Below are positions 1-64,000 of a DNA stretch of 64,000 nt, one piece after another (position 1 is the stretch's first letter; the number at the start of each line of letters is the position of its first letter). A model generated the notes under the pieces. The model was given only the letters and a program-made list of their open reading frames with translations. It ran no database searches and was not told where the DNA came from. Origin of the DNA: Alicycliphilus denitrificans K601 (lineage in GTDB: Bacteria; Pseudomonadota; Gammaproteobacteria; Burkholderiales; Burkholderiaceae_C); assembly GCF_000204645.1 (NCBI RefSeq), contig NC_015422.1, positions 1,691,001-1,755,000 of the forward strand. Direction: 5' to 3'. The position numbers and the translations under genes were made by a program.

Positions 1-78
1 CGAAGGCGTGAGCAACTGTCTTGAAAGTCAAGCCTCGCAAGCGCGCAGGCTCCATTCAATTGAAGCGTTTTGCCAATG

Positions 79-104
79 ATTCAATAAATGTTGTATTATC
101 GAAT
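79..104. promoter_or_regulatory. Inverted repeat, probable ArsR operator
   Basis: Arms ATTCAATAA (79-87) and TTATCGAAT (96-104) pair at 8 of 9 positions across an 8-base spacer and end two bases before the arsR start codon. A possible -10 box TATTAT (94-99) lies inside the right arm, with a weak -35 TTGCCA at 70-75. Binding here would block the promoter, as expected for an autoregulated ArsR repressor. Confidence 0.6.
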
Positions 105-105
105 C

Positions 106-435
106 ATGAACGAGACCCAAGCCATTTCCGCCCTCGGCGCCCTGGCCCATACCCAGCGGCTGCGCGTGTTCCGCGCCCTGGTGGTCGCCGGCCCCGAAGG
201 GCTGACACCCAGCGTCCTCGCCGACCAGCTCGACGTGGCCCGCAACTCCCTGTCCTTCCACCTGAAAGAACTGGCCCATGCCGGCCTGGTCACCATCGAG
301 CAGCAGGGCCGCAACCTGATCTACCGCGCCGACTTCACCAAGATGAATGGGCTGCTCGGCTATCTGACCGAGCACTGCTGCCAGGGCGGCGCGTGCGAGG
401 TCACCGAATCCTCCTCTGCCTGTACTTCCTGCTGA
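106..435 (+). CDS. arsR: ArsR-family transcriptional repressor
   Basis: A 109-residue winged-helix regulator heading the arsenic operon; proteins of this family leave the operator when As(III) or Sb(III) binds. Residues 1-80 hold the wHTH, including TPSVLADQLDVARNSLSFHL as the recognition region. The C terminus is Cys-rich (HCCQGGACEV and a final CTSC), which could supply metalloid ligands as in the Acidithiobacillus/Corynebacterium type rather than the CVC helix of plasmid R773 ArsR. I start at ATG 106; an in-frame ATG at 88 would add six residues inside the operator and matches no family member I know. The next gene starts 13 bases after the stop. Confidence 0.9.
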   Translation: MNETQAISALGALAHTQRLRVFRALVVAGPEGLTPSVLADQLDVARNSLSFHLKELAHAGLVTIEQQGRNLIYRADFTKMNGLLGYLTEHCCQGGACEVTESSSACTSC

Positions 436-448
436 AAGGATCACCCCC

Positions 449-919
449 ATGAAGCGCTTTCACGTCCACCTGCACGTCGATGACCTGAACCGCAGCATCG
501 GCTTCTATTCCCAACTGTTCGCCGCGCAGCCCGCGCGCGTCGAAGGCGACTACGCCAAATGGATGCTCGAAGACCCGCCGGTCAACTTCGCCATCTCCAC
601 ACGTGGCAACAAGCCGGGCATCGACCACCTGGGTATCCAGACCGACGATGCCGAGGAATTGGCGGTGCTGAAGGCCCGCGCCGAGGCGGCCGACATGACG
701 CTGCTGGACGAGGGCACCACGACCTGCTGCTACGCGCGCAGCGAGAAGCACTGGATCACCGATCCGCAGGGCGTGGCCTGGGAGCACTTCCACACGCTGG
801 GCAACATTCCGGTCTTTAACGAAGCGGCGCCTGCAGCGACTTCCGCCGCAGCGTGCTGTACCCCGGTGCGCGGCAAGCCGGTGGGCGTTGCGGTGAAGCC
901 GGCTTCCTCCTGCTGCTGA
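449..919 (+). CDS. arsI: ArsI/CadI-family VOC dioxygenase-like protein
   Basis: A 156-residue vicinal-oxygen-chelate fold protein in the ars operon. ArsI enzymes are Fe(II) dioxygenases that cleave the C-As bond of trivalent organoarsenicals; related CadI proteins are cadmium-induced. Visible residues fit ArsI: H5/H7 at the start of the first strand, H60 in GIDHLGIQT, the vicinal pair C93-C94 in TTCCYA (arsenical binding in ArsI) and E112 in WEHF. Residues after about 125 form an Ala-rich tail with two more Cys pairs (C136-C137 and C155-C156) that the catalytic core does not need. Function is inferred from the family and operon; the substrate is not known. Confidence 0.8.
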   Translation: MKRFHVHLHVDDLNRSIGFYSQLFAAQPARVEGDYAKWMLEDPPVNFAISTRGNKPGIDHLGIQTDDAEELAVLKARAEAADMTLLDEGTTTCCYARSEKHWITDPQGVAWEHFHTLGNIPVFNEAAPAATSAAACCTPVRGKPVGVAVKPASSCC

Positions 920-931
920 TGTGAGATACCC

Positions 932-1429
932 ATGACCACCGACAAGACCTACAACGCCCTGTTCATCTGCACGGGTAACTCGGCCCGCTCCATCCTGGCC
1001 GAAGGCATCCTCAATGAATTGGGCCAGGGGCGCTTTCGCGCCTACTCGGCGGGCAGCCACCCCAAGGGCGAAGTCCACCCACTGGCGCTCGCCACGCTGG
1101 AGCGGCTGCACATGCCGACCGCCGGCTACCGCAGCAAGAACTGGGACGAGTTCGCGGCGCCCGGTGCGCCGGAGCTGGATTTCATCTTCACGGTCTGCGA
1201 CAACGCCGCCGGCGAGGTCTGCCCCGTGTGGCCGGGACGCCCGATGTCGGCGCATTGGGGTGTGCCTGATCCCGCAGCCGTCGAGGGCACCGACGAACAG
1301 AAGCGCAAGGCATTCACGGATGCGGCGCTGACCTTGCGCCGGCGCATCGAGCTATTCCTGTCGCTGCCGATGCAACGCCTGGATGCCATGTCGCTGCAGC
1401 ACGAGCTGCGCAGCATCGGCACGAAGTGA
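932..1429 (+). CDS. arsC: Arsenate reductase, LMW-phosphatase type
   Basis: A 165-residue cytoplasmic arsenate reductase of the low-molecular-weight tyrosine-phosphatase fold, producing arsenite for export. The P-loop CTGNSARS gives catalytic C13 and R19; the VPDP segment near 111 carries the general-acid Asp; C89 and C97 in FTVCDNAAGEVCP are candidates for the disulfide-relay cysteines, suggesting thioredoxin-type recycling. It starts 12 bases after the ArsI-like gene and is followed by acr3 after 10 bases, so all are probably co-transcribed. A second, unrelated arsenate reductase closes the operon. Confidence 0.9.
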   Translation: MTTDKTYNALFICTGNSARSILAEGILNELGQGRFRAYSAGSHPKGEVHPLALATLERLHMPTAGYRSKNWDEFAAPGAPELDFIFTVCDNAAGEVCPVWPGRPMSAHWGVPDPAAVEGTDEQKRKAFTDAALTLRRRIELFLSLPMQRLDAMSLQHELRSIGTK

Positions 1430-1439
1430 GGTCTGCGCG

Positions 1440-2525
1440 ATGAGTGTTGGAACCCAAACGGCCAGCCGCGTGCCGGCCGCCCCCACCATGAGCGTCTTCG
1501 AGCGCTACCTGAGCGTGTGGGTACTGCTGTGCATCGTCGCCGGTATCGCGCTCGGCCAGTTCGCGCCCAGCGTGTTCCATGCCATCGGCCGCATGGAGAT
1601 CGCGCAGGTCAACCTGCCGGTGGGCCTGCTGATCTGGGTGATGATCATTCCCATGCTGCTCAAGGTGGACTTCGGCGCTCTCGGCCAAGTCAAGCAGCAT
1701 TGGCGCGGCATCGGCGTGACGCTGTTCGTCAACTGGGCCGTCAAACCCTTCTCGATGGCGCTACTCGCCTGGATCTTCATCCGCCAGGTCTTCGCGCAGT
1801 GGCTGCCCTCCGACCAGCTCGACAGCTATGTCGCGGGCCTGATCCTGCTGGCCGCCGCACCCTGCACGGCAATGGTGTTCGTCTGGAGCCGGCTGACCGG
1901 GGGCGATCCTGTGTTCACGCTGTCGCAGGTGGCGCTGAACGACACCATCATGGTCTTCGCCTTCGCCCCAATCGTGGGCCTGCTACTGGGCTTATCGTCC
2001 ATTACGGTGCCGTGGGACACCTTACTGGTATCGGTCGGTCTGTACATCGTGATTCCGGTCATCCTGGCCCAGCTCTGGCGCCGCGCGTTGCTGAGCAAGG
2101 GCCAAGCCGCCTTCGACCGGGCGCTGGAGCGCATCGGCCCTCTGTCGATCGCGGCGCTGCTGCTCACGCTGGTGCTGCTGTTCGCCTTCCAGGGCGAGGC
2201 CATCATCCGCCAGCCGCTGGTGATCGCCATGTTGGCGGTGCCGATCCTGATCCAGGTGTTCTTCAACTCCGGGTTGGCCTACTGGCTCAACCGTCGGCTG
2301 GGCGAGCAGCACAACATTGCCTGTCCCTCGGCGCTGATTGGTGCCTCCAACTTCTTCGAGCTGGCCGTGGCCGCCGCCATCAGCCTGTTCGGCTTCCAGT
2401 CCGGCGCGGCGTTGGCCACCGTGGTCGGCGTGCTGATCGAGGTACCCGTGATGCTGCTGGTCGTGCGCGTGGTCAACCGCTCGCGCGGCTGGTACGAATG
2501 CGGCCCGAACTCCGCCACCCGATAA
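1440..2525 (+). CDS. acr3: Acr3-family arsenite efflux permease
   Basis: A 361-residue inner-membrane permease with about ten hydrophobic helices that exports As(OH)3 driven by the proton gradient. The conserved Acr3 segment AAPCTAMVFVWS with its essential Cys lies near residue 140. I start at the ATG at 1440 (MSVGTQ), ten bases after arsC; an in-frame upstream ATG at 1383 lies inside arsC and adds a non-conserved Cys/Ser-rich stretch. The family is distinct from the R773 ArsB antiporter. Confidence 0.92.
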   Translation: MSVGTQTASRVPAAPTMSVFERYLSVWVLLCIVAGIALGQFAPSVFHAIGRMEIAQVNLPVGLLIWVMIIPMLLKVDFGALGQVKQHWRGIGVTLFVNWAVKPFSMALLAWIFIRQVFAQWLPSDQLDSYVAGLILLAAAPCTAMVFVWSRLTGGDPVFTLSQVALNDTIMVFAFAPIVGLLLGLSSITVPWDTLLVSVGLYIVIPVILAQLWRRALLSKGQAAFDRALERIGPLSIAALLLTLVLLFAFQGEAIIRQPLVIAMLAVPILIQVFFNSGLAYWLNRRLGEQHNIACPSALIGASNFFELAVAAAISLFGFQSGAALATVVGVLIEVPVMLLVVRVVNRSRGWYECGPNSATR

Positions 2526-2542
2526 CCAACCAGGTCACTCCC

Positions 2543-2965
2543 ATGAGCACCGTCACGATCTACCACAATCCCGACTGCGGCACCTCGCGCAACGTGCTGG
2601 CCCTGATCCGCAACAGCGGCGAGGAGCCCACGGTCATCGAGTACCTGAAGACCCCGCCCGATCGGGCGACGCTGATGGTGCTGATCGCCGCAATGGGCGT
2701 ATCGGCGCGCGCCGTGCTGCGCGAGAAAGGCACGCCCTATGCCGAACTGGGCCTGGGCGACCCGCAGTGGGGCGATGACCGGTTGATCGACTTCATGCTC
2801 CAGCATCCCATCCTCATCAACCGGCCCATTGTGGTCACGCCGCTGGGCACGCGCCTGTGCCGGCCTTCGGAGGCCGTGCTGGACATCCTGCCGCAGCCGC
2901 AGCGCGGCGCGTTCCGCAAGGAAGACGGCGAAGCCGTGGTGGATGCGGAGGGTCGCAGGGTCTGA
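2543..2965 (+). CDS. arsC: Arsenate reductase, glutaredoxin-dependent type
   Basis: A 140-residue protein of the ArsC/Spx thioredoxin-like fold. The active site Cys is C12 in HNPDCGTSRN, and the three anion-binding arginines fall at R60, R94 and R107, the same numbers as in the plasmid R773 enzyme, so glutaredoxin/glutathione coupling is expected. It is the last gene of the ars operon. With the LMW-phosphatase type enzyme at 932-1429, the operon carries both unrelated arsenate reductase classes. Confidence 0.93.
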   Translation: MSTVTIYHNPDCGTSRNVLALIRNSGEEPTVIEYLKTPPDRATLMVLIAAMGVSARAVLREKGTPYAELGLGDPQWGDDRLIDFMLQHPILINRPIVVTPLGTRLCRPSEAVLDILPQPQRGAFRKEDGEAVVDAEGRRV

Positions 2966-3005
2966 GACCTCCCGCATAAGCGGCAGGCAATCTGAAGTGA
3001 GGCTG

Positions 3006-3038
3006 GTATTATCGAATTTCGTTATCGATATTCGATAT
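3006..3038. promoter_or_regulatory. AT-rich palindromic operator of the padR-chrA pair
   Basis: TTATCGAAT (3009-3017) and ATTCGATAT (3030-3038) form an inverted repeat matching at 8 of 9 positions, with a further half-site TTATCGATA at 3022-3030. The right arm covers the start codon. The 12-mer GTATTATCGAAT at 3006-3017 is identical to bases 93-104 in the arsR operator. PadR proteins bind such AT-rich palindromes, so autorepression is likely. Confidence 0.55.
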
Positions 3039-3366
3039 GAAAGAGAAGCCTACTCCACGTGCCATGGAGCACCACGACCTGCTGTCGGGGCTGATCCGCC
3101 TGCATGTGCTGCACCACGCAGCCGAGCAGGAGATCTACGGGCAATGGATGATCGACGAGCTGGCCCACCACGGCTACCGCCTCTCCCCCGGAACGCTGTA
3201 CCCGATGCTGCACAAGATGGAGCGCGACGGCTACCTCGTCTCCCGCCAGGAGCGTGAAGGGCGCACCGTGCGCAAGCTCTACACGATCACGCCCAAGGGC
3301 AAGGAAGGCTTGGCGCTGGCCAAGGACCGCATCCGGGAGTTCACCGGGGAGGCGATGCACAAATGA
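3037..3366 (+). CDS. PadR-family transcriptional regulator
   Basis: A 109-residue PadR winged-helix protein: the core LRLHVLHHAAEQEIYGQWM, the wing signature LSPGTLYPMLHKMERDGYL and the basic REGRTVRKLYTIT strand are typical. Its stop codon overlaps the chrA start (ATGA at 3363-3366), so the two are translationally coupled and the protein probably represses chrA until chromate or another signal appears. PadR genes are frequent partners of chrA. Confidence 0.88.
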   Translation: MKEKPTPRAMEHHDLLSGLIRLHVLHHAAEQEIYGQWMIDELAHHGYRLSPGTLYPMLHKMERDGYLVSRQEREGRTVRKLYTITPKGKEGLALAKDRIREFTGEAMHK

Positions 3367-4592
3367 CAGATTCCACCAACACCTTGCAGCATGAGGCCGC
3401 TGCCGCGCGCGGCTCACCCGTCGAAGTCTTCGGCGCCTTCCTCAAGCTGGGGCTGACCTCCTTCGGCGGGCCGATCGCGCATCTGGGCTATTTCCGCTCG
3501 GAGTTCGTCGAGCGTCGCCGCTGGCTGGATGACCGCAGCTACTCCGATCTGGTCGCCCTGTGCCAGTTCCTGCCGGGGCCGGCCAGCAGCCAGGTCGGTA
3601 TGGCGCTGGGGTTGGGCCGCGCGGGCTGGCTGGGGCTGCTGGCGGCCTGGGCCGGATTCACCTTGCCATCGGCGATTGCGCTGATCCTGTTCGCCTTTGG
3701 CATCGCCGAGTACCAGGGGCTGGCCCAGTCCGGCTGGGTGCACGGGCTCAAGGTCGTCGCCGTGGCCATCGTGGCGCAAGCGGTCTGGGGGATGGCCAAG
3801 TCGTTGTGCCCGGACCGGCCGCGCGCCGCGCTGGCCATTCTGGCGGCGCTGCTGACCATGGTCCTGCCCTCGGCCGCGGGACAGCTTGCCGCCATCGCGG
3901 TGGCAGGGCTGCTGGGCTGGTGGACATTGAAGATCGCGCAACCCGGCGGCGGCCACGCCCACAGCTACCCCGTCTCGCGCAAGCTGGGCATCGTGGCGCT
4001 GCTGCTGTTTGCCGCACCGCTCGTCGGGCTGCCCCTGTGGGCGGCAGCCACGGACTCGTCCACGATAGCCCTGCTGGAAGGGGTGTACCGCTCCGGTGCA
4101 CTGGTCTTCGGCGGTGGACACGTTGTGCTGCCGCTGCTGCAGGCCTCGGTGGTGCCCAGCGGCGTCGTGAGCAATGCCGACTTCCTGGCCGGCTACGGTG
4201 CGGCGCAGGCCGTGCCGGGGCCGCTGTTCACTTTCTCGGCCTACCTCGGCGCGGTCGCCCACGGACCGCTGCATGGCTGGATCGGCGGGCTGGCACTCCT
4301 GGGCACGATCTTCCTCCCCGCTTTTTTCATGCTGGTCGGTGCACTGCCGTTCTGGGAAGGGCTGCGCCACCGCGCGGGCATCCAGACGGCCATGGCCGGC
4401 ATCAACGCCGGCGTGGTCGGTATTCTGGTGTCCGCCCTCTATGACCCGGTATGGACGAGTGCCATCCACAGCAAGGCGGATTTTGGGCTGGCGCTGCTCT
4501 CGTTCGGACTGCTGACGGTGGGGCGCGTGCCGCCGGCGCTCGTGGTGCTGTTAGCCGGGCTGGTGGGCTGGGTCATGGCGATGGGCGTCTGA
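3363..4592 (+). CDS. chrA: Chromate transporter ChrA
   Basis: A 409-residue CHR-superfamily inner-membrane transporter of the bidomain (long-chain) class, which expels chromate. Two homologous CHR halves are seen: the first with FLKLGLTSFGGPIAHLGYF and QFLPGPASSQVG (about 20-80), the second with SGALVFGGGHVVLPLL and AQAVPGPLFTFSAYLG (about 240-300). The paired G-G-P and P-G-P motifs are family signatures. The start overlaps the padR stop by four bases. No chrB is present, so control is by PadR alone. Confidence 0.92.
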   Translation: MTDSTNTLQHEAAAARGSPVEVFGAFLKLGLTSFGGPIAHLGYFRSEFVERRRWLDDRSYSDLVALCQFLPGPASSQVGMALGLGRAGWLGLLAAWAGFTLPSAIALILFAFGIAEYQGLAQSGWVHGLKVVAVAIVAQAVWGMAKSLCPDRPRAALAILAALLTMVLPSAAGQLAAIAVAGLLGWWTLKIAQPGGGHAHSYPVSRKLGIVALLLFAAPLVGLPLWAAATDSSTIALLEGVYRSGALVFGGGHVVLPLLQASVVPSGVVSNADFLAGYGAAQAVPGPLFTFSAYLGAVAHGPLHGWIGGLALLGTIFLPAFFMLVGALPFWEGLRHRAGIQTAMAGINAGVVGILVSALYDPVWTSAIHSKADFGLALLSFGLLTVGRVPPALVVLLAGLVGWVMAMGV

Positions 4593-4597
4593 ATCTC

Positions 4598-5128
4598 ATG
4601 TGGCACACCCTGACCATCCAGCTCCGACACGAAACCGCCGACGACATTGCCGCCATCGAAGCGGTCACGACCGCCGCCTTCGCTGATGCACCACACACCA
4701 GCCACACCGAGCAATTCATCGTGCGCGCCTTGCGTGCCGCCAACGAACTGACGCTTTCCATCGTGGCCGAAGAACATGGGCGCGTCGTCGGTCACGTCGC
4801 GCTGTCGCCAGTAACGATCACCCATGAGCACAGGCGAAAGACCGAGGGCTGGTATGGGTTGGGGCCGATCTCCGTCCTGCCGCCAAGGCAGGGGCGAGGC
4901 ATCGGTTCGCGCCTGATGGAACAGGCGCTGTCTGAACTGCGGGCTATGCAGGCCGCAGGCTGCGTGCTGCTGGGAGATCCAACGTACTACACGCGCTTTG
5001 GCTTCCAGGCCCATGCGGGCTTGCAACTGCCGGGCGTGCCGCCCGGCTATTTCATGGCGCTGGCCCTGCATGGGACAGTGCCGGAAGGCATCGCGCACTA
5101 CAGCGATGCCTTCAACGCCGCCGCCTGA
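4598..5128 (+). CDS. GNAT-family N-acetyltransferase
   Basis: A 176-residue GNAT protein of the YhbS-like branch. The acetyl-CoA pyrophosphate loop is seen as LPPRQGRGIGSRLMEQAL (about 95-112), followed by GDPTYYTRFGF, which is typical of this branch. The substrate cannot be deduced. I use the ATG at 4598, five bases after chrA; an upstream in-frame ATG at 4451 lies within chrA. Position suggests read-through from the padR-chrA promoter. A strong terminator overlaps its 3' end. Confidence 0.82.
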   Translation: MWHTLTIQLRHETADDIAAIEAVTTAAFADAPHTSHTEQFIVRALRAANELTLSIVAEEHGRVVGHVALSPVTITHEHRRKTEGWYGLGPISVLPPRQGRGIGSRLMEQALSELRAMQAAGCVLLGDPTYYTRFGFQAHAGLQLPGVPPGYFMALALHGTVPEGIAHYSDAFNAAA

Positions 5129-5153
5129 GCCAGCGCGAAGGCGGCGGCGTTTT
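5116..5153 (+). terminator. Intrinsic terminator after the GNAT gene
   Basis: A perfect 10-bp stem, CGCCGCCGCC (5116-5125) with GGCGGCGGCG (5140-5149), is followed by TTTT. The left arm encodes the last Ala codons of the acetyltransferase, so the stop codon lies inside the loop. Confidence 0.8.
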
Positions 5154-5293
5154 AATTCGGCTATTGGCCTTGAACACCGGGCGCGGCCACTGTCGCACCC
5201 GGATTTCGCGTCCACCGCGCCCAGGGCGGAACGGCCTGGGCGCGGTGCTGATCGCGGTTATTCCTTCGTCTCGATGCGCCACCACACAAAGCG

Positions 5294-5321
5294 AAGCGCC
5301 CCGGTCGAGGCCGGGGCGCTT
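5294..5321 (-). terminator. Hairpin terminator of the ParB-like gene
   Basis: AAGCGCCCCGG (5294-5304) pairs perfectly with CCGGGGCGCTT (5311-5321) across a six-base loop, just past the ParB-like stop codon on the minus strand. The T-run is weak on the minus side, so termination may be partial or Rho-assisted. Confidence 0.6.
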
Positions 5322-5335
5322 GCCTTCGGCGCGGG

Positions 5336-7387
5336 TCAAGCGGCCAGTGCCTCGGCGGGTTCATCCGCCATTGCCTCGGTATCCTCCGGGGCGTCCTGCT
5401 CCGGGCCTTCTTCCTGCGCGGCCTCCTGCGGGCCTTCGGCCTTGAAGATGGCGGGCATCCAGCCGGTGCCATCGGCCAGCCGCTCGGCCTCGCTGGCAAT
5501 GTCGGCCTTCTTGAGCTTCGCCAGCCGGGTGACGAATTCCGGTGCAAACGCGCCCACGGCATCCAGAATCACGGCCTTGGAAACGTGCTTGAAGTAGCCT
5601 TCTGCGGTCGGCTTCCACCATGCAGCCATGTCGAGGCCCACGGCCTGCGCCAGTTCCGCGCCGGGCTGGTGCGGCGTGGCGCGAGGCGTCACCACGTCCA
5701 CCGTGGAAGCCACGCACACGGCCAGCAGCCGCACCAGTTCGTCTTGCGGCTTCGCCAGCAGCGCGGCGAATAGTTCGGCGTTGTCCTCCGGCAAGGCTTC
5801 ACCGGCGACCTGTTGCAGTTCGCGCAGCGCCACGGCGGCGGGCGATTCCGGCCAGTCCGGGGCCATGCCTTCCAGTCGGTCTTGCACTTTCAGGCTCACG
5901 CCGAGCGGCAGGTCGTGGCCGTAGTGGCTTTCCTGCAAGACGGTCTGCACCATGCCATGCACCAGCGCGGCCAGCGCGACGTGCGGATGCCGTGCGACTT
6001 CGATTTGCAGCGCCGCCGTGCGATGGGCGCTCAACCACTGCGCCAGCCGGTCGGACAGGCTCGCGGCCTTGGGCGCGTCGTCGGCGTCCTCGTGCTCGTC
6101 GTTGGCGGCTTCGCCTTCGGTGCTGCCGAAACCGCGCCGCAGCTTTTCCAGCGTGCGCAGCGCCTTCGCCTCGGCTTCGCGCAGCAGGCCGCGATGAATG
6201 ACGGCTTCGCCGTTGCGGTCGATGGTGACGATGGCACCGGCCACCTCGCGCACATCGGGGGCATAGCCGTGCAAGGCGTCCTCCGCGTCTTGCAGTTCGC
6301 CGACCACCTGATCGCGACGCTGTTCCAGCTTCTCGGCCTTGGCCTCGTCCTCGGCGTCGCAAGCTTCTTCCAGTTCGGCGTCGATCTTTTCGAGGCGGGT
6401 TTCCAGCGAGGCGATGCGGCGGGCCTCGCGGGTGGTCGGCTCGCGGCGGTGGCGCGGGGCGTTCTGGAACGCCTGCCGTTCCTCGTAGGCCAGATGCGGT
6501 ACGGCCTCCACCCATGCCCAGCCCTCGGCGCGCACGTCCTCGGCCAGCGTTGCCAGCTTGTCGCGCACCAGCGTTTCCAGCACTGCGGTATCGGTGAGGT
6601 AGGTTCCGGCATCGCCTTCCGCGAACAGGTCGCGGCGGATGCCGCCGCCTGCCTGCTGGTAGGCGTCCAGCCCGACGAAGCGCACCAGCGCGTGCGTGGC
6701 GTCGATTTCGCGCTCGGTCAGGCGCTCGCGCAGCTTGGACGGGCTGCGCTGCCATTCCGGCGCACCATAGAACGCCGCTTCCTGCGCGGCGTGGTCATCG
6801 GTGATGGTCAAGGCCATCAACTGTTCCAGCGTCACGCCACCGGCCCGGTAGTCGGCCATGAGGCGCGGCGAGACGTTCGCCAGCTTCAAGCGGCGCTGCA
6901 CCACCAGCGGGGACACGCCGAAGTCGGCGGCTATGTCCTCGATGGGTCGGCCTTCCTTGACCAGCGCGGCGAAGGCCGCGAACTGGTCGGCGGGGTGCAT
7001 GTTCTCGCGCTGCACGTTCTCCGCGAGGCTGACGGTACGGGCGGACGCATCGGCCACCAGCAGGCACGGCACTTCGTAGTCGGTAGGGATGCGCATCTTC
7101 TTCGCCAGCAGCTTCAAGGCGGTCAGGCGGCGGTCGCCTGCCACCACCTCGTAAGCCTCGCCATCGGCGGAAAGGATGACGATCAGGTTTTGCAGCAGGC
7201 CGATGCGGGCAATGCTCGCGGCCAGTTCGGGGATGGACTGGCGCGGGGTCGTGCGGACGTTGCGCTTGGAGCGGCGCGGCAACAGTTGCGACAACGGAAC
7301 CAAGATCAGGTTCTTGGCCGGGTCGGCCACTTCCAGCGGTGAGGCGGCTTCGATGGCGACGGCTTCGGTTTTGAGTACGGCGTTCAT
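5336..7387 (-). CDS. ParB/Spo0J-like nuclease-family protein of ICE backbone
   Basis: A 683-residue protein with a ParB N-terminal fold at about 27-130 (VVAGDRRLTALK at 82-93 and ENVQREN at 123-129 are hallmark boxes) and an HTH near 149-170. The rest is long and acidic: a Glu/Lys-rich coiled coil around 340-400, then a region with no domain I know, and a Glu-rich tail. Plasmid ParB proteins are about 300 residues, so this is the large form found on ICEs, where no ParA partner sits alongside, as here. I start at ATG 7387, which has AGGAG nine bases upstream; longer readings run into a neighbouring gene. Its exact role (maintenance or regulation) is unproven. Confidence 0.85.
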   Translation of the reverse strand: MNAVLKTEAVAIEAASPLEVADPAKNLILVPLSQLLPRRSKRNVRTTPRQSIPELAASIARIGLLQNLIVILSADGEAYEVVAGDRRLTALKLLAKKMRIPTDYEVPCLLVADASARTVSLAENVQRENMHPADQFAAFAALVKEGRPIEDIAADFGVSPLVVQRRLKLANVSPRLMADYRAGGVTLEQLMALTITDDHAAQEAAFYGAPEWQRSPSKLRERLTEREIDATHALVRFVGLDAYQQAGGGIRRDLFAEGDAGTYLTDTAVLETLVRDKLATLAEDVRAEGWAWVEAVPHLAYEERQAFQNAPRHRREPTTREARRIASLETRLEKIDAELEEACDAEDEAKAEKLEQRRDQVVGELQDAEDALHGYAPDVREVAGAIVTIDRNGEAVIHRGLLREAEAKALRTLEKLRRGFGSTEGEAANDEHEDADDAPKAASLSDRLAQWLSAHRTAALQIEVARHPHVALAALVHGMVQTVLQESHYGHDLPLGVSLKVQDRLEGMAPDWPESPAAVALRELQQVAGEALPEDNAELFAALLAKPQDELVRLLAVCVASTVDVVTPRATPHQPGAELAQAVGLDMAAWWKPTAEGYFKHVSKAVILDAVGAFAPEFVTRLAKLKKADIASEAERLADGTGWMPAIFKAEGPQEAAQEEGPEQDAPEDTEAMADEPAEALAA

Positions 7388-7464
7388 GGTGATTTCTCCT
7401 AGCGGTGGGATGCAGCAGCGAGAGAAGCGGCAAGGGCTGCTGCCTGCCCCTGCCGCGTGGGGAT

Positions 7465-8289
7465 TCAGGCTTTCAACTGGCGCAGGCCATCGGCCAGCAG
7501 CCACAGGGCGCGATTCAGGCGCACGCTTTGGTCGATGCCCTGCACGGGCCGGGTGGTCTGGCGGCGGCCATTCGCTGCGCGGGCGGACAGGCCGCCTTTG
7601 GTCAAGTTCTCCTGCGTGCGGTTGAACACGCTCCACAGGTCGCGGCGGTCGTCGTCGTGGCGGCGCGGCATCAGGATTTGCGATTCCGTGATGGGCGCGG
7701 GCTTGTCCTCGTCGTACTTCAACGCCAGCGCAGCACGGGCGAACACTTCCGATTCCCCGGCGTCCAGCGTGATGGCGCGCATGGCATCGCGCGATTCCTG
7801 CGCCCGGTCGAAGCCGTGCAGGACTTCGTAAGCGCCTTCGATGACGTGGGCTGCTACGTCGCCCTTGTGCGGCACGCGCACGTCGGCCACGGTGTCGCCG
7901 CAGACAAGGCCATTGCTGCAAACGAAGCGAAACATCCCGGCCAGCATCTGATAGCTGCTGGTGCCGTCATGGGAGTTCAGCAGGATGATTTCGTTGGCCT
8001 CGCGTCCGTTGATCTGGCTGGCATGGCGCAGCCGGATCATGTGCTTGGTGTAGTCGCGGCGGTCGTCGTGGCGCACGCGGGTTTGCGTCACCATGAAGGG
8101 CTCGAAGCCTTCCCCGCGCAGTTCTTGCAGCACGGTTGCGGTGGGGATGTAGCTGTACCGCTCGGAGCGGCTTTCGTGCGGTGCCTCCGCGAAGATGGAC
8201 GGGGCCACGGCCCGGATTTGGTCATCCGACAAGGGACGTTCCGAACGCAGCACCGGGGAACGGGAAGCGAAGCGGGATGCGATTTGCAT
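7465..8289 (-). CDS. DUF932 domain protein
   Basis: A 274-residue DUF932 (phage/plasmid-like LGT_TIGR03299-type) protein. Typical features include RYSYIPTATVLQELRGEGFEP near 40-60, a TQTRVR segment and SSYQMLAGMFRFVCSNGLV near 135-153. Such genes are common on ICEs and plasmids, often with ParB-like, DUF2958 and RadC-like genes as here; the biochemical role is unknown. Start ATG 8289 has AGGAG at the correct spacing. It lies 77 bases upstream of the ParB-like gene on the same strand and may be co-transcribed with it. Confidence 0.83.
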   Translation of the reverse strand: MQIASRFASRSPVLRSERPLSDDQIRAVAPSIFAEAPHESRSERYSYIPTATVLQELRGEGFEPFMVTQTRVRHDDRRDYTKHMIRLRHASQINGREANEIILLNSHDGTSSYQMLAGMFRFVCSNGLVCGDTVADVRVPHKGDVAAHVIEGAYEVLHGFDRAQESRDAMRAITLDAGESEVFARAALALKYDEDKPAPITESQILMPRRHDDDRRDLWSVFNRTQENLTKGGLSARAANGRRQTTRPVQGIDQSVRLNRALWLLADGLRQLKA

Positions 8290-8632
8290 AGCATTTCTCC
8301 TGACAAAGAAAAAAGGTTTGCTGTTCACCGCATACCGGATTCCTAGATTCGGAAGCCCAGCCTTTCGGCTGTTCGGTGCGGTCGGCACGAGGAACCCGGT
8401 TGGCCCTGTTGCCACCGTCTTTCCTGAGTTCATCGCCCGCGACGGTCAGGAGCGCGCGGACGGGGGCCGTCAAGGAGGCAAGCGCAGGGTGGGTGCGGCC
8501 CGCAGGCGCAGCCGAGGACACGGCCCTGCGCGCCTTGACGGCACACGGCCGCGGGCTACAGTCGCGGTGAAGGTGATGAAGTCAGGGGAGACGGCTGGAC
8601 ATGGCCACGGCCCCTCAATACGCCGACCGCAC
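8290..8632. other. Non-coding leader region upstream of the DUF932 gene
   Basis: No convincing gene. The segment around 8440-8600 has pieces resembling the duplicated B unit found at 9887-10032 and 10672-10822 (for example GCCTTGACGGC followed by a GTGAAGG segment), in the same position upstream of a minus-strand gene and directly before an A unit. It looks like a third, diverged copy of the composite leader. Confidence 0.4.
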
Positions 8633-8772
8633 GGCAAGCGAAGCGCGCAGGCCCGGATCTAGGAATCCGGGCCGGAGGCGTCAGCCGAGCGGAGCGAGGG
8701 AACGATGGAAGCCCGAAGGGGGCGAGACTCGCGTAGCGAGGCTCGATGCGCAGCACGACAGCGCGACCGGCC
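8633..8772. repeat. Repeat unit A, copy 1
   Basis: About 140 bases closely matching 10842-10979. Shared blocks include GGCAAGCG, AGCGCGCAGGCCC, GCCGGAGGCGTCAGCCGAGC, GAGGGAACGATGGAAGCCCG and GCGAGACTCGC. Copy 1 is followed by GGCCATGTTTCTTGGCC, a small hairpin, and then by a plus-strand cargo gene. Short complementary blocks suggest a structured RNA or DNA element. Confidence 0.75.
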
Positions 8773-8815
8773 ATGTTTCTTGGCCGGGGACGCACGACTG
8801 TCCTACGATCCCTCT

Positions 8816-9484
8816 ATGGAGGAAACCATCATCAACAACGACGATCGTTTGGAGCACATGCTCCACCGCTCCAATGCCTTGCACGAACGTCTGGATGAAC
8901 TACTGGGCGACGCCGATTTCGATGGATCGCCCCGTGGCGAGTCAGCTCTTGGCATGTGCCTGGTCGCTATGGAGCATGCAACAGCGATGCGAGCATTGAT
9001 GGCGCTGCGACTACCCTCGTCCGCCGTCGGCCTCATGCGCCTGCAGTTCGAGGCCCTGACGCGGGCAATGTGGCTGCTCTACGCAGCCAGCGACGCAGCG
9101 ATCGACAAGCTGCTGGCGCCACTGACGCTGCAGAGCGAACAGGCGGCCAAGAACTTGCCTGGCGCCAGCGAAATGATTGAGCAGATCGGCAAGCGAGTCG
9201 GACAAGGCGCGCCGGCGGCTGCGCACCAAATGCTTTCGCATTTCAAGGATGTGACCTGGCACGGCATGAACTCGTTCGTGCATGGCGGCATTCATCCACT
9301 GCGGCGCAGTGCCGACGGCTTCCCGGTCGATCTTGCGCTACAGGTACTGCGCAGCTCGAACGGTCTGACGACCATGACCGGCATGACGATGGCAGTCCTC
9401 ACCGGCGACGAGGCCGTGGCCAAGCCCGTGAGTAAGATCCAGCCGGCATTCGCCGACTGCCTGCCGGATCTCCTGAAACCTTGA
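8816..9484 (+). CDS. Uncharacterised alpha-helical cargo protein
   Basis: A 222-residue protein of unknown function; I believe similar proteins are annotated as DUF6988 but cannot confirm it. It is largely helical, with MCLVAMEHATAMRALMALRL and MRLQFEALTRAMWLLYAASD in the first half, then a conserved-looking WHGMNSFVHGGIHPLRR at about 148-164 whose histidines could form a site. The ATG at 8816 is chosen because upstream in-frame codons fall in repeat A. It lies on the opposite strand to the backbone genes, inserted between two leader repeats, which marks it as cargo. Confidence 0.6.
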   Translation: MEETIINNDDRLEHMLHRSNALHERLDELLGDADFDGSPRGESALGMCLVAMEHATAMRALMALRLPSSAVGLMRLQFEALTRAMWLLYAASDAAIDKLLAPLTLQSEQAAKNLPGASEMIEQIGKRVGQGAPAAAHQMLSHFKDVTWHGMNSFVHGGIHPLRRSADGFPVDLALQVLRSSNGLTTMTGMTMAVLTGDEAVAKPVSKIQPAFADCLPDLLKP

Positions 9485-9514
9485 ACGAGGCATCTTGCGA
9501 CGCCCCGCGCGAAA

Positions 9515-9865
9515 TCATTCGATGATCCGCCCGGCCAGCCGCGCATCGCGCGCATAGGCACTCAGGCGCTTCTCGGCACGGAAGTGCAGATCGCGTTCGA
9601 CCGGCAACCCGAGCCGCCCGCGCACGGCCGCCAGCTCCTGCAGGCTGACCCAGCCGATTTCCGGCATCCCCAGGCCCAAATCGCACAGCCCAAAGGCGTG
9701 GTCGTGGTCATCGGGATCAATCTCGGTCAGCAGCCAGGTCGCGCCGGCGTCCGGCGTGAACAGCTTGACCACGGGGGCCGGATCGAAGTCCGGGTTCTCC
9801 AAGGATTCGCGGCCGTTGGCCAGCAACACGATGCGCTGCTCGTCGGTGATGAGTGCGTTGTTCAT
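9515..9865 (-). CDS. DUF2958 domain protein
   Basis: A 116-residue DUF2958 protein, a small family carried by ICEs and plasmids with no known activity. Features include PVVKLFTPDAGATWLLTEIDPDD (about 31-53) and FGLCDLGLGMPEIGWVSL. The family usually lies among RadC-like and DUF932 genes, as here. The start at 9865 has AGGAG seven bases upstream. A 150-base leader (unit B) precedes it. Confidence 0.85.
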   Translation of the reverse strand: MNNALITDEQRIVLLANGRESLENPDFDPAPVVKLFTPDAGATWLLTEIDPDDHDHAFGLCDLGLGMPEIGWVSLQELAAVRGRLGLPVERDLHFRAEKRLSAYARDARLAGRIIE

Positions 9866-9886
9866 GGTGAACTCCTGAAAGGAAGC

Positions 9887-10032
9887 CGGGCGGAATTGCC
9901 CGACCCTTCCGGGGCACGGCGCAGCGCAAGCAGTCAGGGGTCAACGACGGCCGCCAGGACGCAAGCGCCATCGGCGCGCAGCCCTTGACGGCGAGAACGC
10001 CGTGGCACGATGAAGGGAACAGCAAGACCGCC
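9887..10032 (-). repeat. Repeat unit B, copy 1 (leader of the DUF2958 gene)
   Basis: Shares most of its length with 10672-10822: CGGGCGGAATTGCCCG, ACGGCGCAGCGCAAGCAG, CAGGGGTC, ACGGCCGCCAGGACGCAAGC, CCTTGACGGCGAGAACGCC and AGCAAGACCGCC. On the minus strand the block ends in the hairpin CGGGCAATTCCGCCCG shortly before the ribosome site of the downstream gene. The equal position before two different genes points to a shared 5' leader or promoter. Confidence 0.75.
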
Positions 10033-10062
10033 TCCCTCGCACCTCCACGCACCCGGGTTTTC

Positions 10063-10110
10063 GGCAAGTGCGCAGCACGCGCAGGCCCGCGAGGGCCGGA
10101 GTCGCGCCGC
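10063..10110. repeat. Partial repeat unit A next to B copy 1
   Basis: GGCAAGTGCGCAGC, GCGCAGGCCC and GAGGGCCGGAG match the start of repeat unit A (8633 and 10842), but the rest of the unit is missing. It keeps the B-then-A order of the composite element. Confidence 0.5.
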
Positions 10111-10120
10111 CGGGCGCAGC

Positions 10121-10141
10121 AAAAAGGGGGCCGAAGCCCCC
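10121..10141 (-). terminator. Terminator of the RadC-like gene
   Basis: On the minus strand GGGGGC-TTCG-GCCCCC is followed by TTTTT, a six-bp GC stem with a stable tetraloop and a T-run, starting six bases after the RadC-like stop. Confidence 0.85.
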
Positions 10142-10146
10142 AATGG

Positions 10147-10653
10147 TCAAAGCAGGCCGCGTTCGGCGAATGACGTGGTGCGAGTCCCCGCAACGATGAC
10201 GTGATCCAGCGTGCGAATGTCCACCAGCGCCAGCGCCTGCCGAAGCTGCGAGGTCATCGCCTTGTCGGCCGCGCTCGGCTCGGAGTTTCCGCTCGGATGG
10301 TTGTGCGAAACGATGACCGCCGCCGCATTGAGCCGCAGCGCCTGCTTCACCACCTCGCGCGGATGCACCTCGGCGGCGTCGATCGTGCCGCGGAACATCT
10401 CCACGTAGTCGATCAGCCGATGGCGCGTGTCGAGGAACAACACCGCGAAGACTTCGTGCTCGAAGCCGGCCAGCTTGGCGCGCAGGTAGTCCTTCACCGC
10501 CTCCGGCGAAGTGAACGCCTCGCCGCGCTGCATCTTCTGTTCGATGACCTGGCGCGCGGCTTCCAGAATCTGGTCGGCGTCCGCCAGCCGATAGCGCCCA
10601 CGGCCATCGCGCACCATCAGCGGGGTGTCGAGAGTGAGGGTCAGTTGCGACAT
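10147..10653 (-). CDS. RadC-like JAB-domain protein
   Basis: A 168-residue RadC/JAB1-MPN-type protein lacking the N-terminal HhH of housekeeping RadC. The JAMM metal site is complete: E67 before VFAVLFLD, H117 and H119 in SHNHPSGN, and D130 in PSAAD. The family is carried by many plasmids, ICEs and genomic islands; a metalloprotease or DNA-processing role has been suggested but is not established. The ATG at 10653 has GGAG eight bases upstream. It is preceded by repeat units B and A. Confidence 0.88.
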   Translation of the reverse strand: MSQLTLTLDTPLMVRDGRGRYRLADADQILEAARQVIEQKMQRGEAFTSPEAVKDYLRAKLAGFEHEVFAVLFLDTRHRLIDYVEMFRGTIDAAEVHPREVVKQALRLNAAAVIVSHNHPSGNSEPSAADKAMTSQLRQALALVDIRTLDHVIVAGTRTTSFAERGLL

Positions 10654-10671
10654 GATCGTGCTCCGGTTGCT

Positions 10672-10822
10672 CGGGCGGAATTGCCCGGAACCGGTGCCAG
10701 CACGGCGCAGCGCAAGCAGTCAGGGGTCGCAGACGGCCGCCAGGACGCAAGCGCGCATGGCGCGCGCCGCCCTTGACGGCGAGAACGCCGTGGTACGGTG
10801 AAGGGAAACAGCAAGACCGCCC
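10672..10822 (-). repeat. Repeat unit B, copy 2 (leader of the RadC-like gene)
   Basis: Second copy of the unit at 9887-10032, with the same blocks in the same order and a few substitutions and indels. It lies directly upstream of the RadC-like gene on the minus strand, again ending in CGGGCAATTCCGCCCG. Confidence 0.75.
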
Positions 10823-10841
10823 CATGCCATACACGAACCCT

Positions 10842-10979
10842 GGCAAGCGGAGCGCGCAGGCCCAGCAGGGCCGGAGGCGTCAGCCGAGCGTCGCGAGGGA
10901 ACGATGGAAGCCCGCAGGGGCGAGACTCGCGCAGCGGGGCTTGATGCGTAGCACGACAGCGCGGCACGACCGGGGACGC
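10842..10979. repeat. Repeat unit A, copy 2
   Basis: Close copy of 8633-8772. Like copy 1 it ends with a CGGGGACGC block and is followed on the plus strand by cargo genes, here the TIR/SLOG operon. Copies 1 and 2 therefore both mark a junction between backbone and cargo. Confidence 0.75.
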
Positions 10980-11065
10980 CCGAAATCGGCTATCTTTGAA
11001 GGAGATTCCCGCATTGGGTTTCGTAAGGTCAGATAGGCGAGAACACTGAAATCACAAGGAAGAGC

Positions 11066-12208
11066 ATGGCCGCCCTCTATCAACTTGCAGTGCTTGGTTC
11101 GCCAACCGACGCCCAGATTTCTGAGCTTGAAGAAATCGTCGGAACTGCCGTAGGCATGTTCAACTTGCGACTAGGACATGAAGTTGGATGGGAGGTGCGC
11201 CCGGAAGCGTTTAACCCCGACCAACAGCGCTCATCCGCTGCAGTATTTTTCGGGGGCGACAATCCACCTCTCGCCAACGTGGCGAAGTTGCTGGAGCGAG
11301 GCATCCCGCTACTGCCGATAGCATCCGACGTCAATCGAGTTAACGCAGAGATTCCTGAATTACTGCGACCTCTCAACTGCTTAGCCTATGCCGCCAACGG
11401 GTCACAGCGTGTCGCGACCGCTTTACTTGAGTGTGCGGGGTTGCTACCTCGCCAGCGTCGAGTGTTCGTAAGTTACCGCCGGGGCGAAGCCCGTGAGGCA
11501 GCCTTGCAGCTCTTTGACGCCTTATCTGCTCGGCTATTCGATGTGTTTCTCGATACGCATGGGATTCCACCTGCGGAAGATTTTCAGACGATGCTATGGC
11601 ATCGCCTTTGCGATTCCGACGTTCTTGTGATGCTTGACACGCCAGGCTACTTTGAAAGCCGCTGGACAAGCGCAGAGTTCGGACGCGCTCTGGCGAAAGG
11701 CATCAGCGTCTTACGGGTTGGCTGGCCAGACTGCACGCCATCTGCGCGAACAGCCACCGCCAGTCGCGCAGAATTGTTGCCCGACGAAGTGGATGCGGCC
11801 ACAGGACGCCTCGCGGACAGCGCTGTGGAGCGAATCTGTCTACAGCTCGAAGAAGTTCGCAGCCAAAGCCATGCGGTCCGTTCCGTCAATCTAGTGAGCA
11901 ATTTGCGCAACGCTATTCAAACGATTGGCGGTCAACTTGTCGGCGTTGGACCGAACAAGGCGGTCTATATCCGACTGCCGGATGGCCGGAATGTCGTCGT
12001 CTACCCAACAGTTGGTGTCCCCACGTCGACCACGTTGCATGACGCATCCACCAATTCGCCAGATCAATCGGTTGCCGTCGTTTACGATCATGTTGGCTTG
12101 CATCCCCGGTGGCTGGGGCATTTGGACTGGCTGGGCCAGCATATCCACTCTGCGCGGTGGGTCAAAGCCAGCGAAGCTGGATGGCAATTTGCGGACTGGG
12201 AGGCCTGA
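11066..12208 (+). CDS. TIR-domain protein with uncharacterised flanking domains
   Basis: A 380-residue protein whose middle (about 131-222) is a TIR domain: RRVFVSYRRGEAREAALQLF as strand A/helix A, VFLDTHGIPPAEDF as the BB region, CDSDVLVML as strand D, and SRWTSAEFGRAL with E204 where TIR NADases carry the catalytic Glu. Residues 1-130 look like an alpha/beta fold (VFFGGDNPP, IPLLPIASDVN); 270-380 form a second unassigned domain ending in an aromatic-rich stretch (LDWLGQHIHSARWV). I place neither. It starts after AAGGAAG and the next gene follows after three bases. In bacteria TIR enzymes cleave NAD+ or make cyclic ADP-ribose signals after phage sensing; that role here is inference. Confidence 0.75.
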   Translation: MAALYQLAVLGSPTDAQISELEEIVGTAVGMFNLRLGHEVGWEVRPEAFNPDQQRSSAAVFFGGDNPPLANVAKLLERGIPLLPIASDVNRVNAEIPELLRPLNCLAYAANGSQRVATALLECAGLLPRQRRVFVSYRRGEAREAALQLFDALSARLFDVFLDTHGIPPAEDFQTMLWHRLCDSDVLVMLDTPGYFESRWTSAEFGRALAKGISVLRVGWPDCTPSARTATASRAELLPDEVDAATGRLADSAVERICLQLEEVRSQSHAVRSVNLVSNLRNAIQTIGGQLVGVGPNKAVYIRLPDGRNVVVYPTVGVPTSTTLHDASTNSPDQSVAVVYDHVGLHPRWLGHLDWLGQHIHSARWVKASEAGWQFADWEA

Positions 12209-12211
12209 ATC

Positions 12212-12799
12212 GTGAGCGCAATCTTCCTTTCAGCCAGTGTCCCACTTGTCGGCCGCGGCTCGTATCACGAGACCGCCAATCCATTCCTCATCCAATGCGC
12301 TGTGAGGGAACTGGTCATGGCCGTCATTCGTCAGCACAAGATCGTGTGGGGAGGCCATCCCGCTATCACGCCTATGATCTGGAGCATTTGTGAGGATTTG
12401 GGTGTCGATTATTCTGGGGCCGTGGTTCTGTATCAGAGCACGTTCTTCAAGGATCGTTACCCGGAAGAAAACGACCGTTTTCACAATGTAGTATTCACCA
12501 ATGCAGTTGCCGGTGACAGAGAGGCGAGCCTGCTGCTAATGCGGGAAGAAATGCTGTCGCGCGATGATCTCGTTGCCGCTGTTTTCATCGGCGGCATGGA
12601 AGGAGTGGAAGCCGAGCATGAACTCTTCAGGCAATTCCACCCCGCCGCCAAAGTTCTGCCCGTACCGTCGCCAGGCGGGGCGGCCTTGAACTTGGCCAAA
12701 GATCAAGGTTATTTCGCCGATGCGGATCTTGGTGATGTGGACTTCGCGCAACTCTTTCACACGCACCTCGCATTGAACATTCAAGGTGCAGCGAGTTGA
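12212..12799 (+). CDS. SLOG-like nucleotide-ligand-binding protein
   Basis: A 195-residue stand-alone Rossmannoid protein. KIVWGGHPAITPMIW (about 43-57) and AVFIGGMEGVEAEHELF (about 123-139) resemble the two ligand loops of the SLOG superfamily, whose members bind nucleotide-derived ligands and include the sensor domain of Thoeris ThsA. It has no attached effector. It begins with GTG three bases after the TIR gene and lies 41 bases before a second TIR-type gene, so it could sense, bind or process the TIR product. The SLOG call rests on motif pattern only and needs a profile or structure comparison. Confidence 0.6.
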   Translation: MSAIFLSASVPLVGRGSYHETANPFLIQCAVRELVMAVIRQHKIVWGGHPAITPMIWSICEDLGVDYSGAVVLYQSTFFKDRYPEENDRFHNVVFTNAVAGDREASLLLMREEMLSRDDLVAAVFIGGMEGVEAEHELFRQFHPAAKVLPVPSPGGAALNLAKDQGYFADADLGDVDFAQLFHTHLALNIQGAAS

Positions 12800-12840
12800 G
12801 TCTCCTCTGCAGATTTACATGATCCAACAAAGGACTCGCC

Positions 12841-13326
12841 ATGCCACGGAAAATCTTCTATAGCTTCCACTATCAACGCGACAGTTGGCGCGCCTCCAAG
12901 ATACGGAATATTGGTGTTGTTGAGGGCAACCAACCAGCAAGCGATAACAAATGGGAAGAAGTGAAGCGAGGCGGCGAGGCCGCAATCAAGCGCTGGATCG
13001 ACGATCAGCTGCAAGGACGGACATGCACAATTGTTCTGGTCGGAGCCGAAACGGCGAATCGCCCCTGGATTCGATATGAGATTGAGCAGTCATGGAATAG
13101 TGGCAAGGGACTCTTAGGGATACGAGTCCATAAGCTGCTGGACCACAACCAGCAACCATCAGTTGCCGGGGCCAATCCATTTGACTCATTTACCTTGAAC
13201 GACGGTAGAAAGCTATCCACCGTCGTCCGCATGTACGATCCACCAGGGGCCACGAGCAGTGCGGCCTATAACCACATCAGTGACAACCTGTCGGGCTGGA
13301 TTGAAGCGGCGATCGCTGCGCGCTAA
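12841..13326 (+). CDS. TIR-like (DUF1863/ThsB-type) protein
   Basis: A 161-residue protein of the TIR-like DUF1863 family, to which Thoeris ThsB belongs. IFYSFHYQRDSWRASKIRN (5-23) with EGN is the family start; TCTIVLVGAETANRPWIRYE (61-80) is the strand-D and helix region with E80 in the catalytic Glu position; GKGLLGIRVHKL follows. It is the third gene of the plus-strand operon and ends 16 bases before the oppositely oriented UDG-like gene. It probably makes or degrades an NAD-derived molecule. Confidence 0.72.
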   Translation: MPRKIFYSFHYQRDSWRASKIRNIGVVEGNQPASDNKWEEVKRGGEAAIKRWIDDQLQGRTCTIVLVGAETANRPWIRYEIEQSWNSGKGLLGIRVHKLLDHNQQPSVAGANPFDSFTLNDGRKLSTVVRMYDPPGATSSAAYNHISDNLSGWIEAAIAAR

Positions 13327-13342
13327 GAAGCCAAGCCTCTCG

Positions 13343-14005
13343 TCAAAACAACGACCCAGTGCTCATGGGGCGCCCATAGAGCTCCGAGATTTGCCTCTGG
13401 AACTGGGTCTGTCCTCCATAGCTAGGATGCCTCACGCAAATCACGGGTACGGAATCCGTGATGCGATGGGCCGCAGCGGCGGCATCGTTGCCGATGGCGA
13501 CGATGCGAGAGGGACGTAGCAAGACAATGAGCTGTTGGAGCAGTTCTTCGCCGGCTCGCCTCTCACGCGCGTTGTGCTGCCGGTTGGTGAACGGATCTCC
13601 TGATTCGTGCGGATGCAGAGGGAAAACGTTCCAGAGGAAGATGCGGGCATCAATATGTTCCAGCATGCCCCATATGACCGCGGCGGTTCGTTCGGCCACA
13701 GCACTGCCTATCGTCGGCCGTTCGGCGACCTGGTCGAGATTCCAACGCCTAGCGTGCTGGCTTATGTGAAGGTCGTCGGTCAGGGCTAACCCAGTGCGGC
13801 GTCCTCCGCGATATCCGAGGTCTCGTCCAATCCATATCGCGTCTACGGGTTCCTCGGTTGCACGACGCAACATGGCGGACAGTGCAGCAGCACGGCGACG
13901 TGGTGCATCGCGTCGATCATGAACTTCACAACGATCCGAATACGGATTGAAGCAGTCTTCGAACTGCAGAGAAGCAACTGCATCAACGAACGGGTGGATC
14001 TTCAT
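13343..14005 (-). CDS. Uracil-DNA-glycosylase-superfamily protein
   Basis: A 220-residue protein that seems to belong to the UDG superfamily: DAIWIGRDLGYRGGRRTG (55-72) stands where the GEAPG loop lies, FLWNVFPLHPHESGDPF (123-139) carries the conserved Asn, and VRHPSYGG with H193 is the C-terminal motif. The first loop lacks the usual acidic residue, so catalysis or base specificity may differ. It is the last gene of the minus-strand operon and overlaps the MazG-like gene by four bases (ATGA). It could excise an altered base or damage invading DNA; this is inference from the family and context. Confidence 0.62.
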   Translation of the reverse strand: MKIHPFVDAVASLQFEDCFNPYSDRCEVHDRRDAPRRRAAALSAMLRRATEEPVDAIWIGRDLGYRGGRRTGLALTDDLHISQHARRWNLDQVAERPTIGSAVAERTAAVIWGMLEHIDARIFLWNVFPLHPHESGDPFTNRQHNARERRAGEELLQQLIVLLRPSRIVAIGNDAAAAAHRITDSVPVICVRHPSYGGQTQFQRQISELYGRPMSTGSLF

Positions 14006-15138
14006 TTTTCAGACTCAAGTGGCATGTATTTGATGGTGCGTTGTTCTCGGTTTCCAATGATCCAGCCGCCTTGATTTTCCTTGAGCTGGCGAAAGACAGC
14101 ATAGCCATCCAGGATTGCCTTTTCCCAGAGCTTTAGCGGACATTTCTCCACTTCGTAACCACTCACGAACTCACCAATGGTCTTGAGAACCCCAAGTGAG
14201 ACCTTTTCCTGATTCTCGAAGAAATTCAGCTCCTTGGCTCTGGAGAAAATCCACGCTGAAAGCCCTTCTTCCACGACGATGGCCCGACCACTGTCCTGCT
14301 CTTCATCGTATTTCGGATTGCTCTTTCGCTTGTGCTTGATCAATGCCCGCATCACAGGTGACCAGTGCAGGATTGCTGCATAAGCAAAGTGGAAGACATC
14401 ATGGAACCGGTAGCCATCGCGATCGGCAATGTTGTCCGTCAGAGGGTCTCCAATGAATACGCCCTTCCATTGGAGGTAACTCTTGCCACTGCCTCGCTGA
14501 TTGACCCGGATTTTGAAATCCCTGGGTAGCTGTTCCTCAATTCCAAACTCACTGTCGAAATCAAGGCCAGCCAGGTCTTCTGCCTGCGGCTCCAAGAACG
14601 CGCCGCGAGCTTTCCGGAGATTTCCGCGAGCCACCTCAGAGAACGCAAGTTCGGCCGCATGAATTGCATCCAGGTAAGCCCGTGCGAAAGCAATCAAGTC
14701 TGCGCGTGCAGGCGTACTTCCAAGTAGCGCTGCCGCTGACTGCCCCAAACGCACCAAGGTGGCATCCAACGAAGCAGTCGCGGCGACAGGCACAGCGATA
14801 TAGGCTAACGCACCTTCGGTGATGTCACTTGCAGCGCCCACATTCTTGAAGTTTCCGTGGTTCGCAGCTTCCGAGAATATCTCTTCGAGAGGAATCTGCA
14901 GGCGCCTGCAGATTGCAGCCAAATACCAGAGGGTGTCGCCAAACTCTTCTTCTGCCGCCTTCTTGAAACCCGGGTAAGCCGTTCTCTCTCGAACACTTTT
15001 CTTGGCCGTAGCCATTATTCCGCCGACTTCTCCGTATAGACCTTGGAGGACAGGATTGAAGTCATTCGGGTTGAGTACGTCTGTGGCTGCAATTTCCGCA
15101 GCGTAATCCGAGAGCAAGAGGGAGCCTTCCTTTTTCAT
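14002..15138 (-). CDS. MazG-like NTP pyrophosphohydrolase-family protein
   Basis: A 378-residue protein. Residues about 28-85 look like an all-alpha MazG-type NTP-PPase: LYGEVGGIMATAKK and AAEEEFGDTLWYLAAICRRL give E37 and the E65-x-x-D68 pair. The usual second Glu of the first pair is G40, so metal binding may be weakened. The C-terminal half has a conserved-looking helical block DGYRFHDVFHFAYAAILHWS (about 245-265) with two His and an Asp, of unknown role. Start ATG 15138 has AGGTGA upstream; it follows the Nmad2-like stop by three bases and overlaps the UDG-like gene. Such enzymes clean or deplete nucleotide pools. Confidence 0.68.
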   Translation of the reverse strand: MKKEGSLLLSDYAAEIAATDVLNPNDFNPVLQGLYGEVGGIMATAKKSVRERTAYPGFKKAAEEEFGDTLWYLAAICRRLQIPLEEIFSEAANHGNFKNVGAASDITEGALAYIAVPVAATASLDATLVRLGQSAAALLGSTPARADLIAFARAYLDAIHAAELAFSEVARGNLRKARGAFLEPQAEDLAGLDFDSEFGIEEQLPRDFKIRVNQRGSGKSYLQWKGVFIGDPLTDNIADRDGYRFHDVFHFAYAAILHWSPVMRALIKHKRKSNPKYDEEQDSGRAIVVEEGLSAWIFSRAKELNFFENQEKVSLGVLKTIGEFVSGYEVEKCPLKLWEKAILDGYAVFRQLKENQGGWIIGNREQRTIKYMPLESEK

Positions 15139-15141
15139 CGG

Positions 15142-15768
15142 TCACCTGCGAAGAGTCAGCCATTCGAATGGAGCGCCCTGATAACCGCTCACGTCAAAGC
15201 TGCGAATCCATTTCTCAAGGTTCGCAATCAGTTGCGCATCGTCAAAGGTGGTTAGACCTATTCCCGTTTTGCATAAGGGCCGATCTTGCTGGTCTTTCAG
15301 TTCCTCGGGAAATTCCGGACCCTCGCCCCCGAAGTACACAAAATCATTACTGATCAGGACCCTGTTGACGCCCGTATCACGGGCAACATGGTCCGGGTTG
15401 AGCGTGCCATTGGGGCGGGAATGAAATGAGTCTCGCTGCTGCCAAGCGGCTCCAGGCGCGGCCCTGAAGTAGATGTTGTCCCCGCAACTTTGCTTCCGAC
15501 TCCCATTGCGGTACGGCATCTTGTATTCAAACCGTGGATCTGCGCCATATTCGTCGAATGTCATCGCCTCGGTAACGCGCATCGCGTACACGAGACGCCC
15601 GCCACGTCGGACAGTTCTATCATTGCTGCCACTGCCGACCACCCAATCACCGATGTCAGCGGATCGGCGGATATTGGGTTTGCAGGTCGCAAGCGTGCAG
15701 TAGCCATAGAAAGGGTTGGGCGCGAAACCACTGTCGTATCGCACCACATAGGAGTGAATGCGAGCCAT
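15142..15768 (-). CDS. Nmad2-like (nucleotide modification associated) protein
   Basis: A 208-residue protein beginning MARIHSYVVRYDSGFAPNPF, followed by GYCTLATCKPNIRRSADIGD and WVVGSGSNDRTVRRGGRLVYA. I recognise this as the pattern of the Nmad2 family, a putative nucleotide-modification-associated domain reported in phage and conflict islands; its chemistry is unknown. Cys and basic residues in the first 60 positions and GDNIYFR near 100 are notable. The ATG at 15768 overlaps the TIR stop by one base (TGATG), so the two are translationally coupled; a longer reading would overlap the TIR gene. Confidence 0.65.
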   Translation of the reverse strand: MARIHSYVVRYDSGFAPNPFYGYCTLATCKPNIRRSADIGDWVVGSGSNDRTVRRGGRLVYAMRVTEAMTFDEYGADPRFEYKMPYRNGSRKQSCGDNIYFRAAPGAAWQQRDSFHSRPNGTLNPDHVARDTGVNRVLISNDFVYFGGEGPEFPEELKDQQDRPLCKTGIGLTTFDDAQLIANLEKWIRSFDVSGYQGAPFEWLTLRR

Positions 15769-16235
15769 CAGCAGGGATGCCGCTTGAGTGGAACCGGGTC
15801 GCAGGCACCACCGTCTGGCTTTTCCCACGAGTCCTTCCCGTTGATCGCGTCAATGATCGCATCGCCGTTCCACCCAACCAAGGCGTCGGCATATTCTTTC
15901 AGGGCCTCTGGAAGGTCGCATTCCTTCTCGCCATGCTCCCAAACACCGACAATGCGCTTGCCCTGTTTGGCCGCATATTCGATTTCCCAGTTCACCCAAT
16001 CGCTATTCTTGGTCTGGGGCGAAACGTAGCAAATGAACACTCCAGCCCAGTTGATGGCAGGGGCAAGGATCTGCGTCTTTATGTAGTGCTCATCGGTGGC
16101 ATTGTTGAACTTCCCTGTATGGATGGAGGAATCCCTGACCTCGATCCCTTTTGGAGCTAACAGATCCTTCAGCTTCTGGAGTCCGTGATCGTCCTTATGG
16201 ACATGGCTGATGAACACGTTCCTTTTCTCTGCCAC
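15768..16235 (-). CDS. Small TIR-domain protein (ThsB-like)
   Basis: A 155-residue single-domain TIR protein: NVFISHVHKDDHGLQKLKDL (6-25), GIEVRDSSIHTGKFNN as the BB loop, ILAPAINWAGVFICYVSPQT and SDWVNWEIEYAAKQGKRIVG with W80 and E84 in the Glu motif. It leads the minus-strand operon, with a GTG start behind a strong GGAGGTGA site. TIR proteins of this size act as signal-producing NADases in Thoeris-type systems. No SIR2- or macro-domain effector is adjacent. Confidence 0.77.
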   Translation of the reverse strand: MAEKRNVFISHVHKDDHGLQKLKDLLAPKGIEVRDSSIHTGKFNNATDEHYIKTQILAPAINWAGVFICYVSPQTKNSDWVNWEIEYAAKQGKRIVGVWEHGEKECDLPEALKEYADALVGWNGDAIIDAINGKDSWEKPDGGACDPVPLKRHPC

Positions 16236-16323
16236 CTGTCACCTCCATTGTTCTTACATGGTTTGAAGATCGTAACTGTGTTTTCGGCCGCTGTGGCAGG
16301 AAATGCTGACCCGTTTGCCTTGA

Positions 16324-16626
16324 TCAAATAATTGCCTGCAAACCCTTGTCGGCGATGACGTTGAGCAGCTTGAGGGCCGGCCCGGTGGGATGGGTTTCGC
16401 CTTGCTCCCACTTTCGCACGGTCGACGCGGTGGTGTGCAGGTGAAGTGCGAACACCGGCTGGCTGAACTTCAACCGTTCGCGCAGGTGTTTGATGTCGGC
16501 AGCACTGAACTCCCGCACCGGCGGCGGGCAGATCGCGTCGAACTCGCGCATCGTCACCTTGCCGATCGCTCCCGCTTCGTGGAGCGCAGCCAGGTCGCCA
16601 CGCAGGGATTCAATGATCTTGCTCAC
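16324..16626 (-). CDS. HTH antitoxin, HigA/XRE type
   Basis: A 100-residue DNA-binding protein with an XRE-type HTH at about 45-75 (LRERLKFSQPVFALHLHTTA followed by TVRKWEQGETHP). It starts with GTG at 16626, inside the last 17 bases of the toxin gene, so expression is coupled. It should neutralise the toxin and repress the promoter at 17009. Toxin-first gene order is usual for HigBA-like pairs. Confidence 0.82.
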   Translation of the reverse strand: MSKIIESLRGDLAALHEAGAIGKVTMREFDAICPPPVREFSAADIKHLRERLKFSQPVFALHLHTTASTVRKWEQGETHPTGPALKLLNVIADKGLQAII

Positions 16627-16993
16627 AATGCACCTCCAATAACACGCCCGAGTGCAACGCCTTCGACAAAGCCTCGGCGGACAGTTCCAGGAACACCTTG
16701 CCGGCGAATTGCAGCGCCTTCTTCTCGTCCTGCGTGATATTCGCCTTGTCGCTCTTGGGGAACCCATGCAGGAATACGTAGCGGCTGCCGATCCGGGCCG
16801 ACAGCAGCGTGCGGTAGCCGCCGCTCTTGCCGCCGCCGGATCGGGCAACCCGCTTCTTGTAGAGGAAGCCGCCCAAGTCCGCGTCAATCAGACCGCTTTC
16901 CATCTCTTGAACCGCCTTGCACAAGGCAGCATCAGGCAGCTTTTCGCCCGCCTGCCACCGTGCAAAGTCCTTCCGCTTGAGGACGTGGGTCAT
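16610..16993 (-). CDS. RelE-type toxin (PF06296-like)
   Basis: A 127-residue RelE/ParE-superfamily toxin. YKKRVARSGGGKSGGYRTLL (45-64) and YVFLHGFPKSDKANI (72-86) are typical of the RelE group that pairs with XRE antitoxins. Basic residues K47, R48, R51 and R61 could contact mRNA on the ribosome. ATG 16993 is chosen because it has AGGTC just upstream and follows the promoter; upstream in-frame codons lie within the operator region. The pair may stabilise the element next to its integrase. Confidence 0.82.
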   Translation of the reverse strand: MTHVLKRKDFARWQAGEKLPDAALCKAVQEMESGLIDADLGGFLYKKRVARSGGGKSGGYRTLLSARIGSRYVFLHGFPKSDKANITQDEKKALQFAGKVFLELSAEALSKALHSGVLLEVHCEQDH

Positions 16994-17005
16994 CTTGACC
17001 TCCAA

Positions 17006-17025
17006 ACTATACCCGTAACGGGCAT
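17006..17025 (-). promoter_or_regulatory. Promoter and operator of the toxin-antitoxin pair
   Basis: A palindrome ATACCCGTAACGGGCAT (17009-17025; core CCCGT-A-ACGGG) overlaps a good minus-strand -10 box TATAGT (17011-17006), 12 bases before the toxin start codon. This fits autorepression by the antitoxin. Confidence 0.65.
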
Positions 17026-17132
17026 ACTTTTCCAGTCCCCAGTGCGATGCACGGGCGGGGAGGGCTGCCGAGCCGATTGGCGTAACGGCGACACGGCAAT
17101 CAGGGCCGACATGCCGAGGCACTGGTCACCGA

Positions 17133-18335
17133 TCATGCGGTCACCTCTTTGGGTTCTTGCCGCGTGCCGACGACCGACTTGCGCCGGCTGGCTACCAACT
17201 CGGCTGCCTTACGCACCGGGTCGTCCTCGGTGTGGACGTAGCGCATGAACATCGCCACGGTCTTGTGCGCGGTTAGCGCCATGCCGACCTTGACGGGGAT
17301 GCCGGAATTGGCAATGTCGGTCGCTGAGCGGTGGCGTATGCCGTGGGTGCCAACCTTCGGCACGCCGGCGCGATCAAGGATTCGGCGCCACGCCTGATAG
17401 TAGGAATGGGGGCCGAGCGGCTTGTCATGGTCGAGGATGGCCGGGCATACGTAGGGCGAATTGCCGTAGCGAGGTGCATTCGTCAGCAACCGGCGGGCTT
17501 CCTCGCTCAACGGCTTGGACATATCGCCCGTCTTGCTGTCCGGCCAGACAACCCGGCCATTGGGCAAGTCGAGCCAATCCCACTGCAACAGCAGGATCTC
17601 CGACATGCGGGCCGCGAACTCGAATTGCAGCCGGACGGCCAGCAGATAGATGGGATGTTCCAGGCCCTCGGCCTCGGCTTTGTCCAAGTAGGCGAACAGG
17701 CTGACCATCTGCTCGTCGGTGATAAGGCGGGTCGAGCCTTTCTCCGGGTACTTGGGTACGTGACGGCAAGGATTGGAGCCATCGGGCCGGTAGCCCCACA
17801 GTTCGGCCAGGTTGAACATCTTGCGGACGAGCGACAGTACGCGGTTGGCCTGCGTGGGGGACCTCTCCATGCGCTTCATCAGCGCGGTGATGTCGTGGCG
17901 CGTGACCTCGTGAACCTTCTTGCTGCCGAAGGCTGGGATGACGAAGTTGTCGATCTGGTACTGGTAGCTGGCCTGGGTGCTGGGCTTGTTGTGCGGCTTG
18001 GAGTGGTCATCCATGAACCGGCCGCACAGTTCCTTGACCGTCGGCGCCTTGCGGGCTTCGGCCTTGTCGAGTCCGGGATCGCCCCCGCGCCGGACTTCGG
18101 CCAGCCAGTCTTGGGCCAGCGACCGGGCCTGTTCGACCGTCAGCTCGCCGAACTGGCCGAGTGCCGGCTTGCGCCGCACGCCGGAGTTCGTGCGGTACTG
18201 AACCATGAAGACCTTGCGGCCCGTTGGTGTTATCTTGCACAAGAAGCCCGGAACGAGCGTATCCCGGAGTTCCACATCGCAGGTTTGCGCCTGCGCCGTG
18301 TCAACGACGGACTTGGTGAGTTTGATCTTCGCCAT
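17133..18335 (-). CDS. int: Tyrosine-type integrase with DUF4102 domain
   Basis: A 400-residue integrase: N-terminal DUF4102-like arm-binding region (1-95), SAM-like core-binding domain (about 98-190) and catalytic domain (about 200-375). Catalytic residues are visible: R243 in AARMSEIL, K268 in DSKTGD, H331 and R334 in HGIRH, H357 and nucleophile Y366 in FMRYVHTED. It lies about 175 bases from the tRNA-Leu scar, in the usual int-next-to-att arrangement, so it should catalyse insertion into and excision from tRNA-Leu. Confidence 0.95.
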   Translation of the reverse strand: MAKIKLTKSVVDTAQAQTCDVELRDTLVPGFLCKITPTGRKVFMVQYRTNSGVRRKPALGQFGELTVEQARSLAQDWLAEVRRGGDPGLDKAEARKAPTVKELCGRFMDDHSKPHNKPSTQASYQYQIDNFVIPAFGSKKVHEVTRHDITALMKRMERSPTQANRVLSLVRKMFNLAELWGYRPDGSNPCRHVPKYPEKGSTRLITDEQMVSLFAYLDKAEAEGLEHPIYLLAVRLQFEFAARMSEILLLQWDWLDLPNGRVVWPDSKTGDMSKPLSEEARRLLTNAPRYGNSPYVCPAILDHDKPLGPHSYYQAWRRILDRAGVPKVGTHGIRHRSATDIANSGIPVKVGMALTAHKTVAMFMRYVHTEDDPVRKAAELVASRRKSVVGTRQEPKEVTA

Positions 18336-18511
18336 GAGGTGCTCCTGAAAGGCCCCGATTCCAGGGGCCGGCTAGGAGCCAGGCGGAGGGGAACCGGGGC
18401 GGTTTGCATCGCGCACCGGGATATGATCGAAGGCACTGGCCTCGGGGAAAACCTGTTACAGCAAGCCTCATCAAAGTCCATCGTTAGCCCGGTGCGGATG
18501 CCATGCTCTGG

Positions 18512-18571
18512 CTTAAAATCCGCCGCTTCCTGCAAAGGGGCGTGCCGGTTCGACCCCGGCTCGGGGCACCA
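18512..18571 (+). other. Attachment site: displaced 3' end of tRNA-Leu(UAA)
   Basis: The anticodon-loop TTAAAA, the variable arm, the T arm (GCCGG-TTCGACC-CCGGC), the acceptor strand TCGGGGC, discriminator A and CCA of a leucine tRNA are all present. The matching 5' half (GCCCCGA, D arm) is absent: the bases before 18511 are unrelated. The fragment is what remains when an element inserts into the 3' half of a tRNA gene and restores the gene at its other end. Confidence 0.8.
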
Positions 18572-18583
18572 TGAAGATTCGAT

Positions 18584-19213
18584 ATGTCACATTACACTGC
18601 TCCTTTTGAAATCCATGTCCACGGCCAGGTGCAGCTGCGGGCCGATGTGGACTTCAACCAGATCCAGGAGGCGCTCAAGCCGCTGTGGAAATACGCCGGG
18701 GCGCGCTCGCTTGCCGATGGCGCGGCCAGCGCCTACGAGGAGGAGCCGGGCATCCAGTTCGACGCCAAGGAGCATGTGCTCCAGATGTGCTGGACGGTGA
18801 GCGGGGATGAGGATTTCCGCCAGTCGCTCGATGAGATGTGCATGAGCCTCAACGAGCTGGCCGAGCAGGGCGCGGCCATCGAGGTGACCTTCTACGACAC
18901 CGAGTTCGATGAGGAAGAGGCGCCCGAGGACGAGGACGCGCGCGACGATTTCGTGATGCTGTTCGTGGGGCCCACGCCCGCGGCCATCATGCAGGTGCAG
19001 CGCGACCTGCTGGTGCAGGACGTGATCAACCTCATGGAGCGCCACTTCGACGGCTCGCAGCTGGGAGGGGTGGTTTCGGAGATCGACAAGCTGTTCTCGC
19101 AGCGGTTCGACGCGCTGGTGAACTCGCTGGAGATCGGCAAGCCTCCGCGCGGCCTTGGCGGGCAGGGCGGCAGCGGCCATGGCGGCGGCCGCCGCCCGCG
19201 CCACCTGCATTGA
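18584..19213 (+). CDS. Uncharacterised acidic protein (DUF6806-like)
   Basis: A 209-residue soluble protein of unknown function, which I believe matches the DUF6806 family found ahead of uvrC in Comamonadaceae. It has an acidic middle ([18 protein letters not shown], about 105-122), a regular alpha/beta start ([20 protein letters not shown]) and a Gly/His/Arg-rich tail. It begins 12 bases after the att scar, so its native promoter may now be separated from it by the element. Confidence 0.7.
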
Positions 19214-19337
19214 TCCGCATTCACGGTGGCGCGGCGGCACCGGCTGCCGCACCAGGGCAGGCCTCGCTTCTTGGCTGGTAGCGCGGGGCCTGCCTGCTCC
19301 GCCCTCGACGGACTGTTGCCACGCCCACAATAGCGCC

Positions 19338-21296
19338 ATGTCCGCAACGCACTCCGATGAACTGCTCGCTCAGGTGGCGGCCCTGCCTCCGCTGCCCGGG
19401 GTGTACCGCTATTTCGACGCGCAGGGCGTGCTGCTGTACGTGGGCAAGGCCCGCAACCTGAAAAAGCGCGTCAGCAGCTACTTCGCCAAGCAGCATGGCG
19501 GCACGCGCATCGGCCACATGGTGGGCAAGATAGCGCGCCTGGAAACGACGGTGGTGCGCTCCGAGGCCGAGGCGCTGCTGCTGGAAAACAACCTCATCAA
19601 GTCGCTCGGCCCCAAGTACAACATCCTGTTTCGCGACGACAAGAGCTACCCCTATCTCAAGATCACCGGCGTGGCCGAAAAGGACGGCGAGGGCGACGCG
19701 CCGGGCCAGCGCTATCCGCGTATCGCGTATTACCGGGGATCGGTGGACAAGCGCCACCGCTACTTCGGCCCCTATCCGGGAGCCTGGGCAGTCAAGGAGA
19801 CCATCCAGCTGTTGCAGAAGGTGTTTCGCCTGCGCACCTGCGAGGACACGGTGTTCGCCAATCGCACGCGCCCCTGCCTGCTCTACCAGATCAAGCGCTG
19901 CACGGCGCCCTGCGTGGGGCTGATTTCGCCCGAGGGCTACGCCGGCGACGTGCGCAGCGCCGAGGCCCTGCTGCGCGGCGAAACGCAGGAACTGCTCCAG
20001 GAGTTGGAGCGGCGCATGCTGGCGCACTCCGAGCGGCTGGAGTTCGAGCTGGCGGCCGAGGTGCGCAACCAGATCACGGCGCTGTCGCGCGTGCTGCACC
20101 AGCAGGCCGTGGAGAGCGTCTCGGACAAGGACGTGGACATCCTCGCCGTGAAGGTGGCAGGCGGGCGCGCCTGCGTGAACCTGGCCATGGTGCGCGGCGG
20201 CCGCCACCTGGGGGACAGGGCCTATTTTCCCGTGCATGTCGAAGACGCCGCGGGCGTGTTCCAGTTGGAGGATCAGGAAGAGGGCGCAGGAGCGGCGCAG
20301 CCCGATTGCCCCGTGGAGGCGCAGGTGCTCGAAGCCTTCATGGCCCAGCACTACCTGGGCGTGCCCGTGCCGCCCACGCTGATCACCAGCCTGCCGGTGG
20401 AGCAGCGGCTGCTGGAGGCCTTGTCGGAGCAGAGCGGCGTGCGCGTGACCGCGGTGCGCCAGCCGCGCGAGCAGCGCCGCGCGTGGCTGGAGATGGCGCA
20501 ACAGAATGCCGAGATCCAGCTGGCCCGGCTGCTGGCCGAGGAAGGCTCGCAGCAGGCGCGCACGCGCGCCCTGGCCGAGGCGCTGGACCTGGACGCCGAG
20601 GACCTGGATCGGTTCACGATCGAGTGTTTCGACATCTCGCATACCGCAGGCGAGGCCACGCAGGCCTCGTGCGTGGTGTTCCATCACCACAAGATGCAGG
20701 GCAGCGAATACCGCCGCTTCAAGATCGACGGCATCACCGGCGGGGACGACTACGCCGCCATGCGCCAGGTGTTGACGCGGCGCTACAGCAAGGTGGCCGA
20801 GGCGCAGCGCGAGGCAGGCGGCGCCGAGGTGTCCGACAAGCGTGCGCGCCTGCCCGACCTGGTGCTGGTCGACGGCGGCAAGGGACAGGTGAGCATGGCG
20901 CGCGAGGTGTTCACGGAGCTGGGGCTGGACGTCTCGCGCATCGTGGGCGTGGAAAAGGGCGAGGGGCGCAAGGTGGGCCTGGAGGAACTGGTGTTCGCCG
21001 ACGGGCGCGAGAAGGTCTATCTCGGCCGCGACTCGGCGGCGCTGATGCTCGTGGCCCAGATCCGCGACGAGGCGCACCGCTTCGCCATCACCGGCATGCG
21101 CGCGGCCCGCGCCAGGGCGCGCACGGGCGGCAGCCGGCTGGAGGACATTCCCGGGGTGGGGCCCAAGAAGCGCGCGCGCCTGCTGCAGCGCTTCGGCGGC
21201 GTGCGCGGCGTGGCCGACGCGAGCGTGGAAGACCTGGCGACGGTGGAAGGCATCTCCCATGGCCTAGCCGAGGAAATCTACCGCGCCTTGCGCTGA
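19338..21296 (+). CDS. uvrC: Excinuclease ABC subunit C
   Basis: A 652-residue UvrC, the dual-incision nuclease of nucleotide excision repair. The GIY-YIG nuclease is at the N terminus ([19 protein letters not shown], about 18-36), a UvrB-binding UVR segment lies near 205-240, the RNase H-like 3' nuclease domain is in the second half ([22 protein letters not shown]), and a helix-hairpin-helix pair closes the protein ([18 protein letters not shown]). I start at ATG 19338; upstream in-frame sequence overlaps the preceding gene. pgsA follows after about 50 bases. Confidence 0.97.
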
Positions 21297-21343
21297 GTTG
21301 CCGCCGCGGTGGAGCATCGCGATGCATGACACAATCGCTCCTC

Positions 21344-21913
21344 ATGTTTTTCACCATTCCCACGGTCATGACCTGGACGCGCATCGTCGCGATACCCTTG
21401 ATCGTGGGCGTGTTCTATGCGCCGATGGAGCCGGCCACGCGCAATCTCATCGCCACGGCGATGTTCGTGGTGTTCGCCGCTACCGACTGGCTTGATGGCT
21501 TTCTCGCGCGCAAGCTCAACCAGACGTCCGCCTTCGGCGCCTTCCTTGATCCGGTGGCGGACAAATTCCTCGTCTGCGCATCGCTGCTGGTGTTGGTGCA
21601 CATGCAGCGCGCCGACGTCTTCGTGGCCCTCATCATCATCGGCCGCGAGATCGCCATCAGCGCGTTGCGCGAGTGGATGGCGCAGATCGGCGCGAGCAAA
21701 AGCGTGGCCGTGCACATGCTGGGCAAGCTCAAGACCACGGTGCAGATGGTTGCAATTCCTTTCCTGCTCTACGATGGACGATTGTTCGACATCATCGATA
21801 CTGGCGTATGGGGCACTTGGCTCATCTGGCTCGCGGCCGTGCTGACCGTGTGGTCCATGGTGTACTACCTGCAAAAGGCCCTGCCGGAGATACGTGCCCG
21901 CGTCGCCAAATAG
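21344..21913 (+). CDS. pgsA: CDP-diacylglycerol-glycerol-3-phosphate phosphatidyltransferase
   Basis: A 189-residue inner-membrane enzyme making phosphatidylglycerophosphate. The CDP-alcohol phosphotransferase motif is complete: DWLDGFLAR followed by GAFLDPVAD. About five hydrophobic helices. MFFTIPTVMTWTRI aligns with the start of E. coli PgsA (MQFNIPTLLT), so I use ATG 21344, but an in-frame ATG at 21326 has the better ribosome site (GGTGGAG at 21309) and could add six residues. Confidence 0.93.
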   Translation: MFFTIPTVMTWTRIVAIPLIVGVFYAPMEPATRNLIATAMFVVFAATDWLDGFLARKLNQTSAFGAFLDPVADKFLVCASLLVLVHMQRADVFVALIIIGREIAISALREWMAQIGASKSVAVHMLGKLKTTVQMVAIPFLLYDGRLFDIIDTGVWGTWLIWLAAVLTVWSMVYYLQKALPEIRARVAK

Positions 21914-22257
21914 CCTCGCCTGAGGCGCCGTTGCGACACGGCCGGGCCGAAAAGGCGTCCCTGGTGTCGTTTGTCAATACGGAATCCGCCTAGCGCCGGC
22001 GTTTGCGAGACAAAACAGGCGGAAGAGCCCCGGAGCACCGTGCAAATGCGACTAGAATCCGCAGCCATGCTGTCGCTGCGGCGGTACGTCTTTGTTGACA
22101 CCCTGCAGGGCGATGGTTTTAATCTGCGACGGCAATTTCTGCTGCTGTTCCAGTATTTTCATGCGCTAGCCGCCATTGGCCCACGGTCACTGGCGCAAGG
22201 CATTGAAGATCAGATTTGCATAAGACATTCATCCACTCTTTTCCCGAGGGGCTTCCT
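21914..22257. other. Intergenic region between pgsA and the HU gene
   Basis: No gene seen. It holds the promoter of the HU gene (22095-22123) and a long 5' leader of about 130 bases; the rest shows no clear feature. Confidence 0.5.
22095..22123 (+). promoter_or_regulatory. Sigma-70 promoter of the HU gene
   Basis: A perfect -35 TTGACA (22095-22100), a 17-base spacer and -10 TTTAAT (22118-22123), about 135 bases upstream of the HU start codon. Confidence 0.7.
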
Positions 22258-22530
22258 GTGAACAAATCCGAATTGATAGAGCACATTGCTTCCCAAGCAG
22301 ATATCTCCAAGGCCGCTGCTACGCGTGCTCTGGAGTCCACGATCGACGCGGTCAAGAAGACCTTGAAGAAGGGTGGGACGGTGTCGCTGGTCGGTTTCGG
22401 GACCTTCGCTGTCGGCAAGCGTGCCGCCCGTACCGGCCGCAATCCCCGCACGGGCGCCACGATTAAAATCAAGGCTGCTAAAGTGCCGAAGTTCCGTCCA
22501 GGCAAGGCGTTGAAGGACGCCCTGAACTGA
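22258..22530 (+). CDS. hupB: DNA-binding protein HU
   Basis: A 90-residue HU/IHF-family nucleoid protein: [20 protein letters not shown] at the N terminus, the core [20 protein letters not shown] and the DNA-binding arm around [21 protein letters not shown]. The start is GTG 22258, with GAGGGG six bases upstream; the in-frame ATG at 22216 would add 14 non-homologous residues. A tRNA-Val gene follows after 14 bases. Confidence 0.96.
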
Positions 22531-22544
22531 TTGTGAGATATGGG

Positions 22545-22620
22545 GGGTGCTTAGCTCAGTTGGTAGAGCGGCGCCCTTACAAGGCGTAGGTCAGCGGTTC
22601 GACCCCGTTAGCACCCACCA
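22545..22620 (+). tRNA. tRNA-Val (anticodon UAC)
   Basis: A complete 76-base cloverleaf: acceptor GGGTGCT, D arm with TTGGTAGAGC, anticodon loop CTTACAA (anticodon TAC), T arm with GGTTCGACCCC and encoded CCA at 22618-22620. Confidence 0.96.
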
Positions 22621-22629
22621 CCCCAGACA

Positions 22630-22656
22630 AAGGCGAACGCGAGTTCGCCTTTTCTT
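22630..22656 (+). terminator. Terminator after tRNA-Val
   Basis: AAGGCGAA (22630-22637) and TTCGCCTT (22644-22651) form an 8-bp stem with a six-base loop, followed by TTCTTTT. It ends the HU/tRNA-Val transcript just before ppiD. Confidence 0.85.
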
Positions 22657-22679
22657 TTGCAGCCGTTGAAAGATCGACC

Positions 22680-24602
22680 ATGTTGGAATCCATCCGCAAG
22701 CACACCAAGTGGGTGATGGGCTTGCTGTTCTTGCTGATCATTCCCTCGTTCATCCTCGTGGGGATAGACCGGAACTACTTTGGCGGGGGCAGCCCGGTCG
22801 TGGCGCGGGTGGATGGCAAGGACATCACGCAGGCCGACTGGGACAACGCGCACCGCATGGAGAGCGACCGCATCCGTGCGCAGTCGCCGGGCATCGATGC
22901 CAAGCTGCTCGATTCGCCGCAGGCGCGCTATGCCACGCTGGAGCGTCTGGTGCGCGACCGCGTGCTGCAGGTCGCCGCGCAGAAGATGCACATGCTGACC
23001 AGCGATGCGCGTTTGGCGCGCGAACTGCAGAGCATTCCCCAGATCGCCGCGCTCAAGCGTCCGGACGGCACGCTGGACGCCGAGGCCTACCGCGCCCTGG
23101 CCGGCGCCCAGGGCCTCACCCCGGAGGGCCTGGAGGCGCGCGTGCGCCATGACATATCGGTCAGCCAGGTCATGGGCAGCGTGGTGGCATCCGCGTTCGC
23201 CGGCCCCGCGGAATCCAAGCTTGCGCTGGACGCCCTCTTCCAGCGCAGGGAGATCCAGGTCGCGCGATTCGATCCGTCGGCCTTCGTGTCCAAGGTCGCG
23301 GTGACGGATGCCGACCTCGAGGCCTACTACAAGGCCCACCTCGCCAAGTTCCAGCAGCCGGAGCAGGCCACGGTGGAATACGTGGTCCTGGACCTGGATG
23401 CGGTGAAGGCCGGCATCACGCTCAACGAGGACGATCTGCGCACCTATTACAAGGAAAACCTCAGCCGCCTGTCCGGCAAGGAGGAGCGCCGCGCAAGCCA
23501 CATCCTGGTCAACGCTGCCAAGGATGCGCCCGCAGCCGAGCGCGAAAAGGCCAAGGCCAAGGCGCAGGAACTGCTGGCGGAGGTGCGCAAGGCGCCCGGC
23601 CGCTTTGCCGAGATCGCCAGGAAGGAGTCGCAGGACACCGGCTCGGCCGCTTCCGGCGGGGACCTGGGATTCTTTGGCCACGGCGCCATGGTCAAGCCGT
23701 TCGAGGATGCGGTGTTCTCGCTGAAGAAGGGCGAGATCAGCGATGTGGTGGAAACCGACTTCGGCTACCACGTCATCATGCTCACCGATGTCAAGACGCC
23801 GCGCCAGCCGAGCTTCGAGGAACTGCGCCCGTCGCTGGAGGCCGAGCTCAGGCAGCAGCAGGCGCAGCGCAAGTTCGCTGAGGTGGCCGAAACCTTCGCC
23901 AACACGGTCTACGAGCAGCCGGACAGCCTGCAGCCGGTGGCGGACAAGCTCAAGCTCAAGATCCACACCGCCACGGGCGTGACGCGCACGTCGGCTCCGG
24001 GCGAGAAGGGCGCGCTGGCCAACCCGCGCCTGCTGGAGGCGCTGTTCCAGCCGGACTCGGTGCAGAGCAAGCGCAACACCGAGGCCATCGAAATCGGCAA
24101 CAGCACCCTGGCGGCGGCGCGGATCACCGCTTATCAGCCCGCCATGACGCTGCCGCTGGACAAGGCGCGCGAGCAGGTGCGCTCGCTCTACGTCGCGGAC
24201 AAGTCAGCGGAGTTCGCACGGCAGGAGGGCCAAGTCAGGTTGGCCGCCTGGAAGGCCAGCCCCGACGGCGCCGCGGGCCTTTCCGCCCCCGTGACGGTGT
24301 CCCGCGACCGCCCGCAGAACCAGCCGCGCGCGGTGGTCGATGCGGCCCTGCGGGCGCCCACGGACAAGCTGCCCGTCTGGACCGGCGTGGACCTTGCGGG
24401 GCAGGGCTATGCCGTGCTGAAGGTCAACCGCATCGTGCCGCGGGATGCTGCGGATGAAGCGACGGCGCGCATGGAGCGCGAGCAGTACCTGCAGCTCTGG
24501 GTCTCGGCCGAAGCGCAGGCGTACTACGAGCTGCTCAAGCAGCGCTTCAAGGTGCAGATCAAGGCGCCGCGCCCGGCGGCGCAAGGCGAGACGCAAAGCT
24601 GA
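22680..24602 (+). CDS. ppiD: Periplasmic peptidyl-prolyl isomerase PpiD
   Basis: A 640-residue SurA/PpiD chaperone anchored in the inner membrane by one N-terminal helix ([19 protein letters not shown], about 11-29) and acting on proteins leaving the Sec translocon. A SurA_N-like region (about 35-200) is followed by a parvulin domain (about 265-365) with [28 protein letters not shown] and [13 protein letters not shown], then a C-terminal domain. Length and order match PpiD. Confidence 0.92.
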
Positions 24603-24959
24603 CAAGGCCTGCGAGAAGCGAAATGACCTTGCTCCTCTGCGTTCCTGGAGGGCAAGGTACTCGCACTGCATGCCCGCCGCTGCCAGTTGCCGCCGTGGTG
24701 CGCAACGCCATTTCCGTGGTGCCGCTCAATCTGCAACGCAAGCAGCTATGTGAGCCAGATGTCGTTATCGTCAGTGCAGTGAAATAGAGTATTCCAAAGT
24801 CTATCGGCGGAGGCAGGTGCGCGCGCCTACCATCTGGCGGCCCAAGATCCGATCGACGACGCTAGTAGGCATCTGCGGTGCGGGCCACCTTTCGATACAG
24901 CCCGGAGATTGCGAAAAAGGCTGGGGGTTGGGCAGAAGTGCATGTCTTCTCGATGAACC
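24603..24959. other. Intergenic region with a degenerate dispersed repeat
   Basis: No gene. Bases about 24718-24760 contain GCAACGCAAGCAGCTATG, resembling the dispersed repeat core (CAAGC plus AGCTAT) seen elsewhere in the window. No clear terminator was found for either convergent gene. Confidence 0.35.
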
Positions 24960-26180
24960 TCACTTCTTGGCGACGAGCGGGCAACCTCCTTCGGCCATAG
25001 GGCGGAAGGCTTCCTCGGCCGGAATGCTCACCAGTTTCTTGTAGTAGTCATAGGGTCCTGTCGACTCACTGGGCTTCTTCACTTCGAACAGATGGACCGG
25101 GTGGGTTTTGCGCCCATCCTCCCGGACCTTGCCTTTGCCAAAGAGCGGATCGTCGGTCGGCAGTTCCTTCATTTTGGCAACCACCTTGGCCCCATCGTCG
25201 GTCTTGGCAGCTTCGACCGACTTCAGGTAGTGCAGCACGGAGGAATAGACGGCCGCGTGGTCCGCACTCGGGTATTTTCCGCCGTTCAGCGGAGCAAAGC
25301 GGGCGGTCCAGGCACGCGTCCCGTCGTTCAGGTCCCAATAGAAGGATTCTGCGATGTTCAGGCCCTGCGCTCGTTGCAGCCCCAGGCTATGTACGTCGGG
25401 AAGAAAGATCAACAGGCCGGCCAGCCGCTGCCCACCCTTCACGATTCCAAACTCTGCAGCTTGCTTGACCGCGTTGATGGTGTCGCCGCCCGCGTTGGCC
25501 AGGCCAATGACCTTGGCTTTCGACGCTTGCGCTTGCAGCAGGAAGGACGAGAAGTCCGGCGTGTTCATCGGTGCCTTGACGCTCCCGATCACCTTGCCGC
25601 CCGAAGCCTTCACTACGTTAGCGGTGTCGCGCTCGAGCGCGTGGCCGAATGCATAGTCGGCGGTCAGGAAGAACCACGTGTCGCCACCGCTCTTGACCAC
25701 CGCTCGCCCGGTGCTGTGGGCCAGCATCCATGTGTCGAAGAGCCAGTGCACGGTGGTTGGCGAACAGTCCTTGCCGGTGAGGTCGGGGCTGCCGGCGCCC
25801 GTGTTGATGTAGGCCTTGCCTTTTTCACGTGCGACCTGGTTGACGGCCAGAGCGACCGACGAAACGGGGACGTCGACGATCATGTCGACGCCGTCGGTGT
25901 CGAACCACTTGCGCGCGGTGACCGCGCCCACGTCGGGCTTGTTCTGGTGGTTGGCCGAAACCACTTCTACCTTGAGGCCCGATTTGCTGGCCCGGAGAAA
26001 ATCCTCTACGGCCATCTTTGCTGCCACGACCGAGCCTGGTCCGGCAATTTCGGAGAACGGACCGGACATGTCGTTCATGACTCCGATGCGGATCACGTTG
26101 TCCGATATCTGGGCCTGGACGGTGCTCAGGCTCAGCATGCCAACCGCGGCCAGTGCCGCGCAGATCATCTTTCGCTTCAT
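24960..26180 (-). CDS. ABC-transporter substrate-binding protein, branched-chain amino-acid type
   Basis: A 406-residue type-1 periplasmic binding protein with an N-terminal signal peptide (MKRKMICAALAAVGMLSLST, cleavage near VQA). IRIGVMNDMSGPFSEIAGPG is the usual start of LivK/HAAT-family proteins that carry amino acids, amides, urea or aromatic acids. Start ATG 26180 has AGGAGA upstream. No permease or ATPase gene is adjacent, so it is an orphan. Its place beside the acyl-CoA cluster suggests that it captures the substrate of that pathway, which remains unknown. Confidence 0.85.
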   Translation of the reverse strand: MKRKMICAALAAVGMLSLSTVQAQISDNVIRIGVMNDMSGPFSEIAGPGSVVAAKMAVEDFLRASKSGLKVEVVSANHQNKPDVGAVTARKWFDTDGVDMIVDVPVSSVALAVNQVAREKGKAYINTGAGSPDLTGKDCSPTTVHWLFDTWMLAHSTGRAVVKSGGDTWFFLTADYAFGHALERDTANVVKASGGKVIGSVKAPMNTPDFSSFLLQAQASKAKVIGLANAGGDTINAVKQAAEFGIVKGGQRLAGLLIFLPDVHSLGLQRAQGLNIAESFYWDLNDGTRAWTARFAPLNGGKYPSADHAAVYSSVLHYLKSVEAAKTDDGAKVVAKMKELPTDDPLFGKGKVREDGRKTHPVHLFEVKKPSESTGPYDYYKKLVSIPAEEAFRPMAEGGCPLVAKK

Positions 26181-26306
26181 CGTTGAGTCTCCTTCAGTTG
26201 AGCGGATCAAAAAAAGAATCGGGCAATTTGCGCGTCGCCTCGAAAGACGATGGTGCCGCCGGTGTCGTGGACCTATACGTTCAGGTAAACAGGGGAGTGG
26301 AGCCGG

Positions 26307-27092
26307 TCAGTGGTCTTCATAACGAGGTGCGCGCTTCTCGGCGAACGCGCGGATGCCTTCGTCGGCGTCGTGCGACAACAGAACGTCGGCGAACGCCCGG
26401 CGCTCGTCGGCCAATGCGTCCTGGAGTTCGTCATAGCGCGCGCGGCGGAGCAGTGCCGTGCAGGCGCGTACCGATTTGGGTGCCCGGCTCGCCACGGCGG
26501 CTGCGATTTCCAGTGCGCGGGGAATCAGGGCGTCGGGCTCCGTGATCTGGCTGATCAGCCCAGCCTCTAGCGCACGCGTCGCGCCAATGGGCTCGCCAGT
26601 GAGGATCATCTCTGCAGCCAGGGCGACCGGAATGGTTCTCGGCAGGCGGGTGCAGCCTCCGCCCCCTGCCAGCACACCGACCTTGATCTCGGGCAGACCG
26701 AAGCTGGCGCTGCTCGAGGCGATACGCATGTCGCAGGCCAAGGCGATCTCCAGGCCGCCGCCCAATGCCACACCGTTGATCGCAGCCAGAACGGGCTTGG
26801 ACGTCGCAATGCGATGGGTGATGCCGCAGAACTGCGGGTCGTCGCGCTGGGCCGCCATGTTGTGCTTGATGTGGGGAAGCAATTCGGGAATGTCGGCTCC
26901 TGCGCAGAAGGCCCGGTTGCCTGCGCCCGTGACCACGATGCAGCGCACGCCTGCGTCTGCGTCGAGCTCGGCAAAGGCCTGCGCCATCTTCTGGTCGGTC
27001 GCCGGATCGATGGCGTTGTGTTTCTCAGGACGCGAAATCGTCAGAAGCCCGACACCGGGGGCAGGCCGCGTGATCTCGATGGAGTCTTGCAT
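26307..27092 (-). CDS. Enoyl-CoA hydratase/isomerase family protein
   Basis: A 261-residue crotonase-fold enzyme. The oxyanion-hole segments are NRAFCAGADIPELL (about 68-81) and NGVALGGGLEIALACDMRIA (about 106-125), and both catalytic-region acidic positions appear as in hydratases (GLPEIKVGVLAGGGGCTRLP). The start ATG 27092 (MQDSIEIT) is chosen over the in-frame ATG at 27128, which lies close to the divergent promoter. It is divergent from the CoA ligase at 27192, with a TetR-type operator candidate between. Confidence 0.87.
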   Translation of the reverse strand: MQDSIEITRPAPGVGLLTISRPEKHNAIDPATDQKMAQAFAELDADAGVRCIVVTGAGNRAFCAGADIPELLPHIKHNMAAQRDDPQFCGITHRIATSKPVLAAINGVALGGGLEIALACDMRIASSSASFGLPEIKVGVLAGGGGCTRLPRTIPVALAAEMILTGEPIGATRALEAGLISQITEPDALIPRALEIAAAVASRAPKSVRACTALLRRARYDELQDALADERRAFADVLLSHDADEGIRAFAEKRAPRYEDH

Positions 27093-27148
27093 GGGGAAAT
27101 TCCTTTGGCTGTTTGCCTTGAGAGTCATTCGTAGTCATGCTAGCATAA

Positions 27149-27164
27149 ACGGACGGACGACCGT
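27149..27164. promoter_or_regulatory. Candidate TetR operator in the divergent promoter region
   Basis: ACGGACGGACGACCGT is palindromic at 12 of 16 positions and lies between the divergent hydratase and CoA-ligase genes. ACGGACATCCGT at 36313-36324, before the second hydratase, is a similar site. Both could be targets of the TetR protein at 34773-35366. Confidence 0.4.
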
Positions 27165-27191
27165 ATTGTGATCAATCATGAGAGAGCAACC

Positions 27192-28553
27192 ATGAGTGCT
27201 AACCCCGAAACCATCTCGTTCAGCGCGATCGAGACTCAGCCCTGGGATGTCCTGCAGCGCGGCCAAGAAGTGCTGCTCCGGCAGCAGTTGAAGTACCTCG
27301 TCGATCATTCCGATTTCTATCAGGCCAAGATGCAGGCGGCCGGCGTCGATCTCGCTTCGGTTCTGACTCTGGCGGACCTGGCCCGCGTGCCCTTCACCTA
27401 CAAGCAGGAACTGCGCGAGAGCCTCGCTGCAGCGCCCTTGCTGGGCCTGCACCGGGCGGCGCCCATGTTCGAAATCGTTCAGATCCAGGCTTCGTCGGGC
27501 ACGACGGGCAGTCCGGCCTATGTCGGCCTCACCCGTTCCGACCGGGCAGCCTGGTCGGAGGTCACCGCGCGCGGCTTGTTTGCCTGTGGCGTGCGCTCGC
27601 ATGACCTGGTGCTTCACGCCTTCTCGATGAGCAAGGGCTTTGTCGGCGGTATTCCCATCTATCAGGGCGTGACACAGATCGGCGCCATTGATATCCCCAT
27701 CGGCGCCGATGGCGGGGCGGACCGGCTGCTGATCGCGGCGCGTGATGCACGGCCGCGCTGCATTGTCGGCACGCCCAACTTCCTTCTTTATCTGGCCGGC
27801 ATTGCCAAGGACGTGGTGGGCCTGACGGCCAGCGAGCTCGGGGTCGAGCGTCTGATCGTTGGTGGTGAGCCTGGCGGCGGCAACCCGGCCATCCGCGCCG
27901 CGCTCGAGGAAGCGTGGGGTGCTACCTGCTGCGAACTGATGGGCGGTACCGATCTCGGATGCGTCTACTGGGCGGAGTCGGATGATCAGAAGGGGATGTA
28001 CTTCGTTGCCCCCGATCACATTCTGGTCGAACTGGTGGACCCGGAAAGCCTGGCGCCGCTGTCCTGGACCGAAGGGGCGACGGGAGAGCTGGTCTATACC
28101 TCGTTGCAGCGCCAGGCGTCGCCTGTCCTGCGCTTCCGTTCGGGCGACCACGTCACGGTCACCGCCATGGGCGGTCCCGGCGGACGCACCACGCCGGCGA
28201 TTCGCTGCTTCGGGCGCACCGACGACATGCTGATCGTCCGCGGAGTCAACATCTTCCCGTCGGCCGTGCAGGACATCGTGTCGGCGATGGCGCCTCTGGT
28301 CGGTGGTGCGGTGCGGGTGCTCGCGGACTTCGAGGGGCATACGACCCAGGGCAACCTCAAGCTGGTGGTCGAGCGCGCACCGGGGCAAGGTGCCGAAGCC
28401 GACGCCCAGACGGCACGCCAGGTCGAGATGCGCGTGCGTAATGCGCTGTCGGTCAAGGCCGAGGTGCACATGGTGCGCCACGGCTTCTTCGCGGCACCCG
28501 GCGCGCAGAAGGTCGCGCTGACGCTGCGGCAAATGCCGGACATCAATGGCTGA
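27192..28553 (+). CDS. PaaK-like acyl-CoA ligase (AMP-forming)
   Basis: A 453-residue ligase of the phenylacetate-CoA ligase branch. The AMP-binding loop is IQASSGTTGSPAYVGLT (about 98-114), with ELMGGTDLG (about 246) as the adenine motif and CFGRTDDMLIVRGVNIFPSAV (about 337-357) at the hinge. It activates a carboxylic acid with ATP and CoA; the acid is unknown. I use the ATG at 27192, with GAGAG upstream; 27168 would add eight residues. Its stop overlaps the carboxyltransferase gene by eight bases. Confidence 0.83.
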   Translation: MSANPETISFSAIETQPWDVLQRGQEVLLRQQLKYLVDHSDFYQAKMQAAGVDLASVLTLADLARVPFTYKQELRESLAAAPLLGLHRAAPMFEIVQIQASSGTTGSPAYVGLTRSDRAAWSEVTARGLFACGVRSHDLVLHAFSMSKGFVGGIPIYQGVTQIGAIDIPIGADGGADRLLIAARDARPRCIVGTPNFLLYLAGIAKDVVGLTASELGVERLIVGGEPGGGNPAIRAALEEAWGATCCELMGGTDLGCVYWAESDDQKGMYFVAPDHILVELVDPESLAPLSWTEGATGELVYTSLQRQASPVLRFRSGDHVTVTAMGGPGGRTTPAIRCFGRTDDMLIVRGVNIFPSAVQDIVSAMAPLVGGAVRVLADFEGHTTQGNLKLVVERAPGQGAEADAQTARQVEMRVRNALSVKAEVHMVRHGFFAAPGAQKVALTLRQMPDING

Positions 28554-30153
28554 GAGTGGATCGGAGCAAGCTGTGGAAACCAAGGACAGTGACGTGAATG
28601 CCCAGGCCTACCGCCTGCTGATCGAGGATCTTGCCGAGGCGCGCCAGCGTGCCTGGCTCGGCGGCAGCGAAAGCGCGCGCAAGAAACATCATGAGCGCAA
28701 CCGCCTGCTGGTGCGCGAACGCATCGACCTGCTGCTGGACGAGGGTTCTCCGTTCGTGGAACTTGCCGAACTGGCTGGCGAAGGCATGTACGACGGCGTG
28801 GCTCCGGGCGCTGGCATCGTCACCGGCGTCGGGCTGATTCAGCAGCGCGCATGCATGGTGATTGCCAATGATCCCACGGTGAAAGGTGGGACTTACTTCG
28901 GCATGACGTGCCGCAAGCATGTTCGTGCACAGCAGTTCGCACTGCAGCACCGGCTGCCCTGCATCACGCTGGTGGACAGCGGCGGCGCCTTCTTGCCGGA
29001 CCAGGCCAATATCTTTCCCGACGATGGCCTGTTCGGAAGCATCTTCCGCAACCAGGTCGAAATGTCCGCGCAGGGTATCGCGCAGATTGCCGTGGTGCTG
29101 GGTGCCTGCACGGCAGGCGGAGCCTACATTCCGTCGCTGTGCGATGAGATCGTGATCGTTCGCGGCAAGGGGTTCATGTTCCTTGGCGGCCCGCAACTGG
29201 TTCAGGCGGCAACGGGCGAAGTGATCGACGCCGAACGTCTGGGCGGTGCCGAGATGCACAGCCGCGTCAGCGGCGTGACCGATCACATCGCCGAGAACGA
29301 CGGCCAGGCCATGGCCATTGCGCGCCGGCTCGTGGGCGAGTTGCCGCCGATGCCCCCTCCCTTGCGTGACCGCATACCTGCGCAGGGGCCGGCACGCCCT
29401 GCGACCGACATCTATGAACTGGTGAGCGCCAATCCGAAGAAGCCGACGCCCACGCGCGAAGTGCTTCGCTGCCTGCTGGATGGCGGCGAGTTGACCGAAT
29501 TCAAGGCCGAGTTCGGGCCGACGCTGATCACCGGCTTCGCGCGCATCGGCGGATGGCAGGTCGGCGTGCTGGCGAACGATGGCGTGCTCTTCACCGAGAG
29601 CGCCGTCAAGGCGACCCACTTCATCGACCTGTGCTGCAAGCGGAACATTCCCTTGCTCTTCCTTGCGGACGTCGCCGGCTTCATGGTCGGTGTGGAGGCT
29701 GAACAAGGCGGTATCGCCAAGGCAGGCGCACGGTTCATCACCGCGATGAGCTCGGCCAAGGTGCCGAAGTTCACCGTCATCACCGGCGGCTCCTACGGCG
29801 CGGGGAATCTCGCCATGTGTGGACGAGCGTTCCGGCCCAATGCCATGTTCATGTGGCCCAACGGGCGTGCCGCCATCATGGGGCCCGAGCAGGCGGCCAC
29901 CACGCTGGCGATGGTCAAGAGGCAGAACCTGCAGGCGAAGGGATTGGACTGGAGTGCCGAGGAAGAGGAGGCTTTCAAGGCGCCGATCCGGCAGCAGTAC
30001 GAAAGCTTTGCCGCAGCCCGTAATTTCGCGCGGCATCTGTGGGTCGATGGCATTCTGGACCCGGTGGAGACCCGCGACACCCTGACGCTGCTGCTCGATC
30101 TGGCAGCCAGAGTGCCGGCCGAGAGCACGCAGTTCGGTGTGTTTCGCATGTGA
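28546..30153 (+). CDS. Acyl-CoA carboxylase, carboxyltransferase (beta) subunit
   Basis: A 535-residue carboxyltransferase of the methylcrotonyl/geranyl/propionyl-CoA carboxylase family, which moves CO2 from biotin to an acyl-CoA. DPTVKGGTYFGMTCRKHVR near 110, LVDSGGAFLPDQ near 142, and the C-terminal half with ADVAGFMVG and GGSYGAGNLAMCGRAF fit the two crotonase-like halves; the DSGGAFLPDQ form is that of methylcrotonyl- and geranyl-CoA carboxylases. It overlaps the upstream ligase and precedes the biotin carboxylase by eight bases. Confidence 0.9.
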   Translation: MAESGSEQAVETKDSDVNAQAYRLLIEDLAEARQRAWLGGSESARKKHHERNRLLVRERIDLLLDEGSPFVELAELAGEGMYDGVAPGAGIVTGVGLIQQRACMVIANDPTVKGGTYFGMTCRKHVRAQQFALQHRLPCITLVDSGGAFLPDQANIFPDDGLFGSIFRNQVEMSAQGIAQIAVVLGACTAGGAYIPSLCDEIVIVRGKGFMFLGGPQLVQAATGEVIDAERLGGAEMHSRVSGVTDHIAENDGQAMAIARRLVGELPPMPPPLRDRIPAQGPARPATDIYELVSANPKKPTPTREVLRCLLDGGELTEFKAEFGPTLITGFARIGGWQVGVLANDGVLFTESAVKATHFIDLCCKRNIPLLFLADVAGFMVGVEAEQGGIAKAGARFITAMSSAKVPKFTVITGGSYGAGNLAMCGRAFRPNAMFMWPNGRAAIMGPEQAATTLAMVKRQNLQAKGLDWSAEEEEAFKAPIRQQYESFAAARNFARHLWVDGILDPVETRDTLTLLLDLAARVPAESTQFGVFRM

Positions 30154-30161
30154 GGACGAAG

Positions 30162-32168
30162 ATGTTCAGCAAAGTCTTGATTGCCAATCGCGGCGAGATC
30201 GCCTGCCGCATCGCCCGCACCCTTCGGCGCATGGGCGTCGCGGTGGCCACCGTGCACTCCACCGCCGACGCCAACGCCCTGCATGTCCAGGAGATCGGCG
30301 AATCGGTATGGATCGGAGACGGGCCGGCGCGGCAGAGCTACCTCGATATCGATGCCGTGCTGAAGGCCGCACAGGCCGTAGGGGCCGATGCCATTCATCC
30401 GGGCTTCGGCTTCCTGTCGGAGAACCCGCTGCTTGCGCGGCGTTGCGCCGAATTCGGCATCACCTTCATAGGCCCCACGCCTGAAACGCTCGAACTCTTC
30501 GGCGACAAGTCGGCGGCCAAGCTGGCTGCGCAGCGGCTGGGCATTCCTACCGCCGGCGGGCTGGCCAATGCGACGGAGGATGCCGAGCGGGTGCTTAGCG
30601 CCATCAGCGATCTGCCCTTGCCCTGCGTGGTCAAGGCGGTTGCCGGGGGCGGCGGAAAGGGCATGCGTGTGATCCGCAGCATCGAGGCTGCGCGCGAAGC
30701 CGTCGAGGCGGCCATTCGTGAAGGCCGTTCCTCGTTTGGCGACGGGCGTGTGATCGTCGAGCGCTACCTGAACAAGCCGCGCCATGTCGAGGTTCAGATC
30801 CTGGGCGATGGAGCCGGCAATGTGGTGCACCTCTACGACCGCGAGTGCTCGCTGCAGCGTCGCCACCAGAAGGTGATCGAGGAGGCGCCGGTCTGCAGCA
30901 TCTCCGACGAACTTAGGGGGCAGCTGTGGGCGCACTCCGTAGCGCTGGGCGAGGCCGCCAGGTACCTGGGTCTCGGCACGGTCGAGTTCGCCGTCACGCA
31001 GGACGCCGCCGTCTTCCTGGAGGTCAACCCCCGGCTGCAGGTCGAACATCCGGTGACGGAGAGCGTGCTCGGCCTCGACCTGGTTGAGCTGCAGGTACGC
31101 ACGGTCGCCGATCGCCGGCTGGCGGTGCAGCAGGCGCAGGTGCCTGCGCCTTGCGGCCATGCTGTGCAGGCCCGGTTGTACGCAGAAGACGCGGCGCAGG
31201 GTTTTTTGCCCTCCACCGGGCGGATCGAGGCATTCAGCGTCGGGTTGGGCGTGCGGGCCGACAACGGCGTCATCGCAGGTTGCGAGATCAGCCCGCATTA
31301 CGACCCGATGATTGCCAAACTGATCGCGTACGACAGCACGCGGGAACGTGCGCTGAAACGGCTGCGCGAAGCGCTTCAGCAGACCACGGTGCTGGGCGTG
31401 ACGAGCAACCGCGCGTTCCTGATCAGCCTGCTCGGCATGCCGCAGGTGGCGGCCAACACCGTCGACACCGAGACCATCGACGAATGGCTCGCCGCGCATG
31501 CGAAGTCGCGCGAGTGCGTTGGGCATGTCGCCGCGCTGATGACTGTCTGGCGCCATGCGGTGCATCGCGCCAGCGCCGCATCGGGCGCGTGGGGCGATGC
31601 GGCGCTCACCGGCTGGCGCATGCGGCGCGATCCGGCGGGCAAGGCGGGCATGCTCTCGATCACGCCGCGCTACGACGTCTCGACGCCGTCGGGGCGCTGG
31701 CAGGTGGGCTTCGGCGCGACCCGGCCCGATGGCCTATGGCCTGTTCGCATCGACGATGAATTGTTCGACGTCCGAGTTGGGCAGCCGTTGGCCGATGGAA
31801 GCTGGCTGGTGACGCTGGGCCGCCGGACGATGCGCATGTCTGCGCGGTGCCAGGCCGGGCGCGCCTGGGCCGATTTCGAGGAAGCCCAGTTGGCGCTGGA
31901 CATCAAGCCTCTGCACGCTGCGCAGGGAGGCGGGGGCGCGGATCATTCAGGTGTCGCAGTCGCGCCGATGATGGGCCTGATGGTCGCGATCCATGTGGAG
32001 GCGGGCCAGAAGGTCGCGGCTGGCGACCGCCTTGCGACGCTCGAGTCGATGAAGATGGAAATGCCTGTCGTGGCGGCTATCGACGGCGTGGTCCGCTGGG
32101 TCGGCTGCAGCGTGGGCGGCAAGGTGGAGCGGAATCAGGAGCTGTTCCGCATCGCGGACGAGGCTTGA
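30162..32168 (+). CDS. Acyl-CoA carboxylase, biotin carboxylase and biotin carrier (alpha) subunit
   Basis: A 668-residue alpha subunit. The biotin-carboxylase N-terminal domain starts KVLIANRGEIACRIARTLRR; the ATP-grasp region has VVKAVAGGGGKGMRV (about 157-171) and FLEVNPRLQVEHPVTE (about 285-300); the C-terminal biotinyl domain contains ESMKMEM with the biotinylated Lys near 631. Start ATG 30162. It pairs with the preceding beta subunit to form a methylcrotonyl-type holoenzyme. Confidence 0.92.
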   Translation: MFSKVLIANRGEIACRIARTLRRMGVAVATVHSTADANALHVQEIGESVWIGDGPARQSYLDIDAVLKAAQAVGADAIHPGFGFLSENPLLARRCAEFGITFIGPTPETLELFGDKSAAKLAAQRLGIPTAGGLANATEDAERVLSAISDLPLPCVVKAVAGGGGKGMRVIRSIEAAREAVEAAIREGRSSFGDGRVIVERYLNKPRHVEVQILGDGAGNVVHLYDRECSLQRRHQKVIEEAPVCSISDELRGQLWAHSVALGEAARYLGLGTVEFAVTQDAAVFLEVNPRLQVEHPVTESVLGLDLVELQVRTVADRRLAVQQAQVPAPCGHAVQARLYAEDAAQGFLPSTGRIEAFSVGLGVRADNGVIAGCEISPHYDPMIAKLIAYDSTRERALKRLREALQQTTVLGVTSNRAFLISLLGMPQVAANTVDTETIDEWLAAHAKSRECVGHVAALMTVWRHAVHRASAASGAWGDAALTGWRMRRDPAGKAGMLSITPRYDVSTPSGRWQVGFGATRPDGLWPVRIDDELFDVRVGQPLADGSWLVTLGRRTMRMSARCQAGRAWADFEEAQLALDIKPLHAAQGGGGADHSGVAVAPMMGLMVAIHVEAGQKVAAGDRLATLESMKMEMPVVAAIDGVVRWVGCSVGGKVERNQELFRIADEA

Positions 32169-32183
32169 CGAAGGAGTGCACCC

Positions 32184-33143
32184 ATGAGTTTGCCCATGCG
32201 CATCGAAATCCACGAGGAAGGCCCGCGCGAGGGCTTCCAGATCGAAAAGCCCGGTTTCAGCATTGCCGACCGTGCCGGTCTGGTGGAGGCACTGGCGCAA
32301 GCCGGATTGCCCCAGATACAGGTCGCGTCCTTTGTCAACCCGGTGAAAGTACCTCAGATGGCGGACGCGCCTGAGCTCTTCCGTGCCATCCGCAAGCAGC
32401 CCGGTGTGCGCTATACGGGGCTCTGGCTGAACGAAAAGGGATTCGAACGTGCGGTGGCCGTGCCGGAAGTGGATCTTGAAGGGGTGCTGTACTTCTACAC
32501 CTCGGATGCCTTCTGCCGGCTCAACAATGGCGTATCGGCGCAGGCCCAGGCGCAGGACCAGCGGCGCTGGGTGGAGCGCTACGCCGCGCGTGGCGTGCCG
32601 GTTCGCAAGGCCTACGTGCTGACGGCCTTCGGCTGCAACTTCGAAGGTGCGATCCCGCAGGAGCGGCTCAAGGAGGTGCTGGCCGACATGGCATCGTTGC
32701 AGGACGAGCATCGGATCCGGCTGGACGAGGTGTACCTCGCGGATACGGTTGGCTGGGCCAACCCGCGGTCGGTGTCCGAGCGGGTCGAGCTTGCCCGGCG
32801 CTTCTTCCCCCATGCCCGCATCGGCCTGCATCTGCACGATACCCGCGGAACCGGAATGGCCAACGCACTGGCGGGGCTGCAGGCGGGTGTCGACCTGTTC
32901 GACGCCTCCGTGGCGGGACTGGGCGGGTGCCCCTTCAGCGGCCATGCGCATGGAGGCGCCGCAGGCAACATCTGTACGGAAGACTTGGTCTTCATGTGCA
33001 ACGAAATGGGGCTGGAGACCGGGATCGATCTGGAATGCCTCATTGAGGCCGCAAGGCTGGCCGAGCGCATCATCGGGCGGCGCCTGGATGGCCGCGTCAT
33101 GCACAGCGGCAGCCTCAAGGCGTTCCCGACGCGCAGCCGCTGA
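32184..33143 (+). CDS. Hydroxymethylglutaryl-CoA lyase-like enzyme
   Basis: A 319-residue TIM-barrel lyase of the HMG-CoA lyase family: EGPREGFQIEK at the start (catalytic Arg/Asp-Gly loop), EVYLADTVGWANP near 191, HLHDTRGTGMANALAGLQAG (about 216-235, metal-binding His pair) and GLGGCPFSGHAHGGAAGNI with the active-site Cys. HMG-CoA lyase gives acetoacetate and acetyl-CoA; a related substrate is possible because the start sequence differs from leucine-pathway enzymes. It lies 15 bases after the carboxylase alpha subunit. Confidence 0.87.
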   Translation: MSLPMRIEIHEEGPREGFQIEKPGFSIADRAGLVEALAQAGLPQIQVASFVNPVKVPQMADAPELFRAIRKQPGVRYTGLWLNEKGFERAVAVPEVDLEGVLYFYTSDAFCRLNNGVSAQAQAQDQRRWVERYAARGVPVRKAYVLTAFGCNFEGAIPQERLKEVLADMASLQDEHRIRLDEVYLADTVGWANPRSVSERVELARRFFPHARIGLHLHDTRGTGMANALAGLQAGVDLFDASVAGLGGCPFSGHAHGGAAGNICTEDLVFMCNEMGLETGIDLECLIEAARLAERIIGRRLDGRVMHSGSLKAFPTRSR

Positions 33144-33193
33144 GCCTTGTCTCTCACCCCGACCCAGCCCCATTCCGCATGCAGGAGTCTCCC

Positions 33194-34723
33194 ATGAATG
33201 CCACGGCCGCAGCTTCCCAGCTGTGTTTGACGGATCTGTTCCTCAAGCGCGTGCAGATGCACCCCGACAAGCCGGCACTCAGCCATGCGGACCGGACGTT
33301 GAGCTACCGCGAGCTGGAAGCCCGGGTGCAGCGCTGGGCGGCGTTTCTGCAGGCGTGTGGATTGCTGCGCGGGCAGCGGATGGCCGTATGGTCCGAGAAC
33401 CGGCCCGAGTATCTGGAGTTGCAGCTCGCGGCAGCAAGGCTGGGGGTGATGATCGCCTGCCTGAATTGGCGTCTTCAGGGCGCAGAGCAGTTGCACTGCC
33501 TTCGACTCGTCGAGCCGGCCGTCGTCATCGTGTCCGCCCGTTATCGGGAGCAGCTCGGCACCCTGGAGCACGGCGTTGCCCGGGTGATTGACCTGGATTC
33601 GCCTGATGCTTCTGAAGAGTCCACGCGGGCGTTGGAGGATCGCGATTTCCTCAGGCCTGAAGTGCATCCCGAAGATGGCTTCCTGATCCTCTACACGAGT
33701 GGAACGACGGGTCTTCCCAAGGGTGCCGTGATCAGTCAGCGGGCCAGCATTGCGCGCGCCATGGCCTATGCCTGCGAGTATAGGATCGGGGCCGAGGATG
33801 GATTCATCGCATGGTCGCCTTTCTTCCACATGGCCGCCACGGACCATTCGCTGGCCACACTCATGCTGGGCGGCCATGTGATCGTGCAGGATGGCTTTTC
33901 GGCGTCGGAGATCTGCAAGACGCTCGAGCGGGAGCGCATTGGCTGGCTGATGGCCATGCCTGGGGTCATTGAACCCCTGATCAATGCGCTGAAGTCGGCG
34001 TCGCCCGTCCTCGCGCCGAGGATGGGCATGGTGGGCGCGATGGCTGATCTTGTGCCGTGTCAGCAGATCGCTGAACTCACCTCGCTGGTGGGGGCTCCCT
34101 ACCTCAACAGTTTCGGCTCCACTGAAACGGGGCTGGCCCCGGCCTCGGGCGCGCTGCTGAAAGCCGGGCAGGTGCCCGAGAGCCTCTCGAAGCGCGAGTC
34201 CAGCTGGTGCCATGTGCGGCTGGTGGACGACGACAACCAGGACGTGCCGATCGGCACGCCCGGCAACATGCTCGTGCGTGGTCCCGGCCTGTTCTCGGGT
34301 TACTGGAGCAATGGCCGCATCGAAAGCGCAGAGCTAGCCGACGGCTGGTTCCATCTGGGCGACGTGTTCGTGCGCCATGCAGATGGGTCGCTCGATTTCG
34401 TGGATCGCAGCAAATACTTGATCAAGACCGGGGGCGAAAACGTCTATCCCGCCGAGATCGAGCGCGTTCTGCTGGCCCACCCCGACGTGATCGAGGCGGC
34501 CGTGGTGCGCAGAAGCGATGATCGCTGGGGCGAAGTGCCGGTGGCCTTCGTCGCCCTCAAGGGTGAATCGCGTCCGCTCGACTTTCTACAGGCGTATTGC
34601 CGAGAACACCTGGCGGGCTACAAGGTTCCCAAGGAGTTCCGCGTGATCTCCGCTGCAGCGTTTCCCCGCAACAGTACCGGGAAGATCCAGAAGCGCCAGG
34701 TTGAGGCATTGCTGCGCAGCTGA
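33194..34723 (+). CDS. Class I acyl-CoA synthetase
   Basis: A 509-residue AMP-forming synthetase of the fatty-acid/short-chain type. The P-loop ILYTSGTTGLPKGAVIS (about 165-181), SFGSTETG (about 299), GWFHLGDVFVRHADG and the YLIKTGGENVYPAEIE hinge are visible; the C-terminal Lys is in NSTGKIQKRQ. The start ATG 33194 has AGGAG at 33183. It is the second CoA ligase of the cluster, unlike the PaaK-type enzyme at 27192, so two acids or two steps may be activated. Confidence 0.88.
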   Translation: MNATAAASQLCLTDLFLKRVQMHPDKPALSHADRTLSYRELEARVQRWAAFLQACGLLRGQRMAVWSENRPEYLELQLAAARLGVMIACLNWRLQGAEQLHCLRLVEPAVVIVSARYREQLGTLEHGVARVIDLDSPDASEESTRALEDRDFLRPEVHPEDGFLILYTSGTTGLPKGAVISQRASIARAMAYACEYRIGAEDGFIAWSPFFHMAATDHSLATLMLGGHVIVQDGFSASEICKTLERERIGWLMAMPGVIEPLINALKSASPVLAPRMGMVGAMADLVPCQQIAELTSLVGAPYLNSFGSTETGLAPASGALLKAGQVPESLSKRESSWCHVRLVDDDNQDVPIGTPGNMLVRGPGLFSGYWSNGRIESAELADGWFHLGDVFVRHADGSLDFVDRSKYLIKTGGENVYPAEIERVLLAHPDVIEAAVVRRSDDRWGEVPVAFVALKGESRPLDFLQAYCREHLAGYKVPKEFRVISAAAFPRNSTGKIQKRQVEALLRS

Positions 34724-34772
34724 GCCTGTCCAACGGCCGCTCGGCAAGGCGACCGCCGCGTCGAGGAGCCGG

Positions 34773-35366
34773 TCAGGGGTTGCGCAGCATGCGCTCCACC
34801 ATCAGCTGATAGAGCTTCGTCAGACGGGGCTGGGAAAGGCTGCCGTCCGGCCGGTACCAGTTGCTCACGCCGGTCAGCAGTGCCAGGATGGCCTTGGCCG
34901 TGATGCCCGGGTTCTCGATGGTCCACACGCCGAGCTTCTTGCCTTTGCTCAGGATCGCCGTCAGGTGCTTCTCATACTGCTTGCGCTTGGCTGCCACGCG
35001 CGCATATTGCTCTGGCGCGAGACTGCGCAGTTCCATGTTGCCGATGAACACCTCCTCCTTACGGGCCGTGTGCCATTGCACATGAAAGCTCACGAACTGC
35101 CGTAATGCCTCCTGCGGATCCGAGACACCGGCCATATGCGTCTCGAAGTCGGCCAGCAACTCGGTCATGATTTCGTCGAGCAGGTTGGCGAGGAATTCCT
35201 GCTTCTGCGGGATGTAGTTGTGCAATGAGCCCACGCGCAGCCCGACATCCGCCGCGAGGCCGCGCAGGTTCATCGCCTCATAGCCATGGCGATAGATGCG
35301 CTGTATGGCCGCCGCGCGAATGGCCTGCTTTGTATCGGCACCGCTTACGCCGGCAGGTCTAGCCAT
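34773..35366 (-). CDS. TetR-family regulator
   Basis: A 197-residue TetR protein with an N-terminal HTH (AIQRIYRHGYEAMNLRGLAA, about 20-39, then VGLRVGSLHNYIPQKQEFL) and a ligand-binding helical domain. It lies at the end of the acyl-CoA cluster on the opposite strand and probably controls it in response to an acyl-CoA. Candidate operators at 27149-27164 and 36313-36324 share ACGGAC. Confidence 0.85.
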   Translation of the reverse strand: MARPAGVSGADTKQAIRAAAIQRIYRHGYEAMNLRGLAADVGLRVGSLHNYIPQKQEFLANLLDEIMTELLADFETHMAGVSDPQEALRQFVSFHVQWHTARKEEVFIGNMELRSLAPEQYARVAAKRKQYEKHLTAILSKGKKLGVWTIENPGITAKAILALLTGVSNWYRPDGSLSQPRLTKLYQLMVERMLRNP

Positions 35367-35508
35367 GTCCGCGGTCCTCCATGGATGGGGCCCCGTGGAC
35401 CTCGTGTGCAGACCATTGCGGACCGAAGAAACAGAATTTGGTACTCGTCATGAGCCCAATGTTACTGAAGCCGGATGGCGGCTCAGCGGGTAGCCGCACA
35501 CGCGTATG

Positions 35509-36291
35509 TCAGGCGCGCCACGGGGGCGCTGCCTTGTTGAGGAAGGCATCAAGTCCGGCGATGGCTTCCTGCTGGTTCCATGCGTTGACAAGGGCCTCGA
35601 CTGCCAGTGCGGCGTTGCTCTCGTCGGATACCGGAGAAGCCATCTGGCGAAAGAGTGCCTTGGTCAGCCGTTGTGCGCCGGTGGCGGAGCACAGCAGCTC
35701 ATGCAGCAACGAATCCACGGCTTCTGCGGTGCCGCCGGGAGCCGCCACATGAGTGGCCAGACCCAGTTCCTTCGCTTCTTGCGCGTCGATCAGCGTTCCT
35801 GCCAATGCGAGGCGGTTGGCCCGGCGCACACCGAGTGCGGCAACCACATACGGCGAAATGGCGGCGGGCACGATCCCTAGCCTCGTTTCGCTCAGTGCAA
35901 ACTTCGCCCGACTGTCTGCAACGACGAAATCAGCACAGCACACCAAGCCAAAGCCGCCTCCCATGGCGGCTCCCTTGACTTCAGCTACAAGAGGCTGGGG
36001 CAGGGCATGCACCGATCCAAGCATGTCCGAGACGGCCTGTGCCCGCTCGCGTTTCAGCATCTGCGAAGCCGCCAGGGTTTCCTTCATCCACTCGATGTCG
36101 CCGCCCGCGCAGAAGTGACTGCCTGCGCCGCTGAGCACCACGACCCGTGTTTCGGGGTCCTTGGCAGCGTTTCTGAAGCTCTGGGAGATGGCTTGCATCA
36201 TCTCGGCGTCGAACGCATTCTTGGCTTCGGGGCGATTCAGCGTAATGCGCCGGACGCCGCCGGGCAGGCGGGTATCAATGACCAGTTGCAT
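35509..36291 (-). CDS. Enoyl-CoA hydratase, methylglutaconyl-CoA hydratase-like
   Basis: A 260-residue crotonase-fold enzyme. SHFCAGGDIEWMK (about 62-74) and KGAAMGGGFGLVCCADFVVA (about 106-125) with ALSETRLGIVPAAISPYVV match the methylglutaconyl/isohexenylglutaconyl hydratase branch (LiuC/AtuE-like). This fits a carboxylase-hydratase-lyase sequence with 28546-33143. I use the ATG at 36291 (MQLVIDT); the upstream in-frame ATG at 36345 would add 18 residues and overlap the operator and the IS remnant. Confidence 0.85.
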   Translation of the reverse strand: MQLVIDTRLPGGVRRITLNRPEAKNAFDAEMMQAISQSFRNAAKDPETRVVVLSGAGSHFCAGGDIEWMKETLAASQMLKRERAQAVSDMLGSVHALPQPLVAEVKGAAMGGGFGLVCCADFVVADSRAKFALSETRLGIVPAAISPYVVAALGVRRANRLALAGTLIDAQEAKELGLATHVAAPGGTAEAVDSLLHELLCSATGAQRLTKALFRQMASPVSDESNAALAVEALVNAWNQQEAIAGLDAFLNKAAPPWRA

Positions 36292-36312
36292 GTGGTCATG
36301 ATACATAAAATA

Positions 36313-36324
36313 ACGGACATCCGT
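36313..36324. promoter_or_regulatory. Candidate TetR operator before the hydratase gene
   Basis: ACGGACATCCGT is palindromic at 10 of 12 positions and lies 22 bases upstream of the hydratase start codon. It resembles the site at 27149-27164. Confidence 0.4.
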
Positions 36325-36328
36325 ACGA

Positions 36329-36524
36329 TTAATGGCGGATGGCATGCAGGGCTTGCTCCAGGGCTACGGGCACGAAGCCCGTTCGCATCCAGGTGCCAAC
36401 CTTCCCGCCGACGATGCGCCGCGAGAACACGTCGATGACCAAGACCGCGTGCAGCCAGCCCTGCCGGGTCGCGATATACGTGAAACTCGATGACCTGTTC
36501 TCCGCTGAATCTGCTCTTCTTCAT
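36329..36524 (-). pseudogene. IS3-family transposase remnant
   Basis: The fragment begins like an IS3-type OrfA (MKKSRFSGEQVIEF from 36524), then in another frame continues with the end of an OrfB DDE domain (YIATRQGWLHAVLVIDVFSR, later ALEQALHA) to a stop at 36329-36331. Most of both reading frames has been deleted, fusing the two ends; no terminal inverted repeats are evident. It is not functional. Confidence 0.75.
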
Positions 36525-36546
36525 GTCCGTCATTCTTCGGCGGTTG

Positions 36547-36586
36547 AAAAAGAAAAGGCCGCACGTTCTTGGAACTGTGCGGCCTT
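36547..36586 (-). terminator. Terminator of tRNA-Leu(CAA)
   Basis: A perfect 10-bp stem, AAGGCCGCAC (36555-36564) with GTGCGGCCTT (36577-36586); the loop has an inner GTTC/GAAC pair. On the minus strand it is followed by TTCTTTTTC. Confidence 0.9.
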
Positions 36587-36591
36587 GGATG

Positions 36592-36676
36592 TGGTGCCCG
36601 GGGCCGGAATCGAACCGGCACGCCTTGCGGCGGGGGATTTTGAGTCCCCTGCGTCTACCAATTTCACCACCCGGGC
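36592..36676 (-). tRNA. tRNA-Leu (anticodon CAA)
   Basis: An 85-base class II tRNA on the minus strand: acceptor GCCCGGG, D arm with GGTGAAATTGGTAGAC, anticodon loop CTCAAAA (CAA), a long variable arm, T arm with GCCGGTTCGATTCCGGC and encoded CCA at 36594-36592. It is intact and is not the integration target of the element, whose scar carries a TTAAAA loop. Confidence 0.95.
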
Positions 36677-36719
36677 GACGCAAAAAACGAAGTCGCAAAT
36701 TATGGCACAGTAGCGTCGT

Positions 36720-37625
36720 ATGAAAACCTATCCCACCATTGAAGACGCCATCGGGCGCACGCCGCTGGTCGTATTGCAGCGCATCGGGGCGCAGGACAAC
36801 GCGGCGCGCGGCAACGTCATCCTGGGCAAGCTGGAGGGCAACAACCCCGCGGGTTCGGTCAAGGACAGGCCGGCCGTGTCGATGATCCGGCGCGCCGAGG
36901 AGCGCGGCGAGATCAGGCCCGGCGATACGCTGATCGAGGCCACCTCGGGTAACACCGGCATCGCGCTGGCGATGGCTGCGGCCATCAGGGGCTACCGCAT
37001 GGTGCTGATCATGCCCGAGGACCTGTCGGTGGAGCGCGCACAGACCATGAAGGCCTTCGGCGCTGAGCTCATCCTCACGCCCAAGAGCGGGGGCATGGAA
37101 TATGCGCGTGACCTGGCCGAGCAGATGGTCGCGCAGGGCAAGGGCGTGGTGCTGGACCAGTTCGCCAACCCCGACAACCCGCGCATCCACTACGAGACCA
37201 CGGGCCCCGAGATCTGGGAGCAGACCGAGGGGCGCGTCACGCACTTCGTGAGCGCCATGGGCACCACGGGCACGATCACCGGCGTGTCGCGCTTCCTGCG
37301 CGAGAAGAACCCGGGCGTGCGCATCATCGGCGCGCAGCCCTGCGAGGGCTCGCGCATCCCGGGCATCCGCAAGTGGCCCGAGGAGTACCAGCCCAGGATC
37401 TACGACCCGCAGATGGTGGACGAGCTGGTGCTGGTGCACCAGGACGACGCCGAGGACATGGCCCGGCGCCTTGCGCGCGAGGAGGGCATTTTCGGCGGCA
37501 TCTCCGCGGCCGGCGCGTGCTGGGTGGCGCAGCGGATCGCCGAGCGCGAGCAGAACGCGACGATCGTCTTCGTGGTCTGCGACCGGGGCGACCGCTACCT
37601 GTCCACCGGCGTCTTCCCCGCCTGA
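36720..37625 (+). CDS. cysM: Cysteine synthase B
   Basis: A 301-residue PLP-dependent O-acetylserine (thiol)-lyase of the CysM type, making cysteine from sulfide or thiosulfate. K48 in NNPAGSVKDRPA binds PLP; TSGNTG (75-80) is the substrate loop and MGTTGTITG binds the PLP phosphate. PCEGSRIPGIRKWPEEYQP is the CysM-type lid region. It starts 44 bases from the tRNA-Leu gene, on the other strand. Confidence 0.95.
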   Translation: MKTYPTIEDAIGRTPLVVLQRIGAQDNAARGNVILGKLEGNNPAGSVKDRPAVSMIRRAEERGEIRPGDTLIEATSGNTGIALAMAAAIRGYRMVLIMPEDLSVERAQTMKAFGAELILTPKSGGMEYARDLAEQMVAQGKGVVLDQFANPDNPRIHYETTGPEIWEQTEGRVTHFVSAMGTTGTITGVSRFLREKNPGVRIIGAQPCEGSRIPGIRKWPEEYQPRIYDPQMVDELVLVHQDDAEDMARRLAREEGIFGGISAAGACWVAQRIAEREQNATIVFVVCDRGDRYLSTGVFPA

Positions 37626-37630
37626 CCGCC

Positions 37631-38194
37631 ATGCGCTACGAAACCCGCTTCTGCCCCCACTGCGCCACGCCGCTCGAATTCATCACGCTGCTGGAAGACA
37701 GCGGCGACAAGGAACGCCTGCGCTGCGGCGCCTGCGGCTGGACGCACTGGAACAACCCCACGCCGGTGCTGGCCGCCATCGTGGAGGTCGATGGCCGCGT
37801 GCTGCTGGCGCGCAACGCGCTGTGGCCGCCCAAGATGTTCGCGCTGATCACCGGCTTCATGGAGGCGGGCGAGTCGCCCGAGGAGGGCATCGCGCGCGAG
37901 GTCAAGGAGGAGACCAACCTCGACGCGCGCGCCGTCAAGCTCGTGGGCGCGTACGAGTTCCTGCGCATGAACCAGGTCATCATCGCCTACCACGTGCAGG
38001 CCGAGGGCGAGGTGCGCCTGTCGCCCGAGCTGGTGGACCACCGTTTCTATGAGCTGGGCGAGCTCAAGTGCTGGCCCGCCGGCACGGGCTATGCACTGGC
38101 CGACTGGCTGCGCTCGCGCGGGCACGAGCCGGTGTTCTTCACGGACGAGGAAAACGCGGAGCGCCGCCGCGGGCTCGACGCGCCGAAGGATTAG
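37631..38194 (+). CDS. NUDIX hydrolase with zinc ribbon
   Basis: A 187-residue NUDIX protein with an N-terminal zinc ribbon (C8, C11, C32, C35) and a complete NUDIX box GFMEAGESPEEGIAREVKEE (75-94). The layout recalls the second half of NudC NADH pyrophosphatase, but it is shorter and lacks the N-terminal NudC domain, so the substrate is uncertain. It starts five bases after cysM and the next gene follows after five bases. Confidence 0.87.
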   Translation: MRYETRFCPHCATPLEFITLLEDSGDKERLRCGACGWTHWNNPTPVLAAIVEVDGRVLLARNALWPPKMFALITGFMEAGESPEEGIAREVKEETNLDARAVKLVGAYEFLRMNQVIIAYHVQAEGEVRLSPELVDHRFYELGELKCWPAGTGYALADWLRSRGHEPVFFTDEENAERRRGLDAPKD

Positions 38195-38199
38195 CAAGC

Positions 38200-38427
38200 A
38201 TGGACATCCACAAGGAAATCGACACCCGGGGCCTGAACTGCCCCCTGCCCATCCTCAAGGCCAAGAAGGCCCTGGCCGACATGGAAAGCGGCCAGCTGCT
38301 CAGAGTGGTGGCCACCGACAGCGGCTCGCTGCGCGACTTCCAGGCGTTCGCCAAGCAGACGGGCAACGAGCTGGTCGAGCAGCAGACCATGGGCGATGAG
38401 TACATCCACGTGCTGCGCCGGCGCTGA
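38200..38427 (+). CDS. TusA/SirA-family sulfur carrier-like protein
   Basis: A 75-residue SirA-like protein with the signature DTRGLNCPLPILKAKKAL, in which C14 is the persulfide-carrying Cys. TusA relays sulfur for tRNA 2-thiouridine; other members act in sulfur metabolism. Its place after cysM fits a sulfur role. It lies five bases downstream of the NUDIX gene. Confidence 0.88.
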   Translation: MDIHKEIDTRGLNCPLPILKAKKALADMESGQLLRVVATDSGSLRDFQAFAKQTGNELVEQQTMGDEYIHVLRRR

Positions 38428-38486
38428 GCAGCAGATGGGCCTCCAACGCTTGCTGGGCAAGCGCTGGCAGCTATCGAAACAATGGC

Positions 38487-38509
38487 GCGATGCGATGCGA
38501 TGCGATGCG
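38487..38509. repeat. GCGAT tandem repeat
   Basis: Four GCGAT units and a partial fifth lie between the tusA-like and galU stop codons. The array could vary in length by slipped-strand replication but affects no reading frame. Confidence 0.8.
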
Positions 38510-38517
38510 GGCGGGCG

Positions 38518-39402
38518 TTACAGCTCCAGTGAGCGCAGGTAGTCGCGGAACTGCGCGCCCACCTGCGGGTGCTTCAGGGCAAGCTCGACCGTGGCCTCCA
38601 GGAAGCCTTCCTTGCTACCGCAATCGTAGCGCTTGCCGCTGTATTGGTACGCGTAGACGGTCTCCTGCTGCATCAGGCGCGCGATGGCGTCGGTGAGCTG
38701 GATCTCGCCGCCCACGCCGCGCGGCTGGTTGCGGATCTCCTCGAAGATGCGCGGGGTGAGCACGTAGCGGCCGGCCACGCCCATGCGCGAGGGGGCGACC
38801 TCGGGCGCGGGCTTCTCCACGATCTCGTCCACGCGCATCAGGGCGCCGCCGGCGGCCTCGCCCTTCACGATGCCGTAGCGGCGCGTGTGCTCCTGCGGCA
38901 CCTCCTGCACAGCCAGCAGGGAGCGGCCCTGCTTGGCGAACGCGGCGGTCATCTGCGCCATCACGCCGGGGCCGCCGTCCTCACCCACCATCAGGTCGTC
39001 GGCCAGCAGCACGGCGAAGGGCTCGTCGCCGACCAGGGGCTCGGCGCACAGCACGGCGTGGCCCAGGCCCAGGCTGCGCGGCTGGCGCACGAACAGGCAG
39101 TTCATGTCGGCCGGGGCGATGCTGCGCACCAACTCCAGCATTTCCTTCTTGCCGGCCTGCTCCAGCTCGTTTTCGAGTTCGTAGGCGGTGTCGAAGTGGT
39201 CCTCGATGGCGCGCTTGCTGCGGCCGGTGACGAACACCATGTCGCGTATCCCCGCCTCGTAGGCTTCTTCGACGGCGTACTGGATCAGCGGTTTGTCGAC
39301 CACCGGCAGCATTTCCTTGGGGCTGGCCTTGGTGGCGGGCAAGAAGCGCGTGCCCAGGCCGGCAACGGGGAAGACGGCCTTGCGGATGGGGGAGGTGGTC
39401 AT
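38518..39402 (-). CDS. galU: UTP-glucose-1-phosphate uridylyltransferase
   Basis: A 294-residue GalU making UDP-glucose for polysaccharides and envelope sugars. The nucleotide-binding start [20 protein letters not shown] and [17 protein letters not shown] are diagnostic; [10 protein letters not shown] holds the metal-binding Asp and FGEC-like and IVEKP segments follow. Length matches E. coli GalU. Confidence 0.95.
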
Positions 39403-39509
39403 GGTCGCTCCAAATAAGTGAGTGCTTTGCGCTTGTTCAGCAAGGATTCCATATGGTTTTCATGCTGAAAACGTTTACTGGCAAGCGGTGATAGCTCTTG
39501 TTTTTGATG

Positions 39510-42380
39510 TCAACCCAGGCGGGCGAGCTGCTCCTGGATGCGCGAAAGCGTGGCGCCGAAGTCGGCCACGCGCTTTTTCTCCTGCTCGATGACGGCGGGC
39601 GGCGCCTTGGCGACGAAGGCCTCGTTGCCCAGTTTGCCGTTGGCCTTGGCGATCTCGCCCGCGAGGCGCGCGGCTTCCTTGGACAGGCGGGCCTTTTCGG
39701 CGGCCACGTCGATCTCGACGAACAGCGCCAGGCGGGCGCTGCCGACCACGTTGACGGGCGCGGCCTGCGCGGCGGCGGCCCAGGCGGGCGCGTCGTCGAA
39801 CACCTTGACCTCGCTGAGCTTGGCCAGGTTTTGCAGCACCGCCGCATTGGCGCGCAGGAAGGCGGCGTCCTCGGCCGTGTCGGCCATGGCCAGCAGCGGC
39901 AGGCGCTGGGCGGGGGATACGCCCATCTCGCCGCGCAGTGTGCGGCAGGCGTCCACCATCTGCTGCAGGCGCGCCACGTAGGCTTCGGCCGCTTCGTCGA
40001 TCTTGGCGGGCTGGGCCTGCGGGTAGGCGGCAATCGCGATCGACGCGCCCGGCAGGCCGGCGATGGGCGCGACCACCTGCCACAGCGCCTCGGTCACGAA
40101 GGGGATGATGGGGTGGGCCAGGCGCAGGATGGCTTCGAGCACGCGGATCAGCGTGCGGCGCGTGGCGCGCTGCCTGGCCTCGGTGCCGGTCTGGATCTGC
40201 ACCTTGGCGATCTCCAGGTACCAGTCGCAGAACGCGTTCCAGACGAAGTCGTAGATCTGGTTGGCGACGTTGTCCAGGCGGTATTCGGCGAAGCCCTTGG
40301 CCACCTCGGCCTCGACCTTCTGCAGGCGCGAGACGATCCAGCGGTCGGCCTGGCTGAAATCGAGGTAGCTCTCCGTGCAGCCCTGGGTGGCGTCCAGCCC
40401 GCAGTCGAAGCCCTCGCAGTTCATCAGCACGAAGCGGCTGGCGTTCCACAGCTTGTTGCAGAAGTTACGGTAGCCCTCGCAGCGCTTGCTGTCGAAGTTG
40501 ATGCTGCGGCCCAGGCTGGCGAGCGCGGCGAAGGTCAGGCGCAGCGCGTCGGCGCCGTAGGCGGGGATGCCGTCGGGGAATTCCTTTTGCGTGTTCTTGC
40601 GCACGGTGGGGGCCGTTTCGGGGCGGCGCAGGCCCTGGGTGCGTTTGTCCAGCAGGGGCTCCAGCGCGATGCCGTCGATCAGGTCCACCGGGTCGAGCAC
40701 GTTGCCCTCGGACTTGCTCATCTTCTTGCCGTGCGCGTCCAGCACCAGGCCGTGGATGTAGACGTGCCTGAACGGCACGCGGCCCGTGAAGTGCGTGGTC
40801 ATCATGATCATCCGGGCGACCCAGAAGAAGATGATGTCGTAGCCCGTGACCAGCACCGAGGAGGGCAGATAGAGGTTGTAGTCGTCGGTGGCCGATTCGC
40901 CCTGGTCCGGCCAGCCCATGGTGCTGAAGGGCACGAGCGCCGACGAGTACCAGGTGTCGAGCACGTCTTCGTCGCGCCTGAGCGGCCTGCCCGGCGCCTG
41001 GGCCTGCGCTTCGGCCTCGCTACGCGCCACGTACACGTTGCCGTCCTCGTCGTACCACGCGGGGATCTGGTGGCCCCACCAGAGCTGGCGGCTGATGCAC
41101 CAGTCCTGGATGTTGTTCATCCACTGGTTGTAGGTGTTGACCCAGTTCTCGGGCACGAAGCTCACCTGGCCGCCGGCGACCGCGTCGATGGCCTTCTGCG
41201 CGATGCTCTTGCCCGTGGCGTCGCCCTGGCCCGCCTTGTTCATCGCCACGAACCACTGGTCGGTCAGCATGGGTTCGATGACCTGGCCGGTGCGCGTGCA
41301 GATGGGCACCATGAGTTTGTGCTTCTTGGTCTCGACCAGCAGGCCCAGCGCCTCCAGGTCGGCCACGACGGCCTTGCGCGCGGCGAAGCGGTCCATGCCG
41401 CGGTACTTCTGCGGGGCGTTGTCGTTGATGGTGGCCGCGAGCGTCAGCACGCAAATCATCGGCAATTGGTGGCGCTGGCCCACGGCGTAGTCGTTCTGGT
41501 CGTGCGCGGGCGTGACCTTGACGACGCCGGTGCCGAATTCCTTGTCCACGTAGGCGTCGGCAATCACCGGGATCTCGCGGTCGCACAGCGGCAGTTTCAC
41601 GCTCTTGCCGATCAGGTGCCGGTAGCGCTCGTCCTCGGGGTGCACCATCACGGCCACGTCGCCCAGCATGGTCTCGGGCCGCGTGGTGGCCACGACGAGC
41701 TGGCCCGAGCCGTCGGCGAGCGGGTACGCGATGTGCCAGAGCGAGCCGTCCTTCTCCTCGTTCTCCACCTCCAGGTCGGACACGGCCGACTGCAGCACCG
41801 GGTCCCAGTTGACCAGGCGCTTGCCGCGGTAGATCAGGCCCTGCTCGTAGAGCTTGACGAAGGTCTCGGTCACCACCCTGGAGAGCTTGTCGTCCATGGT
41901 GAAGTACTCGCGGCTCCAGTCCACCGTGTCGCCCAGGCGGCGCATCTGCGTGGTGATGGTGTTGCCGCTCTTCTCCTTCCACTCCCACACCTTCTCCACG
42001 AACCCGGGGCGGCCCAGGTCGTGGCGGCTCGCGCCCTGTTCCTGCAGCTGGCGCTCCACGACGATCTGCGTGGCGATGCCCGCGTGGTCGGTGCCCGGCA
42101 CCCAGACCGTGTTGTGCCCCAGCATGCGGTGGTAGCGCGTCAAGCTGTCCATGATGGTCTGGTTGAACGCATGGCCCATGTGCAGCGTGCCGGTCACGTT
42201 GGGCGGGGGCAGCTGGATGGCGAAGGCGGGCGCACCCGCGTCGGCCTGGCCCGTGCCGCGCGCCCCGGCGCGGCCGTAGCCGCGCCTCTCCCATTCGGGG
42301 CCCCAATGCGCCTCCAGCGCGGCGGGTTCGAAGGACTTGGACAGGGATTGCAGGCCGGGTTGTGCTGGGGTGTCGCTCAT
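39510..42380 (-). CDS. valS: Valine-tRNA ligase
   Basis: A 956-residue class Ia aminoacyl-tRNA synthetase. The HIGH-type motif is in [16 protein letters not shown] (about 58-73) and the KMSKS motif in KKMSKSEGN; the CP1 editing domain lies between ([19 protein letters not shown]), and a C-terminal coiled coil ends the protein ([20 protein letters not shown]). I place the start at ATG 42380 (MSDTPAQ), but it has no ribosome site because a terminator hairpin ends seven bases upstream; in-frame ATGs at 42422 and within the hairpin are alternatives. Confidence 0.95.
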
Positions 42381-42386
42381 GGCAAT

Positions 42387-42413
42387 GAAAAACGGCATCC
42401 CGTGGGATGCCGT
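42387..42413 (-). terminator. Terminator-like hairpin in the valS leader
   Basis: ACGGCATCCC (42392-42401) and GGGATGCCGT (42404-42413) form a perfect 10-bp stem with a two-base loop; on the minus strand it is followed by TTTTTC (42391-42386 area), only seven bases before the valS start codon. It either ends the upstream transcript or acts as an attenuator. Confidence 0.75.
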
Positions 42414-42460
42414 CATAGGCAAGGGTTCGGAGGATGGGTGATTTTATTCCGTTACCGCCA

Positions 42461-42526
42461 TGATTCAAAATCGATAGCTGCTGGCGAATGATAGTCAAGC
42501 GCTGCGGCTGTTTTTGAGGATCATGC
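42461..42526. repeat. Dispersed palindromic repeat, most complete copy
   Basis: ATGATTCAAAA at the left mirrors TTTTTGAGGATCAT at the right, with ATAGCTGCTGGCG and CAAGCGCTGCGGCTG between. Similar cores (ATAGCT with CAAGCGC) are found near 38443, 39476, 49867 and 61565. I recognise this style of intergenic repeat from Comamonadaceae genomes. Confidence 0.6.
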
Positions 42527-42543
42527 GGGTGACACGAACTTGG

Positions 42544-43149
42544 TCAATCGATGCCGGCCAGCCGCGCATCCTCGCGCCGCACCAGCCGCCAGGCCGCATG
42601 CGCGAGCCAGGCCAGCGCCAGCAGGGCCGCCACGGCGATGAGCCAGCGGCCCAGGCGCTCCTGGTCGTCGAGCAGATAGGCGTTGCACAGGCGCAGGGGC
42701 GAGTCGATATAGAGCTGTCCCACGACGACCATCATGGGTAGCTGCATGCCCAGGAAGAAGCACTGCACCACCAGCCCCGCCGGCCCCCAGGACAGGCGGA
42801 TCGCCGCGCCCGCGAGCAGCAGCGCCGCGCATTTGGCGGCCTCCGTGCCCGCGTCCTGCAGCGCGAGGTCGAGCACGCGCGGCACCATGAGCACCGACAG
42901 CGCCACGCCCACGCCCACCAGCCCGGCGATGCCGTGGGCGTTCCAGCGCGCGATGCCGCCGCGCGCGCGCGGCGGCAGGGCGGCGGCAAGCAGGGCGCCG
43001 GCCAGCATCCACGGCGGGAACTGCAGCAGCATGTGGCGCCACATGCTTGCCTCCAGCCACTGGCGCAGCGGGGGGCTGGCCAGCAGCGCGGCCAGCAGCA
43101 GGCCGGCCAGGCCCTGGCGCGCGGGCGTGCACCAGGCGGGCGGCCTCAC
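42544..43149 (-). CDS. Membrane protein of the cytochrome oxidase locus
   Basis: A 201-residue protein with about six hydrophobic helices (for example LAGLLLAALLASPP, PPWMLAGALLAAAL, LVGVGVALSVLMVP). It ends the oxidase locus and starts with GTG at 43149, overlapping the SCO stop by two bases, so it is co-translated. I do not recognise the family; a role in oxidase assembly is possible from context. Few polar residues in the helices suggest it does not bind heme. Confidence 0.6.
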   Translation of the reverse strand: MRPPAWCTPARQGLAGLLLAALLASPPLRQWLEASMWRHMLLQFPPWMLAGALLAAALPPRARGGIARWNAHGIAGLVGVGVALSVLMVPRVLDLALQDAGTEAAKCAALLLAGAAIRLSWGPAGLVVQCFFLGMQLPMMVVVGQLYIDSPLRLCNAYLLDDQERLGRWLIAVAALLALAWLAHAAWRLVRREDARLAGID

Positions 43150-43781
43150 CGCGGCCTCCGCGCGAGGTGGCGGGCGTAGTCCAGCGCCAGCTGCTGCTCG
43201 GCAATGTCGAAGACGCGCACCATGCGGCCCCGGGCGTCGAACACCAGCAGCGCGGCGTTGTGCTCGTAGTCGCCCCGGCCGTCGGGCACGACGACCACGC
43301 CCAGGCGGCGCAGCAGTGCTTGCTGCTGCGCGCCGTCCGGCACGCGCACGAAGCGCCACAGGGCCGGGTCGGCGCGCAGGCCGCGGGCATAGGCCTGCAG
43401 CGCGGCGGGGTCGTCGCGCGCGCCGTCGAAGCTGATGGACAGCAGCCGCACGCCCGATGCCTCGCCTTTCGACTGGTCGGCCTGCAGGGCGGCCTGCAGC
43501 TGCTGGAAGCTGCTGCCGAGCGACAGGCACACGGTCTCGCAATGGGTGTAGAAGAAGTCCACCACCGTGGCGCCGCCGCCCGCGGCCAGCAGCGCGGGCA
43601 GGTCGGGCGCCGCGACGCCCGGGCCCTGAACGGCCACGGGCGGCGCCTGGACGGGGCGCAGCGCCACCTCCAGGCGGCGCGCGCCCTCGTCGGTCCAGAC
43701 CTGGAAGTCGTATGTCAGCCAGCGCGCCGCGGCAAGGCCGCACAGCACCAGCACGGCGCTCAGCAGGGCGGTGCGCAGCAT
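43146..43781 (-). CDS. SCO1/SenC-family copper chaperone
   Basis: A 211-residue thioredoxin-fold protein with an N-terminal membrane anchor. THCETVC supplies C81 and C85 and YEHNAALLVFD supplies H174, the Cys2-His copper site of SCO proteins. It should deliver copper to the oxidase encoded upstream on the same strand. Start ATG 43781 lies seven bases after the cytochrome c gene. Confidence 0.87.
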   Translation of the reverse strand: MLRTALLSAVLVLCGLAAARWLTYDFQVWTDEGARRLEVALRPVQAPPVAVQGPGVAAPDLPALLAAGGGATVVDFFYTHCETVCLSLGSSFQQLQAALQADQSKGEASGVRLLSISFDGARDDPAALQAYARGLRADPALWRFVRVPDGAQQQALLRRLGVVVVPDGRGDYEHNAALLVFDARGRMVRVFDIAEQQLALDYARHLARRPR

Positions 43782-43788
43782 CGCTGGC

Positions 43789-44382
43789 TCATTGCTGCAG
43801 GGCCTTGAGTGCGGCCTCTCCCTCGAAGGGCGTGGTCCGGTCGCTTGCCTTGCGTTCCTTGGCGAACAGCTCGGGCTGCACGGCATCGGCCTTGTTGGAC
43901 CAGCTGCTGCGGATGAAGCTGGCGATGCCCGCGAGCTCGGCGTCGCCGAGCTGCTGGAAGCTGGGCATGGCGCCCTGGTACCTGGTGCCCTTGACGGTGA
44001 TCTCGCCCGTGATGCCGTGCAGCAGGATGTTGGCGAGCACGCGCGGCTCGCCCTGAACCCACTCCGAACCGTCGAGCGGCGGGAACACCCCCGGCAGGCC
44101 CAGGCCCGTGGCCTGGTGGCAGGCGGCGCACTGCGCGGCGAACAGCGCCTTGCCGTCCACGGCAGCGCCCGGCGCCGCGGGCGCGGGGCCGGAGAGCTCG
44201 GCGCGGGTGCGCTGGTCGCCCCACTGGGAGAGATCCAGGGGCTCGGTGTACAGGATATAGACCACCGCCCACAGCACCATGGCGACCGCCACCAGCAGGG
44301 CGGACAGCGGCATGGGCCGGATGGCTTCCTCGGGGTCTTCGTTTTCGCGCTGCTGCGCGCGGGTGACCGGGTCTTGGCTCAT
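43789..44382 (-). CDS. Membrane-anchored monoheme cytochrome c
   Basis: A 197-residue protein with one N-terminal helix (about 26-46) and a periplasmic class I cytochrome c domain: CAACH (C85, C88, H89) binds heme covalently and M in GAMPSF is the distal ligand. It sits where the diheme CcoP normally lies but has a single heme motif, and it probably passes electrons to CcoO/CcoN. Confidence 0.85.
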   Translation of the reverse strand: MSQDPVTRAQQRENEDPEEAIRPMPLSALLVAVAMVLWAVVYILYTEPLDLSQWGDQRTRAELSGPAPAAPGAAVDGKALFAAQCAACHQATGLGLPGVFPPLDGSEWVQGEPRVLANILLHGITGEITVKGTRYQGAMPSFQQLGDAELAGIASFIRSSWSNKADAVQPELFAKERKASDRTTPFEGEAALKALQQ

Positions 44383-44395
44383 CGTGGCGGTCCTT

Positions 44396-45043
44396 TCAGG
44401 AGGCGGACGCCGGCTTGCCGGCCGGCGGCGCGGAAGGTGTCTTGGCGCCCGCGGCTTCGTGCGGCTCGGGCGACAGGACCGGGTACTCGCGCTTGAGCGA
44501 CAGCAGGTACTTCACCAGGTCCAGCATCTCGGGCCTGGCCACCACCACCTTGCCCGCGGGCGCGGTGCCTGGCGGCAGGTTGAGCGCCTCCTCGCCCGGC
44601 TCGGCCTTGTCCTTGATCTCGAACAGGTAGGGGTAGGACGGCATGATCGAGCCCGGCACGTAGGCGCGCGGCTGGTACAGGTGGCCCAGGTGCCAGTCCT
44701 TGCTGGGCTGGCGCACGCCGATGTTCATCAGGTCCGGTCCTGTGCGCATGCTGCCCAGCAGGTGCGGCTTGTCGTACACGTAGTCGCCCGGCACCGATGC
44801 GCGGCCCCAGCCGCGCTTGGCGTCGGGCGCGAAGCTCTCCGAGCGCGGCTGCTGGCTGTGGCAGTACACGCAGCCGTTGGCGATGTAGACCGAGCGTCCG
44901 CGCAGCTCGGCGCTGGTATAGGGCTTGAGCCCCTCGGGCGGCTTGACGTCGCGCACCTGGATGTAGGGCAGGATGACCAGCGCCGAGACGGCGATGGCGA
45001 AGGTCACCATGGTGCCGGCGGCGAGTTTGACTTCATTCTCCAT
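44396..45043 (-). CDS. ccoO: cbb3-type cytochrome c oxidase subunit II
   Basis: A 215-residue FixO/CcoO-like monoheme cytochrome anchored by one N-terminal helix (about 9-28). NGCVYCHSQQ gives C58, C61 and H62; SIMPSYPYLF supplies the Met ligand near 134. GRSVYIANGCVYCHSQQ and TGPDLMNIG are CcoO signatures. Its start overlaps the ccoN stop by 11 bases. Confidence 0.9.
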   Translation of the reverse strand: MENEVKLAAGTMVTFAIAVSALVILPYIQVRDVKPPEGLKPYTSAELRGRSVYIANGCVYCHSQQPRSESFAPDAKRGWGRASVPGDYVYDKPHLLGSMRTGPDLMNIGVRQPSKDWHLGHLYQPRAYVPGSIMPSYPYLFEIKDKAEPGEEALNLPPGTAPAGKVVVARPEMLDLVKYLLSLKREYPVLSPEPHEAAGAKTPSAPPAGKPASAS

Positions 45044-46688
45044 GGGCGAGCTCCCTGGCCTTGGGTTGTGTCGAGAACAGCGCGGCGCCGGCGCGGTCCG
45101 GGCCGAAGCGCAGCGCCATGGCCAGGAAATGGCCAACGAAGACCAAGTGGCTGGCCACCATCAGCGCGCCGCCCACGCTGCGCCATTGCAGCCACGGAAT
45201 GGTCACGGCCACCGAGTCCATGAACGGCCGGGACGCATCGAGCATGGCCAGGCCCTGCAGCCAGCCGCCATAGGACAGGCCGACGAAGTAGATAAGGATG
45301 CCCACGGCCGCAAGCCAGAAATGCCAGGAGATCAGCCGGGGGAAGGGCCATTCCCAATGCAGGATGCGCGGCATCATGAAATAGATGGCGCCGAACAGCA
45401 CCATGGTGACGAAGCCGTAGGCGCCCAGGTGTGCGTGGGCCACGGTGAAGTGGGTGAAGTGGGTCACCGCCTGCACCGAGCGCAGCGCCTCGAACGAGCC
45501 CTGCAGCGACGACAGCAGGTACATGAGCCCGCCGAACATCATGAAGCGCAGCGTGGGCGAATAGACCCCCAGGCGCATGCGCCCCTTCATCGTCAGCCCC
45601 ATGTTGATGGAGAACGCCAGCACCGGGATGATCATCATCATGCTTTGCACGATGGACAGGGTGACCAGCCAGCCCGGCACCGGCCCGCCAACGAGGTGGT
45701 GGCCGCCCACCTGGGCGTAGAAGAAGGCCAGCGTCCAGAAGCCCAGGATGGACAGGTTGTACGAGCGGATCGGCCGCGCGATGATCTTGGGCAGGAAGTA
45801 GTAGATCGCGCCCACCGCCACGGGCGTGAACCACAGGCCCAGCACGTTGTGGCCGTACCACCAGTTCATGGCCGCCTGCTGCACGCCGAAGTGCACGCCC
45901 GGCATCTTGCCGACGATGAACAGCAGCGTGATCCACAGCAGGCCGGCCGTGTGGTACCAGGTCGTCACGTACAGAGATTCCGACTTGCGGTTCACCAGCG
46001 TGTAGAGCACCGGGCCGATGATGCAGACCATGCCCGCGGCGAAGAAGATGCCGATCTGCCATGGCATCTCCAGGTACTCCATGCCGTCCGTCCAGCCCGC
46101 GCCGATGGCGCCTATGCCGCTGGCGATCGCCACGTTGACCAGCGCGCCGCCCAGCATGATCCACATGGGCCCGATCAGCGGCGTGCGCAGCAGGCGCGGC
46201 ATCAGCCAGATGATCACGCCCAGCTCGGCGTTGGTGATCCAGCCGTAGAGCACGGCCGTCAGGTGTACGGTGCGGATCCGGCCGAAGGTCATCCATGCCT
46301 CGCTCACCAGCCAGTCGGGCCAGTGCAGCTTGAGCGACGCCGTCAGGCCCGCGATGCCGCCGAACAGCAGCCACATGCAGGCGAAGGCGATGAACATGAA
46401 GACGGGGAAGGCGCTGGAGCGGTCGGCGGCGACGCGGTCGGCGATCTCCCGGGCGTCCGGCGGGTGAGTGGAGTCGCCGGGCTCGGCGGCCGCGGCCTGC
46501 AAGCGTTTCTGCCCGGCATGGCCCAGCGCTGGGTCGTCGATGTGCCCGATCTCGCCCGAGGCGAAGATCGCAGATGCGGCCTTGGGGTTCTCGACCAGCA
46601 GGCCCTTGCGCAGCGACCAGATGAAGCCGAACAGGCCGATGATCGACAACAGGAAGGCGCCCAGCAGGCTCAGGATGGCACTGTCCAT
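45033..46688 (-). CDS. ccoN: cbb3-type cytochrome c oxidase subunit I
   Basis: A 551-residue heme-copper oxidase subunit. Heme and copper ligands are seen at H142 (RTVHLTAVLYGW), H280 (NWWYGHNVLG), H330-H331 (QVGGHHLVGG) and H418/H420 (FTVAHAHLG). Residues 1-53 (LLSIIGLFGFIWSLRKGLL, then a SAIFASGEIGHIDDP stretch) resemble the maturation protein CcoS and are separated by a charged linker from the first oxidase helix at about 93. No CcoQ, diheme CcoP or CcoGHI genes are adjacent. Start ATG 46688. It heads the locus. Confidence 0.9.
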   Translation of the reverse strand: MDSAILSLLGAFLLSIIGLFGFIWSLRKGLLVENPKAASAIFASGEIGHIDDPALGHAGQKRLQAAAAEPGDSTHPPDAREIADRVAADRSSAFPVFMFIAFACMWLLFGGIAGLTASLKLHWPDWLVSEAWMTFGRIRTVHLTAVLYGWITNAELGVIIWLMPRLLRTPLIGPMWIMLGGALVNVAIASGIGAIGAGWTDGMEYLEMPWQIGIFFAAGMVCIIGPVLYTLVNRKSESLYVTTWYHTAGLLWITLLFIVGKMPGVHFGVQQAAMNWWYGHNVLGLWFTPVAVGAIYYFLPKIIARPIRSYNLSILGFWTLAFFYAQVGGHHLVGGPVPGWLVTLSIVQSMMMIIPVLAFSINMGLTMKGRMRLGVYSPTLRFMMFGGLMYLLSSLQGSFEALRSVQAVTHFTHFTVAHAHLGAYGFVTMVLFGAIYFMMPRILHWEWPFPRLISWHFWLAAVGILIYFVGLSYGGWLQGLAMLDASRPFMDSVAVTIPWLQWRSVGGALMVASHLVFVGHFLAMALRFGPDRAGAALFSTQPKARELAHGE

Positions 46689-46941
46689 TGGTGTGTTTTC
46701 CTTTCCGCTCTTGTGCACGCGCTTCGCCCTTGCGGGTTGAGGTGGCGCAATGGCTTCGGTGCGGTCTTGTGTTATGGGCTGAGGGGGCGCATCATAAGAT
46801 TCATTTTTTATTCATGTTTATTTGCACGCAAACCCATGCTGGCGGCAGTGCTACCGGCCAAGTCCGGAGCGCGGATGCGCCCGAAGTGCGATGGGAGGGT
46901 GTAGCGATGGCGCGGGCGCGGGCGCGGCGCGCCCGGCCGGG

Positions 46942-48231
46942 TCAGTCTGCCGTGCGCTGCAGGGCGGCCTGCTGCCAAGCGTGCGCGGCGGCCGCGCCGT
47001 CGCCGCGCTGCCCGGCGAGTTCCGCCAGGTGGCGCCAGGCGCTGGCGCGCAGCGGCGCGTCGCGCAGCTGCTGCGCCGCCTGTGTGAACAGGTGCTGGGC
47101 CTTGCCCCACAGCTCGCGCTGCATGCAGGCCACGGCCGAGAGGTATTGCAGGCGCGCATCGCGTGGGTTCGCCTGCTGAGCGGCCTCGATGCGCGCGAGC
47201 CAGAGCGCGTCCAGCCCTTCGAGGCTGGCCTCCAGGGCCTGCACCACCTTCAGCGCCTGCTGGTCGGGCAGGGCGGACTGGGCCGGATCGACCATGCGCT
47301 CCCACACGGGCAGCAGCCAAGCGCGCACCTGCGCCGCCTCGCCGCCGAGCCGCGACAGGCGCTGCGCGGCCTGCACGGCGATCTCGGGCATGCCGCGCTC
47401 GGCGCTCTCCAGGCCGAGCCAGATGCGCTGCAGCTGGGACGGGTCGTGGGCGCCGTTGATGAGCTCCACGGCCAGGCCGCGCACGATGCTCTCGGCCGCG
47501 GCCGGCGAGAACGCGCGGTGCTTGCCCAGCAGGCGCGCGGTCTCCAGGGCCTGCTCCGTCATGTGCGACAGGCGCGTGGCCTTGAGCCGGGCGCGCAGCG
47601 CCAGCGTGCGGCGCGCCGTGCCGGCGGGCAGGGCGGACAGGCGCTCCAGCGCGGTGCTCGCGTCGCGCTCGTCCAGCGACCAGCGCGCGGCGCGCAGTTG
47701 CGCGCCCTCGCGCAGCTCCAGAATGGAGGCGGGCCCGCGTTCCGGGATGCTGTCCAGGGCCAGCTGCAGGTGCGATTCGCGCGTGCCGCGGTCCTGCAGC
47801 GCGTGCGAGCTCTCCGCCGCCACCAGATGGGCCAGCGTGCGCAGCTGGCGGCCGTGGGGCAGGCCGTGCCTGGCGTCCTCGAGCGCCTTTTCCTGCTCGA
47901 TCGCAGATTCGGCCGCCTTGCGCGCGCGCAGGAAGCGCCCGGCCAGCATCTGCGACAGTGCGTCGAGCAGCGCGCCGTGCATGGCGCGTTCCTTCTGCTG
48001 CAGGCGCCAGCGCCGCGCCTGCAGCGGCAGCTGCAGCAGCGCCGAGAGCCCGCGCAGCGCGGCGTAGAGCAGGGTGAAGCCGCCCAGCAGCAGCACCACC
48101 ACCAGGTTGAGCGACAGGTCGACGCGGTAGGGCGGCCAGAACACGGTGACCGTGCCCTGGTTGTTGCCCGCGAACAGCGCCAGCGCGACGGCCGCGCCGA
48201 ACAGTGCCAGGAACCAGAGTGCTGCACGCAT
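46942..48231 (-). CDS. hemY: HemY-like TPR membrane protein
   Basis: A 429-residue protein of the proteobacterial HemY_N family: N-terminal membrane helix, GNNQGTVTVFWPPYRVDLSL, a second helix (LVVVLLLGGFTLLYAALRG), then alpha-helical TPR-like repeats to the end. It is linked to heme synthesis by operon position only; it is not protoporphyrinogen oxidase. It starts 26 bases after the upstream hemX-like gene. Confidence 0.85.
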   Translation of the reverse strand: MRAALWFLALFGAAVALALFAGNNQGTVTVFWPPYRVDLSLNLVVVLLLGGFTLLYAALRGLSALLQLPLQARRWRLQQKERAMHGALLDALSQMLAGRFLRARKAAESAIEQEKALEDARHGLPHGRQLRTLAHLVAAESSHALQDRGTRESHLQLALDSIPERGPASILELREGAQLRAARWSLDERDASTALERLSALPAGTARRTLALRARLKATRLSHMTEQALETARLLGKHRAFSPAAAESIVRGLAVELINGAHDPSQLQRIWLGLESAERGMPEIAVQAAQRLSRLGGEAAQVRAWLLPVWERMVDPAQSALPDQQALKVVQALEASLEGLDALWLARIEAAQQANPRDARLQYLSAVACMQRELWGKAQHLFTQAAQQLRDAPLRASAWRHLAELAGQRGDGAAAAHAWQQAALQRTAD

Positions 48232-48256
48232 GGTGAGGGATCCGTCCTGCAGCGGG

Positions 48257-49336
48257 TCAGCGGCCGGCCGCGGCCGTGGCCAGGGCGGCGAAGGTGTCGT
48301 CGAGCTGGGGCGTCTCGGCGGCCTTCGTGTGGCTTTGCAGCTGCTGCAGCGCCGTGGCGGCGTTCTGCGTGCGGCGCGAGGCCGGGTCGAAGTACTTGTT
48401 GAGCGCCGCGGTGGCGGCCGCCAGATCGGTGCGCGCCGAGTCCATGCGCCGCGCCAGCAGGGCCAGGCGGGCGTTGAGCAGCTTGAGCTTGAGGTTCTCG
48501 CGCAGGAAGAAGGCCTGGTCGGGGGCGAGCAGCATGGCGTCGGGGTGGTCTATGCGGCTCACGCGCACCAGGCCGCGGGTCTCGTCGCGCACGCCTTCCC
48601 AGGTGCGGCGCAGCGCGGCTTGCCAGCGCGGCTCGCTGGCGGCGGCCGCTGCCGCGGCGGCGGGCTGTCCGTTGCCCGCCTGGTGGCGCATGGCGGCTGC
48701 CTGGGCCACGCCGCTGACGAGCGGCAGGTCGTCCACCTGGCGCACCAAGTCGTCCAGGCGGCCCAGCAGGCCGGCCGTGTCGGTGACGGAGGCATGCTCC
48801 AGGCGCTCCAGGTCCTGGCCCATGGCGCGCTGCACGGGCGCCAGCCTCGGCTGGGCGGCGCGTTCTATGCGCTGGCTGGCGCTCCTGAGCGCCGCCACCA
48901 GCGGCTGCAGGCTGCCCGTGAGCTGCGCCTGCTGCTGCGCCAGGCGCAGGCCAGCGTCGATGTCCACCACCAGGTTTTCGTCGCGCGAACGCGACAGGCT
49001 TTGCATGAGCTCCTCGAGCTGGCTGCGCTGCAGCGCCACCTCGCCCACGCGCGCCTCGGCCACGGCCAGGCGGGCCGAGGTGTCGCGCGCCAAGTCCTGC
49101 GCCTGCTGCGCGAGGGCGCGGGCCTCGATGGCCTGGGCGCCGGAGTCGGCGGTCTGGCGCGCCAGCTGTTCCTGGATGGAGGACAGGCGCTGCCACAGCA
49201 GCGCCGAGCCCACCAGCGCGGCCATGGAGATGACGCTCAGCGTGAAGAGCGCCGCGCCGCTGCCGGAGGAGGGCGTGGGTGTCCGGGGGGCCGGCGGCGC
49301 GGAGGCGGTCAACTCGGGGGGCGACTCATTGCTCAT
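48257..49336 (-). CDS. hemX: HemX-like protein (uroporphyrinogen-III C-methyltransferase-annotated)
   Basis: A 359-residue membrane-anchored protein with a Ser/Pro-rich cytoplasmic start, one helix (LFTLSVISMAALVGSALLWQ, about 31-50) and a long Gln/Ala-rich coiled coil (ALAQQAQDLARDTSARLAVA). The family is often called HemX and annotated as a methyltransferase, but no SAM-binding motif is visible. Its start overlaps the hemD stop by 11 bases. Confidence 0.82.
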   Translation of the reverse strand: MSNESPPELTASAPPAPRTPTPSSGSGAALFTLSVISMAALVGSALLWQRLSSIQEQLARQTADSGAQAIEARALAQQAQDLARDTSARLAVAEARVGEVALQRSQLEELMQSLSRSRDENLVVDIDAGLRLAQQQAQLTGSLQPLVAALRSASQRIERAAQPRLAPVQRAMGQDLERLEHASVTDTAGLLGRLDDLVRQVDDLPLVSGVAQAAAMRHQAGNGQPAAAAAAAASEPRWQAALRRTWEGVRDETRGLVRVSRIDHPDAMLLAPDQAFFLRENLKLKLLNARLALLARRMDSARTDLAAATAALNKYFDPASRRTQNAATALQQLQSHTKAAETPQLDDTFAALATAAAGR

Positions 49337-50150
49337 GCGGCGATTCTATCGATGCGACCACTTCCGCGAACGAGGGGCGGCACTCCAAAACGGTGCCGAA
49401 ACCGGCCGCGCGCGCTGCCTGCGCGATGCGCGGATGGGTGGCCAGGGCGCGCGCGCGGCTCCAGTCCTGGCCTGGCAGGGCGGCGGCCAAGTGGGTCACG
49501 GCCTCGGAGCTGCTCAGCAGCCAGAGGGAGCCGTCGCCGGCGGCCGTGCGCGCCAGTGCCTGCCCGGCGGCATCGAGCCGCGGCGCCCTGCGCTCGTAGG
49601 CGGCGACGAAGTCCACGGCGCCGCCGGCCGCGCTGATCTGGCCTGCGAGCCATTCGCGCCCGTTGCCGCCCTCGGCTGCGGGGGCGCTGCTGCCGCGCAC
49701 GACGAGGACGCGGTCGCCGGGGCTGATCTGCGGCGCCACGACCTGCCACAGCGCCTCGGAGTCGAACTGCGCCGCATCGGCGCCGGGTGCGTCGATGCGC
49801 GATGCCGGTAGCCCCGTCTGGCGCAGCGCCGCCACGGTGCCGGGGCCGGGTGCCCATACTCTGGTATTGATAGCTGCAAGCGCTTTCTGGGAAAGCCCTG
49901 GAGCCTGATTTTCTTCAAAGAAATACTGCACGGCGTTGCCGCTGACGAACATCACGGCGCGGTAGCTGCCCAGGCGCGCGCGGGCGCGCTGCAGCGCCTC
50001 GCGCAGCGCGGGATCGGCCACCGCCCCGATGGCGATGAGCGGCAGCGCCGCCGCCGCGATGCCGTGCGCCTGCAGGTCGGTCACCCATTGGGCCGCCTCG
50101 CGTGCGGGGCGCGTGACGATGGCGCGCGGCGGTGCGGCCACGCTCAGCAT
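49326..50150 (-). CDS. hemD: Uroporphyrinogen-III synthase
   Basis: A 274-residue HemD that closes and inverts ring D of hydroxymethylbilane. Sequence conservation in this family is weak; [14 protein letters not shown] at the start, [10 protein letters not shown] (about 72-81) and [11 protein letters not shown] (about 213-223) are the recognisable pieces. The segment at about 82-98 ([20 protein letters not shown]) is encoded by a dispersed palindromic repeat within the gene. Its start overlaps the hemC stop by seven bases. Confidence 0.85.
49861..49922. repeat. Dispersed repeat inside the hemD coding region
   Basis: TATTGATAGCTGCAAGCGCT and the following AAAGCCCTGGAGCCTGATTT match the dispersed palindromic repeat at 42461-42526 and elsewhere, but here lie in frame within hemD, encoding roughly residues 80-98. 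Confidence 0.55.
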
Positions 50151-51073
50151 GCGGCCACGGCGCCGGCGGCGCGCAGCCGCCCGGCCACGGCCAGGCCCAG
50201 CGCATCGGCCTCGTCCAGCGTGGCCACTCGGCTGCTGCCCTCGGCGCGCACCAGCGGCAGCCGGCCCTCGACGTCGCCCCAGGCGGCCTGCAGCCGGAGC
50301 GTGTCGCCGCTCCAGACGCCGTGGGCGGCCAGGGGCATGGAGCAGCTGCCGCCCATGGCGCGGCTCACGGCGCGCTCGGCCGTGACGGTGAGCCAGGTGC
50401 GCTCGTGCGCCAGCGGGGCGAGCGCGTCGCGCAGGTCCTGGCGCTGGCTGCGGATCTCTATGCCCAGCGCGCCCTGGCCGGCGGCGGGCAGCATCTGGCC
50501 GGGCTCGAAGACGCTGCGGATGCGCTCGTGCAGGCCCAGGCGCTTGAGGCCCGCGGCAGCGAGCACGATGGCGGCGTACTGGCCCTCGTCGAGCTTGCGC
50601 AGGCGCGTCTGCACGTTGCCGCGCAGCGGCTCTATCTTCAGGTCGGGCCGCAGCGCCTGCAGCAGCACCTGGCGGCGCAGGCTCGACGTACCGACCACCG
50701 CGCCCTGCGGCAGCTCGTCCAGGCTCGCATGGTGCGGCGAAACGAAGGCGTCGCGCGGGTCCTCGCGCTCCATGATGCAGGCCAGGGCGAAGCCGTCGGG
50801 CAGCTCCATGGGCACGTCCTTGAGCGAGTGCACGGCGATGTCGGCGCGGCCTTCCTCCAGTGCCACCTCCAGCTCCTTGACGAACAGGCCCTTGCCGCCT
50901 ACCTTGGACAGCGTGCGGTCCAGGATCTGGTCGCCGCGCGTGGTCATGCCCAGCAGCGACACGCTGTGCCCGCGTGCGGCGAGTAGGGCCTGCACATGCT
51001 CGGCCTGCCACAGGGCGAGCTGGCTTTCGCGCGTGGCGATGACGATGGGGGGAAGGGCGCTGGAGGTGGTCAT
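50144..51073 (-). CDS. hemC: Porphobilinogen deaminase (hydroxymethylbilane synthase)
   Basis: A 309-residue HemC joining four porphobilinogens. [40 protein letters not shown] with the HSLKDVP motif, [11 protein letters not shown] and the cofactor-binding Cys in [12 protein letters not shown] (about 244) are all present. It heads the hemCDXY operon and is divergent from ppc. Confidence 0.95.
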
Positions 51074-51192
51074 GACGGCATGCGGATGGACCCTGCGGAC
51101 ACGGCGGCGGGGCAGCGGGCAATGCTAGCATGCTGCGCCGCAACACAAACCTTGCCATTTCCCTTTACCGGCGCACCAGGAGACACCCGCGT

Positions 51193-54036
51193 ATGACCGC
51201 CCCCGCCCGCAAGACCGACGCCGCCGCGTCGCCCGCCCGCAGGACCGATAAGGACCTGCCGCTGATCCAGGACATCCGCCTGCTTGGGCGCATCCTGGGC
51301 GACGTGATCCGCGAGCAGGAGGGGGTGGCCGCCTACGAGGTGGTGGAGCAGGTCCGCAAGCTGTCGGTGGCCTTCCGCCGCGACGCGGACCATGAGGCCG
51401 ACCGCATGCTCAAGAAGCTGCTCAAGAGCCTGACGGGCGACCAGACGGTGAGCGTGATCCGCGCCTTCACCTATTTCAGCCACCTGGCCAACCTGGCCGA
51501 GGACCGCCACCACATCCGCCGCCGCGCCGTGCACGAGCGCGCGGGCAGCAGCCAGGAGGGCAGCATCGAGGTGGCGCTGGCGCGCCTGCGCTGGGCCGGC
51601 ATCGCGCCGCGCACGGTGGCGCAGACCCTGGCCACGAGCTACGTGGCGCCCGTGCTCACGGCCCACCCGACCGAGGTGCAGCGCAAGAGCATCCTGGACG
51701 CCGAGCGCGAGATCGCGCAGTTGCTCGCCCGGCGCGACGACATCCTGGCCCGCGCCCAGCTCTACAACAGCGCCAAGGACACCGTGAGCCCGCGCGAGCT
51801 GGCCGCCAACGAGGCGCAGCTGCGCGCGCGCGTGGCCCAGCTGTGGCAGACGCGGCTGCTGCGCTACTCCAAGCTGACCGTGGCCGACGAGATCGAGAAC
51901 GCGCTCTCGTACTATGAATCGACCTTCCTGCAGGAGATACCGCGCATCTACGCCGACCTGGAACGCGAGCTCGGAGGCAACCAGAGCGTGGCCAGCTTCC
52001 TGCGCATGGGCCAGTGGATAGGGGGCGACCGCGACGGCAACCCCAACGTGAGCGCTGCCACGCTGGCCCTGGCTCTGCGCCGCCAGTCCGATGTGGCGTT
52101 GCGCCACTACCTGACCGAGGTGCACCACCTGGGCCGCGAGCTGTCGCTGTCGGCCAACTTGGTGCAGGTCTCGCCCGAGATGCAGGAGCTGGCCGTGCGC
52201 TCGCCCGACACCAGCGAGCACCGCCAGGACGAGCCCTACCGTCGCGTGCTCGCCGGCGTCTATGCGCGCCTGGCCGCGACGCTCAAGGATCTCAGCGGCG
52301 GCGATGCCGCGCGCCACGCCGTGGCGCCGCAGAACGCCTACGTCAGCGCCGAGGAGTTCCTGGCCGACCTGCGCGTCATCGAGGCCTCGCTGCAGTCGCA
52401 CCGCGGCGCCGCGCTCACGGCCGAGCGCCTGCGCCCGCTGATACGCGCGGTAGAGGTGTTCGGCTTCCACCTGGCGACGGTGGACCTGCGCCAGAGCTCG
52501 GACCAGCACGAGCACGTGGTGGCCGAGCTACTGGCCACGGCGCGCGTGCAGGCCGACTACGCGGCCCTGCCCGAGCCCGAGCGCCGCGCCCTGCTCCTGC
52601 GTCTGCTGTGCGACGCGCGGCCGCTGCGCGTGGTGGGTGCGCAGTACTCGGAGCTCGCGATGAACGAGCTCGCCATCTTCGAGACCGCGCGGCTGATGCG
52701 CGAACGCTACGGCAAGGATGCCATCCGCCACTACATCATCAGCCACACCGAGACGGTGAGCGACCTGCTGGAGGTGCTGCTGCTGCAGAAGGAAGTGGGC
52801 CTCATGCGGGGCACGCTCGATGCCGGCGCCTGTGCCGACCTGATCGTCGTGCCGCTGTTCGAGACCATCGAGGACCTGCGCAATGCCGCGCCCATCATGC
52901 GCGAGTTCTATGCCATCCCCGGCATCGCGCAGCTCGTGCGCGCCAGCGGCGCGGAGCAGGACATCATGCTGGGCTACAGCGACAGCAACAAGGACGGCGG
53001 CATCTTCACCAGCAACTGGGAGCTGTACCGCGCCGAGATCGCGCTCGTGGCGCTGTTCGACGAGCTCAACGCCGCCAAGGGCGGCGCGCCTATACGGCTG
53101 CGCATGTTCCACGGCCGCGGCGGCACCGTGGGGCGCGGTGGCGGCCCGAGCTACCAGGCCATCCTGGCGCAGCCGCCCGGCACCGTGCGCGGGCAGATCC
53201 GCCTGACCGAGCAGGGCGAGGTGATCGCATCCAAGTACGCCAACCCCGAGATTGGCCGGCGCAACCTCGAAACGCTGGTCGCCGCCACGCTGGAGGCCAC
53301 GCTGCTGCAGCCCACCAAGCCCGCGACCAAGGCCTTCCTGGAGGCGGCCGAGCAGCTGTCGCGCGACAGCATGGCGGCCTACCGCGCCCTGGTGTACGAG
53401 ACGCCGGGCTTCGTGGACTATTTCTTCGGCGCCACGCCGATCCGCGAGATCGCGCAGCTCAACATCGGCTCGCGCCCCGCATCGCGCAAGCCCAGCCAGC
53501 GCATCGAGGACCTGCGTGCCATTCCCTGGGGCTTCAGCTGGGGCCAGTGCCGCCTCACGCTGCCGGGCTGGTTCGGTTTCGGGGCGGCGGTGCAGGCCTT
53601 CGTGGAAGCGCCGGGCCAGGACCCCAAGTCGCGGCTGGCGCTGCTGCAGAAGATGTACCGCCAATGGCCGTTCTTCCGCACGCTGCTGTCAAACATGGAC
53701 ATGGTGCTGGCCAAGAGCGACCTGGCGCTGGCCTCCCGCTACAGCGAGCTGGTGGCCGATGCGCGGCTGCGCAAGAAGGTGTTCTCCGCCATCGAGCAGG
53801 AATGGCAGCGCACGTCGGAGGCCCTCACGCGCATCACCGGCGAGAAGCAGCGCCTGGCGGCCAATACGGCGCTGGCGCGCTCGATGCGCCACCGCTTTCC
53901 CTACATCGACCCGCTGCACCACCTGCAGGTGGAGCTGGTGCGCCGCTGGCGCGCCGGCCAGGGCGACGAGCGTGTGCAGACCGGCATCCACATCTGCATC
54001 AACGGCATCGCGGCGGGCCTGCGCAATACCGGTTGA
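51193..54036 (+). CDS. ppc: Phosphoenolpyruvate carboxylase
   Basis: A 947-residue PEPC making oxaloacetate from PEP and bicarbonate. Active-site motifs include [12 protein letters not shown] (about 155-166, catalytic His), [20 protein letters not shown] and [15 protein letters not shown] start at ATG 51193, with AGGAG at 51178; an upstream in-frame ATG at 51130 would overlap the divergent promoter. Basic and proline-rich residues fill the first 25 positions. Confidence 0.95.
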
Positions 54037-54068
54037 TCAATGGCGGCCGGGCGCGCCGCCGAAGCGAT

Positions 54069-54608
54069 TCAGTGCAGCGTGAGCGCGCCCGCGCTCTTGC
54101 TCTTGCCCGCGCGTGCCGGCGGGTTGCACAGGCCGCAGGTGTAGTGGCGGTTCTCGTACAGCTCAGTGACGAACTGGCCGCCGCACTGCGAGCACTTGGT
54201 GCGCGTGAGCATGCCCGCATCGACGAACTTGACGAGGCGCCAGGCGCGCGTGAACGACAGCAGGGGCTCGATCTGTGCGGCCGCCACCTGCTCGTTGTAG
54301 AGGCGGTAGGCCTTGGTGAGCAGTTCCACGCTGTCCAGGCTCACGCCCTTGGACAGGTATTCGTAGATGTTCAGGAACAGCGAGCTGTGGATGTTCTCCT
54401 GCCAGGTGAGGAACCAGTCCGTCGAGAACGGCAGCTGCCCCTTGGAAGGCGACTTGCCCGCGATCTCCTTGTACAGGCGTATCAGGCGCTCGTACGACAG
54501 CGTGGTCTCGGACTCCAGTACCTGCATGCGGGCCCCCATTTCGATGAGCATGGCGGCGCGTTCGATTTGCTTGGACTCGTTGAGGACGCTCTTGGCAGGT
54601 GCGGACAT
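54069..54608 (-). CDS. flhC: Flagellar transcriptional activator FlhC
   Basis: A 179-residue FlhC, which with FlhD forms the master activator of class II flagellar genes. The zinc site is visible as C139, C142, C158 and C161 (KCSQCGG and CGLCNPP). LPFSTDWFLTWQENIHSSLF is family-typical. It lies 36 bases after flhD on the same strand. No other flagellar genes are in the window. Confidence 0.95.
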   Translation of the reverse strand: MSAPAKSVLNESKQIERAAMLIEMGARMQVLESETTLSYERLIRLYKEIAGKSPSKGQLPFSTDWFLTWQENIHSSLFLNIYEYLSKGVSLDSVELLTKAYRLYNEQVAAAQIEPLLSFTRAWRLVKFVDAGMLTRTKCSQCGGQFVTELYENRHYTCGLCNPPARAGKSKSAGALTLH

Positions 54609-54644
54609 GTTGGCTTTCGGAAAGTGGTGGCGGGTGGGCGGGCT

Positions 54645-54974
54645 TCAGAGCACTTCGGATACGCGGCTGGCCATGAGGATGTTGGCGTGCAGCGTGTTGG
54701 TGGCTTCGCTGGCTGCCTTGCGCGGAGTGTTGTGGTTGGTCAGCAGGCTCCACACCAGCTCGTCGTCCACGCGGAAGCTGCACAGCAGCGTGTTGCGCGA
54801 GGCCAGCTTGAGCACCTGGGCGGCCGAGAGCGAGGCCAGGATGTCGGCGGCCTCCTCATTGAGCCCCAGGCGGAAAACGGCCTCGGCCTTGTCCTGGCGG
54901 ATCAGGGTCTGGGCCAGCATCAGGTAGGTGAGGTTGGCTTCACGGATTTCGGCAAGCAGTTGTTCTGAGGTCAT
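54645..54974 (-). CDS. flhD: Flagellar transcriptional activator FlhD
   Basis: A 109-residue helical FlhD: LLAEIREANLTYLMLAQTLI, then MFRLG-like AVFRLGLNEEAADILASLSA and the end LHANILMASRVSEVL. It forms the FlhD4C2 complex with FlhC. Its upstream region (54975-55157) carries the promoter, though no clear -10/-35 stands out. Confidence 0.93.
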   Translation of the reverse strand: MTSEQLLAEIREANLTYLMLAQTLIRQDKAEAVFRLGLNEEAADILASLSAAQVLKLASRNTLLCSFRVDDELVWSLLTNHNTPRKAASEATNTLHANILMASRVSEVL

Positions 54975-55157
54975 GAGTGAATCCTTTCCAGTGGTGGATC
55001 TTGCCTTGCATGCTGTTGCATGTGTTGCGTGATCCGTTGAAATGGATTGTGAAACCCGCCCAAAAGGAAATTAAGTCGGGGTTCCGCGCTGCGTTGCGTC
55101 CGGCTGACTGACGGGGCTTGTAGGAATTTGCCTTACACCGGTGTCGGCCTGCGCGCG

Positions 55158-55178
55158 AAAAACGGGCCGAAGCCCGTT
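55158..55178 (-). terminator. Terminator of the bacterioferritin gene
   Basis: On the minus strand AACGGGC-TTCG-GCCCGTT is followed by TTT, a seven-bp stem with a TTCG tetraloop, 23 bases after the bfr stop. Confidence 0.85.
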
Positions 55179-55200
55179 GCACGCCATTGCGGTGGGAATG

Positions 55201-55677
55201 TCAGTCCGCGTTGCCCATCTGCGACTGCAGGTAGTTCTGCAGGCCGACCTTGTTCACGAGTTCGATCTGGGTCTCCAGGAAATCGATGTGCTCCTCGGTG
55301 TCCTCCAGGATCTCCTGCAGCAGGTCGCGCGAAACGTAGTCGCGCACCGACTCGCAGTAGGCGATGCCTTCCTTGACGGTTGCCTGGGCGCCATGCTCCG
55401 CGCGCAGGTCGCATTCCAGGATCTCGGGCACGTCCTCGCCGATCTGCAGCTTGCCCAGATCCTGCAGATTGGGCAGGCCGTCGAGCATGAAGATGCGGTC
55501 CATGAGCTTGTCGGCATGCTTCATCTCGCCGATGGACTCCTCGTACTCCTTCTTGGCCAGCTTGTCGAAGCCCCAGTGCTTGAGCATGCGGTAGTGCACG
55601 AAGTACTGGTTGATGGCCGTGAGCTCATTCTTCAGCTGGGCCTGCAGGTGGGAGATGACTTGGGCGTCGCCTTGCAT
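55201..55677 (-). CDS. bfr: Bacterioferritin
   Basis: A 158-residue iron-storage ferritin. E18, Y25, E51, H54 and E94 of the diiron site and the heme ligand M52 are present, and H130 is kept, but the position matching E127 of E. coli Bfr is a Thr (EDTEEHIDFLE). That resembles the heme-binding, ferroxidase-poor subunit type of two-subunit bacterioferritins, though no second bfr lies nearby. AGGAG precedes the start. It is divergent from ahpC. Confidence 0.92.
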   Translation of the reverse strand: MQGDAQVISHLQAQLKNELTAINQYFVHYRMLKHWGFDKLAKKEYEESIGEMKHADKLMDRIFMLDGLPNLQDLGKLQIGEDVPEILECDLRAEHGAQATVKEGIAYCESVRDYVSRDLLQEILEDTEEHIDFLETQIELVNKVGLQNYLQSQMGNAD

Positions 55678-55784
55678 GGGGTGCTCCTGGATGTGGGGTG
55701 GATGGATTCAGGAGGCATTGTCGGACAGCTGGAGCGTTGTCGCAGCAATCCACCGGACCATTTCCGCGGGGAGCGGGAACCTAT

Positions 55785-55822
55785 ATAGTTTTGGACAATC
55801 AAATCAATGAAATCAATTGATT
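55785..55822 (+). promoter_or_regulatory. Possible OxyR site upstream of ahpC
   Basis: Four tetramers ATAG, CAAT, ATGA and TGAT are spaced by exactly seven bases (55785-55821), in the OxyR spacing pattern but matching the consensus only in part. A perfect palindrome AATCAATTGATT lies at 55811-55822. The gene context (ahpC, ahpF, catalase) fits OxyR control. Confidence 0.35.
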
Positions 55823-55892
55823 GGATTCATTCTCAACTTCAGCCTAGACTCCAGTCCTGTCATCACTCAACCGCAACCGAAAGGAAACAACG

Positions 55893-56468
55893 ATGTCCCT
55901 GATCAATACCCAAGTTCAACCCTTCAAGACCACCGCTTTCGTGAACCGTGGCGGCAAGGGCGAGTTCATCGAAGTGACCGAGCAAAGCCTCAAGGGCAAG
56001 TGGTCCGTGCTGATCTTCATGCCTGCCGCCTTCACCTTCAACTGCCCGACCGAGATCGAGGACGCAGCCGAGCACTATGCCGAGTTCCAGAAGGCCGGTG
56101 CCGAGGTCTATATCGTGACCACCGACACGCATTTCTCGCACAAGGTGTGGCACGAGACGTCCGCCGCCGTGGGCAAGGCCAAGTTCCCGCTGGTGGGCGA
56201 CCCCACGCATCAGCTGACCAACGCCTTCGGCGTGCACATCCCCGAGGAAGGCCTGGCGCTGCGCGGCACCTTCGTGATCAACCCCGATGGCGTGATCAAG
56301 ACGCTGGAGATCCACTCCAACGAGATCGCCCGCGATGTGTCGGAAACCCTGCGCAAGCTCAAGGCGGCCCAGTTCACGGCTGCGCATCCTGACCAGGTGT
56401 GCCCGGCCAAGTGGAAGGAAGGCGCCAAGACGCTGACTCCTTCGCTGGACCTGGTTGGCAAGATCTAA
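55893..56468 (+). CDS. ahpC: Alkyl hydroperoxide reductase subunit C (peroxiredoxin)
   Basis: A 191-residue typical 2-Cys peroxiredoxin. Peroxidatic C51 lies in [11 protein letters not shown] and resolving C170 in QVCPAKW. The protein reduces peroxides using electrons from AhpF, encoded next. The start has AGGAAACAACG upstream. Asn precedes the peroxidatic Cys where many AhpC have Val or Ser. Confidence 0.96.
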
Positions 56469-56484
56469 GCGCAAGACGCTACGC

Positions 56485-56530
56485 AGCCGGACAGACGCAG
56501 GGCGCGTGCGCTCTGCCGTCCGGCTTTTTT
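56485..56530 (+). terminator. Terminator between ahpC and ahpF
   Basis: AGCCGGAC (from 56485) pairs with GTCCGGCT (to 56524) over a structured loop, followed by TTTTTT (56525-56530). It would let ahpC be made in excess of ahpF. Confidence 0.85.
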
Positions 56531-56563
56531 ACGCCCCTGCTTTTTCAGAACAAGGAATCCACC

Positions 56564-58132
56564 ATGCTTGACGATCAACTCAAATCCCAACTCGCCGCCT
56601 ACCTGGAGCGCGTGACGCAACCGTTCGAGATGGTGGCTTCCCTGGACGACGGCGAGACCTCGGCGCAGATGCGCGAACTGCTCACGACCATCCAGTCGCT
56701 GCGCAGCGACAAGATCAGCCTGCGCACCGACGGCCAGGATGCGCGCAAGCCCTCGTTCACGCTGCAGCGCGTGGGCGCGGGCACCAGCCTGCGCTTCGCG
56801 GGCCTGCCCCTGGGCCATGAATTCACCTCGCTGGTGCTGGCGCTGCTATGGACGGGCGGCCATCCGCCCAAGGTGGAGCAGGACCTGATCGAGCAGGTGC
56901 GCTCGCTCGACGGCGACTTCAACTTCGAGGTCTACATGAGCCTGACCTGCCACAACTGCCCCGACGTGGTGCAGGCCCTGTCGCTCATGGCCGTGCTCAA
57001 CCCCAAGGTCAAGACCACGGTGATCGAGGGCGGCGCCTTCCAGCAGGAGGTGACCGAGCGCGAGATCATGGCTGTGCCCATGGTTTACCTGAACGGCCAG
57101 GTGTTCGGCGCGGGCCGCATGGAGCTGGCCGAGATCGTCGCCAAGCTCGACACCGGCGCCGCCAGGCGCGAGGCCGCCAAGCTCTCGGCCAAGGAAGCGT
57201 TCGACGTACTCATCGTCGGCGGCGGCCCAGCCGGCGCCGCGGCGGCCGTGTACGCAGCGCGCAAGGGCATCCGCACCGGCGTGGCGGCCGAGCGCTTCGG
57301 TGGCCAGGTCAACGACACGCTGGACATCGAGAACTACATCTCCATCCCCCGCACCGAGGGCCCGCAGTTCGCTGCCGCGCTGCAGCAGCACGTGAACGCG
57401 TACGACGTGGACGTGATGAACCTGCAGCGCGCCAAGGCGCTCAGGCCCGCCAGCCAGAGCGGTGGCCTGATCGAGGTGGAGATGGACAACGGCGCCGTGC
57501 TGAAGAGCAAAACCGTCATCCTCTCGACCGGCGCGCGCTGGCGCAACATGAACGTGCCCGGCGAGGAGCAGTACCGCACCAAGGGCGTGGCCTATTGCCC
57601 GCACTGCGACGGCCCGCTCTACAAGGGCAAGCGCGTGGCAGTGATCGGCGGCGGCAACTCGGGCGTCGAGGCGGCCATCGACCTGGCCGGCGTGGTGGCG
57701 CATGTCACGGTGTTCGAGTTCATGCCCCAGCTCAAGGCCGACGCCGTGCTGCAGAAGAAGCTCGCCAGCCTGCCCAATGTGGACGTGGTGCTCAATGCCC
57801 AGACCACCGAGGTGCTGGGCGACGGCAGCAAGGTCAACGCGCTGGCCTACAAGGACCGGGCTACGGGCGAGGAAAAGCGCGTGGAGCTCGAAGGCATCTT
57901 CGTGCAGATCGGCCTGCTGCCCAACACCGACTGGCTCATGGGAACGGTGGAGCTGTCCAAGTTCGGCGAGATCGTCATCGACGCCAAGGGCCAGACCAGT
58001 GTGCCCGGCGTGTTCGCCGCGGGTGACTGCACAACGGTTCCGTACAAGCAGATCGTCATCGCCGCGGGAGCGGGCGCCACCGCCGCCTTGAGCGCCTTCG
58101 ACCACTTGATCCGCACCAGCGTACCGCAATGA
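56564..58132 (+). CDS. ahpF: Alkyl hydroperoxide reductase subunit F
   Basis: A 522-residue NADH:peroxiredoxin reductase. The N-terminal glutaredoxin-like pair carries C129-C132 (LTCHNCPD); the flavoprotein part starts with [20 protein letters not shown] (FAD); the redox pair C345-C348 (AYCPHCDG) has the E. coli numbering; [16 protein letters not shown] binds NADH. It lies behind a terminator but with its own AAGGAATCC site. Confidence 0.96.
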
Positions 58133-58200
58133 CGCCGCGGGCCGGAACCGCACCCCGCGGGCCCGGCCCATTTCTTCCTTCCCCCACCAGGAGATGCACC

Positions 58201-59658
58201 ATGACCGACAAGCAAAAGCTCACCACCGCCTTCGGCTGCCCCGTGGTCGACAACCAGAACACGATGACGGCCGGCCCGCGCGGCCCCGTCCTGCTGCAGG
58301 ACGTCTGGCTGCTGGAGAAGCTCGCGCACTTCGACCGCGAGGTCATCCCTGAGCGGCGCATGCACGCCAAGGGCAGCGGCGCCTACGGCACGTTCACCGT
58401 CACCAACGACATCACCAAGTACACCAAGGCCAGGATCTTCTCCGAGGTCGGCAAGAAGACCGAGCTGTTCGCGCGCTTCACCACCGTCGCGGGCGAGCGC
58501 GGCGCGGCCGATGCCGAGCGCGACATCCGCGGCTTCGCGGTCAAGTTCTACACCGAGCAGGGCAACTGGGACATGGTGGGCAACAATACGCCGGTGTTCT
58601 TCCTGCGCGACCCGCTCAAGTTCCCGGACCTGAACCACGCCGTCAAGCGCGACCCGCGCACCAACATGCGCAGCGCGCAGAACAACTGGGACTTCTGGAC
58701 CTCGCTGCCCGAGGCGCTGCACCAGGTCACCATCGTCATGTCCGAGCGTGGCATCCCCGCGAGCTACCGCACCATGCACGGCTTCGGCTCGCACACCTTC
58801 AGCTTCATCAACGCGGCCAACGAGCGTTTCTGGGTCAAGTTCCACTTCAAGTGTCAGCAGGGCATCCGCAACCTGACCGGCGCCGAGGCCGAGGCCCTGA
58901 TCGGCAAGGACCGGGAAAGCCACCAGCGTGACCTGTACGACGCCATCGAAGCCGGCGACTTCCCGCGCTGGAAGTTCATGATCCAGGTCATGCCCGAGAA
59001 GGACGCCTCCAGGGTGCCCTACAACCCGTTCGATCTGACCAAGGTCTGGCCGCATGGCGACTATCCGCTGATCGAGGTCGGCGTGATGGAGCTCAACCGC
59101 AACCCGGAGAACTTCTTCGCCGAGGTCGAGCAAGCGGCCTTCAACCCGGCCAGCGTGGTGCCCGGCATCGGCTTCTCGCCCGACAAGATGCTGCAGGCGC
59201 GGCTGTTCTCCTACGGCGACGCGCAGCGCTACCGCCTGGGCGTGAACCACTACCAGATCCCGGTCAACGCGCCGCGCTGCCCCGCGCACCACTACCACCG
59301 CGACGGCGCCATGCGCGTGGACGGCAACTTCGGCAGCACCCGCGGCTACGAGCCCAACAGCTACGGCGAATGGGCCGAGCAGCCGGACTTCCGCGAGCCG
59401 CCGCTGTCGGTGGAGGGCTCGGCCGACCACTGGAACCACCGCGAGGACAGCGACTACTACTCGCAACCCGGAGCGCTGTTCCGCCTGATGAACCCGGCCC
59501 AGCGGCAGGCGCTGTTCGATAACACGGCCGCCTCCATCGGCGGCGCCACGCGCGAGGTGCAGCTGCGCCACATCCGCAACTGCCTGAAGGCCGACCCGGC
59601 CTATGGCGCGGGCGTGGCCAAGGCCCTGGGCATCCCCGAGAGCGAGTACGCGGGCTGA
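58201..59658 (+). CDS. katA: Monofunctional heme catalase
   Basis: A 485-residue small-subunit catalase removing H2O2. The distal His is H55 in [34 protein letters not shown] and [18 protein letters not shown] follow; [17 protein letters not shown] holds the proximal heme Tyr. No lid domain is present, so it is not the KatE type. The start ATG 58201 follows AGGAG at 58189. Context with ahpCF and bfr suggests one peroxide-stress region. Confidence 0.95.
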
Positions 59659-59713
59659 CGACGCCCGCCGCCCATGGAGCGCGCGCGATCCGGATTTAAA
59701 ATGCGAGTCTTCC

Positions 59714-60091
59714 ATGCGCCACCTGCTGCTCATCCTGATACTGGCTTGCCTGCCGCTGCAGTCCATCTGGGCGGCGGCGGCCAGCTATTGCGGGCATGAG
59801 ACGGCACCCGCGGCCGCGCATTTCGGGCACCACCAGCACCTGGTCCACGACGGCCACGCCGCAGCCGCATCCGGCGGATGCGCGCATGGCCATGACGGCA
59901 CCAGCGTGCGCACGGGCGGCGTGGACATGGACTGCCACGTCTGTCACGGCGTGGGCAGCGCCCTGTATGCCGAGCCCGCTGCCACCGCGCTGCGCCTGGG
60001 CGCCATGCGCCCCGCGCCCTTCGTATTGCCGCTGCTGCGTGCTCCCGCGCCAGCGCGCCCCGAACGCCCCAACTGGCCGGGCCTTGCCTGA
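59714..60091 (+). CDS. His-rich periplasmic protein, CzcI-like
   Basis: A 125-residue exported protein with a signal peptide (RHLLLILILACLPLQSIWA) and a His/Cys-rich middle (HFGHHQHLVHDGHAAA, GCAHGHDG, MDCHVCHG) likely to bind zinc, cobalt or copper. It resembles CzcI/DUF2946-type regulators found ahead of czcCBA. It starts the efflux region; the upstream gene ends 55 bases away. Its precise role is not established. Confidence 0.7.
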   Translation: MRHLLLILILACLPLQSIWAAAASYCGHETAPAAAHFGHHQHLVHDGHAAAASGGCAHGHDGTSVRTGGVDMDCHVCHGVGSALYAEPAATALRLGAMRPAPFVLPLLRAPAPARPERPNWPGLA

Positions 60092-60272
60092 GCGGCAAGG
60101 CGGGGCGGGGCAGCCCCTGGTCCACTGAAACACTGGAATCCGGCGCGGTGCAGTCCGCCCGCTCCGGTGATCGAGGGGACTGGCTTTCATCGACGCAGCC
60201 GCGGCTTGGCCGCAGCGCCTGCAATGCCTTGCCGATTTTTCACCCATGGCCATGCCAATGGAGAAATATCGG

Positions 60273-61541
60273 ATGCCATTTGTCTGGAAGATTTCCCGGG
60301 CCCGCTTGCGGGCCCTCGCACTAACCTTGGCCTGGGGGCTGGCGGCGGCGTCCGCCGCCGCCCAGGCAACCCCGGCCGTCTCCCCGCTGCAGGCCCTGTT
60401 TGAGCGGGCCTGGCGGAGCCAGCCCGAGGCGCAGGCGCTGCCGCTGCGCCGCCAGGCCGCGCAGGCCGGGCGCGACAGCGCCGACGCCTGGATGCCCGAG
60501 CCCGCGGCGCTGGAGCTGCAGACCAAGAACGACCGCATCGGCAGCCGCCTGGGTGCGCGCGAGCACACTGTGGGCGTGGCCCTGCCGCTGTGGCTGCCCG
60601 GCGAGCGCGCGCGCAAGGCGGCGCTGGGCGACGCAGAGCTGCAGGCCGTGGACAGCAGCGGCTTGGCCGCGCGGCTGGAACTGGCCGCGCGCGTGCGCGA
60701 ATCCTGGTGGAACTGGCGGCGCGCTTGCAGCGACCGGGCGCTGGCCCAGGGGCAGTTGGAGAATGCGCGCGCCCTGGCCGCCGATGTGGCACGCCGCCTG
60801 GCGGCGGGCGACATGGCACGCTCCGACCATTACCAGGCCCAGGCCGTCCAGGCACAGGCTGAGGCCACGCTGGCCCAGGCGCAAGGCGCGTGCGACGCCG
60901 CCCGGGCGGCGCTGGTCGTCTGGAGCGATGGCCAGCCTCTGCCGCCCGAGAACGAAGCCCTGGGCGCGGAGCCCGCTCCCGTCCTCCAACAGCCCCAGGC
61001 CGCCGCGTACGGCCATCCGGCCCTGGCCGATGGCGAGCGCCAGGCCGCGCTGGCGCGCCGCCAGGCCGAACTGGCGGCCGTGCAGACGCGCGCCAACCCC
61101 GAGCTGACGCTGTCGGCATCGAGCGAACGCGGTATGGCCGGCGATCGCTACCAGCAGTCCGTCACGCTGGGCGTGCGCCTGCCGCTGGGCGCGGGCGTGC
61201 GCGCTCAGGCCCGAGAGGCCGCTGCTCTGGCCCAGGCGCTGGAGCTCGAGACCCGCGTGGAGCGCGAGCGCGCGCGCCTGGCCGCCGGCATCCGCGCCGC
61301 CCAGGCGCAGGCCAGCGCGGCCGCCGCGCAGGAGCAGGCCATGGCGCGCAATGCCGAGCTGGCCGGCGCCACGCGCGGCTTCGTCGCCAAGGCCTTTGCG
61401 CTGGGCGAGGCCGACTGGCCCACGCGGCTGCGCGCCGAGCAGGACGCCGTGCAGGCCGAACGCCAGGCGCTGCGCGCGCGCATCGACGCCGCTGCCGCCG
61501 TGTCCGCCCTGCGCCAGGCGCTGGGGCTGCTGCCGCAATGA
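60273..61541 (+). CDS. czcC: Outer-membrane factor of metal efflux (CzcC-like)
   Basis: A 422-residue TolC-family protein with an N-terminal signal (about 10-30), two repeats of long coiled-coil helices and ends like NAGLQ-type channel proteins (LRAEQDAVQAERQALRARID). It forms the outer-membrane duct for the RND pump encoded downstream. Start choice: ATG 60273 has GGAG 11 bases upstream; an in-frame ATG at 60246 would add nine residues. Confidence 0.82.
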   Translation: MPFVWKISRARLRALALTLAWGLAAASAAAQATPAVSPLQALFERAWRSQPEAQALPLRRQAAQAGRDSADAWMPEPAALELQTKNDRIGSRLGAREHTVGVALPLWLPGERARKAALGDAELQAVDSSGLAARLELAARVRESWWNWRRACSDRALAQGQLENARALAADVARRLAAGDMARSDHYQAQAVQAQAEATLAQAQGACDAARAALVVWSDGQPLPPENEALGAEPAPVLQQPQAAAYGHPALADGERQAALARRQAELAAVQTRANPELTLSASSERGMAGDRYQQSVTLGVRLPLGAGVRAQAREAAALAQALELETRVERERARLAAGIRAAQAQASAAAAQEQAMARNAELAGATRGFVAKAFALGEADWPTRLRAEQDAVQAERQALRARIDAAAAVSALRQALGLLPQ

Positions 61542-61558
61542 GGGCGGCCTTCCCGGAA

Positions 61559-61625
61559 ATTCATCAAAAACGGCTCAAAACGCGCATGAATAAAGCGCTA
61601 ATAGCTATTAAAAATGCAGCTTTAT
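61559..61625. repeat. Dispersed repeat copy between czcC and the next gene
   Basis: CATCAAAAACGGCTC at the left, GCGCTAATAGCTATTAAAAA at the right; same core as the copies at 42461 and 49861, in degenerate form. Confidence 0.45.
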
Positions 61626-61648
61626 GGCTGCGTTCACTGGAATTCACC

Positions 61649-62194
61649 ATGCATCATTCCCGTACTCTCCCGGCCGCCCTGGCCTTGCTGCTGGGGTTGG
61701 CCATGCCCGCCGCCCGCGCCCATGGGGGCCACGACGATGGCCCCGCGGCCCCGCCGGCCGGCGCCGCGCCGCGCTTTGCCGCGGTCTCCGACAGGTTCGA
61801 GCTGGTCGGCGTGATCGACGGACGCAGGCTCACGCTCTACCTCGACCATGCCGGCGACAACAGTCCGGTGCAGGACGCGCGGCTGGAGCTCGACCTGGGC
61901 GGCCAGGTCGTGGCCGTGGCCCGCGTGGGCGAGGGCCTGTACCAAGCCGAGCTGGCGCAGCCCCTTGCCGATGGAGAGATCCCCGTCACGGCCACCGTGG
62001 TGGCCGGGGCGGATTCCGACCGGCTGGCCGCGGACATCGACTGGCATGCGTCCGCAGAGGCGCCGGACAAGGGGGGCTGGACGCGCGCCGCCCTACTTGC
62101 CGCCGCTGCCGGCCTGGCGGGCGTGGCCCTGGGGCTGTGGGCCTGGCTGCGCAGCCGCCGCAGCGCCGCCGCGCGTACGGGAGGTGCCGCATGA
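61649..62194 (+). CDS. Exported metal-efflux accessory protein
   Basis: A 181-residue protein with a signal peptide (about 1-24), a short His/Asp cluster (HGGHDDG, 25-31), a periplasmic beta-rich region (FELVGVIDGRRLTLYLDHAG) and a C-terminal membrane helix (LLAAAAGLAGVALGLWAWLR). Its stop overlaps the czcB-like start (ATGA). It is a common companion of CzcB-type adaptors; its task is not known to me. Confidence 0.7.
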   Translation: MHHSRTLPAALALLLGLAMPAARAHGGHDDGPAAPPAGAAPRFAAVSDRFELVGVIDGRRLTLYLDHAGDNSPVQDARLELDLGGQVVAVARVGEGLYQAELAQPLADGEIPVTATVVAGADSDRLAADIDWHASAEAPDKGGWTRAALLAAAAGLAGVALGLWAWLRSRRSAAARTGGAA

Positions 62195-63303
62195 GCCGCC
62201 GCCTCTACATGCGCGCCGTGGCCTGCCTGCTCGCCACCGCCCTGGCCCTGCCGCTGGCCGCGCCGGCCCATGAAGGCCACGACGAGGCAGCGCCCGCCGC
62301 CGTCGGCGAGAGCCCGCGCCGCCAGCCCGACGGCAGCGTCTTCGTGCCCAAGAGCGTGCAGCGCCAGATGAACCTGCGCGCCCTGGCCGCGGCGGCGGGC
62401 GAGTACCCGCAGGCCTTCGAGCTGGCGGGCACCGTGGCCATGGATCCCAACGCCGGCGGCAAGGTGCAGGCCGCTCTGGCCGGGCGGCTGCAGGCCGGCC
62501 CCCAGGGGCTGCCCGTGCCGGGCCAGAGCGTGAAGAAGGGCCAGGTGCTGGCCTACGTGGTGCCCACGGCGGGGGCGATAGAGCGCTCGAACCAGCTCGC
62601 GCAGCAGGCCGAGCTGCGCGCCGCCCAGGCCCTGGCGCAGAGGCGCGTGGCGCGCCTGCGCGAACTGGCCGACACCGTGGCGCGCAAGGACATCGAGGCG
62701 GCGGAGAGCGAACTGCACAGCCTCACCCAGCGCCTGGCCGCCGTGGGCGCCGGCCTTGCGCAGCGCGATGCGCTGGTGGCGCCGGTGTCGGGCGTGATCG
62801 CCTCCAGCAACGCCGTGGCGGGGCAGGTGGTGGACGCGCGCGAGCTGATCTTCGAAGTGGTGGACCCCGCGCGCCTGCGCATAGAGGCGCTGGCCTACGA
62901 GCCGGCCCAGGCGCAGGACATCGCCTCCGCCCACCTGGCCCTGGACGGCCAGGCCGTACCGCTGCGCTTCGTGGGCGCGGCGCGCAGTCTGCGCGAGCAG
63001 GCCCTGCCGCTGTTCTTTGCCGGCGACGCCCAGGCTCTGGGCAGCCTCGCCCTGGGCCAGCCCGTGCGCCTGGTGGTGCAGACGCGATCGCGCGTGGCCG
63101 GGGTGCGCGTGCCCATGGCCGCGCTGCAGCGCAACCCCTCCAACCAGAGCATCGTCTGGGTCAAGACCGCGGCCGAGCAGTTCGTCCCGCGCGTCGTCGG
63201 CTACCTGCCGCTCGATGGCGTGAGCGTGGCCGTGATCCAGGGCCTGGCGGCTGGCGAGCGCGTGGCCACCCAGGGCGCGGCGCTCATCAACCAAGTGCGC
63301 TGA
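62191..63303 (+). CDS. czcB: RND efflux periplasmic adaptor (CzcB-like)
   Basis: A 370-residue membrane-fusion protein: signal peptide, HEGHDEA metal-type cluster near the mature N terminus, a split lipoyl/biotinyl-like fold (VFVPKSVQRQMNLRALA and VAPVSGVIASSNAVAGQVVD) around a coiled-coil hairpin, then a beta-barrel. It links the inner-membrane pump to the outer-membrane channel. It overlaps the preceding gene by four bases and precedes czcA by 13. Confidence 0.87.
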   Translation: MSRRLYMRAVACLLATALALPLAAPAHEGHDEAAPAAVGESPRRQPDGSVFVPKSVQRQMNLRALAAAAGEYPQAFELAGTVAMDPNAGGKVQAALAGRLQAGPQGLPVPGQSVKKGQVLAYVVPTAGAIERSNQLAQQAELRAAQALAQRRVARLRELADTVARKDIEAAESELHSLTQRLAAVGAGLAQRDALVAPVSGVIASSNAVAGQVVDARELIFEVVDPARLRIEALAYEPAQAQDIASAHLALDGQAVPLRFVGAARSLREQALPLFFAGDAQALGSLALGQPVRLVVQTRSRVAGVRVPMAALQRNPSNQSIVWVKTAAEQFVPRVVGYLPLDGVSVAVIQGLAAGERVATQGAALINQVR

Positions 63304-63316
63304 AGGAGCCCGCGAC

Positions 63317-64000
63317 ATGTTCAAGTGGCTCTTGGAAAACAGCCTGGCCAACCGGCTGCTGGTCCTGGCGACGGCGGCGGTGCTCATGGCCTACGGCGCG
63401 TTCACCCTTTCGCGCACGCCGGTCGATGTGTTTCCCGACCTCAACAAGCCCACCGTGACCCTGATGGCCGAGGCCGGCGGCATGGCGGCCCAGGAGGTCG
63501 AGCAGCTCATCACCTTTGTGCTGGAGACCTCCATGAACGGCCTTCCCGGCGTGGAGAGCGTGCGCTCCACGTCGAGCGCCGGCCTGTCCTTCGTCTACGT
63601 CACCTTCGACTGGAGCGTGGACATCTTCCGCGCCCGGCAGATGGTGGCTGAGCGCCTTGCGGCGATGGAGGAGGCGCTGCCCCCGGGCATCACGCCGACC
63701 ATGGGGCCGGTGAGTTCCATCATGGGCGAGATCATGCAAGTGGCGATTCCCATCGACCCCGCGCGCACCACGTCCATGGCCGTGCGCGAGTACGCCGACT
63801 GGGTGCTGCGCCCGCGCCTGCTGGCCATCCCCGGCGTGGCGCAGGTGATACCGATCGGCGGCGAGGTGCGCCAGTTCCAGGTGCAGCCCGACACGGCGCG
63901 CATGGCGCAGCTGGGCATCACGCACGAGCAGCTGACGGCCGCGCTCAAGGGCTTTTCGGCCAATACCTCGGGGGGCTTCCTGGAGCTCAACGGACGCGAG
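63317..64000 (+). CDS. czcA: RND heavy-metal efflux pump, CzcA-like (partial)
   Basis: The first 228 residues of an RND pump of about 1050 residues; it runs off the right edge. The first membrane helix (LANRLLVLATAAVLMAYGAF), TPVDVFPDLNKPTVTLMAEA, EVEQLITFVLETSMNGLPGV and GPVSSIMGEIMQVAI are typical of the heavy-metal subfamily. It exports divalent cations (Co, Zn, Cd or Cu/Ag) with protons. The metal-specifying motif in TM4 lies beyond the window. Confidence 0.92.
   Translation, partial: MFKWLLENSLANRLLVLATAAVLMAYGAFTLSRTPVDVFPDLNKPTVTLMAEAGGMAAQEVEQLITFVLETSMNGLPGVESVRSTSSAGLSFVYVTFDWSVDIFRARQMVAERLAAMEEALPPGITPTMGPVSSIMGEIMQVAIPIDPARTTSMAVREYADWVLRPRLLAIPGVAQVIPIGGEVRQFQVQPDTARMAQLGITHEQLTAALKGFSANTSGGFLELNGRE

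Follow-up and report, generated by a model that had tools for sequence, protein, structure and literature searches.

The window, a 64,000-nucleotide stretch of the Alicycliphilus denitrificans K601 genome, carries an island in which two operons converge (Table 1), and an ORF check confirmed the positions, strands, and spacing of the seven genes as given in the first-pass annotation. Genes A and B of the plus operon lie 3 bases apart; in the minus operon, D and E overlap by 4 bases, E and F are separated by 3 bases, and F and G overlap by 1 base. The start of gene F was set by alignment with relatives to the ATG at 15768; in the automatically made ORF list it begins at a GTG at 15828. The G+C content is 53 to 58% across 11 to 17 kb of the window, compared with 63 to 69% in the 11 kb leftward and 63 to 70% in the 5 kb rightward. 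The sequence beyond the right border that, in our reading, resembles a tRNA-gene 3′ end occurs in one copy in the genome, and ARAGORN found no tRNA at this position. As part of the overall explanation that we favor, the island would tentatively represent a mobile defense cassette of two linked TIR modules.

Table 1. Features of the island, numbered from the first base of the window
Feature	Positions	Strand	Matches and remarks
Gene A, long TIR protein	11066-12208	+	Pfam TIR_2; NCBIfam Thoeris type III ThcB4
Gene B, stand-alone SLOG cluster 3 protein	12212-12799	+	Pfam LD_cluster3; NCBIfam Thoeris type III ThcA
Gene C, ThsB-type TIR (DUF1863 in the first-pass annotation)	12841-13326	+	Pfam ThsB_TIR
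Gap between the converging operons (C stop to D stop), 16 bases	13327-13342		
Gene D, uracil-DNA-glycosylase (UDG)-superfamily protein	13343-14005	-	Pfam PF03167
Gene E, dUTPase/MazG-like in its front half, with a MazG_C domain	14002-15138	-	Pfam MazG_C, 278 bits
Gene F, Nmad2 protein, predicted YTH/EVE/ASCH-like fold	15142-15768	-	Pfam Nmad2, 248 bits
Gene G, TIR of the ThsB family, opening the minus operon	15768-16235	-	Pfam ThsB_TIR
Tyrosine integrase of the island	17133-18335	-	PF00589, PF13356
tRNA-gene 3′-end-like sequence (our reading)	18544-18570	+	Just beyond the island's right border at 18526

The first-pass annotation had taken the seven genes for a single undescribed conflict system. 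The plus operon, however, is not undescribed, because the NCBIfam (release 20) equivalog models ThcB4 and ThcA name its first two genes far above their cutoffs: A scored 484 bits with NF058526 (cutoff of 220) and B scored 256 bits with NF058525 (cutoff of 110). Furthermore, B matched PF18180 of Pfam (270 bits), A matched the PADLOC ThsB model PDLC00434, and C matched both PF08937 of Pfam (102 bits) and the PADLOC ThsB model PDLC00433. In NCBIfam, C, E, F, and G had no match and D stayed far below the cutoff of the UDG models; a search of solved structures with the profile of B found nothing. Residue E204 of A, which we take to be the catalytic TIR glutamate, is kept in 47 of 47 relatives. Compared via the NCBIfam models, the operon resembles type III Thoeris in that A and B pass curated cutoffs and adjoin each other, with a further ThsB-type TIR beside them; within the same overall explanation, it would tentatively be a type III Thoeris system composed of the ThcB4 TIR, its SLOG partner ThcA, and an extra ThsB-type TIR. 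The island shares with type I Thoeris (a ThsB TIR plus the SIR2-SLOG protein ThsA) that C and G are ThsB-family TIRs according to PADLOC, and a PADLOC-called ThsA adjoins the four-gene minus operon in three related loci (L001, L035, and L041). It differs from types I and II in that no SIR2-SLOG or macro-domain ThsA was found; SIR2, STALD, and macro domains were absent from the 15 island ORFs scanned (ten in 11066-18335 and five in 5336-10653).

The identical seven genes in the identical layout were present in 10 of 80 genome loci (L009, L012 to L019, and L023), among them a Tistrella mobilis plasmid record that is the same record as L003. Since the layout recurs in this way, it is not a product of chance, and the conservation of the gene set that the first-pass annotation had proposed to look for thus extends to other genera. 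The matching loci rule out that this genome alone has the island. The assumption that the seven genes form one undescribed system is ruled out as well, given that NCBIfam has a name for the plus operon and that the two operons reassort. The first-pass annotation had itself named two assignments that would count against it; the plus operon did fall to a described Thoeris-type system, whereas the minus operon was not assigned to an unrelated known one.

The minus operon is a distinct and real conserved unit, and its earlier description as an operon of four genes was borne out. G, F, E, and D occur all together in 65 of the 80 related genome loci (46 of the 59 non-redundant ones), and in 25 loci the four proteins diverge together with pairwise-distance r values of 0.87 to 0.98, calculated from the distances alone after loci with F distances of ≤0.05 had been left out. 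Nmad2 is rare and patchy (6 of 369 class genomes), the operon is borne on plasmids and islands, and among phages B, D, and F had no relatives, while E had a single weak, partial one. The operon was not found described as a system in the open-licence papers searched. The names MazG, MazG-C, NMAD, and UDG do occur among the domains of the unvalidated systems predicted by DefensePredictor, whereas the words TIR and Thoeris are absent from the main text of that report (PMC13092281).

Gene G matched PF08937 of Pfam (79 bits) and, over its full length, the PADLOC ThsB model PDLC00418 (312 bits); its residue E84, presumably the catalytic TIR glutamate, is kept in 86 of 87 relatives. The predicted fold of F appears to resemble YTH/EVE base readers in Foldseek, where the EVE-HNH endonuclease VcaM4I (6yex) occupied the fourth row. 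F would compare in predicted fold with EVE/YTH/ASCH modified-base readers such as VcaM4I but has no nuclease domain and is paired with a TIR protein; the words Nmad, MazG, and Thoeris do not appear in the text of an EVE survey (PMC7641849) that was searched for them. Residues W42 and W109 of F, candidates for an aromatic base-binding cage, are invariant in 58 of 58 sequences. By its sequence profile, the front half of E is a MazG/dimeric dUTPase NTP pyrophosphohydrolase-like domain, matching iMazG (2q5z; E value of 2.8e-5) and DCTPP1 (6sqw; E value of 8e-4), and its predicted fold appears to resemble dimeric dUTPases; the Pfam MazG model matched four relatives and did not match E of the window. 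In the register that we assume on the ExxE...ExxD metal motif, E37, E65, and D68 are present in 47 of 47 sequences, while position 40 is G (27 sequences) or S (20 sequences), so that one Glu of the full motif is missing throughout; if this absence matters, E would be expected to bind dUTP-like nucleotides but leave them intact. The MazG_C half of E yielded no informative fold match, the rows among the matches listed spanning residues 2 to 187, and MazG_C did not match the 5-hmdU kinase domain. Finally, D scored above the Pfam threshold with PF03167 (31.1 bits versus a cutoff of 24.3), and D62, N126, and H193, putative counterparts of known UDG catalytic residues, are each conserved in 95% or more of the 75 sequences; its profile search against solved structures gave weak family 4 UDG matches only. 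Collectively, the predicted folds of F and E suggest recognition of bases and dUTP-like nucleotides.

We then considered what lies beside the four genes in loci with the full G-F-E-D set, at least 4 kb on the left, and at least 5.5 kb on the right of F, a filter that reduced the 80 loci to 54 and the 59 non-redundant loci to 40. A SLOG-bearing module adjoins the operon in 33 of these 40, comprising TIR plus ThcA in 16, TIR plus SLOG cluster 2 in 13, and a SIR2 effector in 4. Among the 85 loci examined for relative arrangement, ThcA occurs in four arrangements (26, 5, 2, and 1 loci) and SLOG cluster 2 in three (13, 6, and 1 loci). Divergence of the SLOG cluster 2 pair tracks that of the minus operon (r of 0.79 to 0.91; 16 loci), and that of A and B does so loosely. 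Of the seven loci in which a SIR2 gene adjoins the operon, three (L041, L044, and L051) have G as the sole TIR gene found by profiles, and G is therefore likely the signal source there. As a control, 100 ORFs were drawn at random from 340 flanking ORFs of ≤700 amino acids after removal of profile-matched ORFs; among the matches listed (25 of 127 models), no single PADLOC model occurred in more than 2 of the 100, and a generic defense-island effect as the whole cause is rejected on this basis. The first-pass annotation had placed the response in the MazG/UDG/Nmad2 part. The lack of SIR2 and macro domains in the 15 ORFs agrees with this, but the placement is weakened because a SIR2-SLOG or SLOG-patatin gene adjoins the four genes in relatives and ThcA is itself a SLOG protein.

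TIR enzymes are common to bacterial, plant, and animal immunity, and to our knowledge the trigger is unknown for most bacterial TIR systems. One operon that couples a TIR protein to a predicted base reader, a glycosylase, and a dUTPase-like protein would name a class of trigger or target, abnormal pyrimidines. In our best reading, to which we assign a probability of roughly 0.4, the minus operon makes a signal in the manner of ThsB, is tuned to abnormal pyrimidines, and feeds exchangeable SLOG effectors. E, D, and F would encounter such pyrimidines from the infecting phage, as bases in DNA or as nucleotides (dU- or 5-hydroxymethyl-dU-like), G would be licensed by F or by the base that F holds, and the licensed G would make an NAD-derived signal answered by the adjoining SLOG protein, here ThcA. 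The anatomy, the four-gene unit, the multi-class SLOG linkage, the kept TIR glutamate, and the fold resemblances are computational results; the ligand, the signaling direction, and any activity are our inference. We consider the most far-reaching version unlikely, namely, a new Thoeris sensor type in which non-canonical pyrimidines switch on the TIR once recognized by a YTH/EVE-like reader together with a dUTP-binding pseudo-enzyme and a glycosylase that excises bases, and which feeds ThcA, SLOG cluster 2, SIR2-SLOG, or possibly SLOG-patatin effectors. Where a Thoeris system has more than one ThsB protein, each is believed to recognize its own infection marker, as stated in PMC11204291. Pyrimidine enzymes also occur nearby in relatives, namely, a dTMP-kinase-like protein (L053), an annotated thymidylate synthase (L005), and a 5-hmdU DNA kinase domain (L123). 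With a recently named signaling module joined to a conserved four-gene set apparently suited to unusual DNA bases, the island suggests that bacteria may use such bases to signal infection. If the sensor version is true, phages that dodge restriction via replaced bases would betray themselves, and the way in which SLOG partners are swapped next to a single conserved operon would show how nature mixes signal makers and effectors.

Alternatively, G and F might sense and signal while E and D act as direct effectors, E draining or diverting a pyrimidine nucleotide and D stripping DNA bases, which would stop the phage and perhaps the cell, with ThcA as a second, parallel response. This is somewhat unlikely. 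E-D does occur without G-F (L004 and L005), E-D-(144 aa)-F occurs with no recognized TIR in a satellite-like contig (L124), and a patatin-type gene fills the E-D position after a second G′-F′ pair (L053 and L103). The UDG-superfamily protein Brig1 is moreover a proven base-excising effector from a defense island, with a ThsA-like gene in its vicinity; according to the same source (PMC11078745), Brig1 immunizes alone, whereas D sits at the end of a TIR operon. However, a working pyrophosphatase role is odd for E because of its missing metal-motif Glu, and a SLOG module is already at hand at most loci.

We consider it decidedly unlikely that two unrelated defense systems merely share islands, their adjacency reflecting hitch-hiking. 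ThcA was found without the four genes in all seven other even-sample genomes and in plasmid loci L099 to L102, the co-divergence of A and B with the minus operon is loose, and the flanks contain other defense genes, such as those matching DarTG and type I methylase models. Against this stand the three SLOG module classes at 33 of 40 loci versus at most 2 of 100 ORFs per other PADLOC model (among the matches listed), the stable co-divergence of the SLOG cluster 2 pair, and the loci where G is the sole TIR found beside a ThsA-like gene. That the minus operon modifies or cleans host DNA or the nucleotide pool, for housekeeping or self-marking, with the TIR as a guard firing on phage disturbance, is highly improbable: guard-type logic occurs in other defense systems, and the dUTPase-like, UDG, and kinase neighbors are also repair or pool-cleaning enzymes, but against it stand the rare and patchy occurrence of Nmad2 and the carriage on plasmids and islands. 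Separately, the replacement of MazG_C-UDG by a patatin-type gene in L053 and L103 keeps alive the effector reading of the first-pass annotation.

Re-reading the open reading frames reproduced exactly the seven genes, strands, overlaps and 16-base convergent gap of the first-pass annotation, and the anatomy of the island is near certain (see the table). G+C drops to 53-58% across the seven genes. When genomes were scanned with an alignment built on F, the Nmad2 gene, 287 related loci emerged, and the full seven-gene layout recurred in 10 of the best 80. The plus operon had been taken as undescribed; this did not hold, since NCBIfam release 20 already names A as Thoeris_type3_ThcB4 (484 bits, cut-off 220) and B as Thoeris_type3_ThcA (256 bits, cut-off 110), names that their homologues in other loci also carry. 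C had no match in that release and is called ThsB by PADLOC.

Features of the island in the window and of related loci (L numbers), in positions of the respective sequence
Locus	Positions	Feature	Assignment
Window	11066-12208	A, plus operon	TIR_2 (Pfam)
Window	12212-12799	B, plus operon	LD_cluster3, SLOG cluster 3 (Pfam)
Window	12841-13326	C, plus operon	ThsB_TIR (Pfam)
Window	13343-14005	D, minus operon	UDG superfamily (Pfam)
Window	14002-15138	E, minus operon	MazG_C (Pfam)
Window	15142-15768	F, minus operon	Nmad2 (Pfam)
Window	15768-16235	G, minus operon	ThsB_TIR (Pfam)
Window	17133-18335	Tyrosine integrase	
Window	5336-8364	ParB_N and DUF932 genes	
Window	8813-9484	DUF6988 gene	PF22491, 236 bits; PADLOC candidate PDC-S52
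Window	8669-8765 / 10868-10963	Imperfect direct repeat	
Window	9914-10019 / 10700-10807	Imperfect direct repeat	
Window	16324-17122	RelE-type toxin and HTH antitoxin-like pair	
L001	2434-4050	SLOG-cluster-2-like domain ahead of patatin domain	Annotated CBASS cGAMP-activated phospholipase
L110	6696-8309	SLOG-cluster-2-like domain ahead of patatin domain	
L123	6983-9624	TIR and Nmad2, then 5-hmdU DNA kinase helical-domain protein	PF18723, 279 bits
L072	7873-8304	8xMP membrane-protein gene	
L085	7982-8422	8xMP membrane-protein gene	
L124	5718-8591	MazG_C, UDG, 144-aa ORF without Pfam match, Nmad2	
L054	9004-9728	Damaged Nmad2 copy	
L052	6627-7269	Damaged Nmad2 copy	

The minus operon is a unit. 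With profiles of our own making, derived from the window plus eight plasmid loci, G adjoined F in 77 of the best 80 loci, E lay alongside it in 74 and D in 66, the complete G-F-E-D being present in 65; after thinning at 90% identity of F to 59 non-redundant loci, the counts were 56, 54, 47 and 46. Pairwise distances among the four proteins correlated at r 0.87-0.98 in two sets (25 and 16 loci), host kinship being ignored.

Among 40 non-redundant loci with the complete operon and sufficient flank, its neighbours were A and B in 16, a long TIR gene with a SLOG cluster 2 protein in 13 (PF18163 confirmed by Pfam in L053, L076, L086 and L103) and a SLOG-patatin gene in one; a patatin-type gene accounted for two, although some loci sorted into other classes also hold one, and four had no recognised module. 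A SIR2 gene of the ThsA kind accounted for four, its identity coming from PADLOC for L001, L035 and L041 and from Pfam for L001 and L041, and from a self-built single-sequence profile for the other SIR2 loci. Without thinning, the SLOG-bearing share was 46 of 54. Four placements of ThcA relative to the operon were seen, and three of the SLOG cluster 2 gene. When 100 of the 340 other flanking ORFs were run through PADLOC as a control, no model exceeded two matches among the matches listed. For the sampled relatives, the linkage between operon and SLOG modules is strong. Since a SLOG-cluster-2-like domain precedes the patatin domain in the L001 and L110 proteins, their ligand may be a TIR-derived signal.

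TIR-ThcA and G-F-E-D are separable modules. In even samples, ThcA occurred in 2 of 369 class genomes and 8 of 398 phylum genomes, and Nmad2 in 6 of the 369, the window's own genome counted each time; plasmid records held ThcA in 29 cases and F in 17. A adjoined B in all seven other ThcA loci (weakly in L116), and G-F-E-D was found in none within the stretch examined. One of five other Nmad2 loci, L117, had G-F-E-D, with no SLOG module found within the stretch examined; the remaining four were distant lone Nmad2 genes. Divergence of the operon was tracked loosely by A/B (r 0.37-0.53, reached by 1 to 22 of 500 permutations); for the SLOG cluster 2 pair the agreement with the operon was close (r 0.79-0.91, 0 of 500), host kinship being ignored in both. 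The island is a new variant in which Thoeris-type TIR signalling is joined to a conserved base-handling operon.

What we infer of its mechanism is testable. SLOG domains as signal binders and TIR domains as signal makers are reviewed in the available part of PMC9503650. TIR genes were sought with four profiles and five seed sequences (E up to 0.1); among seven loci with a SIR2 gene by the operon, G was the sole one detected in L041, L044 and L051, and L001, L035 and L046, L048 had additional ones. Because G can be the only TIR detected beside SIR2, and because ThsB, the TIR protein of known Thoeris systems, produces the signal to which ThsA responds (PMC11204291, as excerpted), G would most simply be the signal maker for the adjoining SLOG effector. 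The opposite reading, with E-D as effector, is hinted at by L053 and L103, where a patatin-type gene takes the E-D position behind a second TIR-Nmad2 pair, and by L004 and L005, where E-D occur without TIR or Nmad2. As the SLOG company is steady, we lean towards E-D as a sensor. In the passages available, a UDG-superfamily protein, Brig1, can act as a defence effector (PMC11078745), and DefensePredictor places MazG, MazG-C, NMAD and UDG domains in predicted, unvalidated systems (PMC13092281).

A dTMP-kinase-like gene adjoins the operon in L053 (Pfam) and in L052 and L103 (self-built profile), thymidylate synthase is annotated close to E-D in L005, and in L123 G-F is succeeded by a 5-hmdU DNA kinase domain. 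Together with the dUTPase-like and UDG proteins, these neighbours suggest a pyrimidine link, one of context rather than chemistry. A 166-aa ORF without Pfam match precedes the L123 kinase-domain protein.

Window positions 6156-18526 (12.4 kb) are 99.1% identical to Cupriavidus basilensis KF708, and the right border adjoins tRNA-3′-like sequence. Because likeness resumes past that border (window 20.5-21.7 kb, 74-75%), both islands occupy the same chromosomal site. The ParB_N and DUF932 genes are shared with Cupriavidus from 6156 on, and the toxin-antitoxin-like pair fills the space from minus operon to integrase. The two repeat sets (89-94% alike) bracket a DUF6988-DUF2958-RadC stretch; its DUF6988 gene is likely a further defence gene, since the available text of PMC13092281 newly implicates DUF6988 in defence. 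The 8xMP genes lie immediately upstream of a TIR-Nmad2 pair, and their products are possible additional effectors. L124, an IMG/VR contig, has a primase gene and is satellite-like. One damaged Nmad2 copy ends early, beside ORFs that we read as transposase-like, and the other is split across frames.
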